Assembly: GCF_011038965.1 (NCBI RefSeq)
Contig: NZ_JAAKEB010000010.1
Coordinates: 1-64,000, forward strand
Length of the DNA stretch: 64,000 bases
Reading direction: 5' to 3'
Origin: Adlercreutzia sp. ZJ141
GTDB lineage: Bacteria > Actinomycetota > Coriobacteriia > Coriobacteriales > Eggerthellaceae
The notes beneath the pieces were generated by a model, which worked only from the letters and a program-made list of their open reading frames with translations, was not told the origin of the DNA and did no database searches. The first letter of the stretch is position 1. Each line of letters starts with the position of its first letter. This document shows positions 1-64,000 of this stretch, in pieces. The position numbers were made by a program, and so were the translations under genes.

Positions 1-60
1 TCTTTGGTCTTATCAGGGCTTGTGTTTGCTTTCGAGGTCTCCCCCGAAGCGCAAGATAGA

Positions 61-89
61 ACTTTACCCTCCCTGCACCTCCCCGTCAA
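61..89 (-). promoter_or_regulatory. Outward minus-strand promoter with structured leader
   Basis: Read on the minus strand, TTGACG (84-89) and TAAAGT (61-66) are separated by exactly 17 bp, a good sigma-70-type promoter. Transcription would start near position 54 and leave the window. The first bases transcribed form a hairpin, GCTTCGGGG paired with CCTCGAAAGC and closed by a GAGA tetraloop. The transcribed gene lies outside the window, so its identity is unknown. Confidence 0.55.
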
Positions 90-258
90 GGAAAAGTTTT
101 GAAAGAACGCTACCACTCGCACACTTTATCTTGATTTGAGCGTTATACGGCCGTATTACCTGGGGATACGCTGCTCTTTGAAATGTTGGAGGAAATGTGA
201 AGAATCGAATGCAATAGAACTGTGACTGACATGTACAACCAGAATTCCTGAATGCACA

Positions 259-307
259 CACGTATTCATCTCTACGCTTAATACTCTTATGAGTGCATGA
301 ATACGTG
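259..307. repeat. 11-bp inverted repeat, 27-nt loop
   Basis: CACGTATTCAT at 259-269 is perfectly complementary to ATGAATACGTG at 297-307. No T-run follows on either strand, so it is not an obvious terminator. It could be an operator or a stem in a transcript crossing this gap. Confidence 0.4.
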
Positions 308-349
308 AGCCTGAATCTCTCGGATTTTAGAACCTGATAAAACACTCAT

Positions 350-382
350 GAGGGCCGACCACATAGCACGCGGTCGGCCCTC
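350..382 (-). terminator. Hairpin terminator left of dfx
   Basis: GAGGGCCGACC (350-360) pairs perfectly with GGTCGGCCCTC (372-382) around an 11-nt loop. On the minus strand the stem is followed by ATGAGTGTTTTATC, a short U-rich tail. It would stop transcripts coming from dfx or from the candidate RNA at 350-460. Confidence 0.65.
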
Positions 383-460
383 ATATTCTCTTTAGACGGG
401 GTGAGAAGTTTACGTTAGCTGGGTGCTACGTTTCCTTTTGATAATAGTCACCCCGTCAGC
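350..460 (-). ncRNA. Candidate small structured RNA
   Basis: An extended -10 element on the minus strand (TGCTAGAAT, complement of 467-475) would start a transcript near 460. The first 65 nt are closed by a perfect 10-bp stem (448-457 with 395-404) that encloses a smaller stem, ACGTAGC against GCTAACGT. A strong hairpin at 350-382 followed by a short T-rich stretch ends the unit at about 110 nt. No open frame is present. It matches no RNA family I recognise. It could equally be the trailer of the dfx transcript. Confidence 0.35.
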
Positions 461-576
461 ACCGTCATTCTAGCACGTGATTGAGTCGCGTGATTGAATT
501 CTCCCCAGAAGTCCAAAAACGATAGGCCGAGTGGTCCAATTGAGTCAATTTGCGACAACCCAAACGCAAATGGCTT

Positions 577-957
577 CTACACCTCGGCTACCCACAGACC
601 GTGCAGGTTGCAGTACTCGTACACACGCAGTGCACGATCGCCCTCGGCCACAGCGAAATCAGCAACCGGCTCGCCATCGGAAGACAGCTCAACAATCTGC
701 CAGCCCTTTTCAGTAACTAAGCAAACGAAGGTGATGTAGTGCTCCGCAGTCATGGGATGAGTAACCTCACCCACCTGTACGTGCACGGCATTGCCTTCGA
801 CCGTCACGACGGGAACGTGCTTTTCAGTAGCTGCATCGGTATCGTTAGCCTTGAGCTCGACCATCTTTTCGCCGCAGCACACCAGCGAAACGCCAGCATC
901 AAACGGCTTCACGGCGATGTTGCCGCAATGCATACACTTGAAGAACTTCACATCCAT
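577..957 (-). CDS. dfx: Desulfoferrodoxin / two-iron superoxide reductase
   Basis: Reduces superoxide to hydrogen peroxide in the cytoplasm of anaerobes without releasing oxygen. The 126-residue protein has the N-terminal desulforedoxin domain with the rubredoxin-like site C8-x2-C11...C27-C28. The superoxide reductase domain follows, with EKHVP (H47), H67, H73, C116 and H119 as ligands of the catalytic iron. Length matches the family. It lies 38 bp downstream of lgt in the same orientation and may be the last gene of the murA-lgt run. Its presence implies an oxygen-sensitive organism that relies on rubredoxin-type electron donors, none of which is in this window. Confidence 0.95.
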   Translation of the reverse strand: MDVKFFKCMHCGNIAVKPFDAGVSLVCCGEKMVELKANDTDAATEKHVPVVTVEGNAVHVQVGEVTHPMTAEHYITFVCLVTEKGWQIVELSSDGEPVADFAVAEGDRALRVYEYCNLHGLWVAEV

Positions 958-995
958 GGTAACGCCTTTCTCTCGTCTATTGATCTTCCCATATG

Positions 996-1829
996 TTAGT
1001 TTGTTTGTATCATTTCAGGCAAACCCTGCTGCGGTTTCTTCATCACAAGCGCATACGCCAACACGCACGCACCCGCCACAATGAGCGGAACTGATAGAAC
1101 CTGCCCCATGGTTAGCCAATCGCCCCACAAATACCCCAGTTGAGCGTCGGGTTGACGCACGAATTCGATTAAGAACCTGAAGCAACCGTACATAATGAGA
1201 AACACGCCCAAATACGTTCCGCGCGACTTCGGAGGATTTAACCGCGACAGTGCGAATAGCACCGCGAAGATAATCAGACCTTCGAGCACCGCCTCATATA
1301 GCTGCGACGGATGCCGTGGGATAGCTCCCGCCGCACCGCCAAACACCACGCCCCAAGCCGCATCAGTAGGAGCTCCCCACAGCTCGCCATTCACGAAGTT
1401 TGCGCAACGCCCGAAAAACAGCCCAATCGGTGCGCCGATAACACCCAAATCAGCAAGTGTGAGATACGGGATACCCGTGATCCGAGCCGTAACAACGCCC
1501 GACAGAAGCGCGCCGATAAGCCCACCATGAAAACTCATGCCCCCTTTGTTGAACGCGAGTATTTCTCCTGGATGCTGCCAGTAGTCGCCGTCACCATATA
1601 CGACGACATACCCCAAGCGCCCTCCGACGATAACGCCCACCATGACCCCAAACACAATAGTGAGCAATGCATCTTCGTCAACGCGAATGCGCCAGCGCTT
1701 CGCCGTACACCAGATAATCAACGCAGCGAAAATGAACCCTAGAATGTATGCGATGCCGTACCATCGAACTGCAAAAGGCCCAATGACGAAAGCGACCGGA
1801 TCGAGTGTCTGATACAAGTCGTTCAGCAT
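996..1829 (-). CDS. lgt: Prolipoprotein diacylglyceryl transferase
   Basis: Transfers diacylglycerol from phosphatidylglycerol to the lipobox cysteine of prolipoproteins in the inner membrane, the first step of lipoprotein maturation. The 277-residue polytopic protein carries GGRLGY (69-74), the HGGL motif with H101, and R141-CANFVNGE with the conserved Arg/Asn/Glu, followed by PRHPSQLYEA. Length is normal. It begins 11 bp after the small Cys-rich gene, suggesting co-transcription. Start chosen at the ATG that gives the usual short periplasmic N-terminus before the first membrane segment. Confidence 0.97.
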   Translation of the reverse strand: MLNDLYQTLDPVAFVIGPFAVRWYGIAYILGFIFAALIIWCTAKRWRIRVDEDALLTIVFGVMVGVIVGGRLGYVVVYGDGDYWQHPGEILAFNKGGMSFHGGLIGALLSGVVTARITGIPYLTLADLGVIGAPIGLFFGRCANFVNGELWGAPTDAAWGVVFGGAAGAIPRHPSQLYEAVLEGLIIFAVLFALSRLNPPKSRGTYLGVFLIMYGCFRFLIEFVRQPDAQLGYLWGDWLTMGQVLSVPLIVAGACVLAYALVMKKPQQGLPEMIQTN

Positions 1830-1840
1830 AATCCCTCACA

Positions 1841-2131
1841 TCAAAACAAGAAGCGGTTCGGGTTGCCCTGACGCGGTGATGCATCGGTTCGTTCGCTCAC
1901 CGCTGGGCCATGCACCAAGAAGTGCTCGCATACCCGGCAGATTTCTTTCACCGACGCATCATAATCGCGCTCGGGGTTCAAAATAAGCGAGATATCTTCC
2001 GCCAGTACGTGAGTTGGTCTAAAACACGCTGCATAATGACAATCGGCCGGACACGGTTCACCCGGCACATTGTGCGGGCAGCGCGACATCATCTCGTCAT
2101 CACATCCGCGCATCTCCCAACAAAGGGGCAT
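1841..2131 (-). CDS. Small cysteine-rich protein of unknown function
   Basis: A 96-residue cytosolic-type protein between nfu and lgt. Its N-terminal half is dense in cysteine and histidine: CWEMRGC, CPH, CPADCHYAAC, then CRVCEH further on. This suggests a metal- or cluster-binding fold, and CWE...C is reminiscent of small two-CW-type domains, but I cannot assign it. The start at 2131 is chosen because GGGAGG sits four bases upstream. A longer reading from 2146 would put the start at the foot of a strong hairpin with no ribosome binding site. The close neighbour nfu (Fe-S carrier) makes a cluster-related role conceivable, which is inference only. Confidence 0.7.
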   Translation of the reverse strand: MPLCWEMRGCDDEMMSRCPHNVPGEPCPADCHYAACFRPTHVLAEDISLILNPERDYDASVKEICRVCEHFLVHGPAVSERTDASPRQGNPNRFLF

Positions 2132-2147
2132 AAAACCTCCCATCATG

Positions 2148-2182
2148 AAGGCGGCCTGGCCGCAATGCGTCCAGGCCGCCTT
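2148..2182. terminator. Strong hairpin between nfu and Cys-rich gene
   Basis: AAGGCGGCCTGG (2148-2159) pairs perfectly with CCAGGCCGCCTT (2171-2182). On the minus strand no T-run follows, so it may be a processing or attenuation stem rather than a full terminator. Its foot lies 17 nt before the chosen start of the Cys-rich gene. Confidence 0.5.
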
Positions 2183-2198
2183 CTTTCCTCATAGTTGC

Positions 2199-2429
2199 TT
2201 ACGCAGCGGGAACAACTCTCGTCACGCCCGGAATGCGCTCTTTCAGGATGCGCTCAACGCCGTTGGCGAGCGTCATCTGCGACATTGGGCAACCCTTGCA
2301 GGCACCCTGCAGCTCAACCGTCACCACACCATCCTCAGCGACATCGACAAGCTTCACGTCACCACCATCAGCCTGAAGTGAAGGGCGAATGAGGTCAAGT
2401 ACCGCAGCCACATCATTCTTGTCAACCAT
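2199..2429 (-). CDS. NifU-like iron-sulfur cluster carrier
   Basis: A 76-residue stand-alone NifU C-terminal domain that carries a transient Fe-S cluster for delivery to apo-proteins. The diagnostic GACKGCPMSQMTL segment provides the C-x2-C ligand pair near residues 44-47. LIRPSLQADGGDVKLVDV is the typical start of the domain. Length matches single-domain Nfu proteins. It follows the LCP gene by 57 bp in the same orientation. Confidence 0.93.
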   Translation of the reverse strand: MVDKNDVAAVLDLIRPSLQADGGDVKLVDVAEDGVVTVELQGACKGCPMSQMTLANGVERILKERIPGVTRVVPAA

Positions 2430-2486
2430 GATCTGCTCCTATCTTCGATCGTAAACATTGCGAGCATTCTAACACAGCAACGAATA

Positions 2487-3980
2487 CTAGCTCACCGGTG
2501 CCCAGTCGCTCCCAAGAACCACTAATACATCGGTGTTGAACTCATAGAACCCGGTGCCGTCTACCACACGCCCCATACCTAACGATTGCACGACCGATTC
2601 CGCAGCGTCAGCGTACGCTTCATCAAGGTAGATAACAAGCGTCTCTTTGTAAGCGTAGGTGTCGGTATTACCAGTTTCGGTGACATTGTAACCATAATTG
2701 GCCAGCGCTTTCGATATCTCAGCTGCACCACCAGTAACACCCGCTCCGTTGCGTACTGTAATGGTGAAGCTGCCCGGATCAACATTGACCGGTGCAGAAT
2801 CCTCATTTACGAGCGTATCGCCCGCCTCCAGCCGTCCAATGAGCTCACTAGCATCGGACGATGAGGCTACATACAGCACGTTTCCGTCAATCTCACGTTC
2901 GTAACCGGGCACAATCGCGCCCTGAACGGATGCCGCATCAATCCCCCGCAACGCCGAAGCTATGTGCGCAGCATCTTTCGCCGACACATCCGTAGCAAAC
3001 GCACCGTTAAGAGAATCAAGGCCAAGCAGAAACGACCAGGTACTGTCTGACATGGCCTGAATGGCAAGAGCGACCATGAACTCGCGTTGGTTTTTCATCT
3101 GCAAGTCGATCCCACCCGACAGGTTGGACGCCCGAAGCAAGGTGAGCGCTTGATCCTTCCCAATATGCTGCTCTCCTGCGGGAATGTACTTGTCTCCCGC
3201 AGCAGGATCATCGATTTCCTCTTCGAGATTCATCGTAACGCCACCAAGCAGATCAGTCAGGTTGATGATGCCCGAAGCGTCGGTGGTCACGTAGTGAGCG
3301 ATACTAACACCAGCAAAATTGGCAACGGCGGTGATCAGATCGGCATCACCAAGTGCCGCCACCTCTCGCAGCTGATGAGTTTTTCCATCGCTTCCGGTAA
3401 CCGTGGTATTTGCCGGAAGAGACACAACGCCAACTTCTCGCTTCCCTTCGCAGATTCGCACGAGGGCGAATGCATCAGATCCATCACCCAACGAAGGAGC
3501 GTCGCCTGAATCAAGATCGGCCGCCACCAACACGTAATATCCTTCGGCATCCTTCGCCGGCGCGACCAGGGCACGAGCGGCATCATCGGAGGGTAGCCCC
3601 ATTTTCGAATCGAGAGAGGCATAGAACGCAGTCATACCCGCTAACCCCGCCACGCCAAAAACAAGCGCCACGCAAATGACAGCCACAGCAAGCATACGCA
3701 CGAGAGAACGTCGCTTGACGTCGCGAGCGAATTCTCGACGAGTACGGCGGGCATTCACGCCATCGGCAGGCGCGACAACAATATTGCTGACATACCCCCG
3801 CGCCGCGCGTTTTTTTCGCCGTGTGCTTGAAAAGCCCACCGTGTCAGCGTTCATATGACGTCGTGACGTACTCCCTGCCTTTATCGTACGGGGCGCATGT
3901 GTTCCTAGTGTTGCCGTGCGAAGCCGCCGAGAAACGTCCTTCGCGTGAGCGGAGGTGATAGGATTGCGTTTCGTTACCAT
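2487..3980 (-). CDS. LytR-CpsA-Psr family cell-wall glycopolymer ligase
   Basis: LCP proteins attach undecaprenyl-linked glycopolymers to peptidoglycan outside the membrane. The 497-residue protein has a basic cytosolic tail of about 90 residues, one membrane segment at about 94-118, an LCP catalytic region in the middle (D/R-rich, with LRASNLSGGIDLQMKNQREF near 300) and a C-terminal LytR_C domain (about 410-497, beginning SFTITVRNGAG). It starts 15 bp after the murA stop, so it is likely co-transcribed with murA, consistent with wall assembly. The basic tail is long for the family, and an internal start (M43) cannot be excluded. Confidence 0.85.
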   Translation of the reverse strand: MVTKRNPITSAHAKDVSRRLRTATLGTHAPRTIKAGSTSRRHMNADTVGFSSTRRKKRAARGYVSNIVVAPADGVNARRTRREFARDVKRRSLVRMLAVAVICVALVFGVAGLAGMTAFYASLDSKMGLPSDDAARALVAPAKDAEGYYVLVAADLDSGDAPSLGDGSDAFALVRICEGKREVGVVSLPANTTVTGSDGKTHQLREVAALGDADLITAVANFAGVSIAHYVTTDASGIINLTDLLGGVTMNLEEEIDDPAAGDKYIPAGEQHIGKDQALTLLRASNLSGGIDLQMKNQREFMVALAIQAMSDSTWSFLLGLDSLNGAFATDVSAKDAAHIASALRGIDAASVQGAIVPGYEREIDGNVLYVASSSDASELIGRLEAGDTLVNEDSAPVNVDPGSFTITVRNGAGVTGGAAEISKALANYGYNVTETGNTDTYAYKETLVIYLDEAYADAAESVVQSLGMGRVVDGTGFYEFNTDVLVVLGSDWAPVS

Positions 3981-3995
3981 ATGATACCGCCGCTA

Positions 3996-5276
3996 TCACA
4001 TGGGACCATTGTTGGCTACGCGACGCACCTGGGCCCCCAGCGTTGCAAGCTTGCCCGCATAGTCTTCGTAACCCCGATCGATATGCACGACCTTATGAAC
4101 GCGAGTTTCTCCTTCCGCAACAATGCCCGCAAGCACAAGGGCTCCGCCAGCACGCAGGTCAGTCGATGACACATCAGCACCCTGCAGCCCCGACACACCG
4201 CGTACGAGCGCATGATGCCCGTCGATGGAGATATCGGCGCCCATGCGCTTCAACTCAGAAGCGAACATGAAACGGTTCTCGAACACGTTCTCAGTGATGA
4301 CTGACATGCCATCGGCAAGAGAAGCAAGCAGCATAAACTGAGCTTGCAAATCGGTAGGAAAGCCTGGATGTGGAAGTGTCTGGATGTCGGTGGGACGCAG
4401 CGGCCTTGTGCGGGCAACCGAGATCCAATCGTCACCCGTTTCCACATCGCATCCCATAGCCGACAGTTTCATGAGCGCCACGCGCAGAAATGCCGGATCG
4501 ATACTGCGCACGGTAAGAGGCCCGCCGGTCAGCGCGCCTCCTGCGAGGAACGTGCCAGCCTCAATGCGATCTCCTACCGTAACATGGTTGCACGGATGCA
4601 TGCTCGCAAGAGAAACTCCGCAAACCTCGATGACCGACGTTCCGGCACCTCGCACGTGCGCACCCATATCATTGAGCATGTTTGCCAAGTCGACGATCTC
4701 GGGTTCGCATGCTGCATTTGCGATAACCGTGCGACCGTGCGCCACAACCGAAGCCATGAGCAGGTTTTCTGTCGCTCCCACGCTAGGAAAGTCGAGGATC
4801 ACCTCGGTACCATGTAAGCCATGGGGTGTCGTCGCCTCGAGAAAGCCATGATCAACAGAGAATTCGACGCCAAGCGCAGTAAGCCCCGCTAAATGCATGT
4901 CGATCTTTCGTGCCCCGATCTGACAACCACCCGGCATAGCCACACGCGCACGTCCAAAACGGCCCACAAGAGGCCCGAGCACCGAAATACTCGCTCTCAT
5001 CTTAGATACAAGCTCGTACGGTGTTTCCCATTTATCAACCTTCGATGTGTCAACAGCAAGTGCATGGTCTGTTCGCTCAACCGTGGCACCAAGCCGGCGA
5101 AGGACTTCGGACATGATTTCGATATCGGAGATGAGTGGAACGTTATGAATAGTGCTTTTACCCTGACCAAGCAACGCTGCGGCGATGAGCTTTAACGCGG
5201 AGTTCTTCGCGCCGGATACGTGCACTTCACCCGCAAGCGTGCCGTTGCCTTCAACGACGATGATCTCTTCCGACAT
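3996..5276 (-). CDS. murA: UDP-N-acetylglucosamine 1-carboxyvinyltransferase
   Basis: Catalyses the first committed step of peptidoglycan synthesis, enolpyruvyl transfer from PEP to UDP-GlcNAc. The 426-residue protein has the N-terminal SGAKNSALK motif (K24, N25), the PGGCQIGARKID loop with catalytic C118 (the fosfomycin target, so fosfomycin sensitivity is expected) and DLRAGGALVLAG near the C-terminus. The start at 5276 was preferred over longer frames because AGAAAGGG lies six bases upstream and the resulting length fits the family. It heads a minus-strand run with the LCP gene. Confidence 0.96.
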   Translation of the reverse strand: MSEEIIVVEGNGTLAGEVHVSGAKNSALKLIAAALLGQGKSTIHNVPLISDIEIMSEVLRRLGATVERTDHALAVDTSKVDKWETPYELVSKMRASISVLGPLVGRFGRARVAMPGGCQIGARKIDMHLAGLTALGVEFSVDHGFLEATTPHGLHGTEVILDFPSVGATENLLMASVVAHGRTVIANAACEPEIVDLANMLNDMGAHVRGAGTSVIEVCGVSLASMHPCNHVTVGDRIEAGTFLAGGALTGGPLTVRSIDPAFLRVALMKLSAMGCDVETGDDWISVARTRPLRPTDIQTLPHPGFPTDLQAQFMLLASLADGMSVITENVFENRFMFASELKRMGADISIDGHHALVRGVSGLQGADVSSTDLRAGGALVLAGIVAEGETRVHKVVHIDRGYEDYAGKLATLGAQVRRVANNGPM

Positions 5277-5306
5277 ACGCATCCCTTTCTCGTTATGCTG
5301 TCTTCC

Positions 5307-5312
5307 ATTATA
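5307..5312 (-). promoter_or_regulatory. murA promoter, -10 box
   Basis: A perfect TATAAT on the minus strand lies 30 bp upstream of the murA start and downstream of the tsf terminator. No convincing -35 hexamer is seen at the expected spacing. Confidence 0.55.
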
Positions 5313-5390
5313 AAAAACGCGGCACCAGCACACGGCGAACGCCCGGCGCTTCACACGATGGGCAAAAGGATGCAACCGGAGTACTCACAC

Positions 5391-5422
5391 AAGAAACCTC
5401 CCGCAGGGGGGGGAGGTTTCTT
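5391..5422 (-). terminator. rpsB-tsf operon terminator
   Basis: AAGAAACCTCCC (5391-5402) pairs with the GGGAGGTTTCTT ending at 5422. It lies just after the tsf stop codon on the minus strand, and the 3' arm ends in TTTCTT followed by GTGTG. It separates tsf from murA. Confidence 0.8.
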
Positions 5423-5460
5423 TAATTATGCGATATGAGTCGACTGGTTTAAGACACGCG

Positions 5461-6321
5461 TTATTCACCCAGCATGAAGCGCTTGAAGTCGACAATCTTC
5501 AGCGTACCGCCCAAGTTCTTGGCAACCTCGTCGACGTACTGAGCCACAGTCTGATCGCCATTCTTGACAAATGCCTGTTCGGCAAGGCAATTCTCCTTCA
5601 GGAACTTTTCCAGACGACCACTGGCCATCTTTTCCTGAATAGCCTCAGGCTTGCCAGATTCGGCGGCCTGTGCCATGTAGATGCTCTTCTCATGCTCGAT
5701 GATTTCAGCAGGAACAGACTCACGGTTCGCAGCTACAGGATTCATGGCCACGGCCTGCATCGCGACATCGCGCCCACACCTGGCGAACTCAGCACTCGTA
5801 GGATCGATACCCTCGACGTCGAAGATAACGAGGGCAGCCTTCTTGCCATCGGTGTGAATGTAGGAAGCCACACCAGCGCCCTGCACGAAGGTAACGCGAG
5901 CAATCTGGATGTTCTCGCCAAGCACGTGAATAGCGTCGGTGAGGATAGCTTCCACCGTCTCGCCGTCGATCTCGGCAGCTTTCAGGGTGTCAACGTCGTT
6001 AGCCTGAGCGATGAGGGCGGCACGGGCGATACGCTCGGCATATGCCTTGAACTTATCGTTGATGGCCACGAAGTCGGTTTCGCAGTTAATCTCAACGATG
6101 GCACCGCAGGTACCCTTGTCGCAAACGACAGGCATGACGATGCCTTCGTTGGTAGCGCGGCCAGCCTTCTTCGCAACGGCAGCAAGGCCGCGGGTGCGAA
6201 GGATGTCGATAGCCTTCTCGATGTCGGCCTCGGCCTCGGTCAGCGCCTTCTTGCATTCCATCATGCCAGCGCCAGTGATCTCGCGAAGCTCTTTGACCAT
6301 AGAAGCGGTGATAGCAGCCAT
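5461..6321 (-). CDS. tsf: Elongation factor Ts
   Basis: Guanine nucleotide exchange factor for EF-Tu. The 286-residue protein shows the N-terminal UBA-like segment (SMVKELREITGAGMMECKKAL), the NCETDFVA signature near residue 80 and two dimerisation-type subdomains. The start at 6321 (MAAITASM) has GAAAGGA upstream; the frame is open further upstream but that part is not conserved. It lies 46 bp downstream of rpsB, the usual bacterial arrangement, and a terminator follows. Confidence 0.97.
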   Translation of the reverse strand: MAAITASMVKELREITGAGMMECKKALTEAEADIEKAIDILRTRGLAAVAKKAGRATNEGIVMPVVCDKGTCGAIVEINCETDFVAINDKFKAYAERIARAALIAQANDVDTLKAAEIDGETVEAILTDAIHVLGENIQIARVTFVQGAGVASYIHTDGKKAALVIFDVEGIDPTSAEFARCGRDVAMQAVAMNPVAANRESVPAEIIEHEKSIYMAQAAESGKPEAIQEKMASGRLEKFLKENCLAEQAFVKNGDQTVAQYVDEVAKNLGGTLKIVDFKRFMLGE

Positions 6322-6367
6322 GGGAATTCCTTTCTTAACAACGATGGAAAACTCAAATGAAAACGAT

Positions 6368-7147
6368 TTACTCAGCAACAACCTCAGCGACAGGAGCTTC
6401 ATCGGCAGCGGGCGCGGGAGCCTCGGCAGCTTCAGCGGTCTCCCCCATTTCATCGGCAGTTACCGGAGCAACACCGCCAGCCAACACAGCGTCAGCGATG
6501 AAGTCAGCCAGCAGACGCACCGAGCGAATGGCGTCGTCGTTAGCAGGGATGCCGTACTCGACATCATCGGGGTCACAGTTCGTATCGAGCGTGCCAACAA
6601 CGGGCACACTCAAGCGACGAGCCTCACGTACGGCCAACTGCTCACGGTTCGTATCGATAACGAACACTGCATCGGGCGTACGCTTCATGTTGCGAATACC
6701 GTTCAGGTTTGCCTGCAGCTTAGCGAGCTCTTTATGCAGCAGGATTTGCTCCTTCTTGGGCAGCAGTGCCATGCGGCCGTCAGCATCCATGGCTTCGAGT
6801 TCTTCCATGTGCTGCACGCGACCGCGGATGGTGGTGAAATTGGTGAGCATACCGCCCAGCCAACGGGCATTCACATAGGGCATGCCGCAACGGTTGGCAG
6901 CGTCAGCAACGGCTTCCTGGGCCTGCTTCTTCGTGCCAACGAACAACACCGTGCCACCCTTGCGCGCGGTCTCAGAAACAAAGGTGTATGCCTCGTCAAG
7001 GCCGATGAGAGTTTGCTTGAGGTCGAGGATGTAGATGTCTCCGCGGTTGCCGAAGATATACGGCTTCATCTTGGGATTCCAACGGCGCGTCTGATGGCCG
7101 AAGTGGGCACCTGCTTCGAGCAGCGTGCTAATGCTGACTTTCGTCAT
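6368..7147 (-). CDS. rpsB: 30S ribosomal protein S2
   Basis: Small-subunit ribosomal protein. The 259-residue sequence has the S2 hallmarks [19 protein letters not shown] near the start, [23 protein letters not shown] and the [13 protein letters not shown] segment. The C-terminal tail is Ala/Glu-rich, as in many actinobacterial S2 proteins. The start at 7147 follows GGAGAG by a normal spacing. It is the first gene of rpsB-tsf, transcribed divergently from engB. Confidence 0.97.
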
Positions 7148-7265
7148 AGCTCTCTCCATTCGTTAGTCCTCTGCCTGTGGTCATTCCTTAGGAGTCCGCA
7201 GCCTTTTTCGGGTGGCCACTGGCGGTCCAGGTCGCACAGACATGTGTGATATAGAAAACTTGTTT

Positions 7266-7293
7266 ATCTTACCACCTAGTGCAAGAAACGCAA
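7266..7293 (-). promoter_or_regulatory. Probable rpsB promoter
   Basis: On the minus strand TTGCGT (7288-7293) and TAAGAT (7266-7271) are spaced by 16 bp. The implied leader of rpsB is about 110 nt and contains G/C-rich complementary segments, so autoregulation by S2 is possible but not shown. Confidence 0.45.
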
Positions 7294-7367
7294 GGTGAAT
7301 CTTTCCTTCCATTCTGTATTTCCTGTGGCGCTGTTTGAAGCTGTTCGGGTACCATGATTGAGCTGGT

Positions 7368-7529
7368 TTAAGGAAACACTGATTAAAGCCGTCTTGCCTT
7401 GCGCTGGCGAGGCGGATACCTGAGGGTTGAAGACCGAATGCGCGCTCTGACGTGCGTAAATGAGGTCTGAAATCCTCAGATACCGGTTCGTCAGTGCAAG
7501 GCTGGCGGAATTAATCAGTGTTTCCTTAA
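7368..7529. repeat. Palindromic repeat element, copy A
   Basis: A 162-bp element bounded by perfect 19-bp inverted repeats, TTAAGGAAACACTGATTAA at 7368-7386 and its complement at 7511-7529. The interior continues to pair: GCCTTGCGCTGGCGA with TCGTCAGTGCAAGGC (13 of 15), CTGAGG with CCTCAG, and AGACC with GGTCT. The whole unit can therefore fold into one long hairpin. It lies 25 bp before the engB start codon. A second copy lies at 9652-9814. It has no coding capacity. Confidence 0.85.
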
Positions 7530-7554
7530 GTACCTTACCTTACAAGGAGCGGAC

Positions 7555-8142
7555 ATGAACTTCAACAACGTGACCTTTGAGCGGGCGTTCGGCGTGTCAT
7601 CACAGCTGACACCCTCCACGCTGCCCGAGATCGCTTTCGCGGGACGCTCGAATGTGGGCAAGTCGTCACTCTTAAACAGGCTTTTCAACCGTAAGGGACT
7701 TGCGAAGGTATCACAAACGCCTGGAAAAACCGCCACTATCAACTTCTTCTCAACCGGCGATGCACGCTTCGTCGACTTACCGGGCTACGGTTACGCCAAG
7801 GTGGCAAAGTCGGAAAAGCACCGCTGGTCCGAACTGATCGAGGGGTATTTCAACCAAGACCGCGACATCGCGCTGGTGGTGTCGCTCATCGATATACGAC
7901 ACGCGCCCAGCGAGCTGGATGAGAACATGACCAGATTCCTGCAAGAAGCCGACTTGCCGTTCGCTATCGTGCTTACCAAAGCCGACAAGCTCAGCCGACA
8001 ACAGCAGATGAAGCAGAAAGCGGCTATCAAACGCTGCTTGAATCTTGCCGCCGATGTACCCATCGTGGTGACCTCAAGCGAAAAGGGTACTGGTATTGAT
8101 GAATTGCGAAGCCTGATCAAACGATGCGTCGGTGAACAGTAG
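7555..8142 (+). CDS. engB: Ribosome biogenesis GTPase EngB/YsxC
   Basis: Circularly simple TRAFAC GTPase needed for assembly of the large ribosomal subunit. The 195-residue protein contains G1 GRSNVGKSS (30-38), G3 DLPGYG (74-79), G4 TKAD (141-144) and the TSS segment of G5 near the C-terminus. Length is normal. AAGGAGC precedes the ATG at good spacing. It is one of the very few plus-strand genes here, transcribed away from rpsB, and its upstream region is occupied by palindromic repeat A. A bidirectional terminator follows. Confidence 0.96.
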   Translation: MNFNNVTFERAFGVSSQLTPSTLPEIAFAGRSNVGKSSLLNRLFNRKGLAKVSQTPGKTATINFFSTGDARFVDLPGYGYAKVAKSEKHRWSELIEGYFNQDRDIALVVSLIDIRHAPSELDENMTRFLQEADLPFAIVLTKADKLSRQQQMKQKAAIKRCLNLAADVPIVVTSSEKGTGIDELRSLIKRCVGEQ

Positions 8143-8170
8143 CGCCGTGTGACTGCCGAAACCGAAGCGC

Positions 8171-8215
8171 AAGAAGGGCGCGCCACTGCAATGATGCAGT
8201 CGGTGTGCCCTTCTT
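8171..8215. terminator. Bidirectional terminator between engB and NlpC/P60 gene
   Basis: AAGAAGGGC (8171-8179) pairs with GCCCTTCTT (8207-8215), and inner complementary bases (ACTGCA with TGCAGT) extend the stem. T-rich stretches at both ends make it usable by the convergent genes on both strands. Confidence 0.75.
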
Positions 8216-8304
8216 AATGTTGAGCTACAAATAGATTAGGGACAATACCATAAAGCTAAGCAGAGACACCACTGCGTGAGTGAAATAACTCAGCCGAGCC
8301 GTTC

Positions 8305-9471
8305 CTAGTAATACGGGCGAACGTAGACCATGCCTGCCTGAACGGAGGCCACGCACACTGTCTGGCCAGGCATAGGGGCGTGGATCATCTGGCCACCACC
8401 AATGTAGATACCCGTATGTTGCGCACCGTTCGGTTCATGTATGACGCAGATATCACCCGGTTGTGGATTCGACACCCGTGGCAGATTAATCAGAGCACCG
8501 GTGTAATGAGGAACCGACACGCCAGCCTGCGCATAGCAGTACTGCACCAGACCCGAACAGTCAAACGAATTCGGTCCACCAGCACCAAACACATACGGGC
8601 TACCGATCTTGCCACGCGCCACGTTTACCACCGTGTTTGCAACCGAACCACTATATGAAGGAGCGCTCGCCGGTGGTGCCGACGGAGTTGATGGTGCACT
8701 CGGAGTGCTCGGCGTTGACGGGGTTGACGGCGCGCTGGGCGACCCACCACCATTACCGCCGCCAGACGCTGTGCCACCTGCTCCGTTATTCGTCGTTCCG
8801 GCTGCGGCTTCAGCAGCTGCTTGTGCGGCGGCGGCTTGTGCAGCCTGTTCTTCAGCCAAAAGCTCAGCCGCTTCATCGCTTAAATTGTTGTACGTTTCGG
8901 TCATAGCGGCAACCGTGGTTTCGGCTTCGGCCTTCACCGATGCGGCTTCCTCAGCCTTTTCCGCAGCGCGCTGCGACTGCTCAACGTATTCGGCTTGTTC
9001 CTGCTCGATTTCAGCACGAAGATCCTTCGATTGCTGCACCAATTCCGCATCATTTTCGTTCATGGTGTTCAGCAAACTCAGACCCGTTGCAAATTCCTGA
9101 AACGACGTGGCACCCAACAGCAAGTCGACGAAGTTCGCTTGCCCTGAGCGATACATGGTGCGAGCGCGCGAACCCAAGCGACTCTGCAGACCGGCAATTT
9201 CATCGCTTGCTTCATCGATGCGCGTTTGTGCCTCATTGGCACGTTGTTCAGCCTGCGATTGTTCATCGAGCGCGGCATAATAGTTATTCGATGCGCGATC
9301 GAGCTCTTGTTGCATAGAATTCAGTGACGCCAGCGCCGCAGCAGCTTCAGCCTGCGCTTCAGATGCGGGTGACGCGACGGCAGTTGCAGGAGCCAACAGG
9401 GCCGCAACCAAGCTGATACTACAGAGCACACCTAATGCGTACCGGCTTCGTTTGATGTGCGTTTGACGCAT
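8305..9471 (-). CDS. Secreted NlpC/P60 peptidoglycan hydrolase 1
   Basis: A 388-residue secreted murein peptidase, predicted to cut stem peptides during wall remodelling. It has an N-terminal signal peptide (about 1-34, ending AVASPAS), a long coiled coil (about 38-215) like those of RipC/PcsB-type cell-division hydrolases, an Ala/Gly then Ser/Thr/Pro linker (about 212-280) and a C-terminal NlpC/P60 domain with C305, H352 and H364 as the probable catalytic set (FDCSGLVQY, AQHTGIY). It is a close paralogue of the gene at 9842-10996; domain order and the segment LLLGATSFQEF are shared. Coiled coils in this class usually mediate activation by an FtsEX-like partner, which is not present here. Confidence 0.92.
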   Translation of the reverse strand: MRQTHIKRSRYALGVLCSISLVAALLAPATAVASPASEAQAEAAAALASLNSMQQELDRASNNYYAALDEQSQAEQRANEAQTRIDEASDEIAGLQSRLGSRARTMYRSGQANFVDLLLGATSFQEFATGLSLLNTMNENDAELVQQSKDLRAEIEQEQAEYVEQSQRAAEKAEEAASVKAEAETTVAAMTETYNNLSDEAAELLAEEQAAQAAAAQAAAEAAAGTTNNGAGGTASGGGNGGGSPSAPSTPSTPSTPSAPSTPSAPPASAPSYSGSVANTVVNVARGKIGSPYVFGAGGPNSFDCSGLVQYCYAQAGVSVPHYTGALINLPRVSNPQPGDICVIHEPNGAQHTGIYIGGGQMIHAPMPGQTVCVASVQAGMVYVRPYY

Positions 9472-9651
9472 TCAGAAAACCTCCCCAAAACGTTTGAAAT
9501 CGCAATGCACTTTCCCGAGGGTAACAAACAGCACCGCAAACGGGGAACCTTCTTCGCCAAAAGCCCACGAACGCGTCACGACCTCACAAGAGAATAACCA
9601 CAACTGCGCGGCGCGCAAACACTACACGGACAACTGCCTAATCTGATTCAG

Positions 9652-9814
9652 CTAAGGAAACACTGGTTAAGGCTGTCTTGTCTTACGTTTGCAGGATGGA
9701 TGGCTGGGGGGTTGAAAACCGAATGAGCGCGTATACGTGCGTAAATGAGGTTTGAGACCTCCAGGCACCACCCTGCAAGCGCAGGACTGGCAGAATCAAT
9801 CAGTGCTTCCTTAA
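9652..9814. repeat. Palindromic repeat element, copy B
   Basis: A 163-bp relative of the element at 7368-7529, with ends CTAAGGAAACACTGGTTAA (9652-9670) and TCAATCAGTGCTTCCTTAA (9796-9814). The central block (GTTGAA.ACCGAATG ... ACGTGCGTAAATGAGGT) is shared with copy A. Several stem positions differ by paired changes, for example AGACC/GGTCT in copy A against AAACC/GGTTT here, so the fold is kept while the sequence drifts. It lies between the two NlpC/P60 genes. Confidence 0.85.
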
Positions 9815-9829
9815 GGAAACACTGATTGA
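9811..9829. repeat. Third, end-only copy of the palindromic repeat
   Basis: TTAAGGAAACACTGATTGA begins at 9811, sharing its TTAA with the right end of copy B. Only this one end is recognisable; it then runs into the stop codon of the NlpC/P60 gene at 9842. The joined ends form a nearly perfect palindrome of about 32 bp centred on CTTAAG. Confidence 0.7.
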
Positions 9830-9841
9830 TCGGATGCTTAC

Positions 9842-10996
9842 TTACGGACGCACGTAGATATATGACGAGCTGTTCATCCATCCGTCAATCGACGTGCACA
9901 CCACACCGATGCCCGGGCTTGAAGCATGGATCATCTGACCACCACCAACATAGATACCGCAATGGCTGGCGTTGATCACGATATCACCCGGCTGAGGATC
10001 AGACACCTGCGGATAGATGCTCATAATATTACCTGTACCACCCAGGCGCGAATAGCTGCCCGTCACGCAATACGCCACGAAACCCGAGCAGTCAAACTGA
10101 CCAGGACTGCAAGCGCCGTACACATACTGCGCCTTACCGATCCAATACTGGGCGCGATCGAGAATACCGCCGCCAACGTACGGATCGTACGACACGTTGC
10201 CGCCACCATTCGGTGACCAGCCACCAACAGCGCCGCCCGCATTGCCACCGTTATTGCCGCCACCATTGCCAGCACCCTCGTTGCCACCGCCAGTATTCGC
10301 CGCACCATTATCGGTGGTTGCTTCAGCAGCTGCAGCCGCAGCTGCTGCTTGGGCAGCAGCTTGCGCCGCCTGCTCTTCGGCGAGTAGCGCTGCAGCTTCC
10401 TCACTTAAGCTCTCGTATGTAGCCTGCATGGATGAAACGGTTGTCTCAGATTCCTGTTTAATACGCTCGGCTTTCGACACAGCTTCGTCGGCCGCCGCGC
10501 GCTGCGCTTCGTACTCAGCCTGCTCGGCTTCGACAATCGCCCGCAAATCCTTCGACTCCTGCACAAGATCGGCGTCATTTTGGTTGAGAATGTTCAAAAG
10601 CGTCAAATTGTTGGAAAACTCCTGAAATGATGTGGCGCCCAGCAACAAGTCAATAAACGACGACGTACCGCTGCGATACATGCTGCACGCGCGGTTACCC
10701 AGACGATTCTGAAGCCCAGCAATTTTCTCGTTCGTCTCATCAATGCGCACCTGCGCCTCGTCGGCCTTCGCCTGCGCCTCGTCGCGATCATTCATAGCAA
10801 CTTCGTAGTCATACGAAGCTTGACGCAGCTTCTCCTGCATGGAGTTCAATGACGCGAGTGCAGCATCAGCTTCCGCCTGCACTTCAGCCGCAGTATCGGC
10901 AAACGCAACCATAGGGCACAACAGCATCACGGCGAGCACGATACTGCACACACCCACAATCAGTCCATTTATTCGCGCTTTGGCATTGAATTGCAT
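9842..10996 (-). CDS. Secreted NlpC/P60 peptidoglycan hydrolase 2
   Basis: A 384-residue paralogue of the preceding hydrolase with the same plan: signal peptide (about 1-34), coiled coil (about 36-210), Ala-rich then Gly/Asn-rich linker (about 210-275) and C-terminal NlpC/P60 domain with C303 (FDCSGFVAY), H345 and H357. The linker composition (Gly/Asn) differs from the Ser/Thr/Pro linker of copy 1, while the coiled coil is conserved, suggesting duplication followed by linker divergence. The 3' end abuts a partial palindromic repeat. Likely exported to the cell surface for septal peptidoglycan cleavage. Confidence 0.92.
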   Translation of the reverse strand: MQFNAKARINGLIVGVCSIVLAVMLLCPMVAFADTAAEVQAEADAALASLNSMQEKLRQASYDYEVAMNDRDEAQAKADEAQVRIDETNEKIAGLQNRLGNRACSMYRSGTSSFIDLLLGATSFQEFSNNLTLLNILNQNDADLVQESKDLRAIVEAEQAEYEAQRAAADEAVSKAERIKQESETTVSSMQATYESLSEEAAALLAEEQAAQAAAQAAAAAAAAEATTDNGAANTGGGNEGAGNGGGNNGGNAGGAVGGWSPNGGGNVSYDPYVGGGILDRAQYWIGKAQYVYGACSPGQFDCSGFVAYCVTGSYSRLGGTGNIMSIYPQVSDPQPGDIVINASHCGIYVGGGQMIHASSPGIGVVCTSIDGWMNSSSYIYVRP

Positions 10997-11094
10997 CCTG
11001 CAGCCTCCCTGCTCACGTCACATACACTGCGCAGTCGTCACACAACCGATTCATTGTACCAGACAAGCACAAGGCATCCCGCACGGCCCACTGC

Positions 11095-11574
11095 TTATCC
11101 GGAAAAACCCTCGTCTTCAAGCAGACTATCTCCATCAGCCGCCGCCGTGGCCAGCGCATCGCAGCGCTCGTTTTCGGTATGGCCTGCATGACCTCGCACC
11201 CACACGAACTCAACCTTGTGCGGCTTCTTCGCAGCAAGCAACCGTTGCCACAAATCGACGTTTTTTACCGGTTGTTTGCTCGCGCTTTTCCATCCTCGCT
11301 TCAGCCAACCGTCAACCCAGTGCTGATTGAATGCATTCACTACATACTGCGAATCGGAATGCAGTACAACAACACACGGACGTCGTAGCGCCTCAAGCGC
11401 GACGATCACCCCCAGAAGCTCCATGCGATTGTTCGTTGTACGCCGGTACCCTTGCGACAGCTCAAGTTCATGAACCTGACCTGTCGCATCGCGAAAGCGC
11501 AGCAGTGCGCCATAACCACCCCGGCCCGGGTTGCCCCGGGCCGATCCATCAGTATAGATATCAACATGCTGCAT
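11095..11574 (-). CDS. rnhA: Ribonuclease HI
   Basis: Cleaves the RNA strand of RNA-DNA hybrids, removing R-loops and primers. The 159-residue protein has the DEDD active-site residues: D9 in [12 protein letters not shown]52 in RMELLGV, D74 in HSDSQYVV and D139 in [12 protein letters not shown]. Length is typical of type 1 RNase H. Its ATG lies two bases after the metG stop codon, so the two are translationally linked and rnhA is the last gene of the tal-rho-sppA-metG-rnhA run. Confidence 0.96.
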
Positions 11575-11576
11575 GA

Positions 11577-13628
11577 TTAGCGATACTGACTCGGATGCTT
11601 CTTAAAGAAGTCGAAGCGCGGCGGCAGCTCGCGCACGCGATGACGGCCGTCTTCGATCTCACTGGCGCTACACAGCTCATCGTTGCCTTGGAAGTCATAA
11701 TTCCAGCTGAAGAAATCGCCGAATTCGAAGCTCATGTAGTCGCAGATCTTCTCGCATCCCGACGGAACCACAGGATGCATAAGCAGCGTAGCCGTACGCA
11801 ACAAGAAGAACGAGTCGAGCAGAACTTGACGGCGAAGCTCATTGTTGTCTTCGAGCTCAGCCGCACGAATGCCTTCGGTCCAATGCTTGTTAGCCCAGCG
11901 GATGAATTCATCCATGATCGACATGATGGTATGCAGCTCGACGCGGTGCATAGTGTCGTCATAGGCACGTAACACCTCGTTGACCTTGACTACCACCGCA
12001 CTCGACGGAGCACCTAACGGCATGTAACCCTCGAAGTTCTTTTGTGCCTCGTAAAAGCAACTGCGCGCCAAACGGTTGAAGACGTTGGTGAGCAGCGCAC
12101 CTTCCTTTAGCACCGGATCGGCGACACGTGGGTCGTCTCGTTTCTTCTCGTCGGGATCGAAGGGCTTCGGCTTGAAGCCAACCGATCTCTGATCGAGACC
12201 GAGAGCCAGAAAATGCGCACGCAATTGGTCAACCGTGTAATAATCGAGCAGTTGATCGGCTGTCGGCGGCTTGACCGCACCCGACGAAGACGCCTTTTTG
12301 TTCCCGAACAGGATATGATGGTTCGCAATAAGCTTCGTCTGACGGACGGGCGTATCGGTTTTACCAGGAGCGATGATATCACCGGGCTTCAGCGCCTCGA
12401 TCATCGCAGGCTGGGCAACGCCGTAGAAGTACAGGTTATCCTGCCCGATGAACTGGTACACACACGCATCCTCATCACACCAGAAATCACGCCAGCTGCC
12501 GCGCGGCAAACCCATCTGGTCATTCACCGCCATGGTAAACGACATGGGTGCCCACAAACTTTCAGGCCAGCACCACACGGTCAGCCCCTCAAGCCCGTCG
12601 ATAACCGGAGCACGCACACCCCATTCGATGTTGCCGGTAATGCGGAATGGCACGAGTGCTTTACCCGTACGGAAGCGAATACCAGCAGCGGCCAGCACGG
12701 TGCGGGCTGCGTCACGCGCATCAATGTCGGCAAACTCAATCTCGAAGCTCTGCTTACCCTTCTCGGCTTCGCGCAGCACATGTTCAGGCAAGCGGCTCGC
12801 TAGAGCTTCGTATGCTTCACGCGCATCGTTCTTGATAAAGATGATGGGGGCAGCCAAGAATTCCTTGATAGTTTGCGGCACCACTGCACGCACCGTAGGA
12901 TCGGCTTCAAGGGCGGCCACATGCTGCTTTAAGAAATCAGAGAACGCCGGGAGGTTGAAGTACCAGTTGTCAACCGGACGCATCTCAGGTACCGTGCCAG
13001 TCAGTGACGACTTCGGCGCGATCAGATCTTCCGGCGCGTAGCTGTGCCCTAGATCACATTCGTCTGCGTACGCATGTTCCGACTTGCAGCCCTGTACAGG
13101 GCAACGCCCCTGCACTTGACGTCCGTTTAAGAACGTGTCGGCTTGGGTATCGTAGAATTGCAGTGTACTGCGACGCTCGAGCCAACCGTTTTCGTGCAGC
13201 TTCTGGATGAAGCGCTCGCTAATGAGCTGATGCACTTCGCCGCTGTGACCGATATTGGAACCCTCATAGATAGACAGGCTGATATCGTACGCATCGAGCG
13301 TCGCGTGTTGCGCGTCATGGTTACGCTGCACGTAATCGGCGATGGAGCCGCCAAACTCCCCTGCTTCGACCAGTTTTCGGTAGCCTTCGTTGATAGGCGA
13401 GCCGAAGCAGTCAGTACCGCAAATGAAGCGTACGTTCTCAGCACCGATTCGATCACGCAAAAAACGTGCGAATGCATCGGCGGGAACAAACACGCCGCCA
13501 ATATGGCCGAAATGCAGGGGCTTATTCCCATACGGCATTCCTGCGGTGACCACGGCTCGCGCCGGCCACTCGCTTTTAATTACATCGCCCGCCTTGATGC
13601 TCGGTTCGTTATTCGGACAGGGTTCCAT
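11577..13628 (-). CDS. metG: Divergent methionyl-tRNA synthetase-like class I ligase
   Basis: A 683-residue class I synthetase most like MetRS: the HIGH box is H39-FGH-IGG, followed by [33 protein letters not shown] and [13 protein letters not shown]. The zinc-knuckle region is C176-P-V-Q-G-C181 with C191 and H195 instead of four cysteines. Where KMSKS is expected the protein has K444-K-A-S-S-S. It may charge tRNA-Met, or may be a paralogue beside a canonical MetRS elsewhere. The start overlaps the sppA stop by 20 bp, with AAAGGAGC upstream. No C-terminal tRNA-binding domain of the EMAP type is seen. Confidence 0.8.
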
Positions 13629-14721
13629 GTGATTCGAGCTCCTTTATAACCGCTGCAACGTCACCTTCATCGTAATTGTTTTGAGACAACAGCGACAACA
13701 AGTCGGTGAAGTCGCTTGAGTAACTGTCAAGCGAAACTGTGGTGTATTCAGCTATTCCTGCCAGCTCGGCAGCCTTCGCCACAGCATCTTCCTTCGTTCC
13801 AAAATCATCGGCCAAACCATTGTCAACCGCATCGATACCAGTGAACACCATTCCTGTGGCAAGCGCGCGTACCTCGTCAACTGGCATACCACGCCCTTCT
13901 GCCACCGTTTCGATGAATGTCTCATTGATCTGGTCAACCATGGCTTGATAGTAAGCGCGTTCCTCGTCGGTGAGTGGACGTGTGCCATAGCTAGAGTCCT
14001 TGCTGTCGGCTGAAGCGATGTTGTCGACGTTGATACCCAACTTGTCAAGCAGCCCCGAGTAATCCATGCTCTGCATGACGGTACCGATAGCACCGATCTC
14101 GGTGGTCTTCGCAACGTAGATGAAATCGGCCTGAGACGAGATCTCATAGGCAGCACTCGCGTTAAGGGACGCACTCGATACCACGACCGGCTTGCTGAAA
14201 TCGCGCAGATAGGAAGCCATTTCCTCGCCAGCCGTCGCCGTGCCGCCACCAGAATCGACACGCAGCACAACAGCCTTAATATGGTCGTTTTCCTCGGCGC
14301 GATCAAGCTGTTCTTTCAACCCCTCAGGGCTGCATGTCGTGCCGTCGTACTGGATGGTGCCCGACATGTCGATAATTCCGATAGCGTCCTTCGTGAGATA
14401 GTCGACGTCGCTATCGGTGGTGCCAAGTGCCCCCATGCCCGAAAATGCCTGCCCCATCGATGACGACACCGCATTCGAGCATGACACCACGCTCACCATA
14501 AGAAAAACGAACATCAGAACAACCGCCACCAGCGCAACAATCCATCCGCGGCTCTTCGGTTGCACAGGCACCGGTGTCGGCACCTGTGCAGGAGCGGCGT
14601 AAGCCTGCTGCGCGTACGCCTGCTGGTAGGCGCTTGGCTGCTGCCACTGCGCGGCTTGCTGCGGTTGTTGCGGTTGTTGTGGTTGTTGCCACACACCCGG
14701 GTTTCCGTCTTGCTGCATCAT
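13609..14721 (-). CDS. sppA: Signal peptide peptidase SppA
   Basis: Membrane-anchored serine protease of the ClpP-crotonase fold that degrades leftover signal peptides. The 370-residue protein starts with a cytosolic Gln/Pro/Tyr-rich tail (about 1-55), has one membrane segment (about 59-81) and one protease domain with probable nucleophile S189 (LNASAAYEIS) and general base K241 (ADSKDSSYG). It is a short, single-domain SppA like that of Bacillus. The Gln/Pro tail is an extra feature. It begins 8 bp after rho and overlaps the metG start, so it is embedded in the rho-rnhA operon. Confidence 0.93.
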   Translation of the reverse strand: MMQQDGNPGVWQQPQQPQQPQQAAQWQQPSAYQQAYAQQAYAAPAQVPTPVPVQPKSRGWIVALVAVVLMFVFLMVSVVSCSNAVSSSMGQAFSGMGALGTTDSDVDYLTKDAIGIIDMSGTIQYDGTTCSPEGLKEQLDRAEENDHIKAVVLRVDSGGGTATAGEEMASYLRDFSKPVVVSSASLNASAAYEISSQADFIYVAKTTEIGAIGTVMQSMDYSGLLDKLGINVDNIASADSKDSSYGTRPLTDEERAYYQAMVDQINETFIETVAEGRGMPVDEVRALATGMVFTGIDAVDNGLADDFGTKEDAVAKAAELAGIAEYTTVSLDSYSSDFTDLLSLLSQNNYDEGDVAAVIKELESHGTLSE

Positions 14722-14729
14722 GAACCCCC

Positions 14730-16772
14730 TTAGAACTCAACGATCCCCTCGCCCTTGCTATGCTGGGCTTTCTTCGCGGTGCGAATAAGGAATTCCTGAT
14801 TGGTTTCGGTCTGTTTCAGCGACTTAATGAGCATATCCATAGCGCGTTCGGTGCTGCTCAGGTTTGCCAAAATGCGACGCACTGCCCAGATGAGTGGCGC
14901 CTCCTGCGGATCGAGCAACAGATCTTCCTTGCGCGTACCCGACGACACCGGATCGATAGCGGGGAAAATGCGACGATCAGCTAAGCTGCGGTCGAGCTTG
15001 AGCTCCATATTGCCGGTACCCTTAAACTCTTCGAAAATAACCTCATCCATTTTCGATCCCGTTTCGATGAGTGCCGAGGCGAGGATGGTCAAGCTGCCGC
15101 CATGTTCAATGTTGCGCGCCGCACCGAGAAAGCGTTTGGGTGGGTAGAGCGCCGTAGAATCGACACCGCCCGACAGGATACGACCGCTCGCCGGCTGCGC
15201 CAGGTTATACGCGCGCGCCAATCTGGTGAGTGAATCGAGCAGGATGACGACATCATGCCCTTCTTCAACCATGCGCTTCGCGCGCTCGATAACCAGCTCG
15301 GCTACAGCGATGTGGTTTTCGCTGGGCATATCAAACGTCGATGATATAACCTCCCCATGCACGGATCGCTGCATGTCGGTAACTTCTTCAGGACGCTCGT
15401 CAACAAGCAGACACATCAAATGCACTTCGGGGTTGTTCGCGGTAATGGACGCAGCGATGTCCTTCAAAATGGTGGTCTTACCCGCCTTCGGGGGCGATAC
15501 GATAAGCCCGCGCTGGCCCTTGCCGATAGGTGCCGCAAGGTCGATGACGCGCGCGGTGATGGTGTTCTTCCCGTGTTCCATCCACAGACGCTCATCGGGA
15601 TAAACTGGCGTCAGATCGGCGAAGCGTACGCGATTGCCGCATTCTTCGAGCGGCCGACCATTCACGGTGGCAATCTTCTGAATGGCAGCGTACTTCTCAT
15701 TTTCACGAGCGGGGCGCGTCTGACCGGTAATCAGATCACCCTTACGCAAGCCGTTGCGACGGATGAGCGACAAACCCACATAGCAGTCGGTTTCACTGGG
15801 AAGATAGCCCTGTGTGCGGAGAAAGCCGTACCCATCAGCCATGATGTCGAGCACACCGCTGACTTCGATAAATCCTTCGGCCTTCATATTCGCTTCATAC
15901 ACAGCTTGAACGAGCTCAGCTTTCTTCAGCCCCGTGACGTCGAGTTCGAGTTCGGCTGCTTTGGCGCGCAGTTCGGCAACCTTCATCGCAGCAAGCTCTT
16001 CAAGCGTGACACTGGGCACGATCTCGCGACCCCTGTTGGTGCGGTCGCGCTTGCCGCGCCGCTGGTTCTGCGCGTTTTGCTTAGCGCCCCTACTACTCTG
16101 ACCGCCCGAAGCGCCCTGGCTGCTTTGACGCTGCTGACCTTGGCCACCCGAACGCTGCGAGGAGGCGTCGCGGGACCCTCCTGTACGCACAGATCGGCGC
16201 GGCCGACGAACGTTGGTCTCACCTTCGACTTGCGCGAGCGCTTCGTCGGACGCAGGCTTATCAGGTGCGGTAAGTTTGTCCGATGCAGTAGATTCATCGG
16301 AGAGAGAGTTATCGGATACAGCCTGATCAGATGTGACAGATGTGGCAGATGTGGCAGCCTTATCGGAAGAAGACACCTCGCCCACACCGGTTGACTCATC
16401 AACGGAAACCCGCTTCTTACGCACAGTTCGCTTTGTGTGGGAAGCGTTTTCTTCGTCAGTCGATGAAGACGCAGGAGCAGACACTACCTCAGCATCGGCA
16501 TCAGACACAACCCGCTTCGCACGAGACGAGCGGCTGGGTTTGGATGAAGCTGTAGGTACCTCGGCATCATCTGATGCGTCGCCTCCACGAGTAGCGACAC
16601 GAGAAGACTCCTGAGTTTCGCCAGACGATGCAGCCCGACGGCGTTTGGGAGCTGCTTGCTCTGCGGTCGATTCGACGTCGTCGCGCTTGACAGTGCGACG
16701 ACGAGTAGGACGCTTGATTACAGGAGTCTCCCCGGTTGCCGGTTTCTCGCTCGTTGATTCGTTTTCAGTCAT
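14730..16772 (-). CDS. rho: Transcription termination factor Rho with long disordered N-terminus
   Basis: Hexameric RNA-dependent ATPase that terminates transcription. The 680-residue protein has a low-complexity, Ser/Thr/Ala- and Arg/Lys-rich extension up to about residue 253, then the Rho_N helix region (VTLEELAAMKVAELRAKA), the primary RNA-binding domain with DGYGFLRT, the Walker A PPKAGKTT, the Walker B VILLDS and the Q-loop/secondary RNA site. The catalytic core is intact. Large N-terminal insertions are known in high-GC Gram-positive Rho proteins and usually add RNA-binding capacity. It precedes sppA by 8 bp. Confidence 0.97.
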   Translation of the reverse strand: MTENESTSEKPATGETPVIKRPTRRRTVKRDDVESTAEQAAPKRRRAASSGETQESSRVATRGGDASDDAEVPTASSKPSRSSRAKRVVSDADAEVVSAPASSSTDEENASHTKRTVRKKRVSVDESTGVGEVSSSDKAATSATSVTSDQAVSDNSLSDESTASDKLTAPDKPASDEALAQVEGETNVRRPRRSVRTGGSRDASSQRSGGQGQQRQSSQGASGGQSSRGAKQNAQNQRRGKRDRTNRGREIVPSVTLEELAAMKVAELRAKAAELELDVTGLKKAELVQAVYEANMKAEGFIEVSGVLDIMADGYGFLRTQGYLPSETDCYVGLSLIRRNGLRKGDLITGQTRPARENEKYAAIQKIATVNGRPLEECGNRVRFADLTPVYPDERLWMEHGKNTITARVIDLAAPIGKGQRGLIVSPPKAGKTTILKDIAASITANNPEVHLMCLLVDERPEEVTDMQRSVHGEVISSTFDMPSENHIAVAELVIERAKRMVEEGHDVVILLDSLTRLARAYNLAQPASGRILSGGVDSTALYPPKRFLGAARNIEHGGSLTILASALIETGSKMDEVIFEEFKGTGNMELKLDRSLADRRIFPAIDPVSSGTRKEDLLLDPQEAPLIWAVRRILANLSSTERAMDMLIKSLKQTETNQEFLIRTAKKAQHSKGEGIVEF

Positions 16773-16821
16773 TGATCAGTTGCTTCTTTCTGTTTTATTT
16801 CGATTGCCACGTCTGGACACT

Positions 16822-17508
16822 CTATGCGTTGAGCACCTTTTTCCAATCCTTCATAAAGGATTCGAGACCACGGTCGGTCAGCGGATGCTGCACCATTTTC
16901 TTCAGCACGCCAAACGGCACGGTGGCAATGTCGGCCCCCATAAGCGCGCATTGCGTCACGTGATTGGCACTTCGCACTGATGCAGCGATGATCTCGATCT
17001 GCTCACCACGCACCGTGTTGGCGGTAAAATCGTAGTTTCCGATGGCCCCAACAATGCTTTCTACTTGATCGAGGCCGTCTTCAGAAATATCGTCAAACCG
17101 GCCAATGAAGGGGCTGATGTAGCGCGCGCCGGCACGGGCGGCCAACAGCGCCTGGGGAACACTGAAGCACAGCGTCATGTTCACACGCACGCCTTGGTCG
17201 GCAAGCGCACGCGTGGCAGCTAAACCTTCGACCATGGTGGGAATTTTCACGACGATATTGGGAGCAATTTCTGCAAGCTCAAGACCATCGCGTACGATCT
17301 CGTCGCGCGTCATGGCGACCGATTCGGCCGATACTGGGCAATCCGGCCCAACGATCTCGCAGATACGCTTCATGTGAGCATGGAAGTCTTCCAGCTTGCC
17401 GCCGATCTTGGCATACAGCGACGGATTGGTGGTAACGCCCGCAAGCGCACCCCAGCTTGCAGCTTCTTCGATCTCGTTCAGATCAGCGGTGTCCAGAAAG
17501 AACTTCAC
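16822..17508 (-). CDS. tal: Transaldolase, small TalC/MipB type
   Basis: Transfers dihydroxyacetone units between sugar phosphates in the non-oxidative pentose phosphate pathway. The 228-residue protein begins VKFFLDTADLNEI and contains VTTNPSL and the Schiff-base lysine K88 in NIVVKIPT; the subfamily also includes fructose-6-phosphate aldolases. The GTG start at 17508 is used because AAGGAGG lies just upstream and the family begins exactly here; an ATG frame 72 bp upstream adds an unconserved tail. It is followed by rho after 49 bp. Confidence 0.94.
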   Translation of the reverse strand: MKFFLDTADLNEIEEAASWGALAGVTTNPSLYAKIGGKLEDFHAHMKRICEIVGPDCPVSAESVAMTRDEIVRDGLELAEIAPNIVVKIPTMVEGLAATRALADQGVRVNMTLCFSVPQALLAARAGARYISPFIGRFDDISEDGLDQVESIVGAIGNYDFTANTVRGEQIEIIAASVRSANHVTQCALMGADIATVPFGVLKKMVQHPLTDRGLESFMKDWKKVLNA

Positions 17509-17847
17509 CTGTGGCCTCCTTGATGATTTCAGAAATCCGCCCCACGGCGCACCGCAGCAGGGGCAACCCACCAATGACACTGTTCACCATGAAGCTGCAC
17601 AGGGATTCGAGGATTGCGGCGCCATTTGTTCACGCGGGTAAAGCTGAATGTACGCGGGGGATTTGACTCGCTCATACTAACGCATCAAACGCAAGCGCGC
17701 AAGAACACAACCAAGCAATATGCACAACTGGCTACCAGGGAGTTGCCTGAAAGTTGGTTGGACGTTGACCGCAATCACAATTCGCACACCGTAAAGCAAG
17801 AGGGCGGCCGATTTTCACCAAAGCTGATTACAAGCTGCTCAAATGCG
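17509..17847. other. Intergenic region between hisI and tal
   Basis: No gene is seen. It contains the tal ribosome binding site, a candidate tal promoter at 17674-17702 and about 145 bp of unremarkable sequence downstream of the hisI stop. No terminator hairpin with a T-run was found, so read-through from the his operon into tal is possible. Confidence 0.5.
17674..17702 (-). promoter_or_regulatory. Candidate tal promoter
   Basis: On the minus strand TTGCGC (17697-17702) and TAGTAT (17674-17679) are separated by 17 bp. The implied leader is about 160 nt. Match to consensus is moderate. Confidence 0.35.
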
Positions 17848-18222
17848 TTATCGCTTCACAGATTCTGTGGACATCTTCTTTTGCTCGTGCGGCAGGCTGC
17901 GGAAAAAGCAGGTACGTGCACCGGTATGGCAGGCGGGGCCGGCGGGTTTTACGATCGCCAGTAGACAATCAGCGTCGCAATCGTAACGTATGTCGACCAC
18001 ACGCTGCGTGTTTCCGCTGGTCGCTCCTTTGTGCCACAACTCTTTGCGACTGCGACTCCAAAACACCGTCTCGCCACATTCAAGCGTGAGCGCCAAGCTT
18101 TCCCGACTCATCCACGCCATCATGAGCACCGTGCCATCATGTGCATCCTGCACGATGCAGGGAATAAGCCCTCGCTTGTCGAAGATAAGTTCGTCGATGC
18201 GCTCGATATCGGGTATATCCAT
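17848..18222 (-). CDS. hisI: Phosphoribosyl-AMP cyclohydrolase
   Basis: Opens the purine ring of PR-AMP in the third step of histidine synthesis. The 124-residue protein has [20 protein letters not shown], the metal-binding DCDADCLL and [10 protein letters not shown]. It lacks a HisE (PR-ATP pyrophosphatase) domain, and no hisE is found in this operon. The start at 18222 has GAAGGAG upstream; the frame is open back to 18324 but that part is not conserved. Last gene of the his operon, 113 bp after hisF. Confidence 0.94.
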
Positions 18223-18334
18223 GCTCGATGCTCCTTCTCTTGCAACCGATCGCGCCGATTTCCACGCAGACGAAACACGCTGTGGCTTTCGGTACGTGGC
18301 AACCGCCGCCAGCCCATACGCCACCTGTATGTTG

Positions 18335-19099
18335 TTACAGGCGCACGGGAATGCCTTGTTTGGCCATGTATTCTTTCACCTGACGAACGGACAACTCGCC
18401 GAAATGGAACACGCTCGCGGCCAGTACGGCATCAGCTTCGCCGTCGATAATACCCTCGGCAAAGTGTTCGATGGTGCCGACGCCACCGCTCGCAATAACA
18501 GGAATATCGACCGCACGTGCCACCGCGCGAGTAAGCGCACAATCGAAACCGTCGCGACTGCCATCTCGGTCCATACTGGTGAGCAAGATTTCGCCCGCAC
18601 CGCGTTTGGCAGCCTCGCGCGCCCATTCGATGACGTCGATGCCGGTCGCGGTGCGCCCGCCGGAAACGTAAACCTCCCACTTATTGAACCCGCCGCGCAC
18701 CTTCTTCGCATCAATGGCAACCAGTATCGCCTGCGTACCAAACGCACGTGCTGCTTCCGAGATGAGCTTGGGGTTTTTCACAGCAGCAGAGTTCACCGAC
18801 ACCTTGTCGGCACCTGCCGCTATCATGGTTCGGATGTCGGCCACACTACGGAACCCCCCACCCACACAATACGGCAGATGCAGCTGCTCACTCGCACGAC
18901 TAGCAAGATCCACCGTAGTAGCGCGATCGTCACTGGTGGCACAAATGTCGAGAAAGATAACTTCGTCGGCTTTCTGTAAGTCATAGGCACGAGCCAACTC
19001 AATAGGATCGCCCGCATCGCGCAGGTTTACGAAGTTCACACCCTTCACCACACGACCATCTTTGCAGTCCATGCAAGGGATTACTCGTTTAGTTAGCAT
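18335..19099 (-). CDS. hisF: Imidazole glycerol phosphate synthase, cyclase subunit
   Basis: With HisH it converts PRFAR and glutamine-derived ammonia to IGP and AICAR. The 254-residue TIM barrel has [19 protein letters not shown] with the first catalytic Asp, the second Asp in LLTSMDRDG and the phosphate-binding ASGGVG. The start at 19099 overlaps the hisA stop by seven bases (ATGCTAA), indicating translational coupling. The AICAR by-product links this operon to the PurH/PurO operon at 36-40 kb. Confidence 0.96.
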
Positions 19100-19836
19100 C
19101 TTGTTCCTTCCGCCGCCATGCACGCCGCGACGCCTTCCTCCACCGTAAGCGAGCCCTCGTAGATGGCGCGTCCGGCAATAACGCCCTCAATGGCGTGCGC
19201 CGCTGGGGCAAGCGAACGAATATCATCGACGCTTGCAACGCCACCTGAGGCCACCACAGGGTGCCCGAATGCCTCATACATCGCCACGTACGCCTGCGGG
19301 TCGAGCCCGGTACGCATGCCATCACGAGCGATGTCGGTGTACACCAGATGACAATAACCCTCGTCCGCCATGCGTCGAGCCAGCTCGCAAGCTGCAATGC
19401 CCGACCCTTCACACCAACCCGAAACCGCCACGTCGCCGCCTTTCGCGTCGATGCCCGCCACGAGCGCATCGCCACCAAACTCGCGCACTGCCTCACGGGC
19501 GAACGCCGGATCGCGCACGAGCGCCGTACCTAAGACCACACGCGTAACCCCCGCTTTCATGAGCCGCTCGATGGCAGCCATACTGCGAACGCCGCCACCA
19601 ACCTCCACGTTTAAGTTGGTTTCCTTCAAAATACGTTCGATAACTTCCACGTTGTCAGGGGTACCCGACCGCGCGCCATCAAGATCAACCACGTGAAGCC
19701 ATGTGGCACCTTGACCGGCAAACGCACGCGCCTGCGACACAGGATCATCGTTATATACCGTCACGGCGTTGTAGTCGCCTTTCGCCAAGCGAACAGCTTT
19801 GCCGTCTAAGATGTCGATTGCAGGAAGCAGGAACAT
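19093..19836 (-). CDS. hisA: ProFAR isomerase
   Basis: Amadori isomerisation of ProFAR to PRFAR, the fourth step of histidine synthesis. The 247-residue TIM barrel is a sister of HisF, beginning [16 protein letters not shown] (catalytic Asp) with a second Asp in VYTDIARDG and VVASGGVAS for phosphate binding. ATG at 19836 is preferred over the GTG at 19845 because of spacing from AGAGG; both lie at the hisH stop. It overlaps hisF by seven bases. Confidence 0.95.
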
Positions 19837-19841
19837 GACAA

Positions 19842-20501
19842 TCACGCCTCTTTCACGATGCGGACGAAGTTACGCAGCACACACGTACCCGCATCTGAGC
19901 TCTTTTCGGGATGAAACTGCACGCCAAACGCGACGTCGCGATAACGCACCACCGACGGGATAGCTATGCTGTGCGAAGCGATGGCTACCGTGGCCTCGGT
20001 AGCTGGCGCGGCGTAGCTGTGTGTGAAGTAGAAGTATTCACCGGGTTTCACACCCGCAAGCAGTTCGCAGTTAAAATCGCTGCCACGCACTGGCTCGATG
20101 GAGTTCCATCCCACATGTGGGATCTTGTAGTTGCGACCGTCTTCACCCACGCGCGGCATAGCGTCGACCACGCCAGGAAGTATACCCAAACCGCGGTGCG
20201 CACCACCCGATGTATCACCAGGATGCGTTTCTGTTCCTTCCTCGAACATGAGATGCATGCCTAAGCAAATACCCAAAAAAGGTACGCCCGCCAGCACGCG
20301 CTCGCGCACCACTTCCATCTGGCCCAAGCTTTCCATAGTTGAAGCCGTATCGGCAAACGCCCCCACACCGGGCAAGACAATGCCGTGCGCCGCCCCAATG
20401 ACGTCGGGATTATCGGTTATACGAGCGTCAGCACCCGCAGCTACCAGACCACGCTCGACGCTTTTCAGGTTTCCCTTCTTGTAATCAACGACAGCTATCA
20501 C
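19842..20501 (-). CDS. hisH: Imidazole glycerol phosphate synthase, glutaminase subunit
   Basis: Class I glutamine amidotransferase that supplies ammonia to HisF. The 219-residue protein begins VIAVVDYKKGNLKSVERG, with the nucleophile in PFLGICLGMHLMFE and the His/Glu pair in QFHPEKSS. The GTG start at 20501 follows AGAGGA and matches the family N-terminus; an upstream open stretch is not conserved. Its stop overlaps the hisA start region. Confidence 0.95.
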   Translation of the reverse strand: MIAVVDYKKGNLKSVERGLVAAGADARITDNPDVIGAAHGIVLPGVGAFADTASTMESLGQMEVVRERVLAGVPFLGICLGMHLMFEEGTETHPGDTSGGAHRGLGILPGVVDAMPRVGEDGRNYKIPHVGWNSIEPVRGSDFNCELLAGVKPGEYFYFTHSYAAPATEATVAIASHSIAIPSVVRYRDVAFGVQFHPEKSSDAGTCVLRNFVRIVKEA

Positions 20502-20648
20502 GTTATTCCTCTCATAGCACACGGCACATAACCTACGACCGCAAACTCTACCCAGCCCGCCACACGGTTCCTCCAGTAATGACTCGTATGGCAACCAACA
20601 TCCACGCGGCCTTACAGCGTGCTCTCATCGGCGCATCCCATGCGGCTC

Positions 20649-21236
20649 CTACAATGCACCTTTCGTACTAGGCAGCACTCCTTCGATGCGCGAGTCGATA
20701 GCACACGCCTGCGCCATGGCGCGCGCGACAGCCTTGAACGCCGCCTCGATAATGTGATGTGCGTTTTCACCCGCAAAGCTGCGAACATGCAGCGTTACGC
20801 CAGCATTCGTTGCGAACGCAATGAAGAACTCCTTGGCAAGCGAGGTGTCGAACGACCCCAACATACCCGACGGCACATCAAGTGCCCAATGCAGTTGGCC
20901 GCGGCCCGATATGTCGACAGCAGCCATCACACACACCTCATCCATAGGCAGAATGATAGAGCCGAAGCGCGTGATGCCGCGCTTGTCACCGAGCGCACAG
21001 GAAAACAATTGCCCTAACACGATACCCGCATCTTCCACCGTGTGGTGAGCGTCAACCTGTAAATCGCCTATCACCTGCGCATCTAAGTCGAACAAGCTAT
21101 GACGCGCGAAAGCGGTAAGCATATGATCAAAAAAACCCACGCCGGTATTCACGTTCGATGCACCCGATCCATCGAGTGAAAGACGCATGCGAATATCGGT
21201 TTCCTTCGTCGTACGAGTCAGTTCAGCAGTCCTCAT
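20649..21236 (-). CDS. hisB: Imidazoleglycerol-phosphate dehydratase
   Basis: Sixth step of histidine synthesis, a manganese enzyme. The 195-residue protein carries both metal-binding repeats: GFFDHMLTAFARHS...DAHHTVEDAG and ENAHHIIEAAFKA. It is the stand-alone dehydratase without the HisN-like phosphatase domain found in enterobacteria, so histidinol-phosphate phosphatase must be encoded elsewhere. Its ATG overlaps the hisC stop (ATGA, 21233-21236). Confidence 0.96.
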   Translation of the reverse strand: MRTAELTRTTKETDIRMRLSLDGSGASNVNTGVGFFDHMLTAFARHSLFDLDAQVIGDLQVDAHHTVEDAGIVLGQLFSCALGDKRGITRFGSIILPMDEVCVMAAVDISGRGQLHWALDVPSGMLGSFDTSLAKEFFIAFATNAGVTLHVRSFAGENAHHIIEAAFKAVARAMAQACAIDSRIEGVLPSTKGAL

Positions 21237-22345
21237 ACTCGTCTCCTTGCCTGCCGCGTGAGCATGAACGTCTTCAACTCGCGCACAAACGCGTCATTTT
21301 GCTCGGGAGTTCCCATGCTCACTCGTAAGCAGCCTTCAAGCATCGGTGAACGCGAGAAATCACGAACGAGAATCCCTTTGCCATAAAGCACCTGCCACGC
21401 CTCGGCAGCCGCTTCGCTCGCAGGACTACCATCGTCATTAAGCAAACGCACTAAAATGTAGTTCGAATCGGACGGGTACGCCTTCACACCGGGCACAACG
21501 CGCAGAGCGACCTGCATGCGCTCGCGCTCGGCGATAAGCATTTGAATACCTGGCTCAAACTTCGCACGATTCGCGTACACCACCCGCGCGATAGCCTGTG
21601 ACACCGCATCGACCGAATAGGGTTGGCGCACCTTAATCAGTTCGCGGATAACCTGCGCATCCCCCAACACGTAACCTATGCGGACGCCTGCCAGGCAAAA
21701 CGCTTTCGAGAATGTGCGCAGAATAACAAGGTTGCGATGCCGCTCCAGATGCATGCGCACCGTACGACGCGAAAACTCGAAGTACGCCTCGTCGGCGACC
21801 ACCAGTGCGTCGGTCGATTCGAGCAACTGCGCGATGAATTCTTCACGAGCCAGCCGACCGGTAGGGTTGTTTGGCGTGGTAACGACCACATAATCAATGT
21901 CGCCGCGCACCACACGATCGAGCACTGCCTGCTCGTCGATGGAGAAGTCGGCGGCACGCGGTATGTCTACGACTTCAGTGCCCACAAGCCGCGCGTTCGC
22001 GGCGTACACAGAAAATGTGGGCGGCAAGTTGATCATAGTGCGGTGCGGTCCGCCCCACGCGAGTGCGATATCAAACAAAAGCTCATCGCCGCCGTTACCC
22101 AACAGCACCTGCTCGCGATCAAGCCCGTTCGCCTCGGCAATGAGATCACGCAGATCGTTGGCCAGCGGATCGGGATAGCGGTTGAAGGGGACGCGCTTCA
22201 CCTCGCGCATGATGTCGTGCAAAAGGTCGTGATCAAGGGAAAGCGGACTCTCGTTCGCCGACATCATGGCACGCGCCGGCAGATACTTCGGATCGTAGGG
22301 CACCAATCCCAAAAGCTGCGGCGCCGATTCTCGAACCCTGTCCAT
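21233..22345 (-). CDS. hisC: Histidinol-phosphate aminotransferase
   Basis: PLP enzyme that transfers an amino group from glutamate to imidazole acetol phosphate. The 370-residue fold-type I protein contains NESPLSL and FNRYPDP near the N-terminus, TPNNPTG, ADEAYFEFS and the PLP-lysine region LRTFSKAFCLAGVRIGY. Length is normal. It lies 3 bp after hisD and overlaps hisB by four bases. Confidence 0.95.
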   Translation of the reverse strand: MDRVRESAPQLLGLVPYDPKYLPARAMMSANESPLSLDHDLLHDIMREVKRVPFNRYPDPLANDLRDLIAEANGLDREQVLLGNGGDELLFDIALAWGGPHRTMINLPPTFSVYAANARLVGTEVVDIPRAADFSIDEQAVLDRVVRGDIDYVVVTTPNNPTGRLAREEFIAQLLESTDALVVADEAYFEFSRRTVRMHLERHRNLVILRTFSKAFCLAGVRIGYVLGDAQVIRELIKVRQPYSVDAVSQAIARVVYANRAKFEPGIQMLIAERERMQVALRVVPGVKAYPSDSNYILVRLLNDDGSPASEAAAEAWQVLYGKGILVRDFSRSPMLEGCLRVSMGTPEQNDAFVRELKTFMLTRQARRRV

Positions 22346-22348
22346 AAC

Positions 22349-23674
22349 CTATTCGCCGCCTTTGGATGAGTTTCCGAAGATATCGCCGGTTTCTGCTAAG
22401 TTCTTCCGCAACTCGACACTGCGTGCATGGGCCCACAGCCCCTCATGCGTGGCGATGGTAACCACGTCGGCGCCATCGTTTAGAATCGCCTCCGGTGTGT
22501 ACTGAATAATGCTCGACTTCTTCACGAAATCATTGGTGGAAAGCGGGCTGGAATAACGTGCGGTACCGCCTGTGGGAAGTGTGTGGTTAGGACCGGCAAT
22601 GTAGTCGCCAATAGCCTCGGCCGTCCATTCGCCCAAGAAAATGGCACCGGCGTTACGGATACTGCCGAGCAGCCCCATGGCACCGGCGACGTGTAGTTCC
22701 AAATGCTCGGGCGCAATGACGTTTACCACCTGCACCGCCTGCTTCATGTCGTTGCACACGACGATAAGTCCCTTGTCGCGCAAGCTCGCCGTAGTGATGT
22801 CGGCACGAGTGGTGTCTTTCATGTGCTCTTCGATGGCCCGTTCAACCCTGGTTGCGTACGCCTCACTGAACGTAACCAAATAACACGCCGCCAGCGGATC
22901 GTGCTCGGCCTGAGCCATAAGATCGATGGCTACCATGCGCGGGTCGGCGGACTCGTCGGCCACCACGCACACTTCGGAAGGACCCGCGATCATATCGATA
23001 CCAACGTCGCCCGACACCAGCTTTTTCGCCGCCGCCACAAACGCATTACCTGGACCGGTGATCTTACATACCGGCTCGATCGATTCGGTGCCATACGCCA
23101 GCGCGGCGATAGCCTGCGCACCACCCACGCTGTAGATTTCCGTGACACCAGCCAACCGGCATGCTTCGAGCACGCCAGCATCAAGCTCGCCAGTCTTGGT
23201 GGGTGGCGTGACACACACGATGCGTTTCACGCCGGCAACCGCTGCAGGCAACGCGTTCATCAGTACCGATGAAGGATACAGCGCTCGACCGCCCGGCACG
23301 TAGATACCCACGGAGTCAAGCGGGGTCACCTGCGCACCCACGATGGCACCGTCCGCACGCGACGCAAACCAGCTCTGCTCAACCTGACGAGCATGGAACT
23401 CGCGGATCTGCTTCGCGGCATGTGCGAGCGCTTTCACCGTCTGCTCAGGCAGGCGGTTTGCGGCAGACATCACCTGTTCAGCAGGCACGTGGAAGTCGCT
23501 CATACGCACGCCGTCGAACTTCTCCGTCAAGTCGCGCAGGGCAGCATCACCTCTGGTTCGCACGTCCTCGATGATGGTAGTGGCCGCCGCAAGCGCGTTC
23601 GCGTTGAACGCACCCGTCCGATCGATCTGCGAGCTTTCAAACCGCTCGCCCGGTTGCAGCACAACTCGGCGCAT
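22349..23674 (-). CDS. hisD: Histidinol dehydrogenase
   Basis: Zinc enzyme that oxidises histidinol to histidine in two NAD-dependent steps. The 441-residue protein has YVPGGRALYPSSVLMN, the GPGNAFVAAAKKLV segment, AGPSEV, DLMAQAEHDP and GPNHTLPTGGTARY with the zinc/catalytic histidines. The start at 23674 (MRRVVLQPG) is preceded by GAAGGGAAG. It begins four bases after the hisZG stop. Confidence 0.96.
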   Translation of the reverse strand: MRRVVLQPGERFESSQIDRTGAFNANALAAATTIIEDVRTRGDAALRDLTEKFDGVRMSDFHVPAEQVMSAANRLPEQTVKALAHAAKQIREFHARQVEQSWFASRADGAIVGAQVTPLDSVGIYVPGGRALYPSSVLMNALPAAVAGVKRIVCVTPPTKTGELDAGVLEACRLAGVTEIYSVGGAQAIAALAYGTESIEPVCKITGPGNAFVAAAKKLVSGDVGIDMIAGPSEVCVVADESADPRMVAIDLMAQAEHDPLAACYLVTFSEAYATRVERAIEEHMKDTTRADITTASLRDKGLIVVCNDMKQAVQVVNVIAPEHLELHVAGAMGLLGSIRNAGAIFLGEWTAEAIGDYIAGPNHTLPTGGTARYSSPLSTNDFVKKSSIIQYTPEAILNDGADVVTIATHEGLWAHARSVELRKNLAETGDIFGNSSKGGE

Positions 23675-23678
23675 ATTG

Positions 23679-25361
23679 TTACTTCCCTTCTCCGCCAGCA
23701 ATGACGGTCGTGTTCCATTTCCCCGCGTCTACACCGGCTTGCAGCTTAGAAGCAAGCTGCGCGACACGTGTATCGGTGCGAAACGCGCTCACGTTCGCGA
23801 AGAAACGCGCGGTTGACGAAAGCACCTCGTCGGTGATGACCAGGTTGTTTTCCCGCAGTGTGGTGCCTGTTGCCGTAATGTCGACAATACATTCAGCCAT
23901 ACCCGTGAGCGGGGCGAGCTCAATGTTGCCGTGAAGTTTCACGATTTCCACCTGCGTACCACGCCGCGCGAAATGCGCCGCTGTGATACGCGGGTACTTC
24001 GTAGCTACGCGCAGCGACCCCAGCCTGCGGTAATGCTCGGCGTTGGCCTCAGCCGCACCAGCTGGCTCAGCCACAATGAAACGACACGCACCGAACTTGA
24101 GGTCGACTAACTCCACAATATCCGGATCAGTTTCGAGCAGCGAATCCTCGCCACAGATACCGCAGTCAGCAGCACCCGACTCCACAAATGCCGGTGCGTC
24201 AGACGGGCGCACGATTACGTACTCGACTCCCGGATTGCGAATGATCAGTTGACGTCCCGGGTTGTCAAGCCCCGTCACATCAAGCCCACAGGCCTCAAGA
24301 CACGCGACAGCATCGGCGTGAAGCGAGCCCTTCGGCACAGCGATGCGCAGTGGGCGTTCTTCACGTACGACAACGTTGCGCTCACAGCACGAAGCCAGCG
24401 CGTTTTCCAGATAGAATGCAAACCCTGCGGCAGGACGGCTCTCGCCATAGGCACCGAGCGTGCTGTCGTAGCGACCACCGCCGCCAAGGGGGGTGCCGAG
24501 CACCGGTGCATACGCCTTGAAGATGATGCCCGTATAGTAGTCAAACGAGCTCATCACCGAGAAATCAACCAACACGCGATCGGCCAAGCCTGCTGCATCA
24601 AGCGCGTCGAGCACGCCCTCTAAGCTAACAAGGCCGCCTTCGCAACCAAGGGGACGCACCAAGTCACGCACGCGGGAAATAGCCTCACGCCCACCCCGAA
24701 TGCGGGGAAGCTCGCGGATGGCGTTGGCAAACACCGGGGAAGCACCAGACGCTGATGCCACCGATTCGACCGTCAATGCGTCGAGATCAACAAAGTTCGA
24801 TGCGTGATACGCCGCAAGTACATCGTCTTTCCACTGCGCGGTAGCTGATGTGGCCGCCAGAAGTGCCTGCAGCACACCCACCGTCGCGATAGCAATGCGA
24901 TAATCGCCCACTCCTACCGCCTCGAGCGATTCCGCCAGAAGCTCAACGACTTCAGCATCGGCCGCTACGCCCGCCTCGCCGATAAGTTCGACGCCGAGCT
25001 GTGTGGTTTCGCGGGCCTCAGCCTGCATCTGCCCTTCTGCTTCACGGAACACACGTTGAGTGTAGCGGAAACGGAAGGGACCAGGCTGTCCCGCAAGCCG
25101 CGTCGCACACATGCGCGCAACCTGCAACGTGACGTCAGGACGCATGGCAAGCAAGTCGCCCCGAGAGTCAAAGAATTTGAACGGTGTACCGGGCAGACGC
25201 CCCCCCGACCGCATGACGTCCATAATCTCAAGCGTGGGGGTCTCAATGGGGGCATATCCCCGACTGGCGAGCAGCTGCTGCACATCGCGTGTCGCCCGCT
25301 CACGAAGAAGCGCCTCGTCAACCAGCACATCACGAAAACCCGACGGAGTCACGTAATTCAT
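23679..25361 (-). CDS. hisG: HisZ-HisG fusion: ATP phosphoribosyltransferase with its regulatory subunit
   Basis: First gene of the his operon. The 560-residue protein joins two proteins that are normally separate. Residues 1 to about 325 are a HisRS-like HisZ domain (VTPSGFRDVL, FRFRYTQRVFRE, FDYYTGIIFKAY, GGGGRYD). Residues from about 335 to the end are a short-form HisG (PLRIAVPKGSLHADAV, GAADCGICGEDSL, the PRPP loop ITATGTTLRENNL). Short HisG needs HisZ for activity and histidine feedback, so fusion fixes 1:1 stoichiometry. No stop or frameshift separates the parts. The start at 25361 (MNYVTPSG) has AAGGAAA upstream; longer frames are possible. Confidence 0.92.
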   Translation of the reverse strand: MNYVTPSGFRDVLVDEALLRERATRDVQQLLASRGYAPIETPTLEIMDVMRSGGRLPGTPFKFFDSRGDLLAMRPDVTLQVARMCATRLAGQPGPFRFRYTQRVFREAEGQMQAEARETTQLGVELIGEAGVAADAEVVELLAESLEAVGVGDYRIAIATVGVLQALLAATSATAQWKDDVLAAYHASNFVDLDALTVESVASASGASPVFANAIRELPRIRGGREAISRVRDLVRPLGCEGGLVSLEGVLDALDAAGLADRVLVDFSVMSSFDYYTGIIFKAYAPVLGTPLGGGGRYDSTLGAYGESRPAAGFAFYLENALASCCERNVVVREERPLRIAVPKGSLHADAVACLEACGLDVTGLDNPGRQLIIRNPGVEYVIVRPSDAPAFVESGAADCGICGEDSLLETDPDIVELVDLKFGACRFIVAEPAGAAEANAEHYRRLGSLRVATKYPRITAAHFARRGTQVEIVKLHGNIELAPLTGMAECIVDITATGTTLRENNLVITDEVLSSTARFFANVSAFRTDTRVAQLASKLQAGVDAGKWNTTVIAGGEGK

Positions 25362-25498
25362 ATCGCGCGTTTCCTTACTTTGCATGGTTTCCATCCGCAT
25401 GTCCTGTTCCAAATTTTGATATTTTAGCGGCTCTATCTCATCCGCATGTTAGAGAAGTCGCATCGCCACAAACTGAACGCGAAGCGCACGCATGTATG

Positions 25499-25521
25499 AC
25501 ACGAATGCATACGTATCGTGT
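25499..25521. promoter_or_regulatory. 23-bp palindrome upstream of hisZG
   Basis: ACACGA at 25499-25504 mirrors TCGTGT at 25516-25521, and the 11-bp centre is itself nearly symmetric (TGCATACGTA). It lies about 140 bp upstream of the hisZG start and is a candidate repressor site. Confidence 0.35.
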
Positions 25522-25584
25522 TACATCCAGCGCCGCACAGTGTCTCACTCTATGTCTAAGCGCAGACTCCCTCTTGCAGAGCCA

Positions 25585-25604
25585 TACTCTATCACAGTAG
25601 AGTA
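25585..25604. promoter_or_regulatory. 20-bp palindrome upstream of hisZG
   Basis: TACTCTA at 25585-25591 and TAGAGTA at 25598-25604 are perfect half-sites around a 6-bp centre, spaced like a helix-turn-helix dimer operator. It lies about 225 bp upstream of hisZG. The binding protein is unknown. Confidence 0.4.
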
Positions 25605-25625
25605 ATAAAGCAACAAGAAACAGAG

Positions 25626-25667
25626 AAACGCCGGGAAGGGAACTCTTTTGCCCCCTTTCCGGCGTTT
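25626..25667 (-). terminator. Terminator of the symporter gene
   Basis: AAACGCCGG (25626-25634) pairs with CCGGCGTTT (25659-25667), with further pairing inside (GAAGGG with CCCTTTC). On the minus strand it follows the symporter stop codon, and the 3' arm ends in GTTTCTCTGTTTC. It separates this gene from the his operon. Confidence 0.8.
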
Positions 25668-25716
25668 GAGCTATCTTCGCGATTCGTTCAAACCATACAC
25701 GAAGCAAAATGAAACG

Positions 25717-27222
25717 CTACTCGCCTGCTTCCAGCACTTCTTCGACATACTCAACCACGGGCTGCTCGCCAACATGTTCAAGCTCAGCTTCCGGCACGTG
25801 CCAGCATTCGGTGGCGGGCAATCCCGGAATCGTTGATGCTACAAACACCGGATCTTTTCCGGCCTTGCGCTGCTCCTCGTAGTCCTTCAGGATGGCGATC
25901 GCCCACTTACCTAAAAGGAGGATGGCGATCAAGTTTACAATAGCCATGAATCCCATGAAGATATCAGCTAAGTTCCATGCCAGATCAAAACTCATGACCG
26001 CACCAAAGTAGATGACAACGAGGCATACAACACGGAACACCAGCAGTGCAGGCTTGTTCTTCGTAATGAACTTGAAGTTGCTCTCGGCATAGAAATAGTT
26101 ACCAATAAGACTGGAGAACGCAAATGCGAACACCGCAAACGTAATGAAATGGATACCAATAGCGCCGATGGAGTTATTCACAGCCATCTGTACCAGCGGC
26201 ATACCATTAAGTTCGGTTGCGGCAGCAGGATCCTGCACGTAGAACACCATAACCATCATGGCCGAACACGTGCAGATGAGCAACGTGTCAATGTACACCG
26301 ACAAGCTCTGCACCAAGCCCTGCTTGGCTGGATGCGACACGCTAGCCGTAGCAGCGGCGTTCGGAGCCGAACCCATGCCGGCCTCGTTCGAGTACAGGCC
26401 GCGCTTGATACCGAGCATGACTACCGATCCAGCGAAACCACCGGCAACGCTTTGGAAATCGAACGCCGAGGCGAAAATGGTGCCGAACACGACGGGTAGC
26501 CAGCTGATGTTCGCGAGGGTGGTCCATACGGCAAGAATAATGTAGGCAATCGCCATGACAGGCACGATAACCGACGTGATGACCGAAATGCGCTTCGCGC
26601 CACCGAAAATAACGAGCGCTGTCAGCACCGCAAGGGCAACACCTGAGAACACCGCAGCACCGTTGGTCAGATAGTCGGGGAAGTAGTACTCAAGCGTCGA
26701 AGTGGCATTGTATGACTGTAAGCCGTTGAAACCAAAAGCGAAGCACAATATGAGCAGTACTGAGAACAGCACGCCAGCCCAGCGCTTGCCCAGCGCTTGC
26801 TCGATGTAGTACGCCGGACCACCACGGAACTCACCTTCCTCGCCGCGTACCTTCCACGTCTGCGCGAGCGTAGACTCAACGAACGCCGACGCAGATCCGA
26901 TAATAGACATGAGCCACATCCAGAATACGGCACCCGGACCACCCGTGGCAATGGCTGTTGCCACACCGGCGATGTTGCCTGTGCCCACGCGCGAGGCGGT
27001 AGATACCATGAGCGCCTGGAACGACGAGGTGGAGCGCTCGCCTTCCACGTGCTTTTTCTCCGTGAGCTGTGTGAACATGTCCTTGATGAAGCGAATTTGC
27101 ACACCGCGAGTACGGATGGTGAAGTAAATGCCCACAAATACGAGCAGCGCCACCAGAATATAGGTGTACATAAAGCCGTCGATTTCACCCGTCACATCAA
27201 CGAGCATTTGGTTCCAATCCAT
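25717..27222 (-). CDS. Alanine/glycine:cation symporter (AGCS family)
   Basis: Sodium- or proton-coupled uptake of alanine or glycine. The 501-residue polytopic protein has the family signature in FQALMVSTASRVGTGNIAGVATAIATGGPGAVFWMW (Ser/Thr/Gly-rich substrate region), KRGLYSNEAGMGSAPNAAATA and about eleven hydrophobic segments, with a charged cytosolic tail ending EYVEEVLEAGE. Length is typical. A good ribosome binding site (GGAGGG) precedes the start. Substrate preference cannot be read from sequence. It lies between gatB and the his operon, all on the same strand, with its own terminator. Confidence 0.93.
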   Translation of the reverse strand: MDWNQMLVDVTGEIDGFMYTYILVALLVFVGIYFTIRTRGVQIRFIKDMFTQLTEKKHVEGERSTSSFQALMVSTASRVGTGNIAGVATAIATGGPGAVFWMWLMSIIGSASAFVESTLAQTWKVRGEEGEFRGGPAYYIEQALGKRWAGVLFSVLLILCFAFGFNGLQSYNATSTLEYYFPDYLTNGAAVFSGVALAVLTALVIFGGAKRISVITSVIVPVMAIAYIILAVWTTLANISWLPVVFGTIFASAFDFQSVAGGFAGSVVMLGIKRGLYSNEAGMGSAPNAAATASVSHPAKQGLVQSLSVYIDTLLICTCSAMMVMVFYVQDPAAATELNGMPLVQMAVNNSIGAIGIHFITFAVFAFAFSSLIGNYFYAESNFKFITKNKPALLVFRVVCLVVIYFGAVMSFDLAWNLADIFMGFMAIVNLIAILLLGKWAIAILKDYEEQRKAGKDPVFVASTIPGLPATECWHVPEAELEHVGEQPVVEYVEEVLEAGE

Positions 27223-27265
27223 GAAACCCTCCTTGTCCTTCCCTCCCCGTTTGTTACCCTACCAC

Positions 27266-27293
27266 GAGGCCGCCTTCACCCGATGGCGGCCTC
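27266..27293 (-). terminator. Hairpin after gatB
   Basis: GAGGCCGCC (27266-27274) pairs perfectly with GGCGGCCTC (27285-27293) around a 10-nt loop, immediately after the gatB stop. No T-run follows on the minus strand, so termination may be partial or need Rho. Confidence 0.5.
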
Positions 27294-27303
27294 GACAGTT
27301 ACC

Positions 27304-28881
27304 TTATTCGGCAAGCTTGCGCGCAAGCACCTGGTTGATAAGCTTCGGGTTACCTTGACCACGCATGGCTTTCATACACTGGCCCACGAAAAAGCCGATG
27401 ATCTTGGTGTTGCCCCCCTTGTAGCTGGCAACCTCGTTGGGGTTGGCGGCGAGTACCTCCTCAACCACAGCCTCGATGGCACCAGCGTCGGACACCTGCT
27501 TCATACCGCGCTCTTCCACAACGACGTCGGGGTCCTTGTCTTCTTCGAGCACAGCCGCGAACACTTCTTTCGCCTGCTTGGAGGATATCGCATCAGATAC
27601 CAGCAGCTTCGCAAGACCGACGGCGCGCACAGGCGTCAACGGCGAATTCGTCACGTTGAAGCCCTCATGCGCGTTCACATACGCCGAAACGTCGTTGATG
27701 ACCAGATTCGCAACCGGCTTCGCCAGCGTGGCCGCCTCGGAGCCAGCTGCTGTCATGCACGACTCAAAGAACGCCGACATATGCGCATCTGCTGCCAACT
27801 GCCGCGCATCGTACGCCGATAGACCATAGGCGCCCTCAAAACGTGTCGCTTTCTGGTCAGGCAGCTCGGGTAGCTTGGCGCGCACGTTGTCAATAAACTC
27901 GTCAGACAGATCAAACGGCACCATGTCAGGTTCGGGAAACAGGCGATAGTCATCGGCGGTTTCCTTCACGCGCATGACAATGGTCCGCTTCGTCGATGGG
28001 TCCCAATGACGCGTTTCCTGGTAGATCTGGCCGCCTTCTTCTAGCACCTCGGCTTGACGACAAATCTCGTATGCCAGTCCGTCGTGAAGGTTCTTGAAGC
28101 TGTTCATGTTCTTGAGTTCGGTCTTCACACCGAATTTCTCGGTTCCGCGGCGGCGCAGCGAAACGTTGCCGTCGCAGCGCAGGCTTCCTTCTTCCATGGA
28201 GCAGTCGGAAATGCCAATGGCCAGGTAAATCTGACGCAACTTCTGCATGAACAAGCGCGCTTCCTCAGGTGTGCGAAGGTCGGGCTCGGTAACCAGCTCG
28301 ATCAGCGGTGTGCCTGCGCGGTTGTAGTCCACGAGCGAATGCGTAGCGCCCGCGATGCGACCTTCGCCGCCGCCGATGTGCACCATCTTACCCGCGTCCT
28401 CTTCCATGTGGATGCGCGTGATGCCCACATGCGCGGTGTATCCGTCGTCGGTGCGCATGATGTTGTCGCAGGATTCACCCACGGCAAGGTCGTTTAAACG
28501 GTAGCGCTCGCGAGCAGCTGCGCCATCGACGGCAAGATCCAAATGACCGCGCATACAGAACGCAACCGGACCTTGAGTGGTCTGGAAGTTCTTCGACATG
28601 TCGGGATACATATAACCTTTGCGGTAGAACATCGAACGTTTTTCGATATCGCAATTCGTGGCCAAACCTGCCAACACGATGGATTCAATGGCCGCCTTAT
28701 TGGGCACGGGAAGAGCACCAGGCAACCCCAAGCACACCGGGCAGGTGTGCGTATTCGGCTCGGCACCAAACTCTAGCTTACAGCCACAGAACATCTTTGT
28801 GGTAAGCGTGGTTAGTTCGGCATGAATCTCAAGGCCGATGACCGCCTCCCACGTCTCGAACACCTCTTCGAGCTTTTTCAT
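27304..28881 (-). CDS. gatB: Asp/Glu-tRNA amidotransferase subunit B
   Basis: The kinase/tRNA-binding subunit of GatCAB, which converts Glu-tRNA(Gln) and/or Asp-tRNA(Asn) to the amide forms. The 525-residue protein has WEAVIGLEIHAEL, the zinc site (CGCKLEFG...CPVCLG), RKGYMYPDMSKNFQ, a central helical domain and a C-terminal YqeY-like tail. Length is slightly above average. Its start overlaps the gatA stop (ATGA). The operon order gatC-gatA-gatB is the standard one. Confidence 0.96.
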   Translation of the reverse strand: MKKLEEVFETWEAVIGLEIHAELTTLTTKMFCGCKLEFGAEPNTHTCPVCLGLPGALPVPNKAAIESIVLAGLATNCDIEKRSMFYRKGYMYPDMSKNFQTTQGPVAFCMRGHLDLAVDGAAARERYRLNDLAVGESCDNIMRTDDGYTAHVGITRIHMEEDAGKMVHIGGGEGRIAGATHSLVDYNRAGTPLIELVTEPDLRTPEEARLFMQKLRQIYLAIGISDCSMEEGSLRCDGNVSLRRRGTEKFGVKTELKNMNSFKNLHDGLAYEICRQAEVLEEGGQIYQETRHWDPSTKRTIVMRVKETADDYRLFPEPDMVPFDLSDEFIDNVRAKLPELPDQKATRFEGAYGLSAYDARQLAADAHMSAFFESCMTAAGSEAATLAKPVANLVINDVSAYVNAHEGFNVTNSPLTPVRAVGLAKLLVSDAISSKQAKEVFAAVLEEDKDPDVVVEERGMKQVSDAGAIEAVVEEVLAANPNEVASYKGGNTKIIGFFVGQCMKAMRGQGNPKLINQVLARKLAE

Positions 28882-30422
28882 CGCGCACCACCTGCCTTTT
28901 CAACCTTTTCGGCCTGCAGCTGACCGTCGCCTTCTGTGTCACCTTCCGCAAATGCTGGTGCCACCGGAGCACGCCCGTACGCAAGCTCGAGTGCTGCCGC
29001 AGCGCGTAGCATATTTTCGTCTTTGAACTGCGGAGATATGAGTTGAACACCAATGGGTAAGCCGGTGTCGGCGCCCAATCCTACCGGCATACTCATGCCG
29101 CCATTACCCGCAATATTAATGGATATGGTGAACATATCAGACAGGTGCATTTCGGTGGGATCCGATATTTCACCGAACTTGAATGCAGTACGCGGTGCCA
29201 CCGGCGCCAAAATGACGTCACATTTCTCGTACGCTTCCGCATAATCGCGCGTGATGAGGGTGCGTACCTTTTGTGCCGCGTAGTAGTATTTCTCGTACAC
29301 GCCAGAAGAAAGCAGGTAGCTTCCCAACATAATGCGGCGCTTCGCTTCCAAGCCAAAGCCTGCGGCGCGGCTAGTTTCGTACTGCGCTCCGAGATCCTTG
29401 CTGTTTCCATCGCAGTAACCGTAGCGTACCGAATCGAAGCGAGCAAGGTTACTGAAAGCCTCGCACGGGCCAAGCACATAATAGGCACTCATGGCCGCTT
29501 GCGCGTGCGGCAGGTCGATCTCAACGATGTCGGCGCCCGCATCGCGCAGAGCACCAATAGCTTCCTCGGTCTTCGCCTTCACCTCGGCCGTTAAACCGCG
29601 TGCCTCCATAAATGCGGGTACCACACCAATGCGCATGCCGCGTACCCCTTCGGCGAGGTTCGCCGTGAAGTCGGTGGTGATGTCCTGACTGGTGCAGTCG
29701 AGCGGATCGCGGCCAGAGAGCGCGTTTAAGGCAAGCGCCGCATCTTCGACGCTTCGTGCGAACGGGCCCACCTGGTCGAGCGAACTGCCGAATGCCACCA
29801 CGCCATAGCGCGAAACTACGCCGTAGGTAGGCTTCACCGCCACCACGCCGCAGAAGCTGCCCGGCTGACGAATCGAACCACCCGTGTCAGACCCCAACGT
29901 GATGGTTGCCAAACCGGCAGCAACCGACGCCGCGCTTCCACCAGACGAACCACCGGGAACGCGCTCGAGATCCCACGGGTTGCACGTGCGGCCAAATGCG
30001 CTCGTTTCCGTTGACGAACCAAACGCGAACTCGTCCATGTTCAGCTTACCTAAGGGAATACCACCCGCATCAATAATATTTTGCACGCATGTTGCCGTAT
30101 AGGGAGACACATAGCCTTCCAACATGCGCGACGAACACGTGGTGTGTGTGCCTATAAGATTCATGTTGTCCTTGAAAGCAACCGGCACGCCCGCCAGCGG
30201 GCCGCATGACGCAAGGTCGTTTGCTGCCACTGCCGCATCAATGCGCGCGGCAGCCTCGTACGCCAGCGCTTCGGTGGTTTCCAGAAATGCATGCACACTG
30301 GCGTCGTTTGCTTCGATACACGCAAACGACTGTTCGGCTATCTCGCGAGCGCTGAACTGCTTTGTGGCAAGGCCAGCCTGTAATTCACGCACGCCCATCG
30401 ATGCGAAGGAGGTCTGCGTCAT
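28878..30422 (-). CDS. gatA: Asp/Glu-tRNA amidotransferase subunit A
   Basis: The amidase subunit that releases ammonia from glutamine. The 514-residue protein has the amidase-signature Ser-cisSer-Lys triad: Lys in GVPVAFKDNMNL, the serines in PGGSSGGSAASVAAG and TLGSDTGGSIRQP. A C-terminal tail (about 490-514) rich in Glu and Ala is not part of the fold. The ATG shares one base with the gatC stop (TAATG), indicating coupled translation. Confidence 0.96.
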   Translation of the reverse strand: MTQTSFASMGVRELQAGLATKQFSAREIAEQSFACIEANDASVHAFLETTEALAYEAAARIDAAVAANDLASCGPLAGVPVAFKDNMNLIGTHTTCSSRMLEGYVSPYTATCVQNIIDAGGIPLGKLNMDEFAFGSSTETSAFGRTCNPWDLERVPGGSSGGSAASVAAGLATITLGSDTGGSIRQPGSFCGVVAVKPTYGVVSRYGVVAFGSSLDQVGPFARSVEDAALALNALSGRDPLDCTSQDITTDFTANLAEGVRGMRIGVVPAFMEARGLTAEVKAKTEEAIGALRDAGADIVEIDLPHAQAAMSAYYVLGPCEAFSNLARFDSVRYGYCDGNSKDLGAQYETSRAAGFGLEAKRRIMLGSYLLSSGVYEKYYYAAQKVRTLITRDYAEAYEKCDVILAPVAPRTAFKFGEISDPTEMHLSDMFTISINIAGNGGMSMPVGLGADTGLPIGVQLISPQFKDENMLRAAAALELAYGRAPVAPAFAEGDTEGDGQLQAEKVEKAGGAR

Positions 30423-30733
30423 TACCGATCGCCCCCTTCACCAAGAATCGAGGGGATTAAGAAGCAGCCATCTTGCTGCTTCGGCGCATTCGCCAGCGCC
30501 TCTTGCTGAGTAAAGCCGGTCGTTTCCACATCGTCACGCATGACGTTCACGAGGCCCCCGATGGGATGAAATGTGGGTTCAACACCCTCAAGATCGTACT
30601 CTAGTATGGGGCTAAGGCTTTCGATGATGGCGTTGAGGTCAGCTGTCATCTGCGTCACCTCGCCATCGTCGAGACCGATGCGCGCGTACTCGGCGATATC
30701 GCGCACCTGACGCTCGGAAAGATGCTGGGCCAT
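30422..30733 (-). CDS. gatC: Asp/Glu-tRNA amidotransferase subunit C
   Basis: Small stabilising subunit that wraps GatA and GatB. The 103-residue protein begins MAQHLSERQVRDIAEYARIGL and contains EYDLEGVEPTFHP and VMRDDVE, the usual GatC signatures. The start at 30733 follows GAGAGAAAG; the frame is open further upstream but not conserved. First gene of gatCAB. Presence of GatCAB implies that GlnRS and/or AsnRS is missing in this organism. Confidence 0.94.
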   Translation of the reverse strand: MAQHLSERQVRDIAEYARIGLDDGEVTQMTADLNAIIESLSPILEYDLEGVEPTFHPIGGLVNVMRDDVETTGFTQQEALANAPKQQDGCFLIPSILGEGGDR

Positions 30734-30806
30734 AGGTTCTGCTTTCTCTCTATCGAATGCCGCCGCGCCTGTAAGCGCATTGAAGCGGCGTAGACGTAAC
30801 TTGCCT

Positions 30807-30815
30807 ATGATAGCA
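30807..30815 (-). promoter_or_regulatory. Candidate gatCAB promoter, extended -10
   Basis: TGCTATCAT on the minus strand is an extended -10 element about 75 bp upstream of gatC. No good -35 hexamer is seen. Confidence 0.4.
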
Positions 30816-30892
30816 GAACCAGCCCACAAAAGCTTGCCCAGCATGAATGCGCTCGGGAGTTATCCCCCGCCAACCCTTAGCCGTTAAGCCCC

Positions 30893-31147
30893 CTAGTAAT
30901 GATCCTTGCAGGAGAGAATGCAAAGACTGTCGTCGGCAACGGTGTATACCAGCCTATTGGCAGCATCGATGCGACGAGACCAGCAGCCGCTAAGCCCGAA
31001 CTTCAGCGGCTCCGGTTTGCCTATGCCCTCAAAAGGGGATCGTTCGATATCGCGAATAAGTACGTTGATGCGCTTCAGGGTCTTCTTGTCCCGGGTCTGC
31101 CAGTAGAGATAGTCGCTCCAGGCATCGTCGGTGAATACCTTACGCAT
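30893..31147 (-). CDS. yoeB: YoeB-type mRNA interferase toxin
   Basis: Ribosome-dependent endoribonuclease of the RelE superfamily that cleaves mRNA in the A site. At 84 residues it equals the E. coli toxin in length and matches it closely (SDYLYWQ, PFEGIGKPEPLK, GCWSRRI, RLVYTV). The catalytic residues E46, R65, H83 and the terminal Y84 are all present, so it should be active. It overlaps the antitoxin gene by eight bases, the standard arrangement. Confidence 0.95.
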   Translation of the reverse strand: MRKVFTDDAWSDYLYWQTRDKKTLKRINVLIRDIERSPFEGIGKPEPLKFGLSGCWSRRIDAANRLVYTVADDSLCILSCKDHY

Positions 31148-31397
31148 CGATCAGCTCTCGTTCCTGACCTTCGCCTTCGCGTATCTGATTAAGGCCGCGA
31201 ACTATCTTGTCGTGAAGATAAGCGTTTTCGTATATGTAGATAGTCTCCATGAGCGCATCGTAGTCGCGAGCGCTCATGACCACGACGTTCTCCGACTCGT
31301 CTTTATTTGCCACAAGGAGGGCCTCGGCGTTATCACGGCAGCGCCTCATCTCGGATTTAAGATCATTACGAAACGAACTGTAAGTTAAAGTACGCAT
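31140..31397 (-). CDS. yefM: YefM-type antitoxin
   Basis: An 85-residue antitoxin of the Phd/YefM family that binds YoeB through its C-terminus and the operon promoter through its N-terminus. It begins MRTLTYSSFRNDLKSEMRRC, the DNA-binding part, followed by VVVMSARDYDALMETIYI. The start at 31397 has GGGAG upstream; the upstream extension to 31424 is not conserved. The pair sits next to a long inverted repeat and may be part of a mobile or defence-type insertion, which is inference. Confidence 0.92.
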   Translation of the reverse strand: MRTLTYSSFRNDLKSEMRRCRDNAEALLVANKDESENVVVMSARDYDALMETIYIYENAYLHDKIVRGLNQIREGEGQERELIDA

Positions 31398-31697
31398 GGT
31401 GCAACTCCCGTCCGATAACTTCATTTAAGGCAATAGTATAAGTTGTACAACATATTGTCAATAATTGCAAACAGGAGAAACTTTGAGACTTTCTGCTTTA
31501 GCTACATTGCCCATGGACCAGCCAGCTACAAAGGAGCATTAGGAAAACGGTAGCATTCTCTTAATGCACTGCGTTACTACTGCCAAGTTTAGCGATCTTT
31601 TGTCCCAAGAGATGCTGGATTGCCCGCGAAAGGAGCCCGAAAGAGATATTCAGATACAGTCAGGTATGTTTAAGCAAAGAAAGGCTTGCCTTCGGCC
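31398..31697. other. Gene-free stretch upstream of yefM
   Basis: About 300 bp with no recognisable gene; it should contain the yefM-yoeB promoter (AT-rich stretch around 31425-31470). A plus-strand open frame starting at 31564 runs into the inverted-repeat arm and has no supporting ribosome binding site. Confidence 0.45.
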
Positions 31698-31771
31698 ACT
31701 TTTTTCACGAAATGCGCGATTGAGCAAAGTTAGCCGTGGCTTCGGGAACTTTTTTTACGAAATGTACGATT
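31689..31771. repeat. Direct repeats inside the long inverted-repeat arm
   Basis: ACTTTTTTCACGAAATGCGC at 31698 and ACTTTTTTTACGAAATGTAC at 31748 begin two related 24-bp units (20 of 24 matching), each preceded by CTTCGG. The period is 50 bp. The second unit and most of the first are repeated in inverse orientation at 31899-31960. Confidence 0.75.
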
Positions 31772-31960
31772 TGAAGCGGAAAAACGGATAGGAAACGGTC
31801 ACTGCTCTTCTCTTCTTGAGACTGCCTTTGCGTTTTCCCTAATCAGAGGCGACCGCTGTTTTTCCTGAAGATTCGACGAGCTTTACCGACTCCACCACAT
31901 CGTACATTTCGTAAAAAAAGTTCCCGAAGCCACGGCTAACTTTGCTCAATCGCGCATTTC
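31709..31960. repeat. Long perfect inverted repeat, 62-bp arms
   Basis: Positions 31709-31770 and 31899-31960 are exact reverse complements over 62 bp, separated by 128 bp. The spacer can extend the fold: GGAAAAAC near 31778 with GTTTTTCC near 31857, and CGGTC with GACCG. No transposase, ribosome binding site or conserved frame lies inside. A transcript would form a very stable 62-bp RNA duplex. It could be a non-autonomous mobile element or two inverted copies of a dispersed repeat. Confidence 0.9.
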
Positions 31961-32107
31961 TCGGATTTTTTACCAATTCCCAAAAAGTGAATTAGTAATC
32001 GTACCATCTTCTCCTAAGTCAGGTTCGCAGTGTCCAGAACTTGCTCAACGCATTATTTACGCGCTACCTCGAACCGCATCAGTAAAGAAACCTTCAGTCA
32101 CAGAATA

Positions 32108-32139
32108 CTGCTACGCCACCTCGCATGGCGGCGTAGCAG
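32108..32139 (-). terminator. Hairpin after the zinc-ribbon membrane protein gene
   Basis: CTGCTACGCC (32108-32117) pairs with GGCGTAGCAG (32130-32139). It lies 38 bp after the stop codon on the minus strand; the following TATTCTGTG is only weakly T-rich. Confidence 0.5.
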
Positions 32140-32177
32140 ATACTGAAATCAACGAAGCGACACGAACAATAACAGAT

Positions 32178-33347
32178 CTACACAGTAACCGCAGCCTCAG
32201 CAAGCTTTGCCGAAACCCTACCCGTAACCTCGGTATAGTACGCAAGTTCTTCGCTGTTTAAGTCATCTTGATTGATTGCATCGATCTTGCACGCCATGTC
32301 AGCATAGTCGCTCATCCATTTTGTGTACTCGGTGAGCAAGCTCGCAGTGTCGGTGGACTCGTTATACGCTTGCATGAACTGAATATACCCATCCATGAAC
32401 GATTCATAGCTATCCAAAGCCTCTTTGAAAGCGGGATCGATTCCCTCACTATCAGTTTGAGCCGAAACGTCAGGCGTCGTTTGCGAATCGTCTACAACAC
32501 CGCCATTCAAAGAGTCCGAAGAAGACTCCACCGCTTGTATGCTAACTCGCATGGTTTGGAAACCCTCGTACTCCACCCTTAAGGAATTTCCACTTGCATC
32601 ACTTGCCTGGTATGATTCGTCATTCTTGCTGTAATCGACATCGAAGCCAAGCTCGATGCAAGCATCAACATAGGCACTGTATTCTTCCAGAGACATCTCG
32701 CCAACATACGCTTCGAAATAGTCGGATGAGTCAGAAGACACCATTCCCTTGCTCTTGCCAGGATCGGGAAGTAAGGTTGCAAGACCGCTTGTTGGCCACA
32801 CAAGAGCTCCGCTAACTTTGGACGCTTCAAGATCGATGTCGATCTGGCCTTTATCGAAGCTGTGATACGCAAGTTCGAGAAGATAGCCTTCGGCATTGTA
32901 CGCTCGATAGCTTTCGCTCGCTTCTTGAGCATCAACCACGAAACCTCTTTCTTTGCATTTTGCAACGTAATCGTCGTAGTCAGCTTTACTTACGTTATCT
33001 TCAACTCGAATACTAAGCGAATCATCCATTTCGAAAACACTTGCGCATTCGCGATCCATACTTGGCAACATTTGCGCAAGTGGACCAGTCGGCCATGGTT
33101 CAGCCGATGCGCTGCTATCTTCTCCGCATGTCGACAAAGCAAACATCACAACCAATAAGACGATGACACCCATCACAATCTTAGGCAGTTTTCTTTTCTT
33201 TCTCACCACTTCAGGCTGTGGAGTTCCTGCTGTATTGCTTTGCTCATAAACGAATCTTGCTTCCTGCTGAGCAACAACACTTCCGCATATCGGGCAACTA
33301 CTTGAACTATCCGGAACCTGTGCACCACAACTATTACAAACTTTCAC
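32178..33347 (-). CDS. Zinc-ribbon membrane protein with two repeated domains
   Basis: A 389-residue protein of unknown function. It starts with a zinc ribbon (VKVCNSCGAQVP...CPICG), then a basic stretch and one membrane segment (about 60-75), and a long C-terminal region outside the membrane. That region contains two copies of a domain of about 85 residues, each opening with WPTGPLAQMLP or WPTSGLATLLP and closing with a Y-x-A-x-x-x-G motif; this resembles the DUF6591 type. A GTG at 33347 with AAGGAAGGGG upstream is preferred; an ATG at 33389 would place extra basic residues before the ribbon. It follows the SPFH gene and may work with it at the membrane. Confidence 0.75.
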   Translation of the reverse strand: MKVCNSCGAQVPDSSSSCPICGSVVAQQEARFVYEQSNTAGTPQPEVVRKKRKLPKIVMGVIVLLVVMFALSTCGEDSSASAEPWPTGPLAQMLPSMDRECASVFEMDDSLSIRVEDNVSKADYDDYVAKCKERGFVVDAQEASESYRAYNAEGYLLELAYHSFDKGQIDIDLEASKVSGALVWPTSGLATLLPDPGKSKGMVSSDSSDYFEAYVGEMSLEEYSAYVDACIELGFDVDYSKNDESYQASDASGNSLRVEYEGFQTMRVSIQAVESSSDSLNGGVVDDSQTTPDVSAQTDSEGIDPAFKEALDSYESFMDGYIQFMQAYNESTDTASLLTEYTKWMSDYADMACKIDAINQDDLNSEELAYYTEVTGRVSAKLAEAAVTV

Positions 33348-33480
33348 CGAACAACACCCCTTCCTTTTCGTTTTACCTTGCGAACGCATGTCATAGAAAC
33401 TGATTACTTACCCTTTCGAACGTGACACTATGAAGTTCGTGACGGATTAAACCGTCCACCTCTCGCTCACAAACCTCCAA

Positions 33481-34596
33481 TCAAAAACCCAAGATTTCTT
33501 TTTTCTTTGTGTCAAATTCCTCTTTCGTCAGAATGCCAGCATCGACCAGCCCCTTGATTTTCTTAAGAGCTTCCACTTGTTCATCAAGAGACATTGCATG
33601 CCGAAACGGCATTTCTCCTTGCGCAGACACACCACTAGCAAGGTTCATTCCAAGCAACATGCCCCCACCGTCTCCCAAGCCGAAATCTTGAACTCCCTGG
33701 GAAATCTTCTGCTGAGCCGCTATGCTTGATGCACGCTGAGACGCATCTTCGTACGCTTTAACGTTCATCCTATTTGACGAGAACTGCCGTACAAGTTCTT
33801 TCGATTCGGGTGAGAACTCGATGTTCTCGATAGCAACTTTCACAACTTCGAACCCGAAACGAATAGGCCAGCTTCCCGCGTTATCGGAATCAGATGCAAC
33901 TCGATTCGATATTTCCTTTGCCTGAGCAGGCAATTGAGAAATCCGATAGGCTCCCGACAGTGAATTGAGTGCAACAATGAATGACTGCAAGAATTCTGCG
34001 AGCACCTGCTTGCGCGCCGACGGAAAATCGAAGGAATAGCGAAACACATTTGCCGGAACGAAGTTCTTTAGAAACAAAACAGGATCAACAACGCGAACCG
34101 AAAACGTCCCGTACGAGTAAACCTCAAGATCGCATTGGTAATACAAATCGTTGTAAACCTGTGCGCCGCGAGTTCCAAACGGAATATGTCTGATTTCTCG
34201 CAAGTTCACGAACGCCACACGCTTTTCCGAAACAGAAATACCTCCATACCCAACCCTGTCAGCAACCTGGTTTATGAGTGAAACAACATTTGGGCTGCTA
34301 AATAAACTCTCTTCTCCATCCATGTAGACATAGCCCCCCGGTTCTGTCACTACCGTCTCTATGCCCGCTTGGCTAAACACGAACGCAGCCGTGTTTTCGG
34401 GAACGAATATACGCGACCCGTTTGAAATAACGCCATCGGACCCATTGCGGTTTGTCCCTCTACCATTGTTTCTGTTCTTGAGTATCCCTGGAGTGACAAC
34501 GGTATGTTCGTCAAACGGAGACGCTGTATAGATGTCTCGCCATTGATCCGCCAAAGACCCACCGACTGCATCGGACACAGCTCTCAAAACGCCCAC
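33481..34596 (-). CDS. SPFH-domain protein with C-terminal SHOCT motif
   Basis: A 371-residue protein of the YdjI/virion-core-like SPFH group. The N-terminal part up to about 300 is the SPFH fold (FVPENTAAFVFSQAGIETVVTEPGGYVY, YSYGTFSVRVVDPVLFLKNFV, GFEVVKVAIENIEFSPE). A Gly-rich stretch and the SHOCT helix pair LKKIKGLVDAGILTKEEFDTKKKEIL follow. Such proteins form membrane-associated oligomers, often beside phage-shock or zinc-ribbon genes. The neighbour at 34618 is only 21 bp upstream, so they are probably co-transcribed. Its role here is inference. Confidence 0.85.
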   Translation of the reverse strand: MGVLRAVSDAVGGSLADQWRDIYTASPFDEHTVVTPGILKNRNNGRGTNRNGSDGVISNGSRIFVPENTAAFVFSQAGIETVVTEPGGYVYMDGEESLFSSPNVVSLINQVADRVGYGGISVSEKRVAFVNLREIRHIPFGTRGAQVYNDLYYQCDLEVYSYGTFSVRVVDPVLFLKNFVPANVFRYSFDFPSARKQVLAEFLQSFIVALNSLSGAYRISQLPAQAKEISNRVASDSDNAGSWPIRFGFEVVKVAIENIEFSPESKELVRQFSSNRMNVKAYEDASQRASSIAAQQKISQGVQDFGLGDGGGMLLGMNLASGVSAQGEMPFRHAMSLDEQVEALKKIKGLVDAGILTKEEFDTKKKEILGF

Positions 34597-34617
34597 GATT
34601 GCTCCTTTCAGCTGCAG

Positions 34618-35256
34618 CTAGATGGCTTGCTCGGTATCGCAGTATTGGCAAACGACCCGCTCTCCCTGAAATCCCGTTATGGGAGCCATACATCCGAAGC
34701 ACTTTCGGGTAACGCGAGTAACACTCGATTCAGATGGTCGTTGTGCGGGCGAGGCGCTAACCGCAGCGCTTCTCGGTTCCTGCGCTGAAGCCGACTGTTG
34801 GCTCACCATCGGCTGAGACGGGGAACTTGCCGGAGCGCTTCTCAAGCTCAGAACCACTCGAGTCACCGCATCGCGCCATTCAATCGCGTTCCTTCGCTCT
34901 TTTTCCGCCGCAGAAGTGAACAGATCTTTCAAAGACGGCGAATCCTCATCGTCGTCCGACTGCCCGAGAGAGAATGATTCAACCCCATGGGCAAAATGAA
35001 TCCGCAACTGCCTGTCATCTCCCGACGGCTTGTCATAAGCAACTTGTGGTATGCCGTTGACAACGTTTACCTGATCAAGCGGAAACCGAGTGACGTCCCT
35101 CACACCACCGAACGCACCTTTTCGCAAGAAGATGAGAGCATAGTTCGTAAGCACCAACTCGCCTTCTCTAGAATCAAACAATGTGCTCTGCCCACGAGAA
35201 ACGTTGGAATCTCGCTTCAAAATAGCCTCATTCGGCAGCAGGCTTAGTTCGCTCAT
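34618..35256 (-). CDS. PH-like protein with C-terminal zinc ribbon
   Basis: A 212-residue protein of unknown function. The N-terminal 140 residues resemble a bacterial pleckstrin-like fold (LLPNEAILKRDSNV...GELVLTNYALIFLRKG). A Ser/Ala/Pro/Gln linker follows, and a zinc ribbon ends the protein, CFGCMAPITGF...CQYCDTEQ. The pattern of a zinc ribbon on proteins around an SPFH gene is seen three times in this cluster, suggesting a common membrane complex. It is the first gene of the cluster and lies downstream of an XRE regulator. Confidence 0.75.
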   Translation of the reverse strand: MSELSLLPNEAILKRDSNVSRGQSTLFDSREGELVLTNYALIFLRKGAFGGVRDVTRFPLDQVNVVNGIPQVAYDKPSGDDRQLRIHFAHGVESFSLGQSDDDEDSPSLKDLFTSAAEKERRNAIEWRDAVTRVVLSLRSAPASSPSQPMVSQQSASAQEPRSAAVSASPAQRPSESSVTRVTRKCFGCMAPITGFQGERVVCQYCDTEQAI

Positions 35257-35384
35257 CCATAAATCCTTTCCCGTTTTGACCGTCTATCAACACCTTTTTA
35301 TGTATAAAACGTTGAGAAGCGCAGTAATAGCATCCACTCACATGACAACTGCCGCACGGTGGAATATCGAGATCAGGCGATTAT

Positions 35385-35606
35385 CTACAGCCCGATCTCT
35401 GTCACACCTACCAACCCTAAAAGCGTGTCGCAGGTGCATCCGTAGGCGAGCGCCATACGTTTAAGTACGAGCGCATCAGGCTCGCTCCTTCCTTGCTCGA
35501 AGTCCATGAGCGCCTCGAGCGGCACGCCAACCACCCGTGCCGCCGCTACGGGAGAAAGCCCGGCCTGGATGCGACAACGCTCATAGCTTTCCAAAACCAT
35601 ACTCAT
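35385..35606 (-). CDS. Small XRE-type HTH regulator
   Basis: A 73-residue DNA-binding protein consisting almost entirely of a Cro/C1-type helix-turn-helix (ERCRIQAGLSPVAAARVVGVPLEALMDFEQGRSEPDALVLKRMALAYGCTCDTLLGL). No other domain. It is divergent from a second XRE gene 96-117 bp away, so the two share a promoter region and may regulate each other. Confidence 0.8.
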   Translation of the reverse strand: MSMVLESYERCRIQAGLSPVAAARVVGVPLEALMDFEQGRSEPDALVLKRMALAYGCTCDTLLGLVGVTEIGL

Positions 35607-35633
35607 TCTCGCTTTCTGTAATTATTTGGAACG

Positions 35634-35639
35634 ATTATA
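35634..35639 (-). promoter_or_regulatory. -10 box of the small XRE gene
   Basis: A perfect TATAAT on the minus strand 28 bp before the start codon of the small XRE gene, in the AT-rich gap shared with the divergent XRE gene. No good -35 hexamer is seen, which is common for regulated promoters. Confidence 0.5.
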
Positions 35640-35723
35640 AACAACTTTATAAATTGGTGATACAGACAACTGCTTTTCTCTCCTTTCGGGTAGGATTTTC
35701 AGATGCAATCGGAAAGGTTCAGT

Positions 35724-35978
35724 ATGGACGAAAGACAGCTCATCGGCGCTCGCATCGCATTTGCCCGCAAAGCATCGCGGCTTAGCCAGGTTGAGCTTGG
35801 ACGAAAGATCAAGGTTTCGGGCCAGACTGTTTCCAACTGGGAAACCGCGCGCTGCCTGCCAAACGCGAGCGACATTGCCGTCTTGGCAAAAACGCTTGGC
35901 TGCTCATCCGACTTTTTACTCGGGCTTTCCGACGCCTTCTCGTTCCCTTCATCGGGCCGCCCCATGCGTCGAACATAA
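35724..35978 (+). CDS. XRE-type HTH regulator
   Basis: An 84-residue Cro/C1-type regulator. The HTH spans about 6-60 (IGARIAFARKASRLSQVELGRKIKVSGQTVSNWETARCLPNASDIAVLAKTLGCSSDFLLGLSD), the standard arrangement for cytosolic repressors. ATG at 35724 has AAAGG six bases upstream; an ATG at 35703 (AGGA upstream) would add seven residues. Divergent to the small XRE gene at 35606. Target unknown. Confidence 0.8.
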   Translation: MDERQLIGARIAFARKASRLSQVELGRKIKVSGQTVSNWETARCLPNASDIAVLAKTLGCSSDFLLGLSDAFSFPSSGRPMRRT

Positions 35979-36150
35979 GGATTGCACCAGACGCAACAGC
36001 GTAAGAACACAAGAAAGCGTCGGAGTTCAAACGCCAGACACTCGGCGAACTCGTAGTTTCCTTATTAGAAGTTGTAATTCTCGCGAAATTGAATGCGAAT
36101 ACGATTCGGTCTTCTTCAAGAAGAGGCTGCCTTCTTTCCGAAACAACCAG

Positions 36151-36194
36151 AAAAGCATTGTGGGTCCGCAACAATACAGACCCACAATGCTTTT
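36151..36194. terminator. Bidirectional terminator with perfect 16-bp stem
   Basis: AAAAGCATTGTGGGTC (36151-36166) pairs perfectly with its complement at 36179-36194. A-rich and T-rich flanks allow termination on both strands, between the plus-strand XRE gene and the minus-strand thioesterase gene. Confidence 0.85.
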
Positions 36195-36250
36195 CTTCTC
36201 GGTGCCGCTCTGCCAAAAATACAATGTACGCCCAACGTGCGACATTGTGC

Positions 36251-36691
36251 CTATTCTTTTGCTTGTACCTCCGAGGCGGCTTCGTGTTCGGCTTGTCGCT
36301 GCTCAAGGTAAGCTTTTGACACTACTTTTGTCATGATGACGCCACCCGACATAATGTCGCCCTCATCGTCATACGCAGCCACGTTCCAGAATTGCTTCGT
36401 GCCACCTCGACAAGGCTCTTCATGGTCGAGCTCAGCTACGCCCAACACATCACCATCGCGGCCGCTCTTATGATGGCGCACTTCGACCGTCACGCCGAAT
36501 GGAAGCTCGGTGTCTGGATCGGCACGCAACTCCGCAGCGCGACTAGCCACAGTTTCCAACAACGAGATAGTGGCTCCCCCATGCAGAAAACCGTACGGCT
36601 GACGCCATTCATCGGTGATAGAGAACACCGCTTCTGTGCAGTCGGATTCTTCTTTCGTGAAACGAATGCCCATAGTCTCAACGAGCGGCAT
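36251..36691 (-). CDS. PaaI-type hotdog thioesterase
   Basis: A 146-residue single hotdog domain protein predicted to hydrolyse acyl- or aromatic-CoA thioesters. The active-site segment is YGFLHGGATISLLETVAS, with HGG and the downstream acidic residue. VTVEVRHHKSGRDGDVLGVAEL forms the central strands. Substrate cannot be inferred. It lies 35 bp downstream of the ATP-grasp gene on the same strand and is the last gene of the ZTP-riboswitch-headed run; whether it is truly purine-linked is uncertain. Confidence 0.88.
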   Translation of the reverse strand: MPLVETMGIRFTKEESDCTEAVFSITDEWRQPYGFLHGGATISLLETVASRAAELRADPDTELPFGVTVEVRHHKSGRDGDVLGVAELDHEEPCRGGTKQFWNVAAYDDEGDIMSGGVIMTKVVSKAYLEQRQAEHEAASEVQAKE

Positions 36692-36726
36692 CGCGACCCT
36701 TTCCTTCCGTTTACCTTCCCGAGTTT

Positions 36727-37875
36727 CTAGCCTACGAATTCATGCAGATCGACGTGCAGTAAGTAATCCAGCTCACCAGCCGTTTCCTCATTGGTTTCAA
36801 GGAACACAAACGCGTACGACCCCGTTTTCGCACCATCAAACTCAAGTACTCGCAGCGGATGACTAAAGTGCGCCATCAAACCCGCCAAATCGAACGGTTC
36901 ATAGCCGCTGCATCCGTCCGGCACGCCCAACAACGACATGCAGTACGTCTTACCACGGCGTGACTCGAAGATGCGAGGGAAGCTGGGGGCTTCATCATCC
37001 AGAAACGCCTGATACGTGCGATATCCGTACGCATACCAGGCAATATCGGTACCAGAGAGCCCCGCGAAGCGAAGTGGGTTGAACTCAATGGGACTCACGT
37101 GGCCATCCTTCACGCGCACCTCGACATGCATGGGGAAGTTGCGCGCTCCCACCACTTCGTTCACGCGGGCAAGCCATGCCAAAAACATCGGTGCTGTCTC
37201 TTCAATGATAGAAGGCGAGGTCACATACATGCGATCACTCGTATCTTCTGGGCTGGCGAAGTCGTGGCGCAGCACATTCACCAGATGTGGCGCGCCGTCT
37301 TCATCGTAGTACGCATCGAGCGCGTACTCTTGCCCGTCTAAATAGCCCTCCAGCACGAACTCGTTTACACCCACCACGCTTTCTGGGTAGCGTTGTTGCC
37401 ACACCGAGGCGTTCTCAGCGATGTCAACGAGTGCCACCTCCCAATCAGCGCGGCTGCTTACCACGTGCACGCCCATGCTACAAAAGCCCACGCTCGGCTT
37501 CAGCACAAACGGCACAGGTAGCGTATCGAAATCAAGCGCTCGCAGCTCATCAACGGAGCACTTGCGGAAGAATAGCTGCGGATCCAGCTCTGCGAGCGCG
37601 CGTCGCGTAGCGGCTTTATCTTTGAACAGGGCAACGGGTGCATTTACCGGAGCATCCGGCGCATGCTCAGCAATCCATGCGAGCGCGTTTTCCGAGTTAG
37701 TATACACGCGCTCGCCGGCAGTCAAACGGCGGATTGCTTCTGTCGCATCTACCAGATTGAGCGTGCGTTCGCCGGCAATCGACCGAACAAACGCATTGCC
37801 CAGCACCGGGTGCTGCGACTCGGCACACCAATCAAGCAGCACATCAGATGCGTAAGGGGCTTCGAGTATGATCAT
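36727..37875 (-). CDS. ATP-grasp family protein of unknown substrate
   Basis: A 382-residue ATP-grasp ligase-like protein. The ATP-binding part has VPFVLKPSVGFCSMGVHVV, EFVLEGYLDGQEYALDAYY and the metal-binding FPMHVEVRVKDGHVSPIEFNPLRFAG. ATP-grasp enzymes join a carboxylate to a nucleophile via an acyl phosphate. It is not a close match to PurP, PurK, PurT or PurD signatures. It begins 14 bp after the AICAR transformylase stop, hence probably under the same ZTP riboswitch, which hints at a purine- or folate-related substrate; this is inference. Confidence 0.8.
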   Translation of the reverse strand: MIILEAPYASDVLLDWCAESQHPVLGNAFVRSIAGERTLNLVDATEAIRRLTAGERVYTNSENALAWIAEHAPDAPVNAPVALFKDKAATRRALAELDPQLFFRKCSVDELRALDFDTLPVPFVLKPSVGFCSMGVHVVSSRADWEVALVDIAENASVWQQRYPESVVGVNEFVLEGYLDGQEYALDAYYDEDGAPHLVNVLRHDFASPEDTSDRMYVTSPSIIEETAPMFLAWLARVNEVVGARNFPMHVEVRVKDGHVSPIEFNPLRFAGLSGTDIAWYAYGYRTYQAFLDDEAPSFPRIFESRRGKTYCMSLLGVPDGCSGYEPFDLAGLMAHFSHPLRVLEFDGAKTGSYAFVFLETNEETAGELDYLLHVDLHEFVG

Positions 37876-37889
37876 GAAGAGCCACCCTA

Positions 37890-39068
37890 TCAGTGATGGA
37901 ACAAGCGCATACCAGTAAAGGCGATAACCATGCCGTACTTGTTGGCGGTTTCGATAACGTTGTCGTCGCGAATGGAGCCACCCGGCTCTGCAACGTAAGC
38001 CACACCGCTCTTACGAGCACGCTCGATGTTATCACCAAACGGGAAGAACGCGTCGGAGCCCACCGATACATCGGTCTGCGTAGAAACCCACGCCTGCTTC
38101 TCTTCACGCGTCAGTGGCTCGGGCTTTACCTTGAATACCTGCTGCCACTCGCCCTCGCGCAACACATCTTCGTATTCGTCGGAAATGTACACGTCAATGG
38201 CGTTGTCGCGATTCGGCCGACGTATGCCGTCGACAAACTGCAGACCAAGAACCTTCGGATGCTGGCGCAGATACCACGTATCGGCCTTGTTACCAGCAAG
38301 ACGTGTGCAATGGATACGACTCTGCTGGCCTGCGCCCACACCAATAGCCTGACCATCTTTCACGTAGCATACAGAGTTCGACTGCGTATATTTCAGCGTG
38401 ATGAGCGCCACCACCAGATCGATCTTGGCGGATTCAGGCAGCTCCTTGTTCTCGGTTACCAGATTTCCCAGCAGGTCGGCATCAATGCGGAAGTTGTTGT
38501 GTCCCTGCTCAAAAGTGATACCGAACACATCTTTGTACTCCTGTTCGGCCGGTACGTAGTTCGAATCGATGCGAACTACGTTGTACTTACCCGACTTCTT
38601 AGTCTTCAGGATTTCGAGCGCCTCGTCGGTGTAGCCCGGTGCGATAATACCGTCCGACACCTCAGCCTTCAGGTAACGTGCGGTATCAGCGTCGCACACA
38701 TCGGAAAGTGCTGCCCAGTCGCCGTACGAGCACAGACGATCGGCACCACGCGCGCGAATGTACGCACAGGCGATGGGGCTGAGCGGAGCATCATCTTCAA
38801 CGAAATAGATCTGACGGTCGACGTCGGACAACGGCAAACCAACTGCCGCACCCGCCGGACTCACGTGCTTAAACGACGCAGCCGCAGGCAAGCCCGTCGC
38901 CTCCTTCAACTCGCGCACCAGCTGCCACGAATTGAAGGCGTCTAAGAAGTTGATATAGCCAGGCTTGCCATTCAACACCTCAACGGGCAGGTCGGACCCG
39001 TCCTTCATAAAGATGCGCGATGGCTTCTGGTTTGGGTTGCACCCGTACTTGAGTTCCAGTTCGTTCAT
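37890..39068 (-). CDS. purH: Stand-alone AICAR transformylase
   Basis: Formylates AICAR (ZMP) with 10-formyl-tetrahydrofolate, the ninth step of purine synthesis. The 392-residue protein corresponds only to the C-terminal AICARFT half of classical PurH; the N-terminal IMP cyclohydrolase half is absent and is replaced by the separate PurO upstream. The catalytic Lys-His pair is in AASFKHVSPAGAAVG, and SDAFFPFGDNIERA and EPGGSIRDDNVIE mark the C-terminus. The start at 39068 has AAAGGAG upstream. The upstream open frame runs through a palindromic spacer and is not conserved. Confidence 0.92.
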   Translation of the reverse strand: MNELELKYGCNPNQKPSRIFMKDGSDLPVEVLNGKPGYINFLDAFNSWQLVRELKEATGLPAAASFKHVSPAGAAVGLPLSDVDRQIYFVEDDAPLSPIACAYIRARGADRLCSYGDWAALSDVCDADTARYLKAEVSDGIIAPGYTDEALEILKTKKSGKYNVVRIDSNYVPAEQEYKDVFGITFEQGHNNFRIDADLLGNLVTENKELPESAKIDLVVALITLKYTQSNSVCYVKDGQAIGVGAGQQSRIHCTRLAGNKADTWYLRQHPKVLGLQFVDGIRRPNRDNAIDVYISDEYEDVLREGEWQQVFKVKPEPLTREEKQAWVSTQTDVSVGSDAFFPFGDNIERARKSGVAYVAEPGGSIRDDNVIETANKYGMVIAFTGMRLFHH

Positions 39069-39104
39069 GGGTTCTCCTTTGTTGTTTGACTGATCGAAAT
39101 GACG

Positions 39105-39225
39105 CGGAGCGGAATGTGGGACGGCGTTCCGCGCGCAGTTCCACAGCGACTGAAAATGTCCTGTGGACATTTTCATCAAGCGAGGACTGTTTGAGCACGG
39201 AATGCCGCCTCACATTCCGCGCTCC
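39105..39225. repeat. Large imperfect palindrome between purO and purH
   Basis: GCGGAATGTG (39109-39118) and CACATTCCGC (39211-39220) are complementary, and CGGCGTTCC pairs with GGAATGCCG just inside. A perfect inner hairpin lies at 39151-39175 (TGAAAATGTCC against GGACATTTTCA, 3-nt loop). The whole 120-nt spacer of the purO-purH mRNA can fold into a branched structure. No T-run, so it is not a classical terminator; it may stabilise or separate the two messages. Confidence 0.65.
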
Positions 39226-39241
39226 ACCATTGTCGTCTTCT

Positions 39242-39874
39242 CTAATCTCCCAGATTCTTGTTGTACAGCGTCACAACGCCATTCACGTTGGCATAGAGGC
39301 TTACTTTGTTGTCGGCGTTCAGGGCAGCCCACACCTCATCAGCCTCGGGCAGCTTGACGAGCACCGGCTCGCCTGCGAACGTGGGCAGCGGATTGCCGTC
39401 ACCCTGATACGTGCTGATGAAGTAGCCGCACCCTTCGTCCACTCCTTCGTAGGCGAAGAACTCGCGAACGCAACGGCCGCCCTCGTGCTTTAAGATGGAC
39501 AACTCAAACGTGCCATCAGGATTGACGATGGCACTAATGCGCGGGGTGAAGTTGGGTGCGTCGGGTTCGTACTCGCGTGCCATGCAGCCATCGCGGAAAC
39601 TACCCACTTCCACGATCGTGTCGGTCTGGTCGCCATTGGTAACCACGAGCGCGTCACCCATAGCGCGCACCGGATGGTAGATGATCAGACTCGGATCAGC
39701 CAAAAGCGCAGGGTCGTGTGCTTCGGTGCGAATACCGTCCTCGGTTTCCACGAACACGCGGTTACGGCTGTTCACGCTGCGGCCCATGATGAAGTAATAC
39801 ACGCGATCGGCGCCAACAACGATACCACGCCCAGGATACGGGTTTCCTCGAAGAATGTCGGCTAGGTTTTCCAT
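39242..39874 (-). CDS. purO: IMP cyclohydrolase, archaeal PurO type
   Basis: Closes FAICAR to IMP, the last step of de novo purine synthesis. The 210-residue protein begins MENLADILRGNPYPGRGIVVG and contains YYFIMGRSVNSRNRVFVE and VSGS-free NGDQTDTIVE segments typical of the PurO (IMP_cyclohyd) family, unrelated to the N-terminal half of PurH. GGAAGGAAG precedes the start at 39874; the open frame upstream overlaps the riboswitch terminator region. It is the first gene under the ZTP riboswitch and is followed by the AICAR transformylase. Confidence 0.88.
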   Translation of the reverse strand: MENLADILRGNPYPGRGIVVGADRVYYFIMGRSVNSRNRVFVETEDGIRTEAHDPALLADPSLIIYHPVRAMGDALVVTNGDQTDTIVEVGSFRDGCMAREYEPDAPNFTPRISAIVNPDGTFELSILKHEGGRCVREFFAYEGVDEGCGYFISTYQGDGNPLPTFAGEPVLVKLPEADEVWAALNADNKVSLYANVNGVVTLYNKNLGD

Positions 39875-39932
39875 GCTCGGTCTTCCTTCCTCACGATACG
39901 TCGCTGATACGGCTCTTAGCAGGTCTGCCCAT

Positions 39933-39972
39933 GAAAAAGGCAAGCCTCCCTGAGAGCGGGTTCAGCTTGCCC
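39933..39972 (-). terminator. Riboswitch-controlled terminator before purO
   Basis: On the minus strand GGCAAGC (39965-39971) pairs with GCTTGCC (39939-39945), with an inner CCC/GGG stem, and is followed at once by TTTTTC (39933-39938). The 5' arm contains bases of the 3' helix of the upstream ZTP aptamer, so ligand binding and termination are mutually exclusive. Confidence 0.9.
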
Positions 39973-40040
39973 AGACGGTCGGCATGTATGATGCGCACCA
40001 CTCCCCCGTGGTCGTCCACGATGATTCCGTCAGTCACAGC
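39968..40040 (-). promoter_or_regulatory. ZTP (pfl) riboswitch controlling purO-purH
   Basis: The leader of purO shows the conserved core of the ZTP aptamer: GTGACTGACGG, then GGACGACCACGGGGGAG and finally ATGCCGACCGTCTGGGCA. It senses ZMP/ZTP (AICAR nucleotides), which accumulate when 10-formyl-THF is short. The downstream genes encode exactly the two enzymes that consume ZMP. An overlapping terminator gives an ON switch: bound ZTP should release the terminator and allow transcription. The small open frame across this region is not a gene. Confidence 0.92.
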
Positions 40041-40059
40041 GCGCCGCTTGCACGCGTGC

Positions 40060-40068
40060 AGTGTAGCA
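40060..40068 (-). promoter_or_regulatory. Promoter of the riboswitch-purO transcript, extended -10
   Basis: TGCTACACT on the minus strand (complement of 40060-40068) is an extended -10 element; transcription would start near 40053, about a dozen bases before the aptamer. No clear -35 hexamer is seen. Confidence 0.5.
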
Positions 40069-40299
40069 CATTCGGCGTCAAACAGCGGAGGCAAGCTGCT
40101 GATAAGGCGGCGAATGTCACGAAGGTCAACGGTTCAAATGCTGATCAAATATTGGCTCGACCGAATTCCTGCAAAAATGAACTATTTTCTAGAATTGAAC
40201 CTTTTCTCAAACCCACATGCTATGATTCCTCAAACGTTGAACTTCTAGACAAACATTGAACTATCAACGAAAAGTAATTGAACTTGACGGAGGTAACCG

Positions 40300-41946
40300 A
40301 TGACAACATCATCGTTCTCAGACCGGCTTCGCCAGGCAATGGATGCCCGCGGGCTTCGCCAAGCTGACATAGTACACAAAGCAGAGCGAAGCGGCGTGAA
40401 GTTGGGAAAGAGTCACATGAGCCAGTACGTCAGTGGCAAAACCGTTCCACGTGCCGACACCATGGCCTTTCTCGCACGAACGCTTGACGTAACCCCCGAA
40501 TGGCTCGCTACTGGTACTGTCACCACGAACGATGCACCTGACAGCAAAACAGCCGACACGTCCGCCGCAAGTACGAGCACAGAAGCGCTGTTGTGCTCGA
40601 ACACCGAAATACCCACTCGCACAAGCGAAAACGCAGATACGAAAGCACAAGCCAATAACGACACGTCCGCTTGCCGAGCAGAACCAACATCCAGCAATAA
40701 CGACAACACCCTCACAGCAAGGAGCACAACCATGCGCGAATTCAAGAAGTCATCGAAGCTCAACGACGTTCTTTACGACGTGCGCGGCCCCGCACTCGAC
40801 GAAGCACACCGCATGGAGAAAGCCGGCGCGCACATTTTGAAACTCAACATTGGAAACCCCGCCCCATTCGGTTTTCGCACACCCGACGAAGTGGTGTACG
40901 ACATGGCGAGCCAGCTGACCGACTGCGAAGGCTATTCCGACTCTAAAGGCCTGTTCAGCGCCCGCAAAGCTATCATGCAGTACGCACAACTGAAGCACAT
41001 TCCCAATGTGGGCATGGATGACATCTACACAGGCAATGGTGCAAGCGAACTGATTAACCTGTGCATGTCGGCGCTACTGAACGACGGTGATGAGATTCTT
41101 ATCCCCTCCCCCGACTACCCGCTGTGGACGGCCTCGGCCACGCTCGCCGGCGGCAAGGTGGTGCATTACCTGTGTGACGAGCAGTCGGAATGGTATCCCG
41201 ACCTGCAAGACATCCGTAGTAAAGTAACCGACCGCACCAAAGCCATCGTCATCATCAATCCCAATAATCCCACCGGTGCGTTGTACCCACGCGAAGTACT
41301 GCAGGGCATTGTAGACATTGCCCGTGAGCATCAGCTAATCATTTTCTCCGATGAAATCTACGATCGATTGGTCATGGATGGCCTCGAGCATGTATCTATT
41401 GCTTCAATGGCACCCGATTTGTTCTGCGTGACGTTCAGTGGCCTGTCGAAGTCGCACATGATCGCCGGCTACCGCATCGGCTGGATGATCCTCTCGGGAA
41501 ACAAGCGCGTTGCGCGCGACTACATCGAAGGCATCGACATGCTGTCGAACATGCGTCTGTGCTCGAACGTTCCCGCGCAGTCCATTGTGCAGACCGCACT
41601 CGGTGGGCACCAGAGCGTAAACGACTACATTGTTCCTGGTGGACGCGTATATGAGCAGCGCGAATTCGTATACAACGCCTTAAAGAGCATTCCCGGTGTG
41701 AGCGTGGTGAAGCCGAAAGCCGCATTCTATATCTTCCCCAAACTCGATGTGAAGAAGTTCAACATCACCGATGACGAACGGTTTGCGTTTGACTTGCTGC
41801 ACGACAAGAAGATCCTCATCACGAAGGGTACCGGGTTCAATTGGCACGAACCCGATCACTTCCGCATCGTGTACCTGCCGCGCATCGAGGTGTTAAGCGA
41901 AGCAATGACAGACCTCGCCGACTTCCTGTCGTACTATCGGCAGTAG
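40300..41946 (+). CDS. alaA: XRE helix-turn-helix fused to AlaA-type aminotransferase
   Basis: A 548-residue two-part protein. Residues 1-70 are a Cro/C1-type HTH (FSDRLRQAMDARGLRQADIV...VSGKTVPRADTMAFLARTLDVTPEWLATG). Residues 71-144 are a Thr/Ser/Asn/Ala linker. From M145 on the sequence is a full-length PLP aminotransferase very like E. coli AlaA (KSSKLNDVLYDVRGP, LNIGNPAPFGF, GYSDSKGLFSARKAIMQ, INPNNPTG, the PLP-lysine segment SGLSKS), which makes alanine from pyruvate and glutamate. This order differs from MocR regulators (GntR-type HTH). A strong ribosome binding site before M145 could also give a free enzyme. Confidence 0.9.
   Translation: MTTSSFSDRLRQAMDARGLRQADIVHKAERSGVKLGKSHMSQYVSGKTVPRADTMAFLARTLDVTPEWLATGTVTTNDAPDSKTADTSAASTSTEALLCSNTEIPTRTSENADTKAQANNDTSACRAEPTSSNNDNTLTARSTTMREFKKSSKLNDVLYDVRGPALDEAHRMEKAGAHILKLNIGNPAPFGFRTPDEVVYDMASQLTDCEGYSDSKGLFSARKAIMQYAQLKHIPNVGMDDIYTGNGASELINLCMSALLNDGDEILIPSPDYPLWTASATLAGGKVVHYLCDEQSEWYPDLQDIRSKVTDRTKAIVIINPNNPTGALYPREVLQGIVDIAREHQLIIFSDEIYDRLVMDGLEHVSIASMAPDLFCVTFSGLSKSHMIAGYRIGWMILSGNKRVARDYIEGIDMLSNMRLCSNVPAQSIVQTALGGHQSVNDYIVPGGRVYEQREFVYNALKSIPGVSVVKPKAAFYIFPKLDVKKFNITDDERFAFDLLHDKKILITKGTGFNWHEPDHFRIVYLPRIEVLSEAMTDLADFLSYYRQ
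40719..40734 (+). promoter_or_regulatory. Internal ribosome binding site and start for AlaA
   Basis: AAGGAG at 40719-40724 lies seven bases before ATG at 40732, exactly where the aminotransferase domain begins. This matches an ideal Shine-Dalgarno arrangement inside an open frame and would yield a 404-residue stand-alone AlaA. Confidence 0.7.
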
Positions 41947-41975
41947 CGGCAGTAGCGTATGACGGCGCGCGAGAT

Positions 41976-42965
41976 CTACCGGCCGAGATTGGCTTCGTGG
42001 CGATCTCGCGCCTCTTTGCTGTAGCGTTGACGGTAGCGCACGTCAACCAATTCGGCCACGATGGAAATAGCCAGTTCGGCAGGGGTTTTCGCGCCAAACT
42101 TCAACCCGATGGGCCGCTTGATACGTCGCCACCCTTCTTCCGTGCCACCCTTAGCAAGAACCAGATCGTGCACACGCTCGTTCTTGCCCGCACAACCCAT
42201 CATACCCACGTAACTGACCTGATGCTTAAGCGCCCACACACACGCTTCAGGGTCGAACATGTGTCCACGCGTGAGCACACACACGTAATCGGCAGAATCG
42301 GCGGCATAATCGTCAAGCGTGTCGAACGTACCTCCAGGAAGCAGAATACGCCGCGCTAACGGAAAGCGCGTCTCGTTCAGGTACGCCGGATCGTAATCAA
42401 CCACCGTCACCGCAAAGCCCACATGATCAGCAAGCGCCGCAACCTCACTCGATGCATCGGAGGCACCCAGCAACCACACGCGAACCTGGTCGAACAGCGC
42501 CACACTTGCCCAGGTGAGTCCCTCGAACTGATCGTTGTGCATTGACGGGCCGCGCGTTACATCTTTCATCTGGAACTTGTCGCGCTCGGAGTACGCGCGC
42601 GAGGTCACGATTTCCTTCGCGTCGTTGCAGAAGAACACAAGTGGTTCGCCATCCGCCGATCCCACGTCGCCGTATTTCTTCGTAACCTCATTGTCGACGT
42701 TTTCCTGCGCCTGCGTATCGTCGTAAACAAGCTTGAACCCGAGCCACGCGAGATCGCCCTCGTCCATAGCTCGCAACGCCCGCTGAAACGTCGGAATGTC
42801 CACCTGTGTGAGACTCTTAGCCAAGCGTTCGATGCAAGCAGTACTCAGATGTTCCTTGCCCGCCAGCGCCTCATCGGAAAAGCACGGGAAATCAGCTGGA
42901 TCGAAATGCGGGGTGCATCCCGCCCGAAGATCGGCGATAACACCTTCGAGAACTTCCCTTTTCAT
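41976..42965 (-). CDS. XdhC/CoxI family protein
   Basis: A 329-residue member of the XdhC family, whose members insert or modify the molybdenum cofactor of xanthine dehydrogenase-like enzymes. The N-terminal part is less conserved; the C-terminal Rossmann-like domain has VWLLGASDASSEVAALADHVGFAVTVVDYDPAYLNETRFP, YVCVLTRGHMFDPEACVWAL and YVGMMGCAGKNERV...IGLKFGAKTPAELAISIVAEL. No molybdoenzyme gene is in the window. Convergent with the XRE-AlaA gene, with only 29 bp between stops. Confidence 0.88.
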   Translation of the reverse strand: MKREVLEGVIADLRAGCTPHFDPADFPCFSDEALAGKEHLSTACIERLAKSLTQVDIPTFQRALRAMDEGDLAWLGFKLVYDDTQAQENVDNEVTKKYGDVGSADGEPLVFFCNDAKEIVTSRAYSERDKFQMKDVTRGPSMHNDQFEGLTWASVALFDQVRVWLLGASDASSEVAALADHVGFAVTVVDYDPAYLNETRFPLARRILLPGGTFDTLDDYAADSADYVCVLTRGHMFDPEACVWALKHQVSYVGMMGCAGKNERVHDLVLAKGGTEEGWRRIKRPIGLKFGAKTPAELAISIVAELVDVRYRQRYSKEARDRHEANLGR

Positions 42966-43062
42966 AGCGAGTTCCTTCCCTTTCGTGCATCCCTAGACGA
43001 CTTATTTCATGCACCTCACAAAGCGAACACACGTCAGCGAGAGGACCGCAGCGTCGAGCAAC

Positions 43063-43089
43063 TCCGCCTGCCCCGTTAGGGCAGACGGA
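43063..43089 (-). terminator. Terminator after purN
   Basis: TCCGCCTGCCC (43063-43073) pairs with GGGCAGACGGA (43079-43089) with one G-T pair and a short loop, one base after the purN stop. The T-run is weak. Confidence 0.55.
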
Positions 43090-43090
43090 A

Positions 43091-43705
43091 CTAAAAGATG
43101 TGAACGATGCGGTTGTCGTCCATAGTCATGCGCCCTTCGGCAATAGCGCGCAGTACCTGGGGATACAGCACATGCTCAACCTCATGAATGGCTGCCTCCA
43201 GATCGTCAATCGACCAACCTTCGCGCACTTCAACCGCTCGCTGAGCCACAATGGGGCCTTTATCGTAGTCCTCGTTTGCGAGATGAACCGTCACGCCTGT
43301 CACCTTCACGCCCGCTGCATACGCATCAGCAATAGCATGCGCCCCTTTAAACGACGGCAGCAGTGCCGGATGCAGGTTAAGCACGCGGTCAGGAAACGCA
43401 CTCAGCATCACCGGCGTAAGCTTGCGCATGTAGCCCGCCATCACCACGTACTCAGCACCCGCTTCCTTCATCTCCCGCGCGATGCGCTCGTCAGCAGCAT
43501 GTGCATCGGCATACACCTCGCGGTTGAGCGCCGTGCAGGAAAGGCCCGCTGCCTTCGCGCGCTCGATACCGTATGCATCAGGACGCGACGACACCACATG
43601 CACGATCTCAACAGGCAAGGCGTCCTTTGCAATGGCGTCAATGATGGCTTGTAGGTTCGTACCGCTACCCGAAAGCAGTACACCGATCTTAAGCCTGGAA
43701 TCCAT
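43091..43705 (-). CDS. purN: Phosphoribosylglycinamide formyltransferase
   Basis: Transfers a formyl group from 10-formyl-THF to GAR, the third step of purine synthesis. The 204-residue protein has KIGVLLSGSGTNLQAIID, the active-site VLNLHPALLPSFKG and the loop TGVTVHLANEDYDKGPIVAQ with the catalytic Asp. The start at 43705 has GGGGGG upstream and overlaps the purM 3' end by 17 bp, indicating coupling. The upstream extension of the frame is inside purM and not conserved. Confidence 0.96.
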   Translation of the reverse strand: MDSRLKIGVLLSGSGTNLQAIIDAIAKDALPVEIVHVVSSRPDAYGIERAKAAGLSCTALNREVYADAHAADERIAREMKEAGAEYVVMAGYMRKLTPVMLSAFPDRVLNLHPALLPSFKGAHAIADAYAAGVKVTGVTVHLANEDYDKGPIVAQRAVEVREGWSIDDLEAAIHEVEHVLYPQVLRAIAEGRMTMDDNRIVHIF

Positions 43706-44777
43706 ACAGCCCCCCAGCATTTGCGTAACGCACCTTGCCTTCACCAGCCACAATGCGGCCCACACGATAGAACGTTTCGTTTTGCCGCGCGAGTGCCGCC
43801 TCAACATCTGTTACCTTGTTAGGATCGCAGATAAAGATCATTCCCGTGCCCATATTGAAGGTCTTCAGTGCTTCCTCATCGGTTAGTCCAGCCGCCGCGC
43901 ATGCATAATGAACAATAGGAGGAACAGGCCACGACCCAAGGCAGACCTCAGCATCCACATTGCCCGGAAGCGCACGGTTTAGGTTCTCGGTGATGCCGCC
44001 GCCGGTGATGTGCGCCAGGGCGCGAATGCCGCCCGGAACCTCTTGCATGACCGAACGAACAGGTTTCACGTAAATGCGCGTGGGGATAAGCAGCGCATCA
44101 GCCACGCTCATACCGCCAAGTTCGTCGCACGGAGCTGTCTGCTCATCGAAGGTCTTACCATCAAGACACACACGACGCGCCAACGAATAGCCGTTTGAAT
44201 GCAAGCCGGTCGATGGTAGCGCAATGAGAACATCGCCCTCGCACACACTGAGCGGATCGAGCATTTTCGGGCGATCGACAATACCCACGCAGAAACCCGA
44301 TAGATCATAATCATCCGGGTCCATCACGCCAGGATGCTCAGCCATTTCGCCACCAATCAGCGCACAGCCCGACTGTCGGCAACCTTCACCGATGCCGCCA
44401 ACAATCTGCGCCATAGCTTCCGCCTTCAGCTTGCCAACCGCCACGTAGTCGAGGAAGAACAGTGGCTCGGCTCCTGTTGCCAGAATGTCGTTTACACACA
44501 TGGCAACTAAATCGATACCTACGGTGTCGTGTTTACCTAAAAGCTGGGCGACTTTCAGCTTCGTTCCCACACCATCGGTGCCGCTTACCAGAAGCGGATC
44601 GGCCATGTCCTTCGCCGCAGCAATGCTGAACAAGCCACCAAAGCCACCGATGTCGCCCACTACTTCAGGCCGATACGTACTATGCACCGTATCCTTAATG
44701 GCGTCGACCGCACGAGCACCCTCAACAATGTCGACGCCCGCCTGAGCATAGGTCATGCCCTGCTGGTTTTCTGTCAT
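43689..44777 (-). CDS. purM: Phosphoribosylformylglycinamidine cyclo-ligase
   Basis: Makes AIR from FGAM with ATP, the fifth step of purine synthesis. The 362-residue protein has GGFGGLFSI, LVSGTDGVGTKLKVAQ, IGGEMAEHPGVM, GLHSNGYSLAR and AHITGGGITENLNRALP. The start at 44777 (MTENQQGMTYAQAG) is chosen from conservation; AAGG lies very close to it, so an in-frame ATG at MTYAQAG remains possible. purM-purN is a common pair; sortase lies 43 bp upstream. Confidence 0.95.
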   Translation of the reverse strand: MTENQQGMTYAQAGVDIVEGARAVDAIKDTVHSTYRPEVVGDIGGFGGLFSIAAAKDMADPLLVSGTDGVGTKLKVAQLLGKHDTVGIDLVAMCVNDILATGAEPLFFLDYVAVGKLKAEAMAQIVGGIGEGCRQSGCALIGGEMAEHPGVMDPDDYDLSGFCVGIVDRPKMLDPLSVCEGDVLIALPSTGLHSNGYSLARRVCLDGKTFDEQTAPCDELGGMSVADALLIPTRIYVKPVRSVMQEVPGGIRALAHITGGGITENLNRALPGNVDAEVCLGSWPVPPIVHYACAAAGLTDEEALKTFNMGTGMIFICDPNKVTDVEAALARQNETFYRVGRIVAGEGKVRYANAGGLYGFQA

Positions 44778-44820
44778 GTCCTTCTCGCTTTCCCTGGTTT
44801 TATCGGCGTATCGTACGCGC

Positions 44821-45864
44821 TTACGCCGCCACATCCTGCGCAGCCCCCGATATAGCCTCTTCATCGGCGGCACTTACCGCGTCTGCTGCATTGATGTCCT
44901 CTGCATTGCCATACGCATTCTGATCAGTTGCAACAGTGCTCTCCGTCACATAGGCGAACAGTACCCAACGTCCGTTGCTTGCAAGATTGTCGCACGTGGA
45001 GAGCGTGAACGCCTTCTTCATATCGGACGCCTCAACAATATCGTCAGCTGAAACCACCGACCGGTCTATCTTGTCCTGAAGGTAGCGCTCGAATTCGTCC
45101 GGCGACGAAAACTCCGTCTGTGCCAACGGCTCGGTTCCCGAACAATGAACAAGCGAACACGTGAGCAGACGATAGTTTCCCTGCGGCGTAAGAATGTAGA
45201 CCGTTCGAGACGCGTCAAACGCACCTTGATCCTCGAGGCCAGCGATGTCGGAGAACATAGACCCGTCGTTCATGTTGTGCCCATATACCACGTTGTTATC
45301 ATCGGAGAAGTCGGCTGCGTTCTCGGCGGAAAGGAAGATGCAGCCGAACACGGCAAGCCATCCTTCCGAGCCCGTGAAATCGTGTGTAAGGTAGTAGTCA
45401 TTATCTGAGCGATGCACGATAGGATAGTTGATGTTAGTGTTGGGAATGTAGATCCAACCCACCACGTCGGGATTGATCGCACGCAGCGCATCCCAGTCAA
45501 CCTGTAAGTCAGACAACGACATCGCCGCCACATCGCTCGGTGGCATGAAGCCCTCGTTTGCAATGTCGTTGTAGGTCTGCCGACCCTGCCAATAGCTGAA
45601 AAGGATGGTACCCAGCGCCAGTAAAGAAACCAGCAGCACAACAAGCGCCAGCACAATCACCACACGCAGTACCTTCGAGCCGCGCTTTTTCTGAGGGGGC
45701 ATACTCATACCGCCACCCGATACAGTGGCAGGCATCATACCAGAAGCGGACTTCCGAGCAGCGCTGCCGTAATTCGCTCTACCGTATTGCGAAGCGTCCA
45801 TGTTTAGGTTTTGGCGCACAGGGCGGGCGAAATCTTGCGAATTCTGATGAGAACGGTTGTCCAT
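44821..45864 (-). CDS. Class B sortase
   Basis: Membrane transpeptidase that anchors surface proteins to peptidoglycan. The 347-residue protein has a cytosolic Gln/Asn-rich N-terminus (about 1-60), a membrane segment (about 65-92) and the sortase fold with H196 (VVYGHNM), C291 (TLSTCDN) and R299. The insertion between strands and the TLSTC pattern point to class B. A Gln/Ala/Asp-rich tail (about 310-347) is extra. No substrate with a sorting signal is seen nearby. It may be transcribed together with purM-purN. Confidence 0.93.
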   Translation of the reverse strand: MDNRSHQNSQDFARPVRQNLNMDASQYGRANYGSAARKSASGMMPATVSGGGMSMPPQKKRGSKVLRVVIVLALVVLLVSLLALGTILFSYWQGRQTYNDIANEGFMPPSDVAAMSLSDLQVDWDALRAINPDVVGWIYIPNTNINYPIVHRSDNDYYLTHDFTGSEGWLAVFGCIFLSAENAADFSDDNNVVYGHNMNDGSMFSDIAGLEDQGAFDASRTVYILTPQGNYRLLTCSLVHCSGTEPLAQTEFSSPDEFERYLQDKIDRSVVSADDIVEASDMKKAFTLSTCDNLASNGRWVLFAYVTESTVATDQNAYGNAEDINAADAVSAADEEAISGAAQDVAA

Positions 45865-45930
45865 CGCTACCTTTCAACATGCACACGTTGCGCTCAGTGC
45901 GGCTTTTCAAAACGAAACTATCATAGCAAA

Positions 45931-45949
45931 CGCCCCCAAAGCGGGGGCG
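45931..45949. terminator. Short G/C hairpin upstream of the sortase gene
   Basis: CGCCCCC (45931-45937) pairs with GGGGGCG (45943-45949). On the minus strand it is followed by TTTGC, so it may weakly terminate transcripts arriving from the small membrane peptide gene. Confidence 0.4.
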
Positions 45950-45990
45950 CGAGCCTGCAAAATCGCACGAACCGCCATACGGGCGGAGGA

Positions 45991-46044
45991 CCAGTTTGCG
46001 TTGACTGACTGGTTCGCCAACCAGCCGGTCAATTCGCCAACTGG
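45991..46044. repeat. 54-nt palindrome after the small membrane peptide gene
   Basis: CCAGTTTGCG pairs with CGCCAACTGG (one mismatch), TTGACTG with CGGTCAA, and CTGGTT with AACCAG at the tip. The structure begins one base after the stop codon of the 38-residue frame. No T-run follows. Confidence 0.6.
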
Positions 46045-46161
46045 CTATTTCTTCATTTCCTCAAAGAAACCCTTTGCAATAAACGCAACAATAACGAGAA
46101 CGATAATGGCAACGACTATCCAAACCGCCATCATGGGCACCTGAATACCGAAAAGAGTCAT
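46045..46161 (-). CDS. 38-residue single-membrane-segment peptide
   Basis: A short frame with a good ribosome binding site (GGGGAG, seven bases before ATG). The peptide starts MTLFGIQVPM, has one hydrophobic helix of about 20 residues (AVWIVVAIIVLVIVAFIA) and ends with the charged KGFFEEMKK. It lies in a gap between sortase and truA, followed directly by a 54-nt palindrome. No family recognised; small membrane peptides of this kind are often regulators of larger membrane proteins or toxins, which is only a possibility here. Confidence 0.6.
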   Translation of the reverse strand: MTLFGIQVPMMAVWIVVAIIVLVIVAFIAKGFFEEMKK

Positions 46162-46305
46162 GGCAATCTCCCCTTTTTTACATACCTAATTACACATCAA
46201 CTGTGAATCTATCATAAATTTCCTGGTGCAGGGTATCGCAAGCGTGAAATTTATGCAAGCGTGCCACCGACAATTGTCGGCAAAGGTAACCTTTCCGAAA
46301 TAGTT
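46162..46305. other. Intergenic region upstream of the small membrane peptide
   Basis: Contains a perfect 14-bp palindrome, CCGACAATTGTCGG (46267-46280), which could be an operator, and a weak candidate promoter (TTGCAT, 17 bp, TACCCT on the minus strand). Confidence 0.4.
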
Positions 46306-46536
46306 TTAGGCAAAGCGCGATGCACAGACAGCGGTAAGGTGTCCGTTTTCATCCTGAAAAAGACACAAACGACCATCGCGACTCTCGTATACGCTGCTGA
46401 ACAAAGCGGGTTGGCCTGATGCACTTGACGCGCTTTCGGTATTCGAAGCAGCCACGTTGCGATCTGCCGATGCCGCGCTCCTGTTACCCGCTGCATCTCG
46501 CGCGCTGGCGACAGCGACTCTATTTGTAGCTGACAT
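46306..46536 (-). CDS. Small hypothetical protein overlapping truA
   Basis: A 76-residue frame whose ATG overlaps the 3' end of truA by 17 bp in another frame. The N-terminal half is Ala/Ser-rich (RVAVASARDAAGNRSAASADR), the C-terminal half is better structured (ALFSSVYESRDGRLCLFQDENGHLTAVCASRFA, with alternating hydrophobic residues). No clear ribosome binding site, so coupling with truA would be needed. It may be real; I recognise no family. Confidence 0.45.
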   Translation of the reverse strand: MSATNRVAVASARDAAGNRSAASADRNVAASNTESASSASGQPALFSSVYESRDGRLCLFQDENGHLTAVCASRFA

Positions 46537-47464
46537 GCCAGAACACCAGACCTTGCGCGGGCGCATTCTCTCCCGCTGCCGAACGATCGCGCGCTGCAAG
46601 CACGCGCTTAACCCATTCTGGTTCTCGCTGTCCACGCCCCACCGCAACAAGCGTGCCCACAATCGTGCGCACCATGGAATGCAGGAACGCGTTTCCCACT
46701 ACCGTGATACAAAGACAGCGCTCCCCCATGATCAACTCTTCGGAAAACGAGATCTCGTTCACGTTACGGCACGTCGGTTTACCAACTGCCGAAGCAGCGA
46801 GACAGAAACTCTTGAAATCGTGCTCACCAATAAGACAACGCGATGCGAGTTCCATTGCGCACACATCGAGCCCCTTCGGCTGATGCCAACAGAAGTCGCG
46901 CATGAATAGCGGTTTCGTCTCATCAAGGCAGATGAAGTAGCGGTACTCGCGGCAGATGGCGTCGAAACGGGCTGAGAATCCCGGTTCGCGAAGGGCAACC
47001 GACCTTACCGTAATGTCATCATGCACGAGCGCATTTAATGACCTGCACAGGCTATTGAACGTTCGATCACGCAGTTCACCGGCAAGAAGATCGAAACTCA
47101 CCACCTGCCTGCGGGCGTGCACGCCCGCATCGGTGCGCCCCGCACACGTTGTTTCCACCTTGCGACGAAAGAGCGTTTGTAGCGCCGATTCCAACTCGCC
47201 TTGCACGGTAAGCTGGCCCGGCTGCCGCGCGAACCCACAGAATGCTGCACCTTTATAGGCGACAGTCAGGGACAGCGTTATTGTCTGCTCTTCTGGCGAT
47301 ACTGCGTCGCTCTGTAGCGCTTTGTCCGCATCCGTCACATCATGCGCGTGTCGTGCCGCATCAGCCGCCGCCGCGCCAGCGCCAGCACCGTCCGCACTTC
47401 CACCAACACCAGCGCTGCCCATACAGTCGCCAGCGTCCACGTAAGCCTTCCCGTTAACCACCAT
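46520..47464 (-). CDS. truA: tRNA pseudouridine synthase A
   Basis: Makes pseudouridine at positions 38-40 of tRNA anticodon stems. The core (from about residue 65) has LTVAYKGAAFCGFARQPGQLTVQGELE, the catalytic Asp in CAGRTDAGVHA, ICREYRYFI and FLHSMVRTIVGTLVAVGRG. An unusual Gly/Ala/Asp-rich N-terminal extension of about 60 residues precedes it; the true start could be downstream. Start set at ATG 47464 with AAGGCGGG upstream. It follows the dnaE stop by 17 bp. Confidence 0.92.
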   Translation of the reverse strand: MVVNGKAYVDAGDCMGSAGVGGSADGAGAGAAAADAARHAHDVTDADKALQSDAVSPEEQTITLSLTVAYKGAAFCGFARQPGQLTVQGELESALQTLFRRKVETTCAGRTDAGVHARRQVVSFDLLAGELRDRTFNSLCRSLNALVHDDITVRSVALREPGFSARFDAICREYRYFICLDETKPLFMRDFCWHQPKGLDVCAMELASRCLIGEHDFKSFCLAASAVGKPTCRNVNEISFSEELIMGERCLCITVVGNAFLHSMVRTIVGTLVAVGRGQREPEWVKRVLAARDRSAAGENAPAQGLVFWHVSYK

Positions 47465-47481
47465 CACGCCCGCCTTCAATG

Positions 47482-50400
47482 CTAGGCAACTATCGCGGCA
47501 TGACCGAACAACTCCTGCAGTTCGGAACGCATAACCCGATTCGACGCGTCAACCGATACCGGTAATTCAGCACGCAGCTTTGATCCGTTGTTTTGCTGCA
47601 CAAACAGCACCACGCCATCGCGCCCCGGATACGACTGTAAGATACGGTTCAAACGCAGCGTCTTCGCCTGATCAAACGTTGAACAGGGGACTCGTAATTC
47701 CAGGCGCGAGGGACGCTCATCTGACTCGTTGAGCTCGATAATCTCAAGCTCAAACGCCATGATCTGATTACCGCGATCGCTATGCTCGAACTTGCCCTTA
47801 ATCTTCACGATCGAGTCTTCCTGGATAGCCTCTGAGAAGTCGTCGTATTTGAAGCAGATGCATTCGACGCTGCCCGTGGTGTCCTCAAGCTCGAAAGTAG
47901 CCATTTTGGTGCCACGCTTTGTGAGCTTCACCACAACGTTTGAGATCATGCCCACAAACACCGCATTAGGAATCTCCTTTGTGCGCTCAGCCAAGTCGCC
48001 GAGCTGCCACTTTGTCATGCGCGAAATAGCATGCTCATATGGCCGCAGGGGATGGTCGGATACGTAGATCTTCATGATCTCCTTCTCGAAGGTGAGCAGC
48101 TGCCGCTTCGACCACTCCACACCATCGGGCGGCGGCACTTCCTCCTTGAATGAGTCGTCGACCTCCGCGAACATGCTGAACATGTCCATCTGACCCGAAT
48201 CTCGGTCTTTCTGACGCTTCGCCGCACCCTCGAGCAACGGTGTTTCATCGACGAAATACATAAGTTGCTTTCGTGTGTAACCAGTCGAATCAAACGCGCC
48301 ACCCTTTATGAGCGCTTCGAGGGTCTTTCGGTTGTAACACTTTGCATCCAAGCGGCTCACAAAGTCATGTAAGCTGGTAAAGGGGCCGTTTTCCTCTCGT
48401 TCAGCGATGATAGCGTCAGCGACGTTTTTACCCACGCCACGCACGCCAACCAGGCCGAAGCGAATACCTTCGTCAACCGGCGTGAACTCAGCGTTCGATG
48501 AGTTAATGTCGGGCGGCAGCACCGGCGTACCGTTGCGGTTGCAGCTGGCGATGTAACGAATGAGGCGATCGGTGTTTCCCATGTAGCTGGATAACACAGC
48601 AGCCATGAAGTCGTTCGGATAGTGCGCCTTCAAGTATGCCGTACGCATAACCAAAATGGCATACGCTGCCGAATGCGATTTATTGAACGCGTACTTCGCG
48701 AATTTTTCCGCATCGTTCCAAATTTGCTGGGCGATCTTGATGTCGTAGTTGTTTGCAACCGCTCCGGCATCCCAGTCGCCCTGCAGCTGTTTCATCACGT
48801 CGAGCTTCTTCTTGCCCATTGCCTTGCGCAGCTTGTCTGCCTTACCGGCAGAAAAGCCACTCATAGCCATGGAAATCTGCATGATCTGCTCTTGGTAGAC
48901 CATGGTGCCGTATGTTTCTTCCAAAATGGGCTTCAAGCGTTCATCGTAGTAGTGAATAGCTGTTTTACCACTAGCTACCTTCACGTAGTCATCGACCATG
49001 CCGGATTCCAGAGGACCCGGACGATTCAACGCGATAGAGGCCACCACGTCGGAGAATCGACTCGGGGGAAGTCGACTGAACAAACTCACATATAACGCGC
49101 CTTCAACCTGGAACAGGCCGTCCATGTTACCCGAACGCATGAGCTCGAAGGCTTTTGGATCGTCGGTGGGAATTTCTTCAGGCACGATCTTTTCGCCGAA
49201 GCGTGCTTCGATGTTGCGGCATGCGCGCGACAACACACCCAAGGTGCGAAGCCCCAGAAAGTCCATCTTCAACAACCCTAGATCGGGTGTGTAGTGACCA
49301 TCGTACTGGGTAATAATTCCGCCGCCCTTCGTGTCACGCTTCATGGGAACATGATCACTCATGGGGTCGCGGCAGATGATGGTGGCACATGCGTGCACGC
49401 CCTCACCGCGCACGTGCCCTTCGATTGATTTAGCGGCGTCAATAACCGCTTTCACTTCGCTTTCAGCGGCGTAGGCCTTCTTCAGGTCGGGATTAGTGTC
49501 GAGCGCCTTATCGATAGTGATGCCAAGCTCATCACCGATCATCTTGCAGATGCGGTCACCCACCGCATACGGATATCCCAACACGCGCGCCGCATCACGC
49601 ACAGCATTTTTCGCCTGCAGCTTACCGAAGGTGATAACGCCAGCCACATGATCTTCGCCGTACACGTCTTTAATATGTTCGATAACTTCACCGCGACGCT
49701 CATCTTCGAAGTCGACGTCAATATCGGGCATCTCAACACGCTCTGGGCTCAAAAAACGTTCGAACAGCAGGCCGTTTGATAGCGGGTCAAGGTCAGTGAT
49801 ACCCATGGCGTACGCCACAATGGCTCCTGCAGCAGAACCGCGGCCGGGACCAACGCCGATACCCTGACTACGTGCCCATTCGATATATTCCTGCACAATG
49901 AGGAAGTACGCCGGGAAACCTTGCTGGATGATGACGCTCATTTCGTAATCAGCGCGCTCCTGCGCCTCGGGAGGCACCGGCGAACCATAGCGCTTAACTA
50001 TGCCCTCGTTCACGCGTTTCCGAAACCAGCTTTCCTCGGTTTCACCCTCAGGCAAAGGAAAACGCGGAAGGATGGAATCTCGCTCAAGCACAACGTTGCA
50101 CTTTTCCGCTACCTCGACCGTCGTATCACACGCCTCAGGGAAGTCGGCAAGCGCATCGCGCATTTCTTCCTCAGTCTTCATGTAGAACTGGTCGTTAGCA
50201 AACTTCATGCGGTTGACTTCATCAACCGTAGCGCCCGTGCCGACACACAGCATGATGTCCTGCGCGCGAGCATCTTCTTGCAGTAGGTAATGGAAATCGT
50301 TCGTGGCGATGGTTTTGAGCCCTGCAGCACGCGCGACATCAGTGAGCATATGATTGAGCTCGGTTTGAGTGAAGCCAGCATCGGTGCGTATGCCCTGGTT

Positions 50401-50937
50401 TTGCAGCTCAATGTAGAAGTCACCTGGATCAAAGCAGCTCGCGAACTTACGAGCCCATTCCACCGCATCATCAAATTGTCGGTTGTCGAGCAGCTTCGGA
50501 ATAATACCAGCAACGCACGCACTCGAACCGATAATGCCGTGCCCATACTTTTGCAGCATGCTGAATGTGGTGCGCGGCTTGTAGTAAAAGTTGTCAACGT
50601 GGCTTTCCGACACGAGCTTCAGCAAGTTATGGTAGCCTTCGTTCGTTTTTGCAAGAAGCAACAGGTGGTACAGGCGCGGCTTCACATCCTTGCGAAGCTC
50701 TTCATCGGTGGTGAAATAAACTTCGCATCCGTAGATGGGTTTTACTGCCTTGCCCGTTTCCTTTTCGACAGCAGTACATGCATCGCAGAGCTCAACGACG
50801 CCACTCATGACACCGTGGTCGGTAAGGGCGACGGCTGGCATGTCGAGATCGGCTGCTCGGCGCACCATGTCCTTAATGTGCGTAAGCCCGTCAAGCAGCG
50901 AATACTCAGTGTGGTTATGCAAGTGAACGAATGCCAT
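47482..50937 (-). CDS. dnaE: DNA polymerase III alpha subunit
   Basis: Replicative polymerase. The 1151-residue protein has an N-terminal PHP domain (HLHNHTEYSLLDG; the metal-binding histidines look present), the catalytic palm with GVGPGRGSAAGAIVAYA and PDIDVDFEDERRGEVI, the tau-binding/finger region (MVYQEQIMQISMAMSGFSAGKADKLRKAMGKK), a helix-hairpin-helix and a C-terminal OB domain (VVVKLTKRGTKMATFELEDTTG). This is the DnaE1 type, without the PolC exonuclease insertion. A candidate extended -10 promoter lies about 90 bp upstream. Confidence 0.97.
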   Translation of the reverse strand: MAFVHLHNHTEYSLLDGLTHIKDMVRRAADLDMPAVALTDHGVMSGVVELCDACTAVEKETGKAVKPIYGCEVYFTTDEELRKDVKPRLYHLLLLAKTNEGYHNLLKLVSESHVDNFYYKPRTTFSMLQKYGHGIIGSSACVAGIIPKLLDNRQFDDAVEWARKFASCFDPGDFYIELQNQGIRTDAGFTQTELNHMLTDVARAAGLKTIATNDFHYLLQEDARAQDIMLCVGTGATVDEVNRMKFANDQFYMKTEEEMRDALADFPEACDTTVEVAEKCNVVLERDSILPRFPLPEGETEESWFRKRVNEGIVKRYGSPVPPEAQERADYEMSVIIQQGFPAYFLIVQEYIEWARSQGIGVGPGRGSAAGAIVAYAMGITDLDPLSNGLLFERFLSPERVEMPDIDVDFEDERRGEVIEHIKDVYGEDHVAGVITFGKLQAKNAVRDAARVLGYPYAVGDRICKMIGDELGITIDKALDTNPDLKKAYAAESEVKAVIDAAKSIEGHVRGEGVHACATIICRDPMSDHVPMKRDTKGGGIITQYDGHYTPDLGLLKMDFLGLRTLGVLSRACRNIEARFGEKIVPEEIPTDDPKAFELMRSGNMDGLFQVEGALYVSLFSRLPPSRFSDVVASIALNRPGPLESGMVDDYVKVASGKTAIHYYDERLKPILEETYGTMVYQEQIMQISMAMSGFSAGKADKLRKAMGKKKLDVMKQLQGDWDAGAVANNYDIKIAQQIWNDAEKFAKYAFNKSHSAAYAILVMRTAYLKAHYPNDFMAAVLSSYMGNTDRLIRYIASCNRNGTPVLPPDINSSNAEFTPVDEGIRFGLVGVRGVGKNVADAIIAEREENGPFTSLHDFVSRLDAKCYNRKTLEALIKGGAFDSTGYTRKQLMYFVDETPLLEGAAKRQKDRDSGQMDMFSMFAEVDDSFKEEVPPPDGVEWSKRQLLTFEKEIMKIYVSDHPLRPYEHAISRMTKWQLGDLAERTKEIPNAVFVGMISNVVVKLTKRGTKMATFELEDTTGSVECICFKYDDFSEAIQEDSIVKIKGKFEHSDRGNQIMAFELEIIELNESDERPSRLELRVPCSTFDQAKTLRLNRILQSYPGRDGVVLFVQQNNGSKLRAELPVSVDASNRVMRSELQELFGHAAIVA

Positions 50938-51027
50938 AGTGTATGCCTCGAATGCGTACGTTATGCGCCGGGGTACGTATTGGGAGAAGATGAGCGCAAG
51001 GTTGTTTTCACGGTTTCTTTCACATTC

Positions 51028-51036
51028 ATTCTAACA
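51028..51036 (-). promoter_or_regulatory. Candidate dnaE promoter, extended -10
   Basis: TGTTAGAAT on the minus strand is an extended -10 element 91 bp before the dnaE start and downstream of the atp operon terminator. Confidence 0.45.
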
Positions 51037-51117
51037 GCTTCCCCGAAGTTTGATGTGTCGAACCCCGCGAACAAACCGTGGGTTTTTTATGAAACGTATG
51101 TTCGAGTTCCTCTCTAC

Positions 51118-51149
51118 AAAAAGGTCCCGCAGCTTTCGGCTGCGGGACC
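51118..51149 (-). terminator. ATP synthase operon terminator
   Basis: GGTCCCGCAGC (51123-51133) pairs perfectly with GCTGCGGGACC (51139-51149), and on the minus strand TTTTTG follows immediately. It lies 33 bp after the atpC stop codon. A textbook intrinsic terminator. Confidence 0.92.
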
Positions 51150-51182
51150 CTCACATAGGTACTGGTTTTGCGACACGTCGCC

Positions 51183-51592
51183 TTACGCCGCTTCGGCCGC
51201 CTTAATGCGCACATTGCACCACGCAATGTCAGCGGGCAGCATAGTCTTTGCCAACTCGGCTTCAGGCTTACCGGCGGCTTCATCCTGCAGCTCAGCAAGG
51301 TGATCACGCACCGCCTGCACGTCGATGTCCTCAACGGCCACCGCACGGTCGGCCAAAATGATGACTTTCTCCCCCGTCACTTCAACGTAACCGCCCTGCA
51401 AAGCGAACGCGCGAGGATTCGAGCCATCCTCGTTCTTCAGACGTACGACACCATCGGCCAAAACAGACACGGTGGGCGCATGGCCGGGCAAAAAGCCCAT
51501 CTCACCCTCGACGCCCGGCACGATAACCATATAGGCTTCAGATGAGAACAACCGCTTTGCCGGTGTGACAATGTCGCATGCGAGAGCGGCCA

Positions 51593-51593
<1 letters not shown>
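51183..51593 (-). CDS. atpC: ATP synthase epsilon subunit
   Basis: Central-stalk subunit and brake of F1. The 136-residue protein has the beta-barrel domain (LACDIVTPAKRLFSSEAYMVIVPGVEGEMGFLPGHAP) and a C-terminal helical part. The start codon shares a base with the atpD stop (TAATG). Last gene of the operon, followed by a strong terminator. Confidence 0.95.
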
Positions 51594-53038
<1,445 letters not shown>

Positions 53039-53932
53039 TTATTCCTCCAAAGCCGCAGCGCCGCCCACGATCTCCGAAATCTCGGTTGTGATGGCGCCCT
53101 GGCGGACACGGTTATATAGTCTGGTCAGCGTTTCGACCATTTCGTTGGCGTTGTCGGTCGCCGACTTCATGGCAGCGCGGCGAGCCGCCTGCTCAGCGGC
53201 AGCCGAATCGACAAGCGCATGGAAAATCGTCGTGCGAACATATGCGGGAAGCAACATGTCCAGCACAGCCTCAGCGCTCGGCTCGAACTCGACGTCACCG
53301 GGAAGAGAGGCCTCGCCAGAGGTGCCTTCGGCATCGCCTTGCAGGTCGTCGGCGTTGACCGGCAGCACCTGCTCGACACGAAGCACCTGCTCCGCCGCAT
53401 TCTTCGCATGGTTGTACACAAGCACAACCTCGTCGATTTCGTTATTCACGTAACCGTCGATAGCGAAGGTGGCGATAGCAGACGCCTCTTCAACCGTAGG
53501 ATCAGCAGAGAGATCCTTAAACTCCAAGACCGGCTTGACGTTGCGATAGTTAAAGTATCCAGCGGATTTCTTACCGCACGCCACGATCTGGCAAGAGGCC
53601 CCTGCAGCTTGATTCTCTCTCATAAGGCCCTCGGCGCGGCGCAGCACGTTGCTGTTGAACCCGCCCGCAAGGCCACGGTCCGACACGACAACCACGATAA
53701 GCACGTTCTTTATTTCCTCGTGCTTGCGGAGCAAGGCGCTCTGCCCGCCCTGCACGCGAGAGGCGACGCTTCCCAGCATTTCCATCATCGATTCGGAGTA
53801 CGGGGTCGCAGCCTCCACGCGTTCCGTTGACTTGCGGATCTTCGCCGCAGCCACCATTTCCATGGTGCGCGTGATCTGCTTCGTCGACGATACGGAGCTG
53901 ATGCGTCTTTCAATGTCGTGAAGGTTGGGCAT
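53039..53932 (-). CDS. atpG: ATP synthase gamma subunit
   Basis: Rotor shaft of F1. The 297-residue protein has the N-terminal helix LHDIERRISSVSSTKQITRTMEMVAAAKIRK, the SDRGLAGGFN segment and the C-terminal helix ARRAAMKSATDNANEMVETLTRLYNRVRQGAITTEISEIVGGAAAL. Length is slightly above average because of an acidic insertion near residues 205-225 (GDAEGTSGEASLPGDVEFE). Confidence 0.96.
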   Translation of the reverse strand: MPNLHDIERRISSVSSTKQITRTMEMVAAAKIRKSTERVEAATPYSESMMEMLGSVASRVQGGQSALLRKHEEIKNVLIVVVVSDRGLAGGFNSNVLRRAEGLMRENQAAGASCQIVACGKKSAGYFNYRNVKPVLEFKDLSADPTVEEASAIATFAIDGYVNNEIDEVVLVYNHAKNAAEQVLRVEQVLPVNADDLQGDAEGTSGEASLPGDVEFEPSAEAVLDMLLPAYVRTTIFHALVDSAAAEQAARRAAMKSATDNANEMVETLTRLYNRVRQGAITTEISEIVGGAAALEE

Positions 53933-53944
53933 GTTCTACCTGCC

Positions 53945-55506
<1,562 letters not shown>

Positions 55507-55510
<4 letters not shown>

Positions 55511-56088
55511 GAGCGTTCACCTCCATCTGTTGTGTCTTTGAGGACGGTACGCGCATTCTCTAACTGCGTGAGAATACTGGCATCGATCCTCTTGCCGTTT
55601 GCGTTCATGAGTATGCCGCCCAACAGGGATGGGTCGATATGCTCACGCAGCACGACCTTGGTTCCCAAATCGGTTTCGGCTTTCCGTACGATAACCTCTC
55701 GCAGGTGGTCATCGAGCTCTACGACCGTAGTCACATCGACAACGGTCATGTTCAGCTTGGCTTCGAGCTGTTGCCCATACGCCTCGCTCACGCGGGGAAG
55801 CAGATCCGTGTCGCCGCGCTCTGCCATAACGGCGAGAACATCAACGAGCACAGGATTGGCCGTGGCGAACACGCCACGAACCACCTCCGCACGCTGCTCT
55901 GCGGTATACGAGCTGTCGCCGATCGCGCTTGCAAGATCCATGTTCGACCGCATGATCCGCACAATGCTCTCAAGCTGATCGCGCACTTCGAGCACGTCGT
56001 TTTGGCCACCTGCCTCGTACACGCCATCCAAAAGGACAGCAGCGTACGTGGCTACCTGCTCTTTAACGATCTGGCGATTAATCGGCAT
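55507..56088 (-). CDS. atpH: ATP synthase delta subunit
   Basis: Connects the peripheral stalk to F1. The 193-residue protein has the N-terminal helical domain ([19 protein letters not shown]) and the C-terminal [34 protein letters not shown]. It overlaps atpF by 11 bp and atpA by four. Confidence 0.94.
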
Positions 56089-56698
56089 TGAAACTGCCCG
56101 CCTCGTTCACATAGCGTTCGATGATCGCGCGATGCTCATCGTCGCTCAAATCCTGGCCGATCAAACGCGACGCCACCGCGATAGAGGTGTCTGCAACCGA
56201 ACTCTGCAGCTCGGCGATCGCAGCCTTCTTCTCGCTCTCGATGGCAACGCGAGCTTTCTCAACCATGACCTCCGCCTCGCCTTGCGCCTTGGCCGTGATG
56301 TCGGCTTTCACCGACTCGCCGGTCTTCTTCGCATCAGCGATAATCTGCGCAGACTGGCTTTTCGCTTCCTCGAGCTGCTTGCGATACTCCTCGAGCAGGC
56401 GCTCGCTTTCAATGCGCGCCGCCTCCGACTTCTCAAGCGCATCCTTCACAGCAGCCTCGCGCTTCTCGATGATGTTGTCCACCACCGGCCAGCCAAACTT
56501 GGCCAACACGACGGCAATCACCAGGAAGGCGATGAGCATCGGAATGAACTCGTTCATGTCGGGAAGGATGAGGGCGATGCCCGTCTTCCCCCCTTCTTCG
56601 GAGGCAAACGCAGCCACCGGAAGAATAAACGAAGAGGCCGCGGACAAAGCAGCAGTGAAGCCGAGCGTACCCAGTATCTTCTTTGCTTTTGCTTTCAC
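56078..56698 (-). CDS. atpF: ATP synthase subunit b
   Basis: Peripheral stalk. The 206-residue protein has an N-terminal hydrophobic stretch resembling a signal sequence, one membrane segment (about 48-70, FIPMLIAFLVIAVVLAKFGWPVVDNII) and a long charged coiled coil. The membrane segment followed by W-P-V-V-D is typical of subunit b. Confidence 0.94.
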   Translation of the reverse strand: MKAKAKKILGTLGFTAALSAASSFILPVAAFASEEGGKTGIALILPDMNEFIPMLIAFLVIAVVLAKFGWPVVDNIIEKREAAVKDALEKSEAARIESERLLEEYRKQLEEAKSQSAQIIADAKKTGESVKADITAKAQGEAEVMVEKARVAIESEKKAAIAELQSSVADTSIAVASRLIGQDLSDDEHRAIIERYVNEAGSFNAD

Positions 56699-56745
56699 GT
56701 GCTCTCCTTTTCGGTTTCTTTAGAACGTATCTGCGCTCAAGCCGA

Positions 56746-56967
56746 CTAGAAGATGAACGCGGCAACCAAGCCGATCAGGGCGAGCGCCTCTGCGAGAGCG
56801 CCGAAGATCAGGGCGTTGGTGAACAGCTTGCCGGCGAGCTCGGGCTGACGGGCGGAGCCGACGCACAGGCCGTAGCCGCACAGACCCAGACCAATGCCGG
56901 GGCCGATGGTGCCAAGGCCATAGCCGACAACCTTCAAGGCCGCGATGACGAGAGTGGTTTCTGCCAT
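56746..56967 (-). CDS. atpE: ATP synthase subunit c
   Basis: Proteolipid of the rotor ring. The 73-residue hairpin has the polar loop R40-Q-P and the ion-carrying E60 in the second helix. L27 replaces the Gln of sodium-binding rings and A61-L follows E60 instead of Ser/Thr, so a proton-coupled ring is more likely than a sodium-coupled one. A very strong ribosome binding site (AAAGGAGG) fits the high copy number of this subunit. Confidence 0.95.
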   Translation of the reverse strand: MAETTLVIAALKVVGYGLGTIGPGIGLGLCGYGLCVGSARQPELAGKLFTNALIFGALAEALALIGLVAAFIF

Positions 56968-57109
56968 TGTTTCCTCCTTTTACCGTTTCCGGGCCCTTCC
57001 CAGAAACACCAGTACCTATGTTCATCCGGCGGGAGTATGCCGGGACAAACCAAAATCAACGTACCCACGAGGGGCATGCGGCGCAAAGCGTCACGTAAAG
57101 ACAAACCTC
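56968..57109. other. atpE-atpB spacer
   Basis: A 142-bp spacer inside the operon, longer than the other gaps. It contains a small hairpin around 57017-57033 (CCGGC with GCCGG) and the atpE ribosome binding site, and may set the higher expression of subunit c by processing or a secondary promoter. Confidence 0.4.
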
Positions 57110-57907
57110 TTAATGCTCCGACGTAGCCAGACCAATGTAGACAGCCGACAGAATAGTAAACACATAAGCCTGCAAGAATGCAACCAGGCACTCCAGCACG
57201 TACATGGCAATAAGGAACAGCATCCAGATGATAGAGGGAAGCGCCAGCACGGCGTTAGCTGCGTAGATGGCATCCTGAATAAACACCGTGGTTAACAGCG
57301 CGAAGATACCAAGCACCATGTGTCCCGCGAACATATTGCCGTAAAGTCGGACGGCCAACGTGAGCAGGCGAATGACCAGCGAGATAAACTCAAAGAACCA
57401 AATGATAGGAACCATTGGCTTCGGCAGGCCCGACGGGGCAATGGACTTGATGTAGCCCAAGCCGCCCTTGGCTTTGATGCCGTAGTAATTAAAGTACACG
57501 AACGCGATGAATGATAACGCCCAGGTGACACCCAACGTGCCCGTTGCAGCCTTCGCACCCGGAATCAAACCAATCACATTCGCGGTGAGAATGAAAAAGA
57601 AGAGTGTGGCCAAAAACGGTATGTGCTTCTTGTATCCATGCCCGATGGCGCCTTCACCCATGTTCCGCTTCACGGCGTCATAGCCCCACTCAACCATGCC
57701 GGCAAACTTGCCGTTCGGAACGACTCCGATCTTACGTACACCGATAAGCACCACCGCCAGCACCACCGCCAGCACGATAAACATCCACAGCGTGTACTGG
57801 GTGATGCCGAAGCCGCCGAAGTCGACGACGAACGCCGAATCGAACGAAGAACGAAGATGTTCGATCGGAGCGGCGATGTCCGCCAAAGGGTTACCCGTCA
57901 GTTCCAT
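57110..57907 (-). CDS. atpB: ATP synthase subunit a
   Basis: Stator channel of Fo. The 265-residue polytopic protein has the essential Arg in SLVIRLLTLAVRLYGNMFAGHMVL and the C-terminal helix region PSIIWMLFLIAMYVLECLVAFLQAYVFTILSAVYIG. It is preceded by a small AtpI-like gene after 14 bp. Confidence 0.96.
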   Translation of the reverse strand: MELTGNPLADIAAPIEHLRSSFDSAFVVDFGGFGITQYTLWMFIVLAVVLAVVLIGVRKIGVVPNGKFAGMVEWGYDAVKRNMGEGAIGHGYKKHIPFLATLFFFILTANVIGLIPGAKAATGTLGVTWALSFIAFVYFNYYGIKAKGGLGYIKSIAPSGLPKPMVPIIWFFEFISLVIRLLTLAVRLYGNMFAGHMVLGIFALLTTVFIQDAIYAANAVLALPSIIWMLFLIAMYVLECLVAFLQAYVFTILSAVYIGLATSEH

Positions 57908-57921
57908 GTAGCTCTCCTCTA

Positions 57922-58239
57922 CTATTGTCGCTTCGATATAAGACCGAAAGCAATAACCGCAACGATGAACGACACAACCTCGGCGAGCGCGTACGCAAGC
58001 AAAACGTCACGTGCAATCAAGCCGCACACAACGATACCAGCGCCGAGCATCACGAAGGAAACGGCGATGGCGGCGAAGAACAAACCTGCAAGGCTGCCCG
58101 TGTGCGTTGGGTTGATTGCACGCACGCGGACGGTGGCATACCGAAACGGCAGGCAGCTCACCACGCCTATCAGAACTCCTATGATGATCGCAATCGCCAA
58201 AACAACTGCTTCCCCTCCGCATGCCGTACGAATCGACAT
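57922..58239 (-). CDS. AtpI-like small membrane protein
   Basis: A 105-residue hydrophobic protein with four probable membrane segments (starting AVVLAIAIIIGVLIGVVSCLPFRYA, ending EVVSFIVAVIAFGLISKRQ). Position directly before atpB is that of atpI, whose product helps assemble the c-ring. Sequence similarity to known AtpI is not visible to me, so the call rests mainly on position and topology. The start at 58239 is chosen because the candidate promoter at 58259 lies just upstream; it has no clear ribosome binding site. Confidence 0.7.
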   Translation of the reverse strand: MSIRTACGGEAVVLAIAIIIGVLIGVVSCLPFRYATVRVRAINPTHTGSLAGLFFAAIAVSFVMLGAGIVVCGLIARDVLLAYALAEVVSFIVAVIAFGLISKRQ

Positions 58240-58258
58240 GCATGAAACGTCATTTGAA

Positions 58259-58264
58259 AGTATA
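58259..58264 (-). promoter_or_regulatory. atp operon promoter, -10 box
   Basis: TATACT on the minus strand 20 bp before the AtpI-like start, giving a leader of only about a dozen bases. The upstream region is very AT-rich. The -35 region is not clear. Confidence 0.45.
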
Positions 58265-58561
58265 GTAGCGAAACGCGCGGAAAGCACCTATTTATATTTA
58301 TTTTTTTGCCTCGCAATTCGGTAGATGATGCATAAACTCTCACTATTATGAATAATTTCTGATTAGTTTGATTTATTATCAAGATAATGTAAGTTCTGGA
58401 GCTTTTCCCAAGAATCGAAAAAAGAATTTTTTAACCTGATTACCCATACAACTTGGGAAAAATGCATACCGCATCGCAAAAAAACAACCTTTTCACCATT
58501 TTTGCATGGAAGCTATTTTATACAAATGTATTCGTCTGTCTCGATACGAGCCACAGAAGCG
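58265..58561. other. AT-rich gene-free region upstream of the atp operon
   Basis: About 300 bp far richer in A/T than the rest of the window. It contains TTGATTTATTATCAA (58368-58382; perfect TTGAT/ATCAA half-sites around 5 bp), ATTATCAAGATAAT (58375-58388), ATTATGAATAAT, and a 10-bp inverted repeat TTTTCCCAAG (58403-58412) with CTTGGGAAAA (58452-58461) that encloses an A6/T6 stem. No conserved reading frame. Confidence 0.6.
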
Positions 58562-58600
58562 TACAAGGAGCGCTGCGTGCAACCTACGCCGCCCCTTGTA
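58562..58600. terminator. Hairpin downstream of comEB
   Basis: TACAAGG (58562-58568) pairs with CCTTGTA (58594-58600), with GCGT/ACGC pairing inside. It follows the comEB stop on the minus strand but lacks a T-run. Confidence 0.4.
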
Positions 58601-58619
58601 GCACCGAAAAAGCTAGTGA

Positions 58620-59075
58620 TTATTCGTATACTCGCAGTTTCATACCCGACTCGCGCAGCATATCCATGGCAAGTTCGTCAGGATATGGGTTCTGATACAC
58701 CACCTCGGTTATACCGGCGTTGATAAGCATCTTGGCGCATACCACGCAAGGCTGCGTGTTTACGTAGATGCTTGCCCCCGAAATGTCGATGCCGTAGCGC
58801 GCCGCCTGGATGATGGCATTTTGCTCCGCGTGTAGACCGCGGCAGATCTCATGACGCTGCCCACTGGGAACGCCCATCTGCTGACGCAGACACCCCGTCT
58901 CGCCGCAATGCGCAAGACCAGTGGGAACCCCGTTGTATCCTGTGGCCAAGATGCGGCGATCCTTCACAATGACGGCTCCCACCGCACGTCGCAAACACGT
59001 CGTGCGCGAGGCAACCTGGTTCGCCAATGTCATGAAGTATTCGTCCCATCCAGGACGATTATCCGGCGTGCCCAT
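58620..59075 (-). CDS. comEB: Deoxycytidylate deaminase
   Basis: Converts dCMP to dUMP for thymidylate synthesis. The 151-residue protein of the ComEB type has the catalytic zinc site H82-A-E84 and P-C110-x2-C113, and a second Cys/His-rich region ([11 protein letters not shown]...HEICRG) that may hold a structural zinc. The start at 59075 follows the glyA stop by one base; the longer frame lies inside glyA and is not conserved. Together with glyA it serves one-carbon and nucleotide metabolism. Confidence 0.93.
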
Positions 59076-59076
59076 G

Positions 59077-60330
59077 CTAACCCAACTCCGGATACAGGGG
59101 GTACTTCGCCAACAAAGCATCAACCCGTTCGCGCACCTCGGCAAGTTTCGTCGCGTCGTCGGCATTAAACACCGTTTCGGCAATACAGCAGCCCACTTCG
59201 CGGAAGTCGTCGGTGTCAAAGCCGCGCGTGGTAGCCGCGGCGGACCCCACGCGAATGCCACTCGTGACGAATGGGCTGAGTGGCTCGTTGGGAATCGAAT
59301 TCTTGTTCACCGTAAGCCCCACTGATTCAAGCAGCGTCTCGGCGTCCTTGCCGGTCACGCCGGCTGGCGTGAGATCAACAAGACACAGATGATTGTCGGT
59401 GCCACCCGACACCAGGCGCAAGCCCCCTTCGACCATAGCCTTTCCCATGGCAGCACAGTTGACTACCACGTTGTTTATGTAGTCGGCATACGACGGCAGC
59501 AGCGCCTCGCCGAACGCCACAGCTTTGCCGGCGATAACGTGCATGAGCGGGCCTCCCTGCGTACCAGGGAATACCGCCTTGTTGATTTTTTTCGCCATAG
59601 CCTCATCGTTGGTGAGAATAAACCCGCCACGCGGGCCACGCAGCGTTTTGTGGCTGGTGGAGGTAACAATATCGGCGTACGGAACAGGGCTTGGGTGCGC
59701 TCCTGCGGCAACCAAACCGGCAATGTGCGCCATGTCCACCATGAACAGCGCCCCCACCTCATGCGCGATGTCGGCCATGCGCTCAAAGTCGATAACGCGC
59801 GGATACGCGCTCGCTCCGCCGATAATGAGCTTCGGGCGCGTTTCCTTCGCCAAGCGCTCCATGGCGTCGTAATCAATCGTTTCGGTTTCAGGATCGAGAC
59901 CATAATGAACCATGGTGAACCACTTGCCCGAGAAGTTCACCGGCGAGCCGTGCGTGAGATGTCCACCATGATCGAGACTCATACCCATAACGGTATCCCC
60001 TGGGTTTACTGCAGCCATGTACGCTGCTAAGTTCGCGCTTGCACCGGAATGCGGCTGTACGTTGGCGAATGCACAGTCATACAGCTTACATACGCGCTCG
60101 ATGGCAAGATCCTCAACCAGATCGACTTTTTCACACCCACCGTAATAGCGCTTCCCCGAATAGCCCTCAGCGTACTTATTGGTGAGCACGCTGCCCATGG
60201 CCTCCATGACGGAAGGCGACGTAAGGTTTTCGCTGGCTATAAGCTCAACGCAACCGCGCTGGCGGGCAAGCTCCTGTCCGATGATATCTGCGACCTCAGG
60301 GTCGGTCTGCGAAAGAAATGCGTGCGCCAT
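59077..60330 (-). CDS. glyA: Serine hydroxymethyltransferase
   Basis: Converts serine and THF to glycine and methylene-THF. The 417-residue PLP enzyme has [51 protein letters not shown] and the PLP-lysine segment [15 protein letters not shown]. Supplies one-carbon units for the purine enzymes found elsewhere in this window. It begins six bases after rpiB. Confidence 0.97.
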
Positions 60331-60336
60331 ACTATG

Positions 60337-60777
60337 CTAGCTCCTTTCCAACGCCATGATCTTCTGCACGCGACCAGCATGACGGCCACCGCCGAAATCG
60401 GTTGACAGAAACGCATCGAGAATAGCCTTATTCTCGTCAAGCGTAACGAAGCGGCCCGACAGCGTGAGCACGTTCGCATCGTTGTGTTCGCGGGCGAGCT
60501 GGGCAAATTGTGTGTTAACCGCGTTCACCGCACGAATGCCGCACACCTTGTTCGCGGCCACAGCCATGCCGATGCCCGTACCGCACACGAGCACACCGAA
60601 ATCGGCGTCGCCAGCGGCCACGCCGCGCGCGACACATGCAGCGAAATCGGGATAATCGACCCTCTCGTTGGTATCGGGCCCGCAGTCGATGACGTCGAAA
60701 CCGCCTCGAACCAGGTAGTCAACGAGACTTTGCTTCTGCTCGAACCCCGCATGATCGCTTGCGATACTGATAATCAC
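60337..60777 (-). CDS. rpiB: Ribose-5-phosphate isomerase B
   Basis: Interconverts ribulose- and ribose-5-phosphate. The 146-residue protein has IASDHAGFEQKQSLV, VDYPDFA and the active-site VCGTGIGMAVAANKVCGIRA, followed by REHNDANVLTLSGR. First gene of rpiB-glyA-comEB. Confidence 0.95.
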   Translation of the reverse strand: MIISIASDHAGFEQKQSLVDYLVRGGFDVIDCGPDTNERVDYPDFAACVARGVAAGDADFGVLVCGTGIGMAVAANKVCGIRAVNAVNTQFAQLAREHNDANVLTLSGRFVTLDENKAILDAFLSTDFGGGRHAGRVQKIMALERS

Positions 60778-61079
60778 GGAAACACACCTTCCCTATTCTC
60801 GCCGTATCCTTGCGTTTGTTGCACCCGCCTTACAACTGCTTGGGTGCAACAGAAACACTATAGCGCCCAACGCGCCTGTGCCGCGTGAAATCTTGGTTAA
60901 GTTAGAGCGAGGAAGCGGCAAAGGCGGGCGAATGTCGAAGGCGGCACAAACGAAGGTGACGGAAGAAACCGGAGCGAAACGCCAGGGCGGACTCTCCTTA
61001 CAATCAAGCGCGACATTGAAACAAGCACACGTGCCAGCAAGCGTACCTTTAGAGCAGGCGCCACCCAATCACGCCCCGA
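60778..61079. other. Intergenic region between glpK and rpiB
   Basis: No gene is supported. It contains a 10-bp inverted repeat, TGTTGCACCC (60817-60826) with GGGTGCAACA (60842-60851), in the leader of rpiB, and a TATAGT -10-like box on the minus strand at 60857-60862. The glpK 3' flank shows no terminator with a T-run. A plus-strand frame (60878-61150) has no ribosome binding site or recognisable motif. Confidence 0.5.
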
Positions 61080-62573
61080 CTACGCCCTTACCTTACCCAC
61101 TGCGCGTACCCATCCGTCAAGCAGCGCAGCGCGTTCATGCGCTTCCATAGTCGGATGAAAGCACGTATCAGTCGTGCGTAAGGCACGCAAGGCGTCCGTG
61201 TCACTCCAGAAACCAGTGGTAAGCCCCGCCAGGTACGCCGCACCAAGTGCGGTGGTTTCCGCATTCGCCGGACGACGAATAACCGCATCAAGCACATCGC
61301 TTTGGAACTGCATGAGGAAATCGTTCGCCGACGCTCCCCCGTCGACATTAAGCGACGTCAACTTCACACCGGCGTCGGCTTCCATAGCTCGCACCAAGTC
61401 GGAAACTTGATAGGCAAGCGACTCAAGCGCTGCGCGAACCACATGCGCACGAGACGTGCCGCGTGTAAGACCGAGAATGGCACCGCGTGCCTGCGCATCC
61501 CAATACGGCGCACCAAGGCCCGTGAACGCAGGTACCACATACACGCCACCCGTATTTGGCACGCTGCGAGCGATGTCGCAGGTGTCAGCGGCTCGATCGA
61601 TGATCCCCAGCTCATCGCGCAGCCACTGGATGAGCGCGCCGGCCATAAACACACTGCCCTCAAGCGCGTATTCGGGCTGGGCAACACCTGGAGCGCTGGC
61701 GGCTACCGTGGTCACCAGACCATGCGACGACACACACGCCTCATGCCCCGTATGCATGAGTAGAAAGCAGCCCGTACCGTATGTGTTCTTCGCCTGACCA
61801 GGCTCGAAACAGCACTGACCGAACAGCGCCGCCTGCTGGTCGCCTGCCACGCCACAGATAGGAACTCCCGACAGCACCGCGGAGTTGGTGGTATAGCCAA
61901 ACGGCGACGACGAGGGACGCACATCGGGCAGCATGCTTGCGGGAATGCCGAACAGATCGAGCAGCCACGGATCCCAGCACATCTCGTGGATGTTGAACAG
62001 CATGGTGCGACTGGCGTTGGTAGCATCGGTAGCGTGAACGCGACCTTGAGTGAGCGTCCATATAAGCCACGAGTCAACCGTTCCGAACACCAACTCCCCT
62101 GCCTCAGCGCGCTCGCGAGCGCCCGCAACGTTGTCGAGAATCCACGCTATCTTGCTTGCAGAGAAGTATGGGTCGGGAATCAGGCCCGTCCGGCGCGTGA
62201 TCTCGCGCGCGATGGATTCGTCGGTACACAACGTCTCAACCATGTCGGCCGTGCGGCGGCACTGCCACACGATGGCGTTTGTTACCGGCTCACCCGTGCG
62301 TCGATCCCACACGATGGTAGTTTCCCGTTGATTCGTGATGCCAATGCTGTCGATGTCGGCAGGCTCCAAGCCGTTCGACACCACAAGCTCGGTAAGCGCT
62401 CCGAGCTGTGAGCTTAGTATCTCGCGTGGATCGTGCTCAACCCAACCCGGCTGGGGGTAGATCTGACGAAACGGGTTCTGCACGCAGGAAACGACGTTTC
62501 CCAGCGCGTCAATGAGCATAGCGCGTGACGAGGTGGTTCCCTGGTCGAGCGCTACGACATACGTTGCTGACAT
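61080..62573 (-). CDS. glpK: Glycerol kinase
   Basis: Phosphorylates glycerol to glycerol-3-phosphate. The 497-residue FGGY kinase has VALDQGTTSSRAML at the N-terminus, GITNQRETTIVWDRRTG, CGVAGDQQAALFGQ, NTYGTGCFLLMHTG and the C-terminal VDGGASANDFLMQFQSDVL. The start at 62573 has GGAGG seven bases upstream and overlaps the 3' end of the upstream lipase gene by 22 bp, indicating tight coupling of the two. Confidence 0.96.
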   Translation of the reverse strand: MSATYVVALDQGTTSSRAMLIDALGNVVSCVQNPFRQIYPQPGWVEHDPREILSSQLGALTELVVSNGLEPADIDSIGITNQRETTIVWDRRTGEPVTNAIVWQCRRTADMVETLCTDESIAREITRRTGLIPDPYFSASKIAWILDNVAGARERAEAGELVFGTVDSWLIWTLTQGRVHATDATNASRTMLFNIHEMCWDPWLLDLFGIPASMLPDVRPSSSPFGYTTNSAVLSGVPICGVAGDQQAALFGQCCFEPGQAKNTYGTGCFLLMHTGHEACVSSHGLVTTVAASAPGVAQPEYALEGSVFMAGALIQWLRDELGIIDRAADTCDIARSVPNTGGVYVVPAFTGLGAPYWDAQARGAILGLTRGTSRAHVVRAALESLAYQVSDLVRAMEADAGVKLTSLNVDGGASANDFLMQFQSDVLDAVIRRPANAETTALGAAYLAGLTTGFWSDTDALRALRTTDTCFHPTMEAHERAALLDGWVRAVGKVRA

Positions 62574-63628
62574 GCGTTGTCCTCCATCCAAACCGCTATA
62601 TCTTCGAACACCTGGCGCCGACCAGGTTCGTTGAGTATCTCATGACGCATGCCTTCGTACAGACGCACGTTAACCTGACGTGAGCCAGCCCGCCGAGCCA
62701 GGTCGGCTGCGCGCTGCACACCCGCACCGAAATCACCCACCGGATCGCACGCACCAGCAATGAACAGCAGCGGCAGATTAGGCGGCACCTTGCGCGCACA
62801 GGAACACGATGCTACCTCGGCCGTAAGGCTGGTGAGCGCAGCATACCCACCCACCGAGAACATGACTCCGCACAAATCGTCGGCGCGGTAGGTGTCAACC
62901 ACGGCGTCATCGGTACACAACCAGTCAAACGGCGTGCGAGCATCGGCGATCTGGTGAGCGTAGGCACCCACCCCCAATCGGTCGAGCAGTGAGCTGCGGT
63001 AGTCGGCACCCTTTAGCGCCGCGAGCGCCCGGGCGAGCAGGTTGCCGGCACGCGAAACAATAATCGGCTGCTGCCCCGTGCCGCACAGCACCGCCGCCGC
63101 CACGCCCTGGCCATGGCGAGCAAGGTAAGCGCGAGCGATAAAGCTACCCATAGAATGCCCAAACAGAATATAGGGAACCTGCCGGGGATAACGTCCTTCT
63201 ACGATACGACGAAGCTCGTGCACATCGCCAATGAGAATCTCCTTGCCACAAACCGGCAGCACACCCAACTCATCGGCGCTGTCCACGCTTTTGCCATGCC
63301 CGATATGGTCGGCTGCGCAAACAACGAACCCACGAGCAGCCAAAAAGCGCGCGAACTCGTCATAGCGGCCCACATGCTCGGTCATGCCGTGTACAATCTG
63401 CACGATGCCGCGCGGGTGCTGCGACATGTGAGCACGCAAACCCCGCGCGCCACGCACGTCAACCGGTGTCCATATAAGCCCCTTGATGGCGGTTTTTCCA
63501 TCGCACGATTGAAACCCCACCGGCGCAACGTTCACAGTATGTTCGACGTGCTCGGCACTATCGACACTCGCGGCGCTTTCGACACTCGCATCGCGCGCAG
63601 CGCACTCTCCCTGTTTCTCCATAGACAC
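62552..63628 (-). CDS. Monoacylglycerol lipase / lysophospholipase-like hydrolase
   Basis: A 358-residue alpha/beta hydrolase. Oxyanion region VQIVHGMTEHVGRYDEFA, lid-adjacent CAADHIGHGKS, the nucleophile in FGHSMGSFIA, the acid near LFIAGACDPVGDF and the base in MRHEILNE. No signal peptide; the N-terminal 40 residues are a Ser/Ala/Asp-rich tail. Overlap with glpK suggests a pathway from monoglycerides or lysophospholipids to glycerol and glycerol-3-phosphate. The substrate is inferred from context. Confidence 0.88.
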   Translation of the reverse strand: MSMEKQGECAARDASVESAASVDSAEHVEHTVNVAPVGFQSCDGKTAIKGLIWTPVDVRGARGLRAHMSQHPRGIVQIVHGMTEHVGRYDEFARFLAARGFVVCAADHIGHGKSVDSADELGVLPVCGKEILIGDVHELRRIVEGRYPRQVPYILFGHSMGSFIARAYLARHGQGVAAAVLCGTGQQPIIVSRAGNLLARALAALKGADYRSSLLDRLGVGAYAHQIADARTPFDWLCTDDAVVDTYRADDLCGVMFSVGGYAALTSLTAEVASCSCARKVPPNLPLLFIAGACDPVGDFGAGVQRAADLARRAGSRQVNVRLYEGMRHEILNEPGRRQVFEDIAVWMEDNACQQRMS

Positions 63629-63681
63629 CCCTCCGTCTTTACTTCACCCATTTGTAATGCCAATAATCTACAACAAAATCA

Positions 63682-64000
63682 CTACGTAATAATACCAAGC
63701 GAGCATTCGCTAGGTTTACCGTTGGTAGTCACGAAGAGCATACCAAAGCGCTCGCCCTTCTTGAACGCCTCCGGAAACCCTTGAGAATATGCATATTGAG
63801 GAGACCTTTCTTCTGAATGGCCACCAATTGAGACGGCTATATGCGCCTAGAAGACGCGATTTATCCTGCTTCCGAGACTACCATCACCATCGGGCGGCTC
63901 GTGTGCTGCTATTGCGCGGGCGCAACTAAGTATGCGGTAGTCGTGCTCGCTCAGAGCCGCAAGCCCTGCCTTCTCGACCGCACGACGACAGACCTGCAGG
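63682..64000 (-). pseudogene. 3' part of an unidentified gene with an in-frame stop
   Basis: A minus-strand frame enters from the right edge (VCRRAVEKAGLAAL, then DYRILSCARAIAAHEPPDG) and stops with TAG at 63847-63849. The same frame continues after that stop for 55 codons with protein-like composition (GFPEAFKKGERFGMLFVTTNG, then KPSECSLGIIT) to a second TAG at 63682-63684. This could be one gene broken by a nonsense change, or two unrelated frames. I do not recognise the family. Confidence 0.35.

Follow-up and report, generated by a model that had tools for sequence, protein, structure and literature searches.

Insertion sequences of the IS5 family duplicate a YTAR target on insertion (PMC10359306). 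Among small repeats, the Correia or NEMIS elements of Neisseria come in size classes of 107 and 155 bp, are intergenic and give long stem-loop transcripts (PMC2229807), and the ERIC and QMITE2 elements, of 127 to ~ 150 bp, form stable RNA folds (PMC2229807, PMC10969869). REPs measure 20-40 bp and are recognised by GTAG or CGTC tags (PMC3733652).

The window studied here is the whole stretch of 64,000 nucleotides at the start of contig NZ_JAAKEB010000010.1 of Adlercreutzia sp. ZJ141, hereafter the own genome. It contains two palindromes of about 160 bp, which a first-pass annotation had read as a folded RNA, a cruciform or a REP/MITE-like substrate for transposition. We are nearly certain that they are a non-autonomous element of the IS5 family (a MITE). 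Such a MITE is of a known kind, and the structured hairpin within it is undescribed; as an overall explanation, an IS5-type MITE carrying a structured-RNA module is probable.

Two copies of the element in the window

The features of both copies are given below, where the strand of a full-length element is its best-folding, or core, strand and where R1 and R2 are covariance models.

7368..7371, no strand, TTAA, target-site duplication on the left of copy 1; in this position, near-identical copies at other loci are flanked on either side by CTAG
7372..7525, + strand, full-length element, copy 1 (R1, 172.8 bits, E 2.5e-45, the copy being in the training set)
7372..7386, + strand, left terminal inverted repeat GGAAACACTGATTAA of copy 1
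7422..7477, + strand, apical core of copy 1 (R2), tandem G-A modules and a GCGCNC-UGAC-GUGCGU hairpin; the core is conserved in other-ended elements
7511..7525, - strand, right terminal inverted repeat of copy 1
7526..7529, no strand, TTAA, target-site duplication on the right of copy 1
9652..9655, no strand, left YTAR flank CTAA of copy 2
9656..9810, + strand, full-length element, copy 2 (R1, 149.8 bits, E 5.5e-39, the copy again being in the training set)
9707..9762, + strand, apical core of copy 2 (R2)
9811..9814, no strand, right flank TTAA of copy 2, common to the adjoining solo end
9815..9829, + strand, solo terminal repeat GGAAACACTGATTGA adjoining copy 2, a third end whose 19-bp form is at 9811-9829

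The 19-bp terminal inverted repeats first noticed are present in both copies, perfect in copy 1 (7368-7529, TTAAGGAAACACTGATTAA) and with two mismatches per end in copy 2 (9652-9814), and the 19-bp end has 5 matches compared to 0 expected from shuffled controls. However, comparison across copies shows that the element proper begins with GGAAACACTGATTAA and has ends of 15 bp; the outer 4 bp, TTAA or CTAA, are the target duplication and not part of the element. The interiors were said to self-pair, and the RNA folds of copy 1 (-79.4 kcal/mol, z -8.75) and copy 2 (-67.8 kcal/mol, z -6.28) do lie far below those of shuffled controls, but the structure is better described as a hairpin that is imperfect and asymmetric between strands, its internal loops being conserved. 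The paired stem change that separates the two copies, AGACC/GGTCT in one and AAACC/GGTTT in the other, is present as reported, and so is the conserved apical block, ACGTGCGTAAATGAGG being identical in both. Copy 2 has 75% identity with copy 1 and is the older, while copy 1 shows 96-98% identity with four other copies in the own genome.

The covariance model search detected no full-length copy in the window beyond these two, no partner for the solo end was detected nearby, and no sigma-70-like promoter was found near the window copies. Copy 2 sits between two similar ORFs (8305-9471 and 9842-10996, - strand) which by eye resemble secreted coiled-coil and NlpC/P60 proteins. The sole Rfam match in the window is a ZMP/ZTP riboswitch (RF01750, 55.4 bits) at 39962-40047 on the - strand.

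Dispersal and target sites

The element is ~ 154 bp long, below the limit of ~ 500 bp for a MITE, dispersed and carries no transposase gene. Searched at the DNA level, the own genome (2.29 Mb in 57 contigs) returned 79 matches, and full-length copies number 13 in this genome (G000), 29 in Slackia sp. ZJ119 (G136), 28 in G047 and 5 in G137. These 75 copies from four genomes form our comparison set; the 62 outside the own genome belong to Slackia sp. ZJ119, Curtanaerobium and one further genome. Hence the first-pass annotation, which was to fall if no more copies existed or if they varied without pairing, is upheld on this point by additional copies with paired changes. Five of the 13 own-genome copies share 96-98% mutual identity and are therefore recent. 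The ends also occur there on many shorter copies, of 38 to 75 bp, and as solo 15-bp repeats.

Near-identical copies occupy either type of site, TTAA (two close copies) or CTAG. Among the 75 full-length copies the two flanks are identical in 28 (CTAG/CTAG in 26, TTAA/TTAA in 2), and YTAR is present on both sides in 37. Mobility of the element is well supported. Given that CTAG and TTAA contain stop codons, gene ends may be safe targets; at least one neighbouring ORF terminates exactly at the element boundary. Searching a plasmid collection returned short chance matches only.

A candidate helper element

No insertion sequence with matching ends had been seen in the window, and this extends to the own genome, where a search with one transposase family (DDE_Tnp_1) over the 57 contigs revealed neither an IS5-type transposase nor a matching-ended IS. 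The DDE_Tnp_1 matches obtained there were rejected as an autonomous helper, being of a different family without these ends. The transposase with these ends that the first-pass annotation proposed to look for is found in a related genus, in Slackia sp. ZJ119, within an autonomous 1285-bp IS (L285:946-2230) which is flanked by CTAG and has the same 15-bp ends as the MITE (GGAAACGCTGATCAATTCGA and GGAAACGCTGATTAATAGC). Its 331-aa transposase belongs to the IS5 family (NF033581, E 6e-85; PF01609, 1e-27). Past ~ 18 bp of the end, the MITE and this IS have nothing obvious in common, so the MITE cannot be derived from it by simple internal deletion. Two inverted end pairs in G137, 2.5 kb and 4.4 kb long, were discarded as helpers since they contain other ORFs and no DDE_Tnp_1 match.

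Apart from this, a multi-copy DDE transposase, which by eye may be IS1634-like, is represented by fragments at three loci (L063, L064 and L065), each at or close to a contig end, and these fragments probably helped to break the assembly.

Covariation in the hairpin

Covariation was assessed in an alignment of 26 full-length copies, which come from three genera. In this alignment 93.2% of cells are paired, a value which leans towards the structure because the latter was derived from the same alignment; shuffled and slid versions give the fair comparison. Indeed, paired cells fall to 33-41% in the slid controls, cells altered on both sides number 167 compared to 54.8 in shuffles, and none of 500 shuffles attains any of the five measures. 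On the whole, 30 of 52 pairs are altered on both sides. As an example, the core pair at columns 78/101 is G-C in 17 copies and A-U in 9 with no exception, and a conserved tandem G-A adjoins it.

Probable preservation of one strand of the hairpin

RNAalifold gives -74.8 for the core (+) strand versus -30.7 for the other (-) strand. To count changes by strand, pairs were chosen by a strand-neutral score in which G-U equals A-C, and parsimony was used to map the changes onto trees, a method which together with low tree support limits the precision of the branch counts. A choice of pairs that barred G-U altogether left too few pairs and was replaced by this score. In 47 copies from the own genome, Slackia sp. 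ZJ119 and G137, internal branches show 55 G-U versus 26 A-C changes (p 0.0017), while terminal branches show 104 versus 95 (p 0.57), and the internal branches carry an excess of changes that preserve pairing (Fisher p 0.001). With the ends removed, the G-U:A-C counts are 42:17 on internal and 76:61 on terminal branches. In the Curtanaerobium clade alone the bias is not significant (11:8 overall, 9:3 without ends). The contrast between internal and terminal branches indicates that propagating lineages kept the pairing of one strand and that single copies decay; we hold it very probable that one strand of the hairpin was under selection in the source lineages. Such a bias in ancestral changes argues against a cruciform, against correction between the arms and against host upkeep of most single copies, and a fold selected on one strand while single copies decay favours RNA, or one-strand DNA, over a cruciform.

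Versions without the core bear on the same question. Elements of a 65-bp class, which have the same arms and in many cases YTAR-like flanks, occur in the own genome, Slackia sp. ZJ119 and G137, and coreless versions of 60-75 bp are abundant (L319-L333; L014-L025). As these move, transposition can proceed without the core; a role in transposition is thus weakened, and an RNA role appears to be the best reading. Units of ~ 38 bp ending in GCGTTTCC are possibly the smallest forms, one of which (L021) has TTAA on both sides.

The hairpin could act as DNA on one strand, for example by joining the ends or by stalling replication for the transposase to act. Strand asymmetry is expected here as well, and the core strand is also the better fold as DNA (-45.5 versus -35.2 in copy 1). 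However, IS5-family DDE transposases work on double-stranded ends, the coreless 60-75-bp versions have spread in three genomes, and the flanks of Y1/RAYT genes in these genomes are devoid of such hairpins, which makes this explanation unlikely. We also consider it quite unlikely that the individual copies serve the adjacent gene as host-adaptive cis-regulatory RNAs (terminators, riboswitches or stability elements). The copies examined are intergenic and near genes, copy 1 lying ~ 29 bp upstream of an engB-like gene, but pairing on terminal branches decays without strand bias (104:95), no terminator-like site was called at the elements, and these have no Rfam match; moreover, their orientation relative to neighbouring genes (identified by eye) looks mixed, and this lends no support to a fixed cis role. 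Finally, a palindrome maintained at the DNA level, as a cruciform or through arms matched by template switching during replication, with paired changes that are mutational and not selected, is highly improbable, for although long inverted repeats are very stable and single-stranded DNA folds well too, both strands would be treated alike, which the 55:26 excess of ancestral G-U over A-C contradicts, and arm correction would erase conserved positions of two kinds, G-U and tandem G-A, both of which are kept.

Of the folded RNA and the cruciform proposed at first, it is therefore the RNA that retains support, through strong strand-specific covariation, whereas the cruciform is disfavoured by pairing kept on one strand only. 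RNA rather than one-strand DNA is likely to be the acting form.

The core in other elements and across the Coriobacteriia

Model R1, built from GGAAAC-ended copies only, finds elements with other ends in two further genomes from other genera, G048 and G118, at 87.5 and 88.5 bits. Their ends differ (GGGAGACGCGTCTTTATG with CTAG flanks; GGTCATGATGAATAAATG with TTAA flanks), and G118 holds additional copies of its own element type. Within family f6, the elements of G407 and G422 bear still other ends. Core similarity to the window type is 58.3 for the G048/G118 elements and 44.1 for f6, compared to 23-24 for shuffled-hairpin nulls.

Weaker core matches led to loci, called N-type, which lack IS-like ends but share the tandem G-A ladder, here within a longer hairpin. 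R2, a core model made without them, detects the N-type hairpins, whose core similarity is 40.5 versus 24.7 (sd 0.65) for shuffled-pair hairpins. Three genomes have seven, six and seven N-type copies with unrelated flanks, and over these 20 copies 31 of 46 pairs are altered on both sides, with 69 G-U versus 30 A-C changes. A third model, R3, made from 14 N-type hairpins, has hits at E 1e-4 or lower in 169 of the 396 Coriobacteriia genomes, with at least eight candidates in many of them, and in the window it finds the two copies at E 4e-8 and 2e-7 with no further match at E up to 1; E-values of the models are rough since calibration was shortened. A loose regular-expression search for the core gave noise for the most part. 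In Rfam, neither the elements nor the N-type hairpins have a match at the gathering score, and relaxed E-value thresholds yield just eukaryotic miRNA or snoRNA models far under that score. Our literature search found no prior description.

Around the N-type hairpins, automatic gene calling proved unreliable in these GC-rich genomes and was left out. By eye, the hairpins at L125-L155 lie mostly just beyond the 3' end of a gene on the opposite strand, with frr, era, aroF, dnaJ, coaX and uvrD among the adjacent genes, and often another hairpin, lacking a T run, comes next. In G133, the core hairpin occurs in tandem ~ 100 bp apart (L167, L168 and L169), and this genome has at least 26 core matches.

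On these observations we propose, tentatively, that the Coriobacteriia share an undescribed, multi-copy structured RNA, a long hairpin with a tandem G-A ladder, whose apical domain several IS-like end pairs would have captured independently as a payload, with selection acting on the RNA during the spread of the elements.

A model for the element

An IS5-type transposase would move the MITE in trans into CTAG or TTAA sites, sometimes at stop codons near gene ends. The interior of the MITE would be a structured-RNA module, a ladder of stems parted by tandem G-A pairs and closed by a short hairpin cap, its core presumably homologous to the dispersed hairpin family of the Coriobacteriia and taken up between IS-like end pairs of several kinds. 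When transcription from outside reads the core strand, the hairpin may be recognised by a host RNA-binding or processing factor, and new insertions could then be better tolerated or the transcript more stable. Once inserted, a copy would be free to decay.

An RNA role of the core is likely, with a function that we infer. That the core is a cis-acting RNA signal can be put forward with some reserve, and a processing or stability signal is our best guess for such an action. A trans-acting RNA is doubtful, a role as one-strand DNA somewhat unlikely, and a role other than these three improbable.

Comparison with known systems

The Coriobacteriia include well-known gut bacteria, and in more than 40% of their sampled genomes this covarying hairpin was detected, although it matches no Rfam family. 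Furthermore, the recurrence of the core in mobile elements that differ in their ends, along with the contrast between branches, opens to testing what role RNA payloads play in bacterial MITEs and, in relation to this, whether it is the element or the host on which selection for such a payload acts.

With respect to REP/RAYT systems, the likeness is that of dispersed hairpins in many copies, but the MITE is 154 bp long with IS5 ends, and the Y1 transposase genes have no flanking copies. Identity with RAYT-associated REPs was rejected, as length and ends differ and the Y1_Tnp loci retrieved from these genomes show no convincing match to R2 or R3. The REP half of the initial REP/MITE-like label is thus set aside for its size and the lack of a RAYT association, while the MITE half stands on target duplications, dispersed copies and an autonomous IS5-family element that has the same ends in a related genome. 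ERIC and QMITE2 elements have a similar size and stable RNA folds; in contrast to them, the MITE has a class-wide homologous core within several end types and an ancestral strand asymmetry. Correia/NEMIS elements resemble it in being intergenic and in having two size classes, here ~ 65 and ~ 154 bp, but the Neisseria core has an IHF site whereas the part added in the MITE is an RNA-like core common to unrelated elements. With IS5-group insertion sequences and their MITEs, the element shares ends that begin with GGAA, a 4-bp YTAR duplication and the cognate transposase in Slackia sp. ZJ119; it departs from them past ~ 18 bp of the end, where its interior becomes an unrelated, covarying hairpin module.
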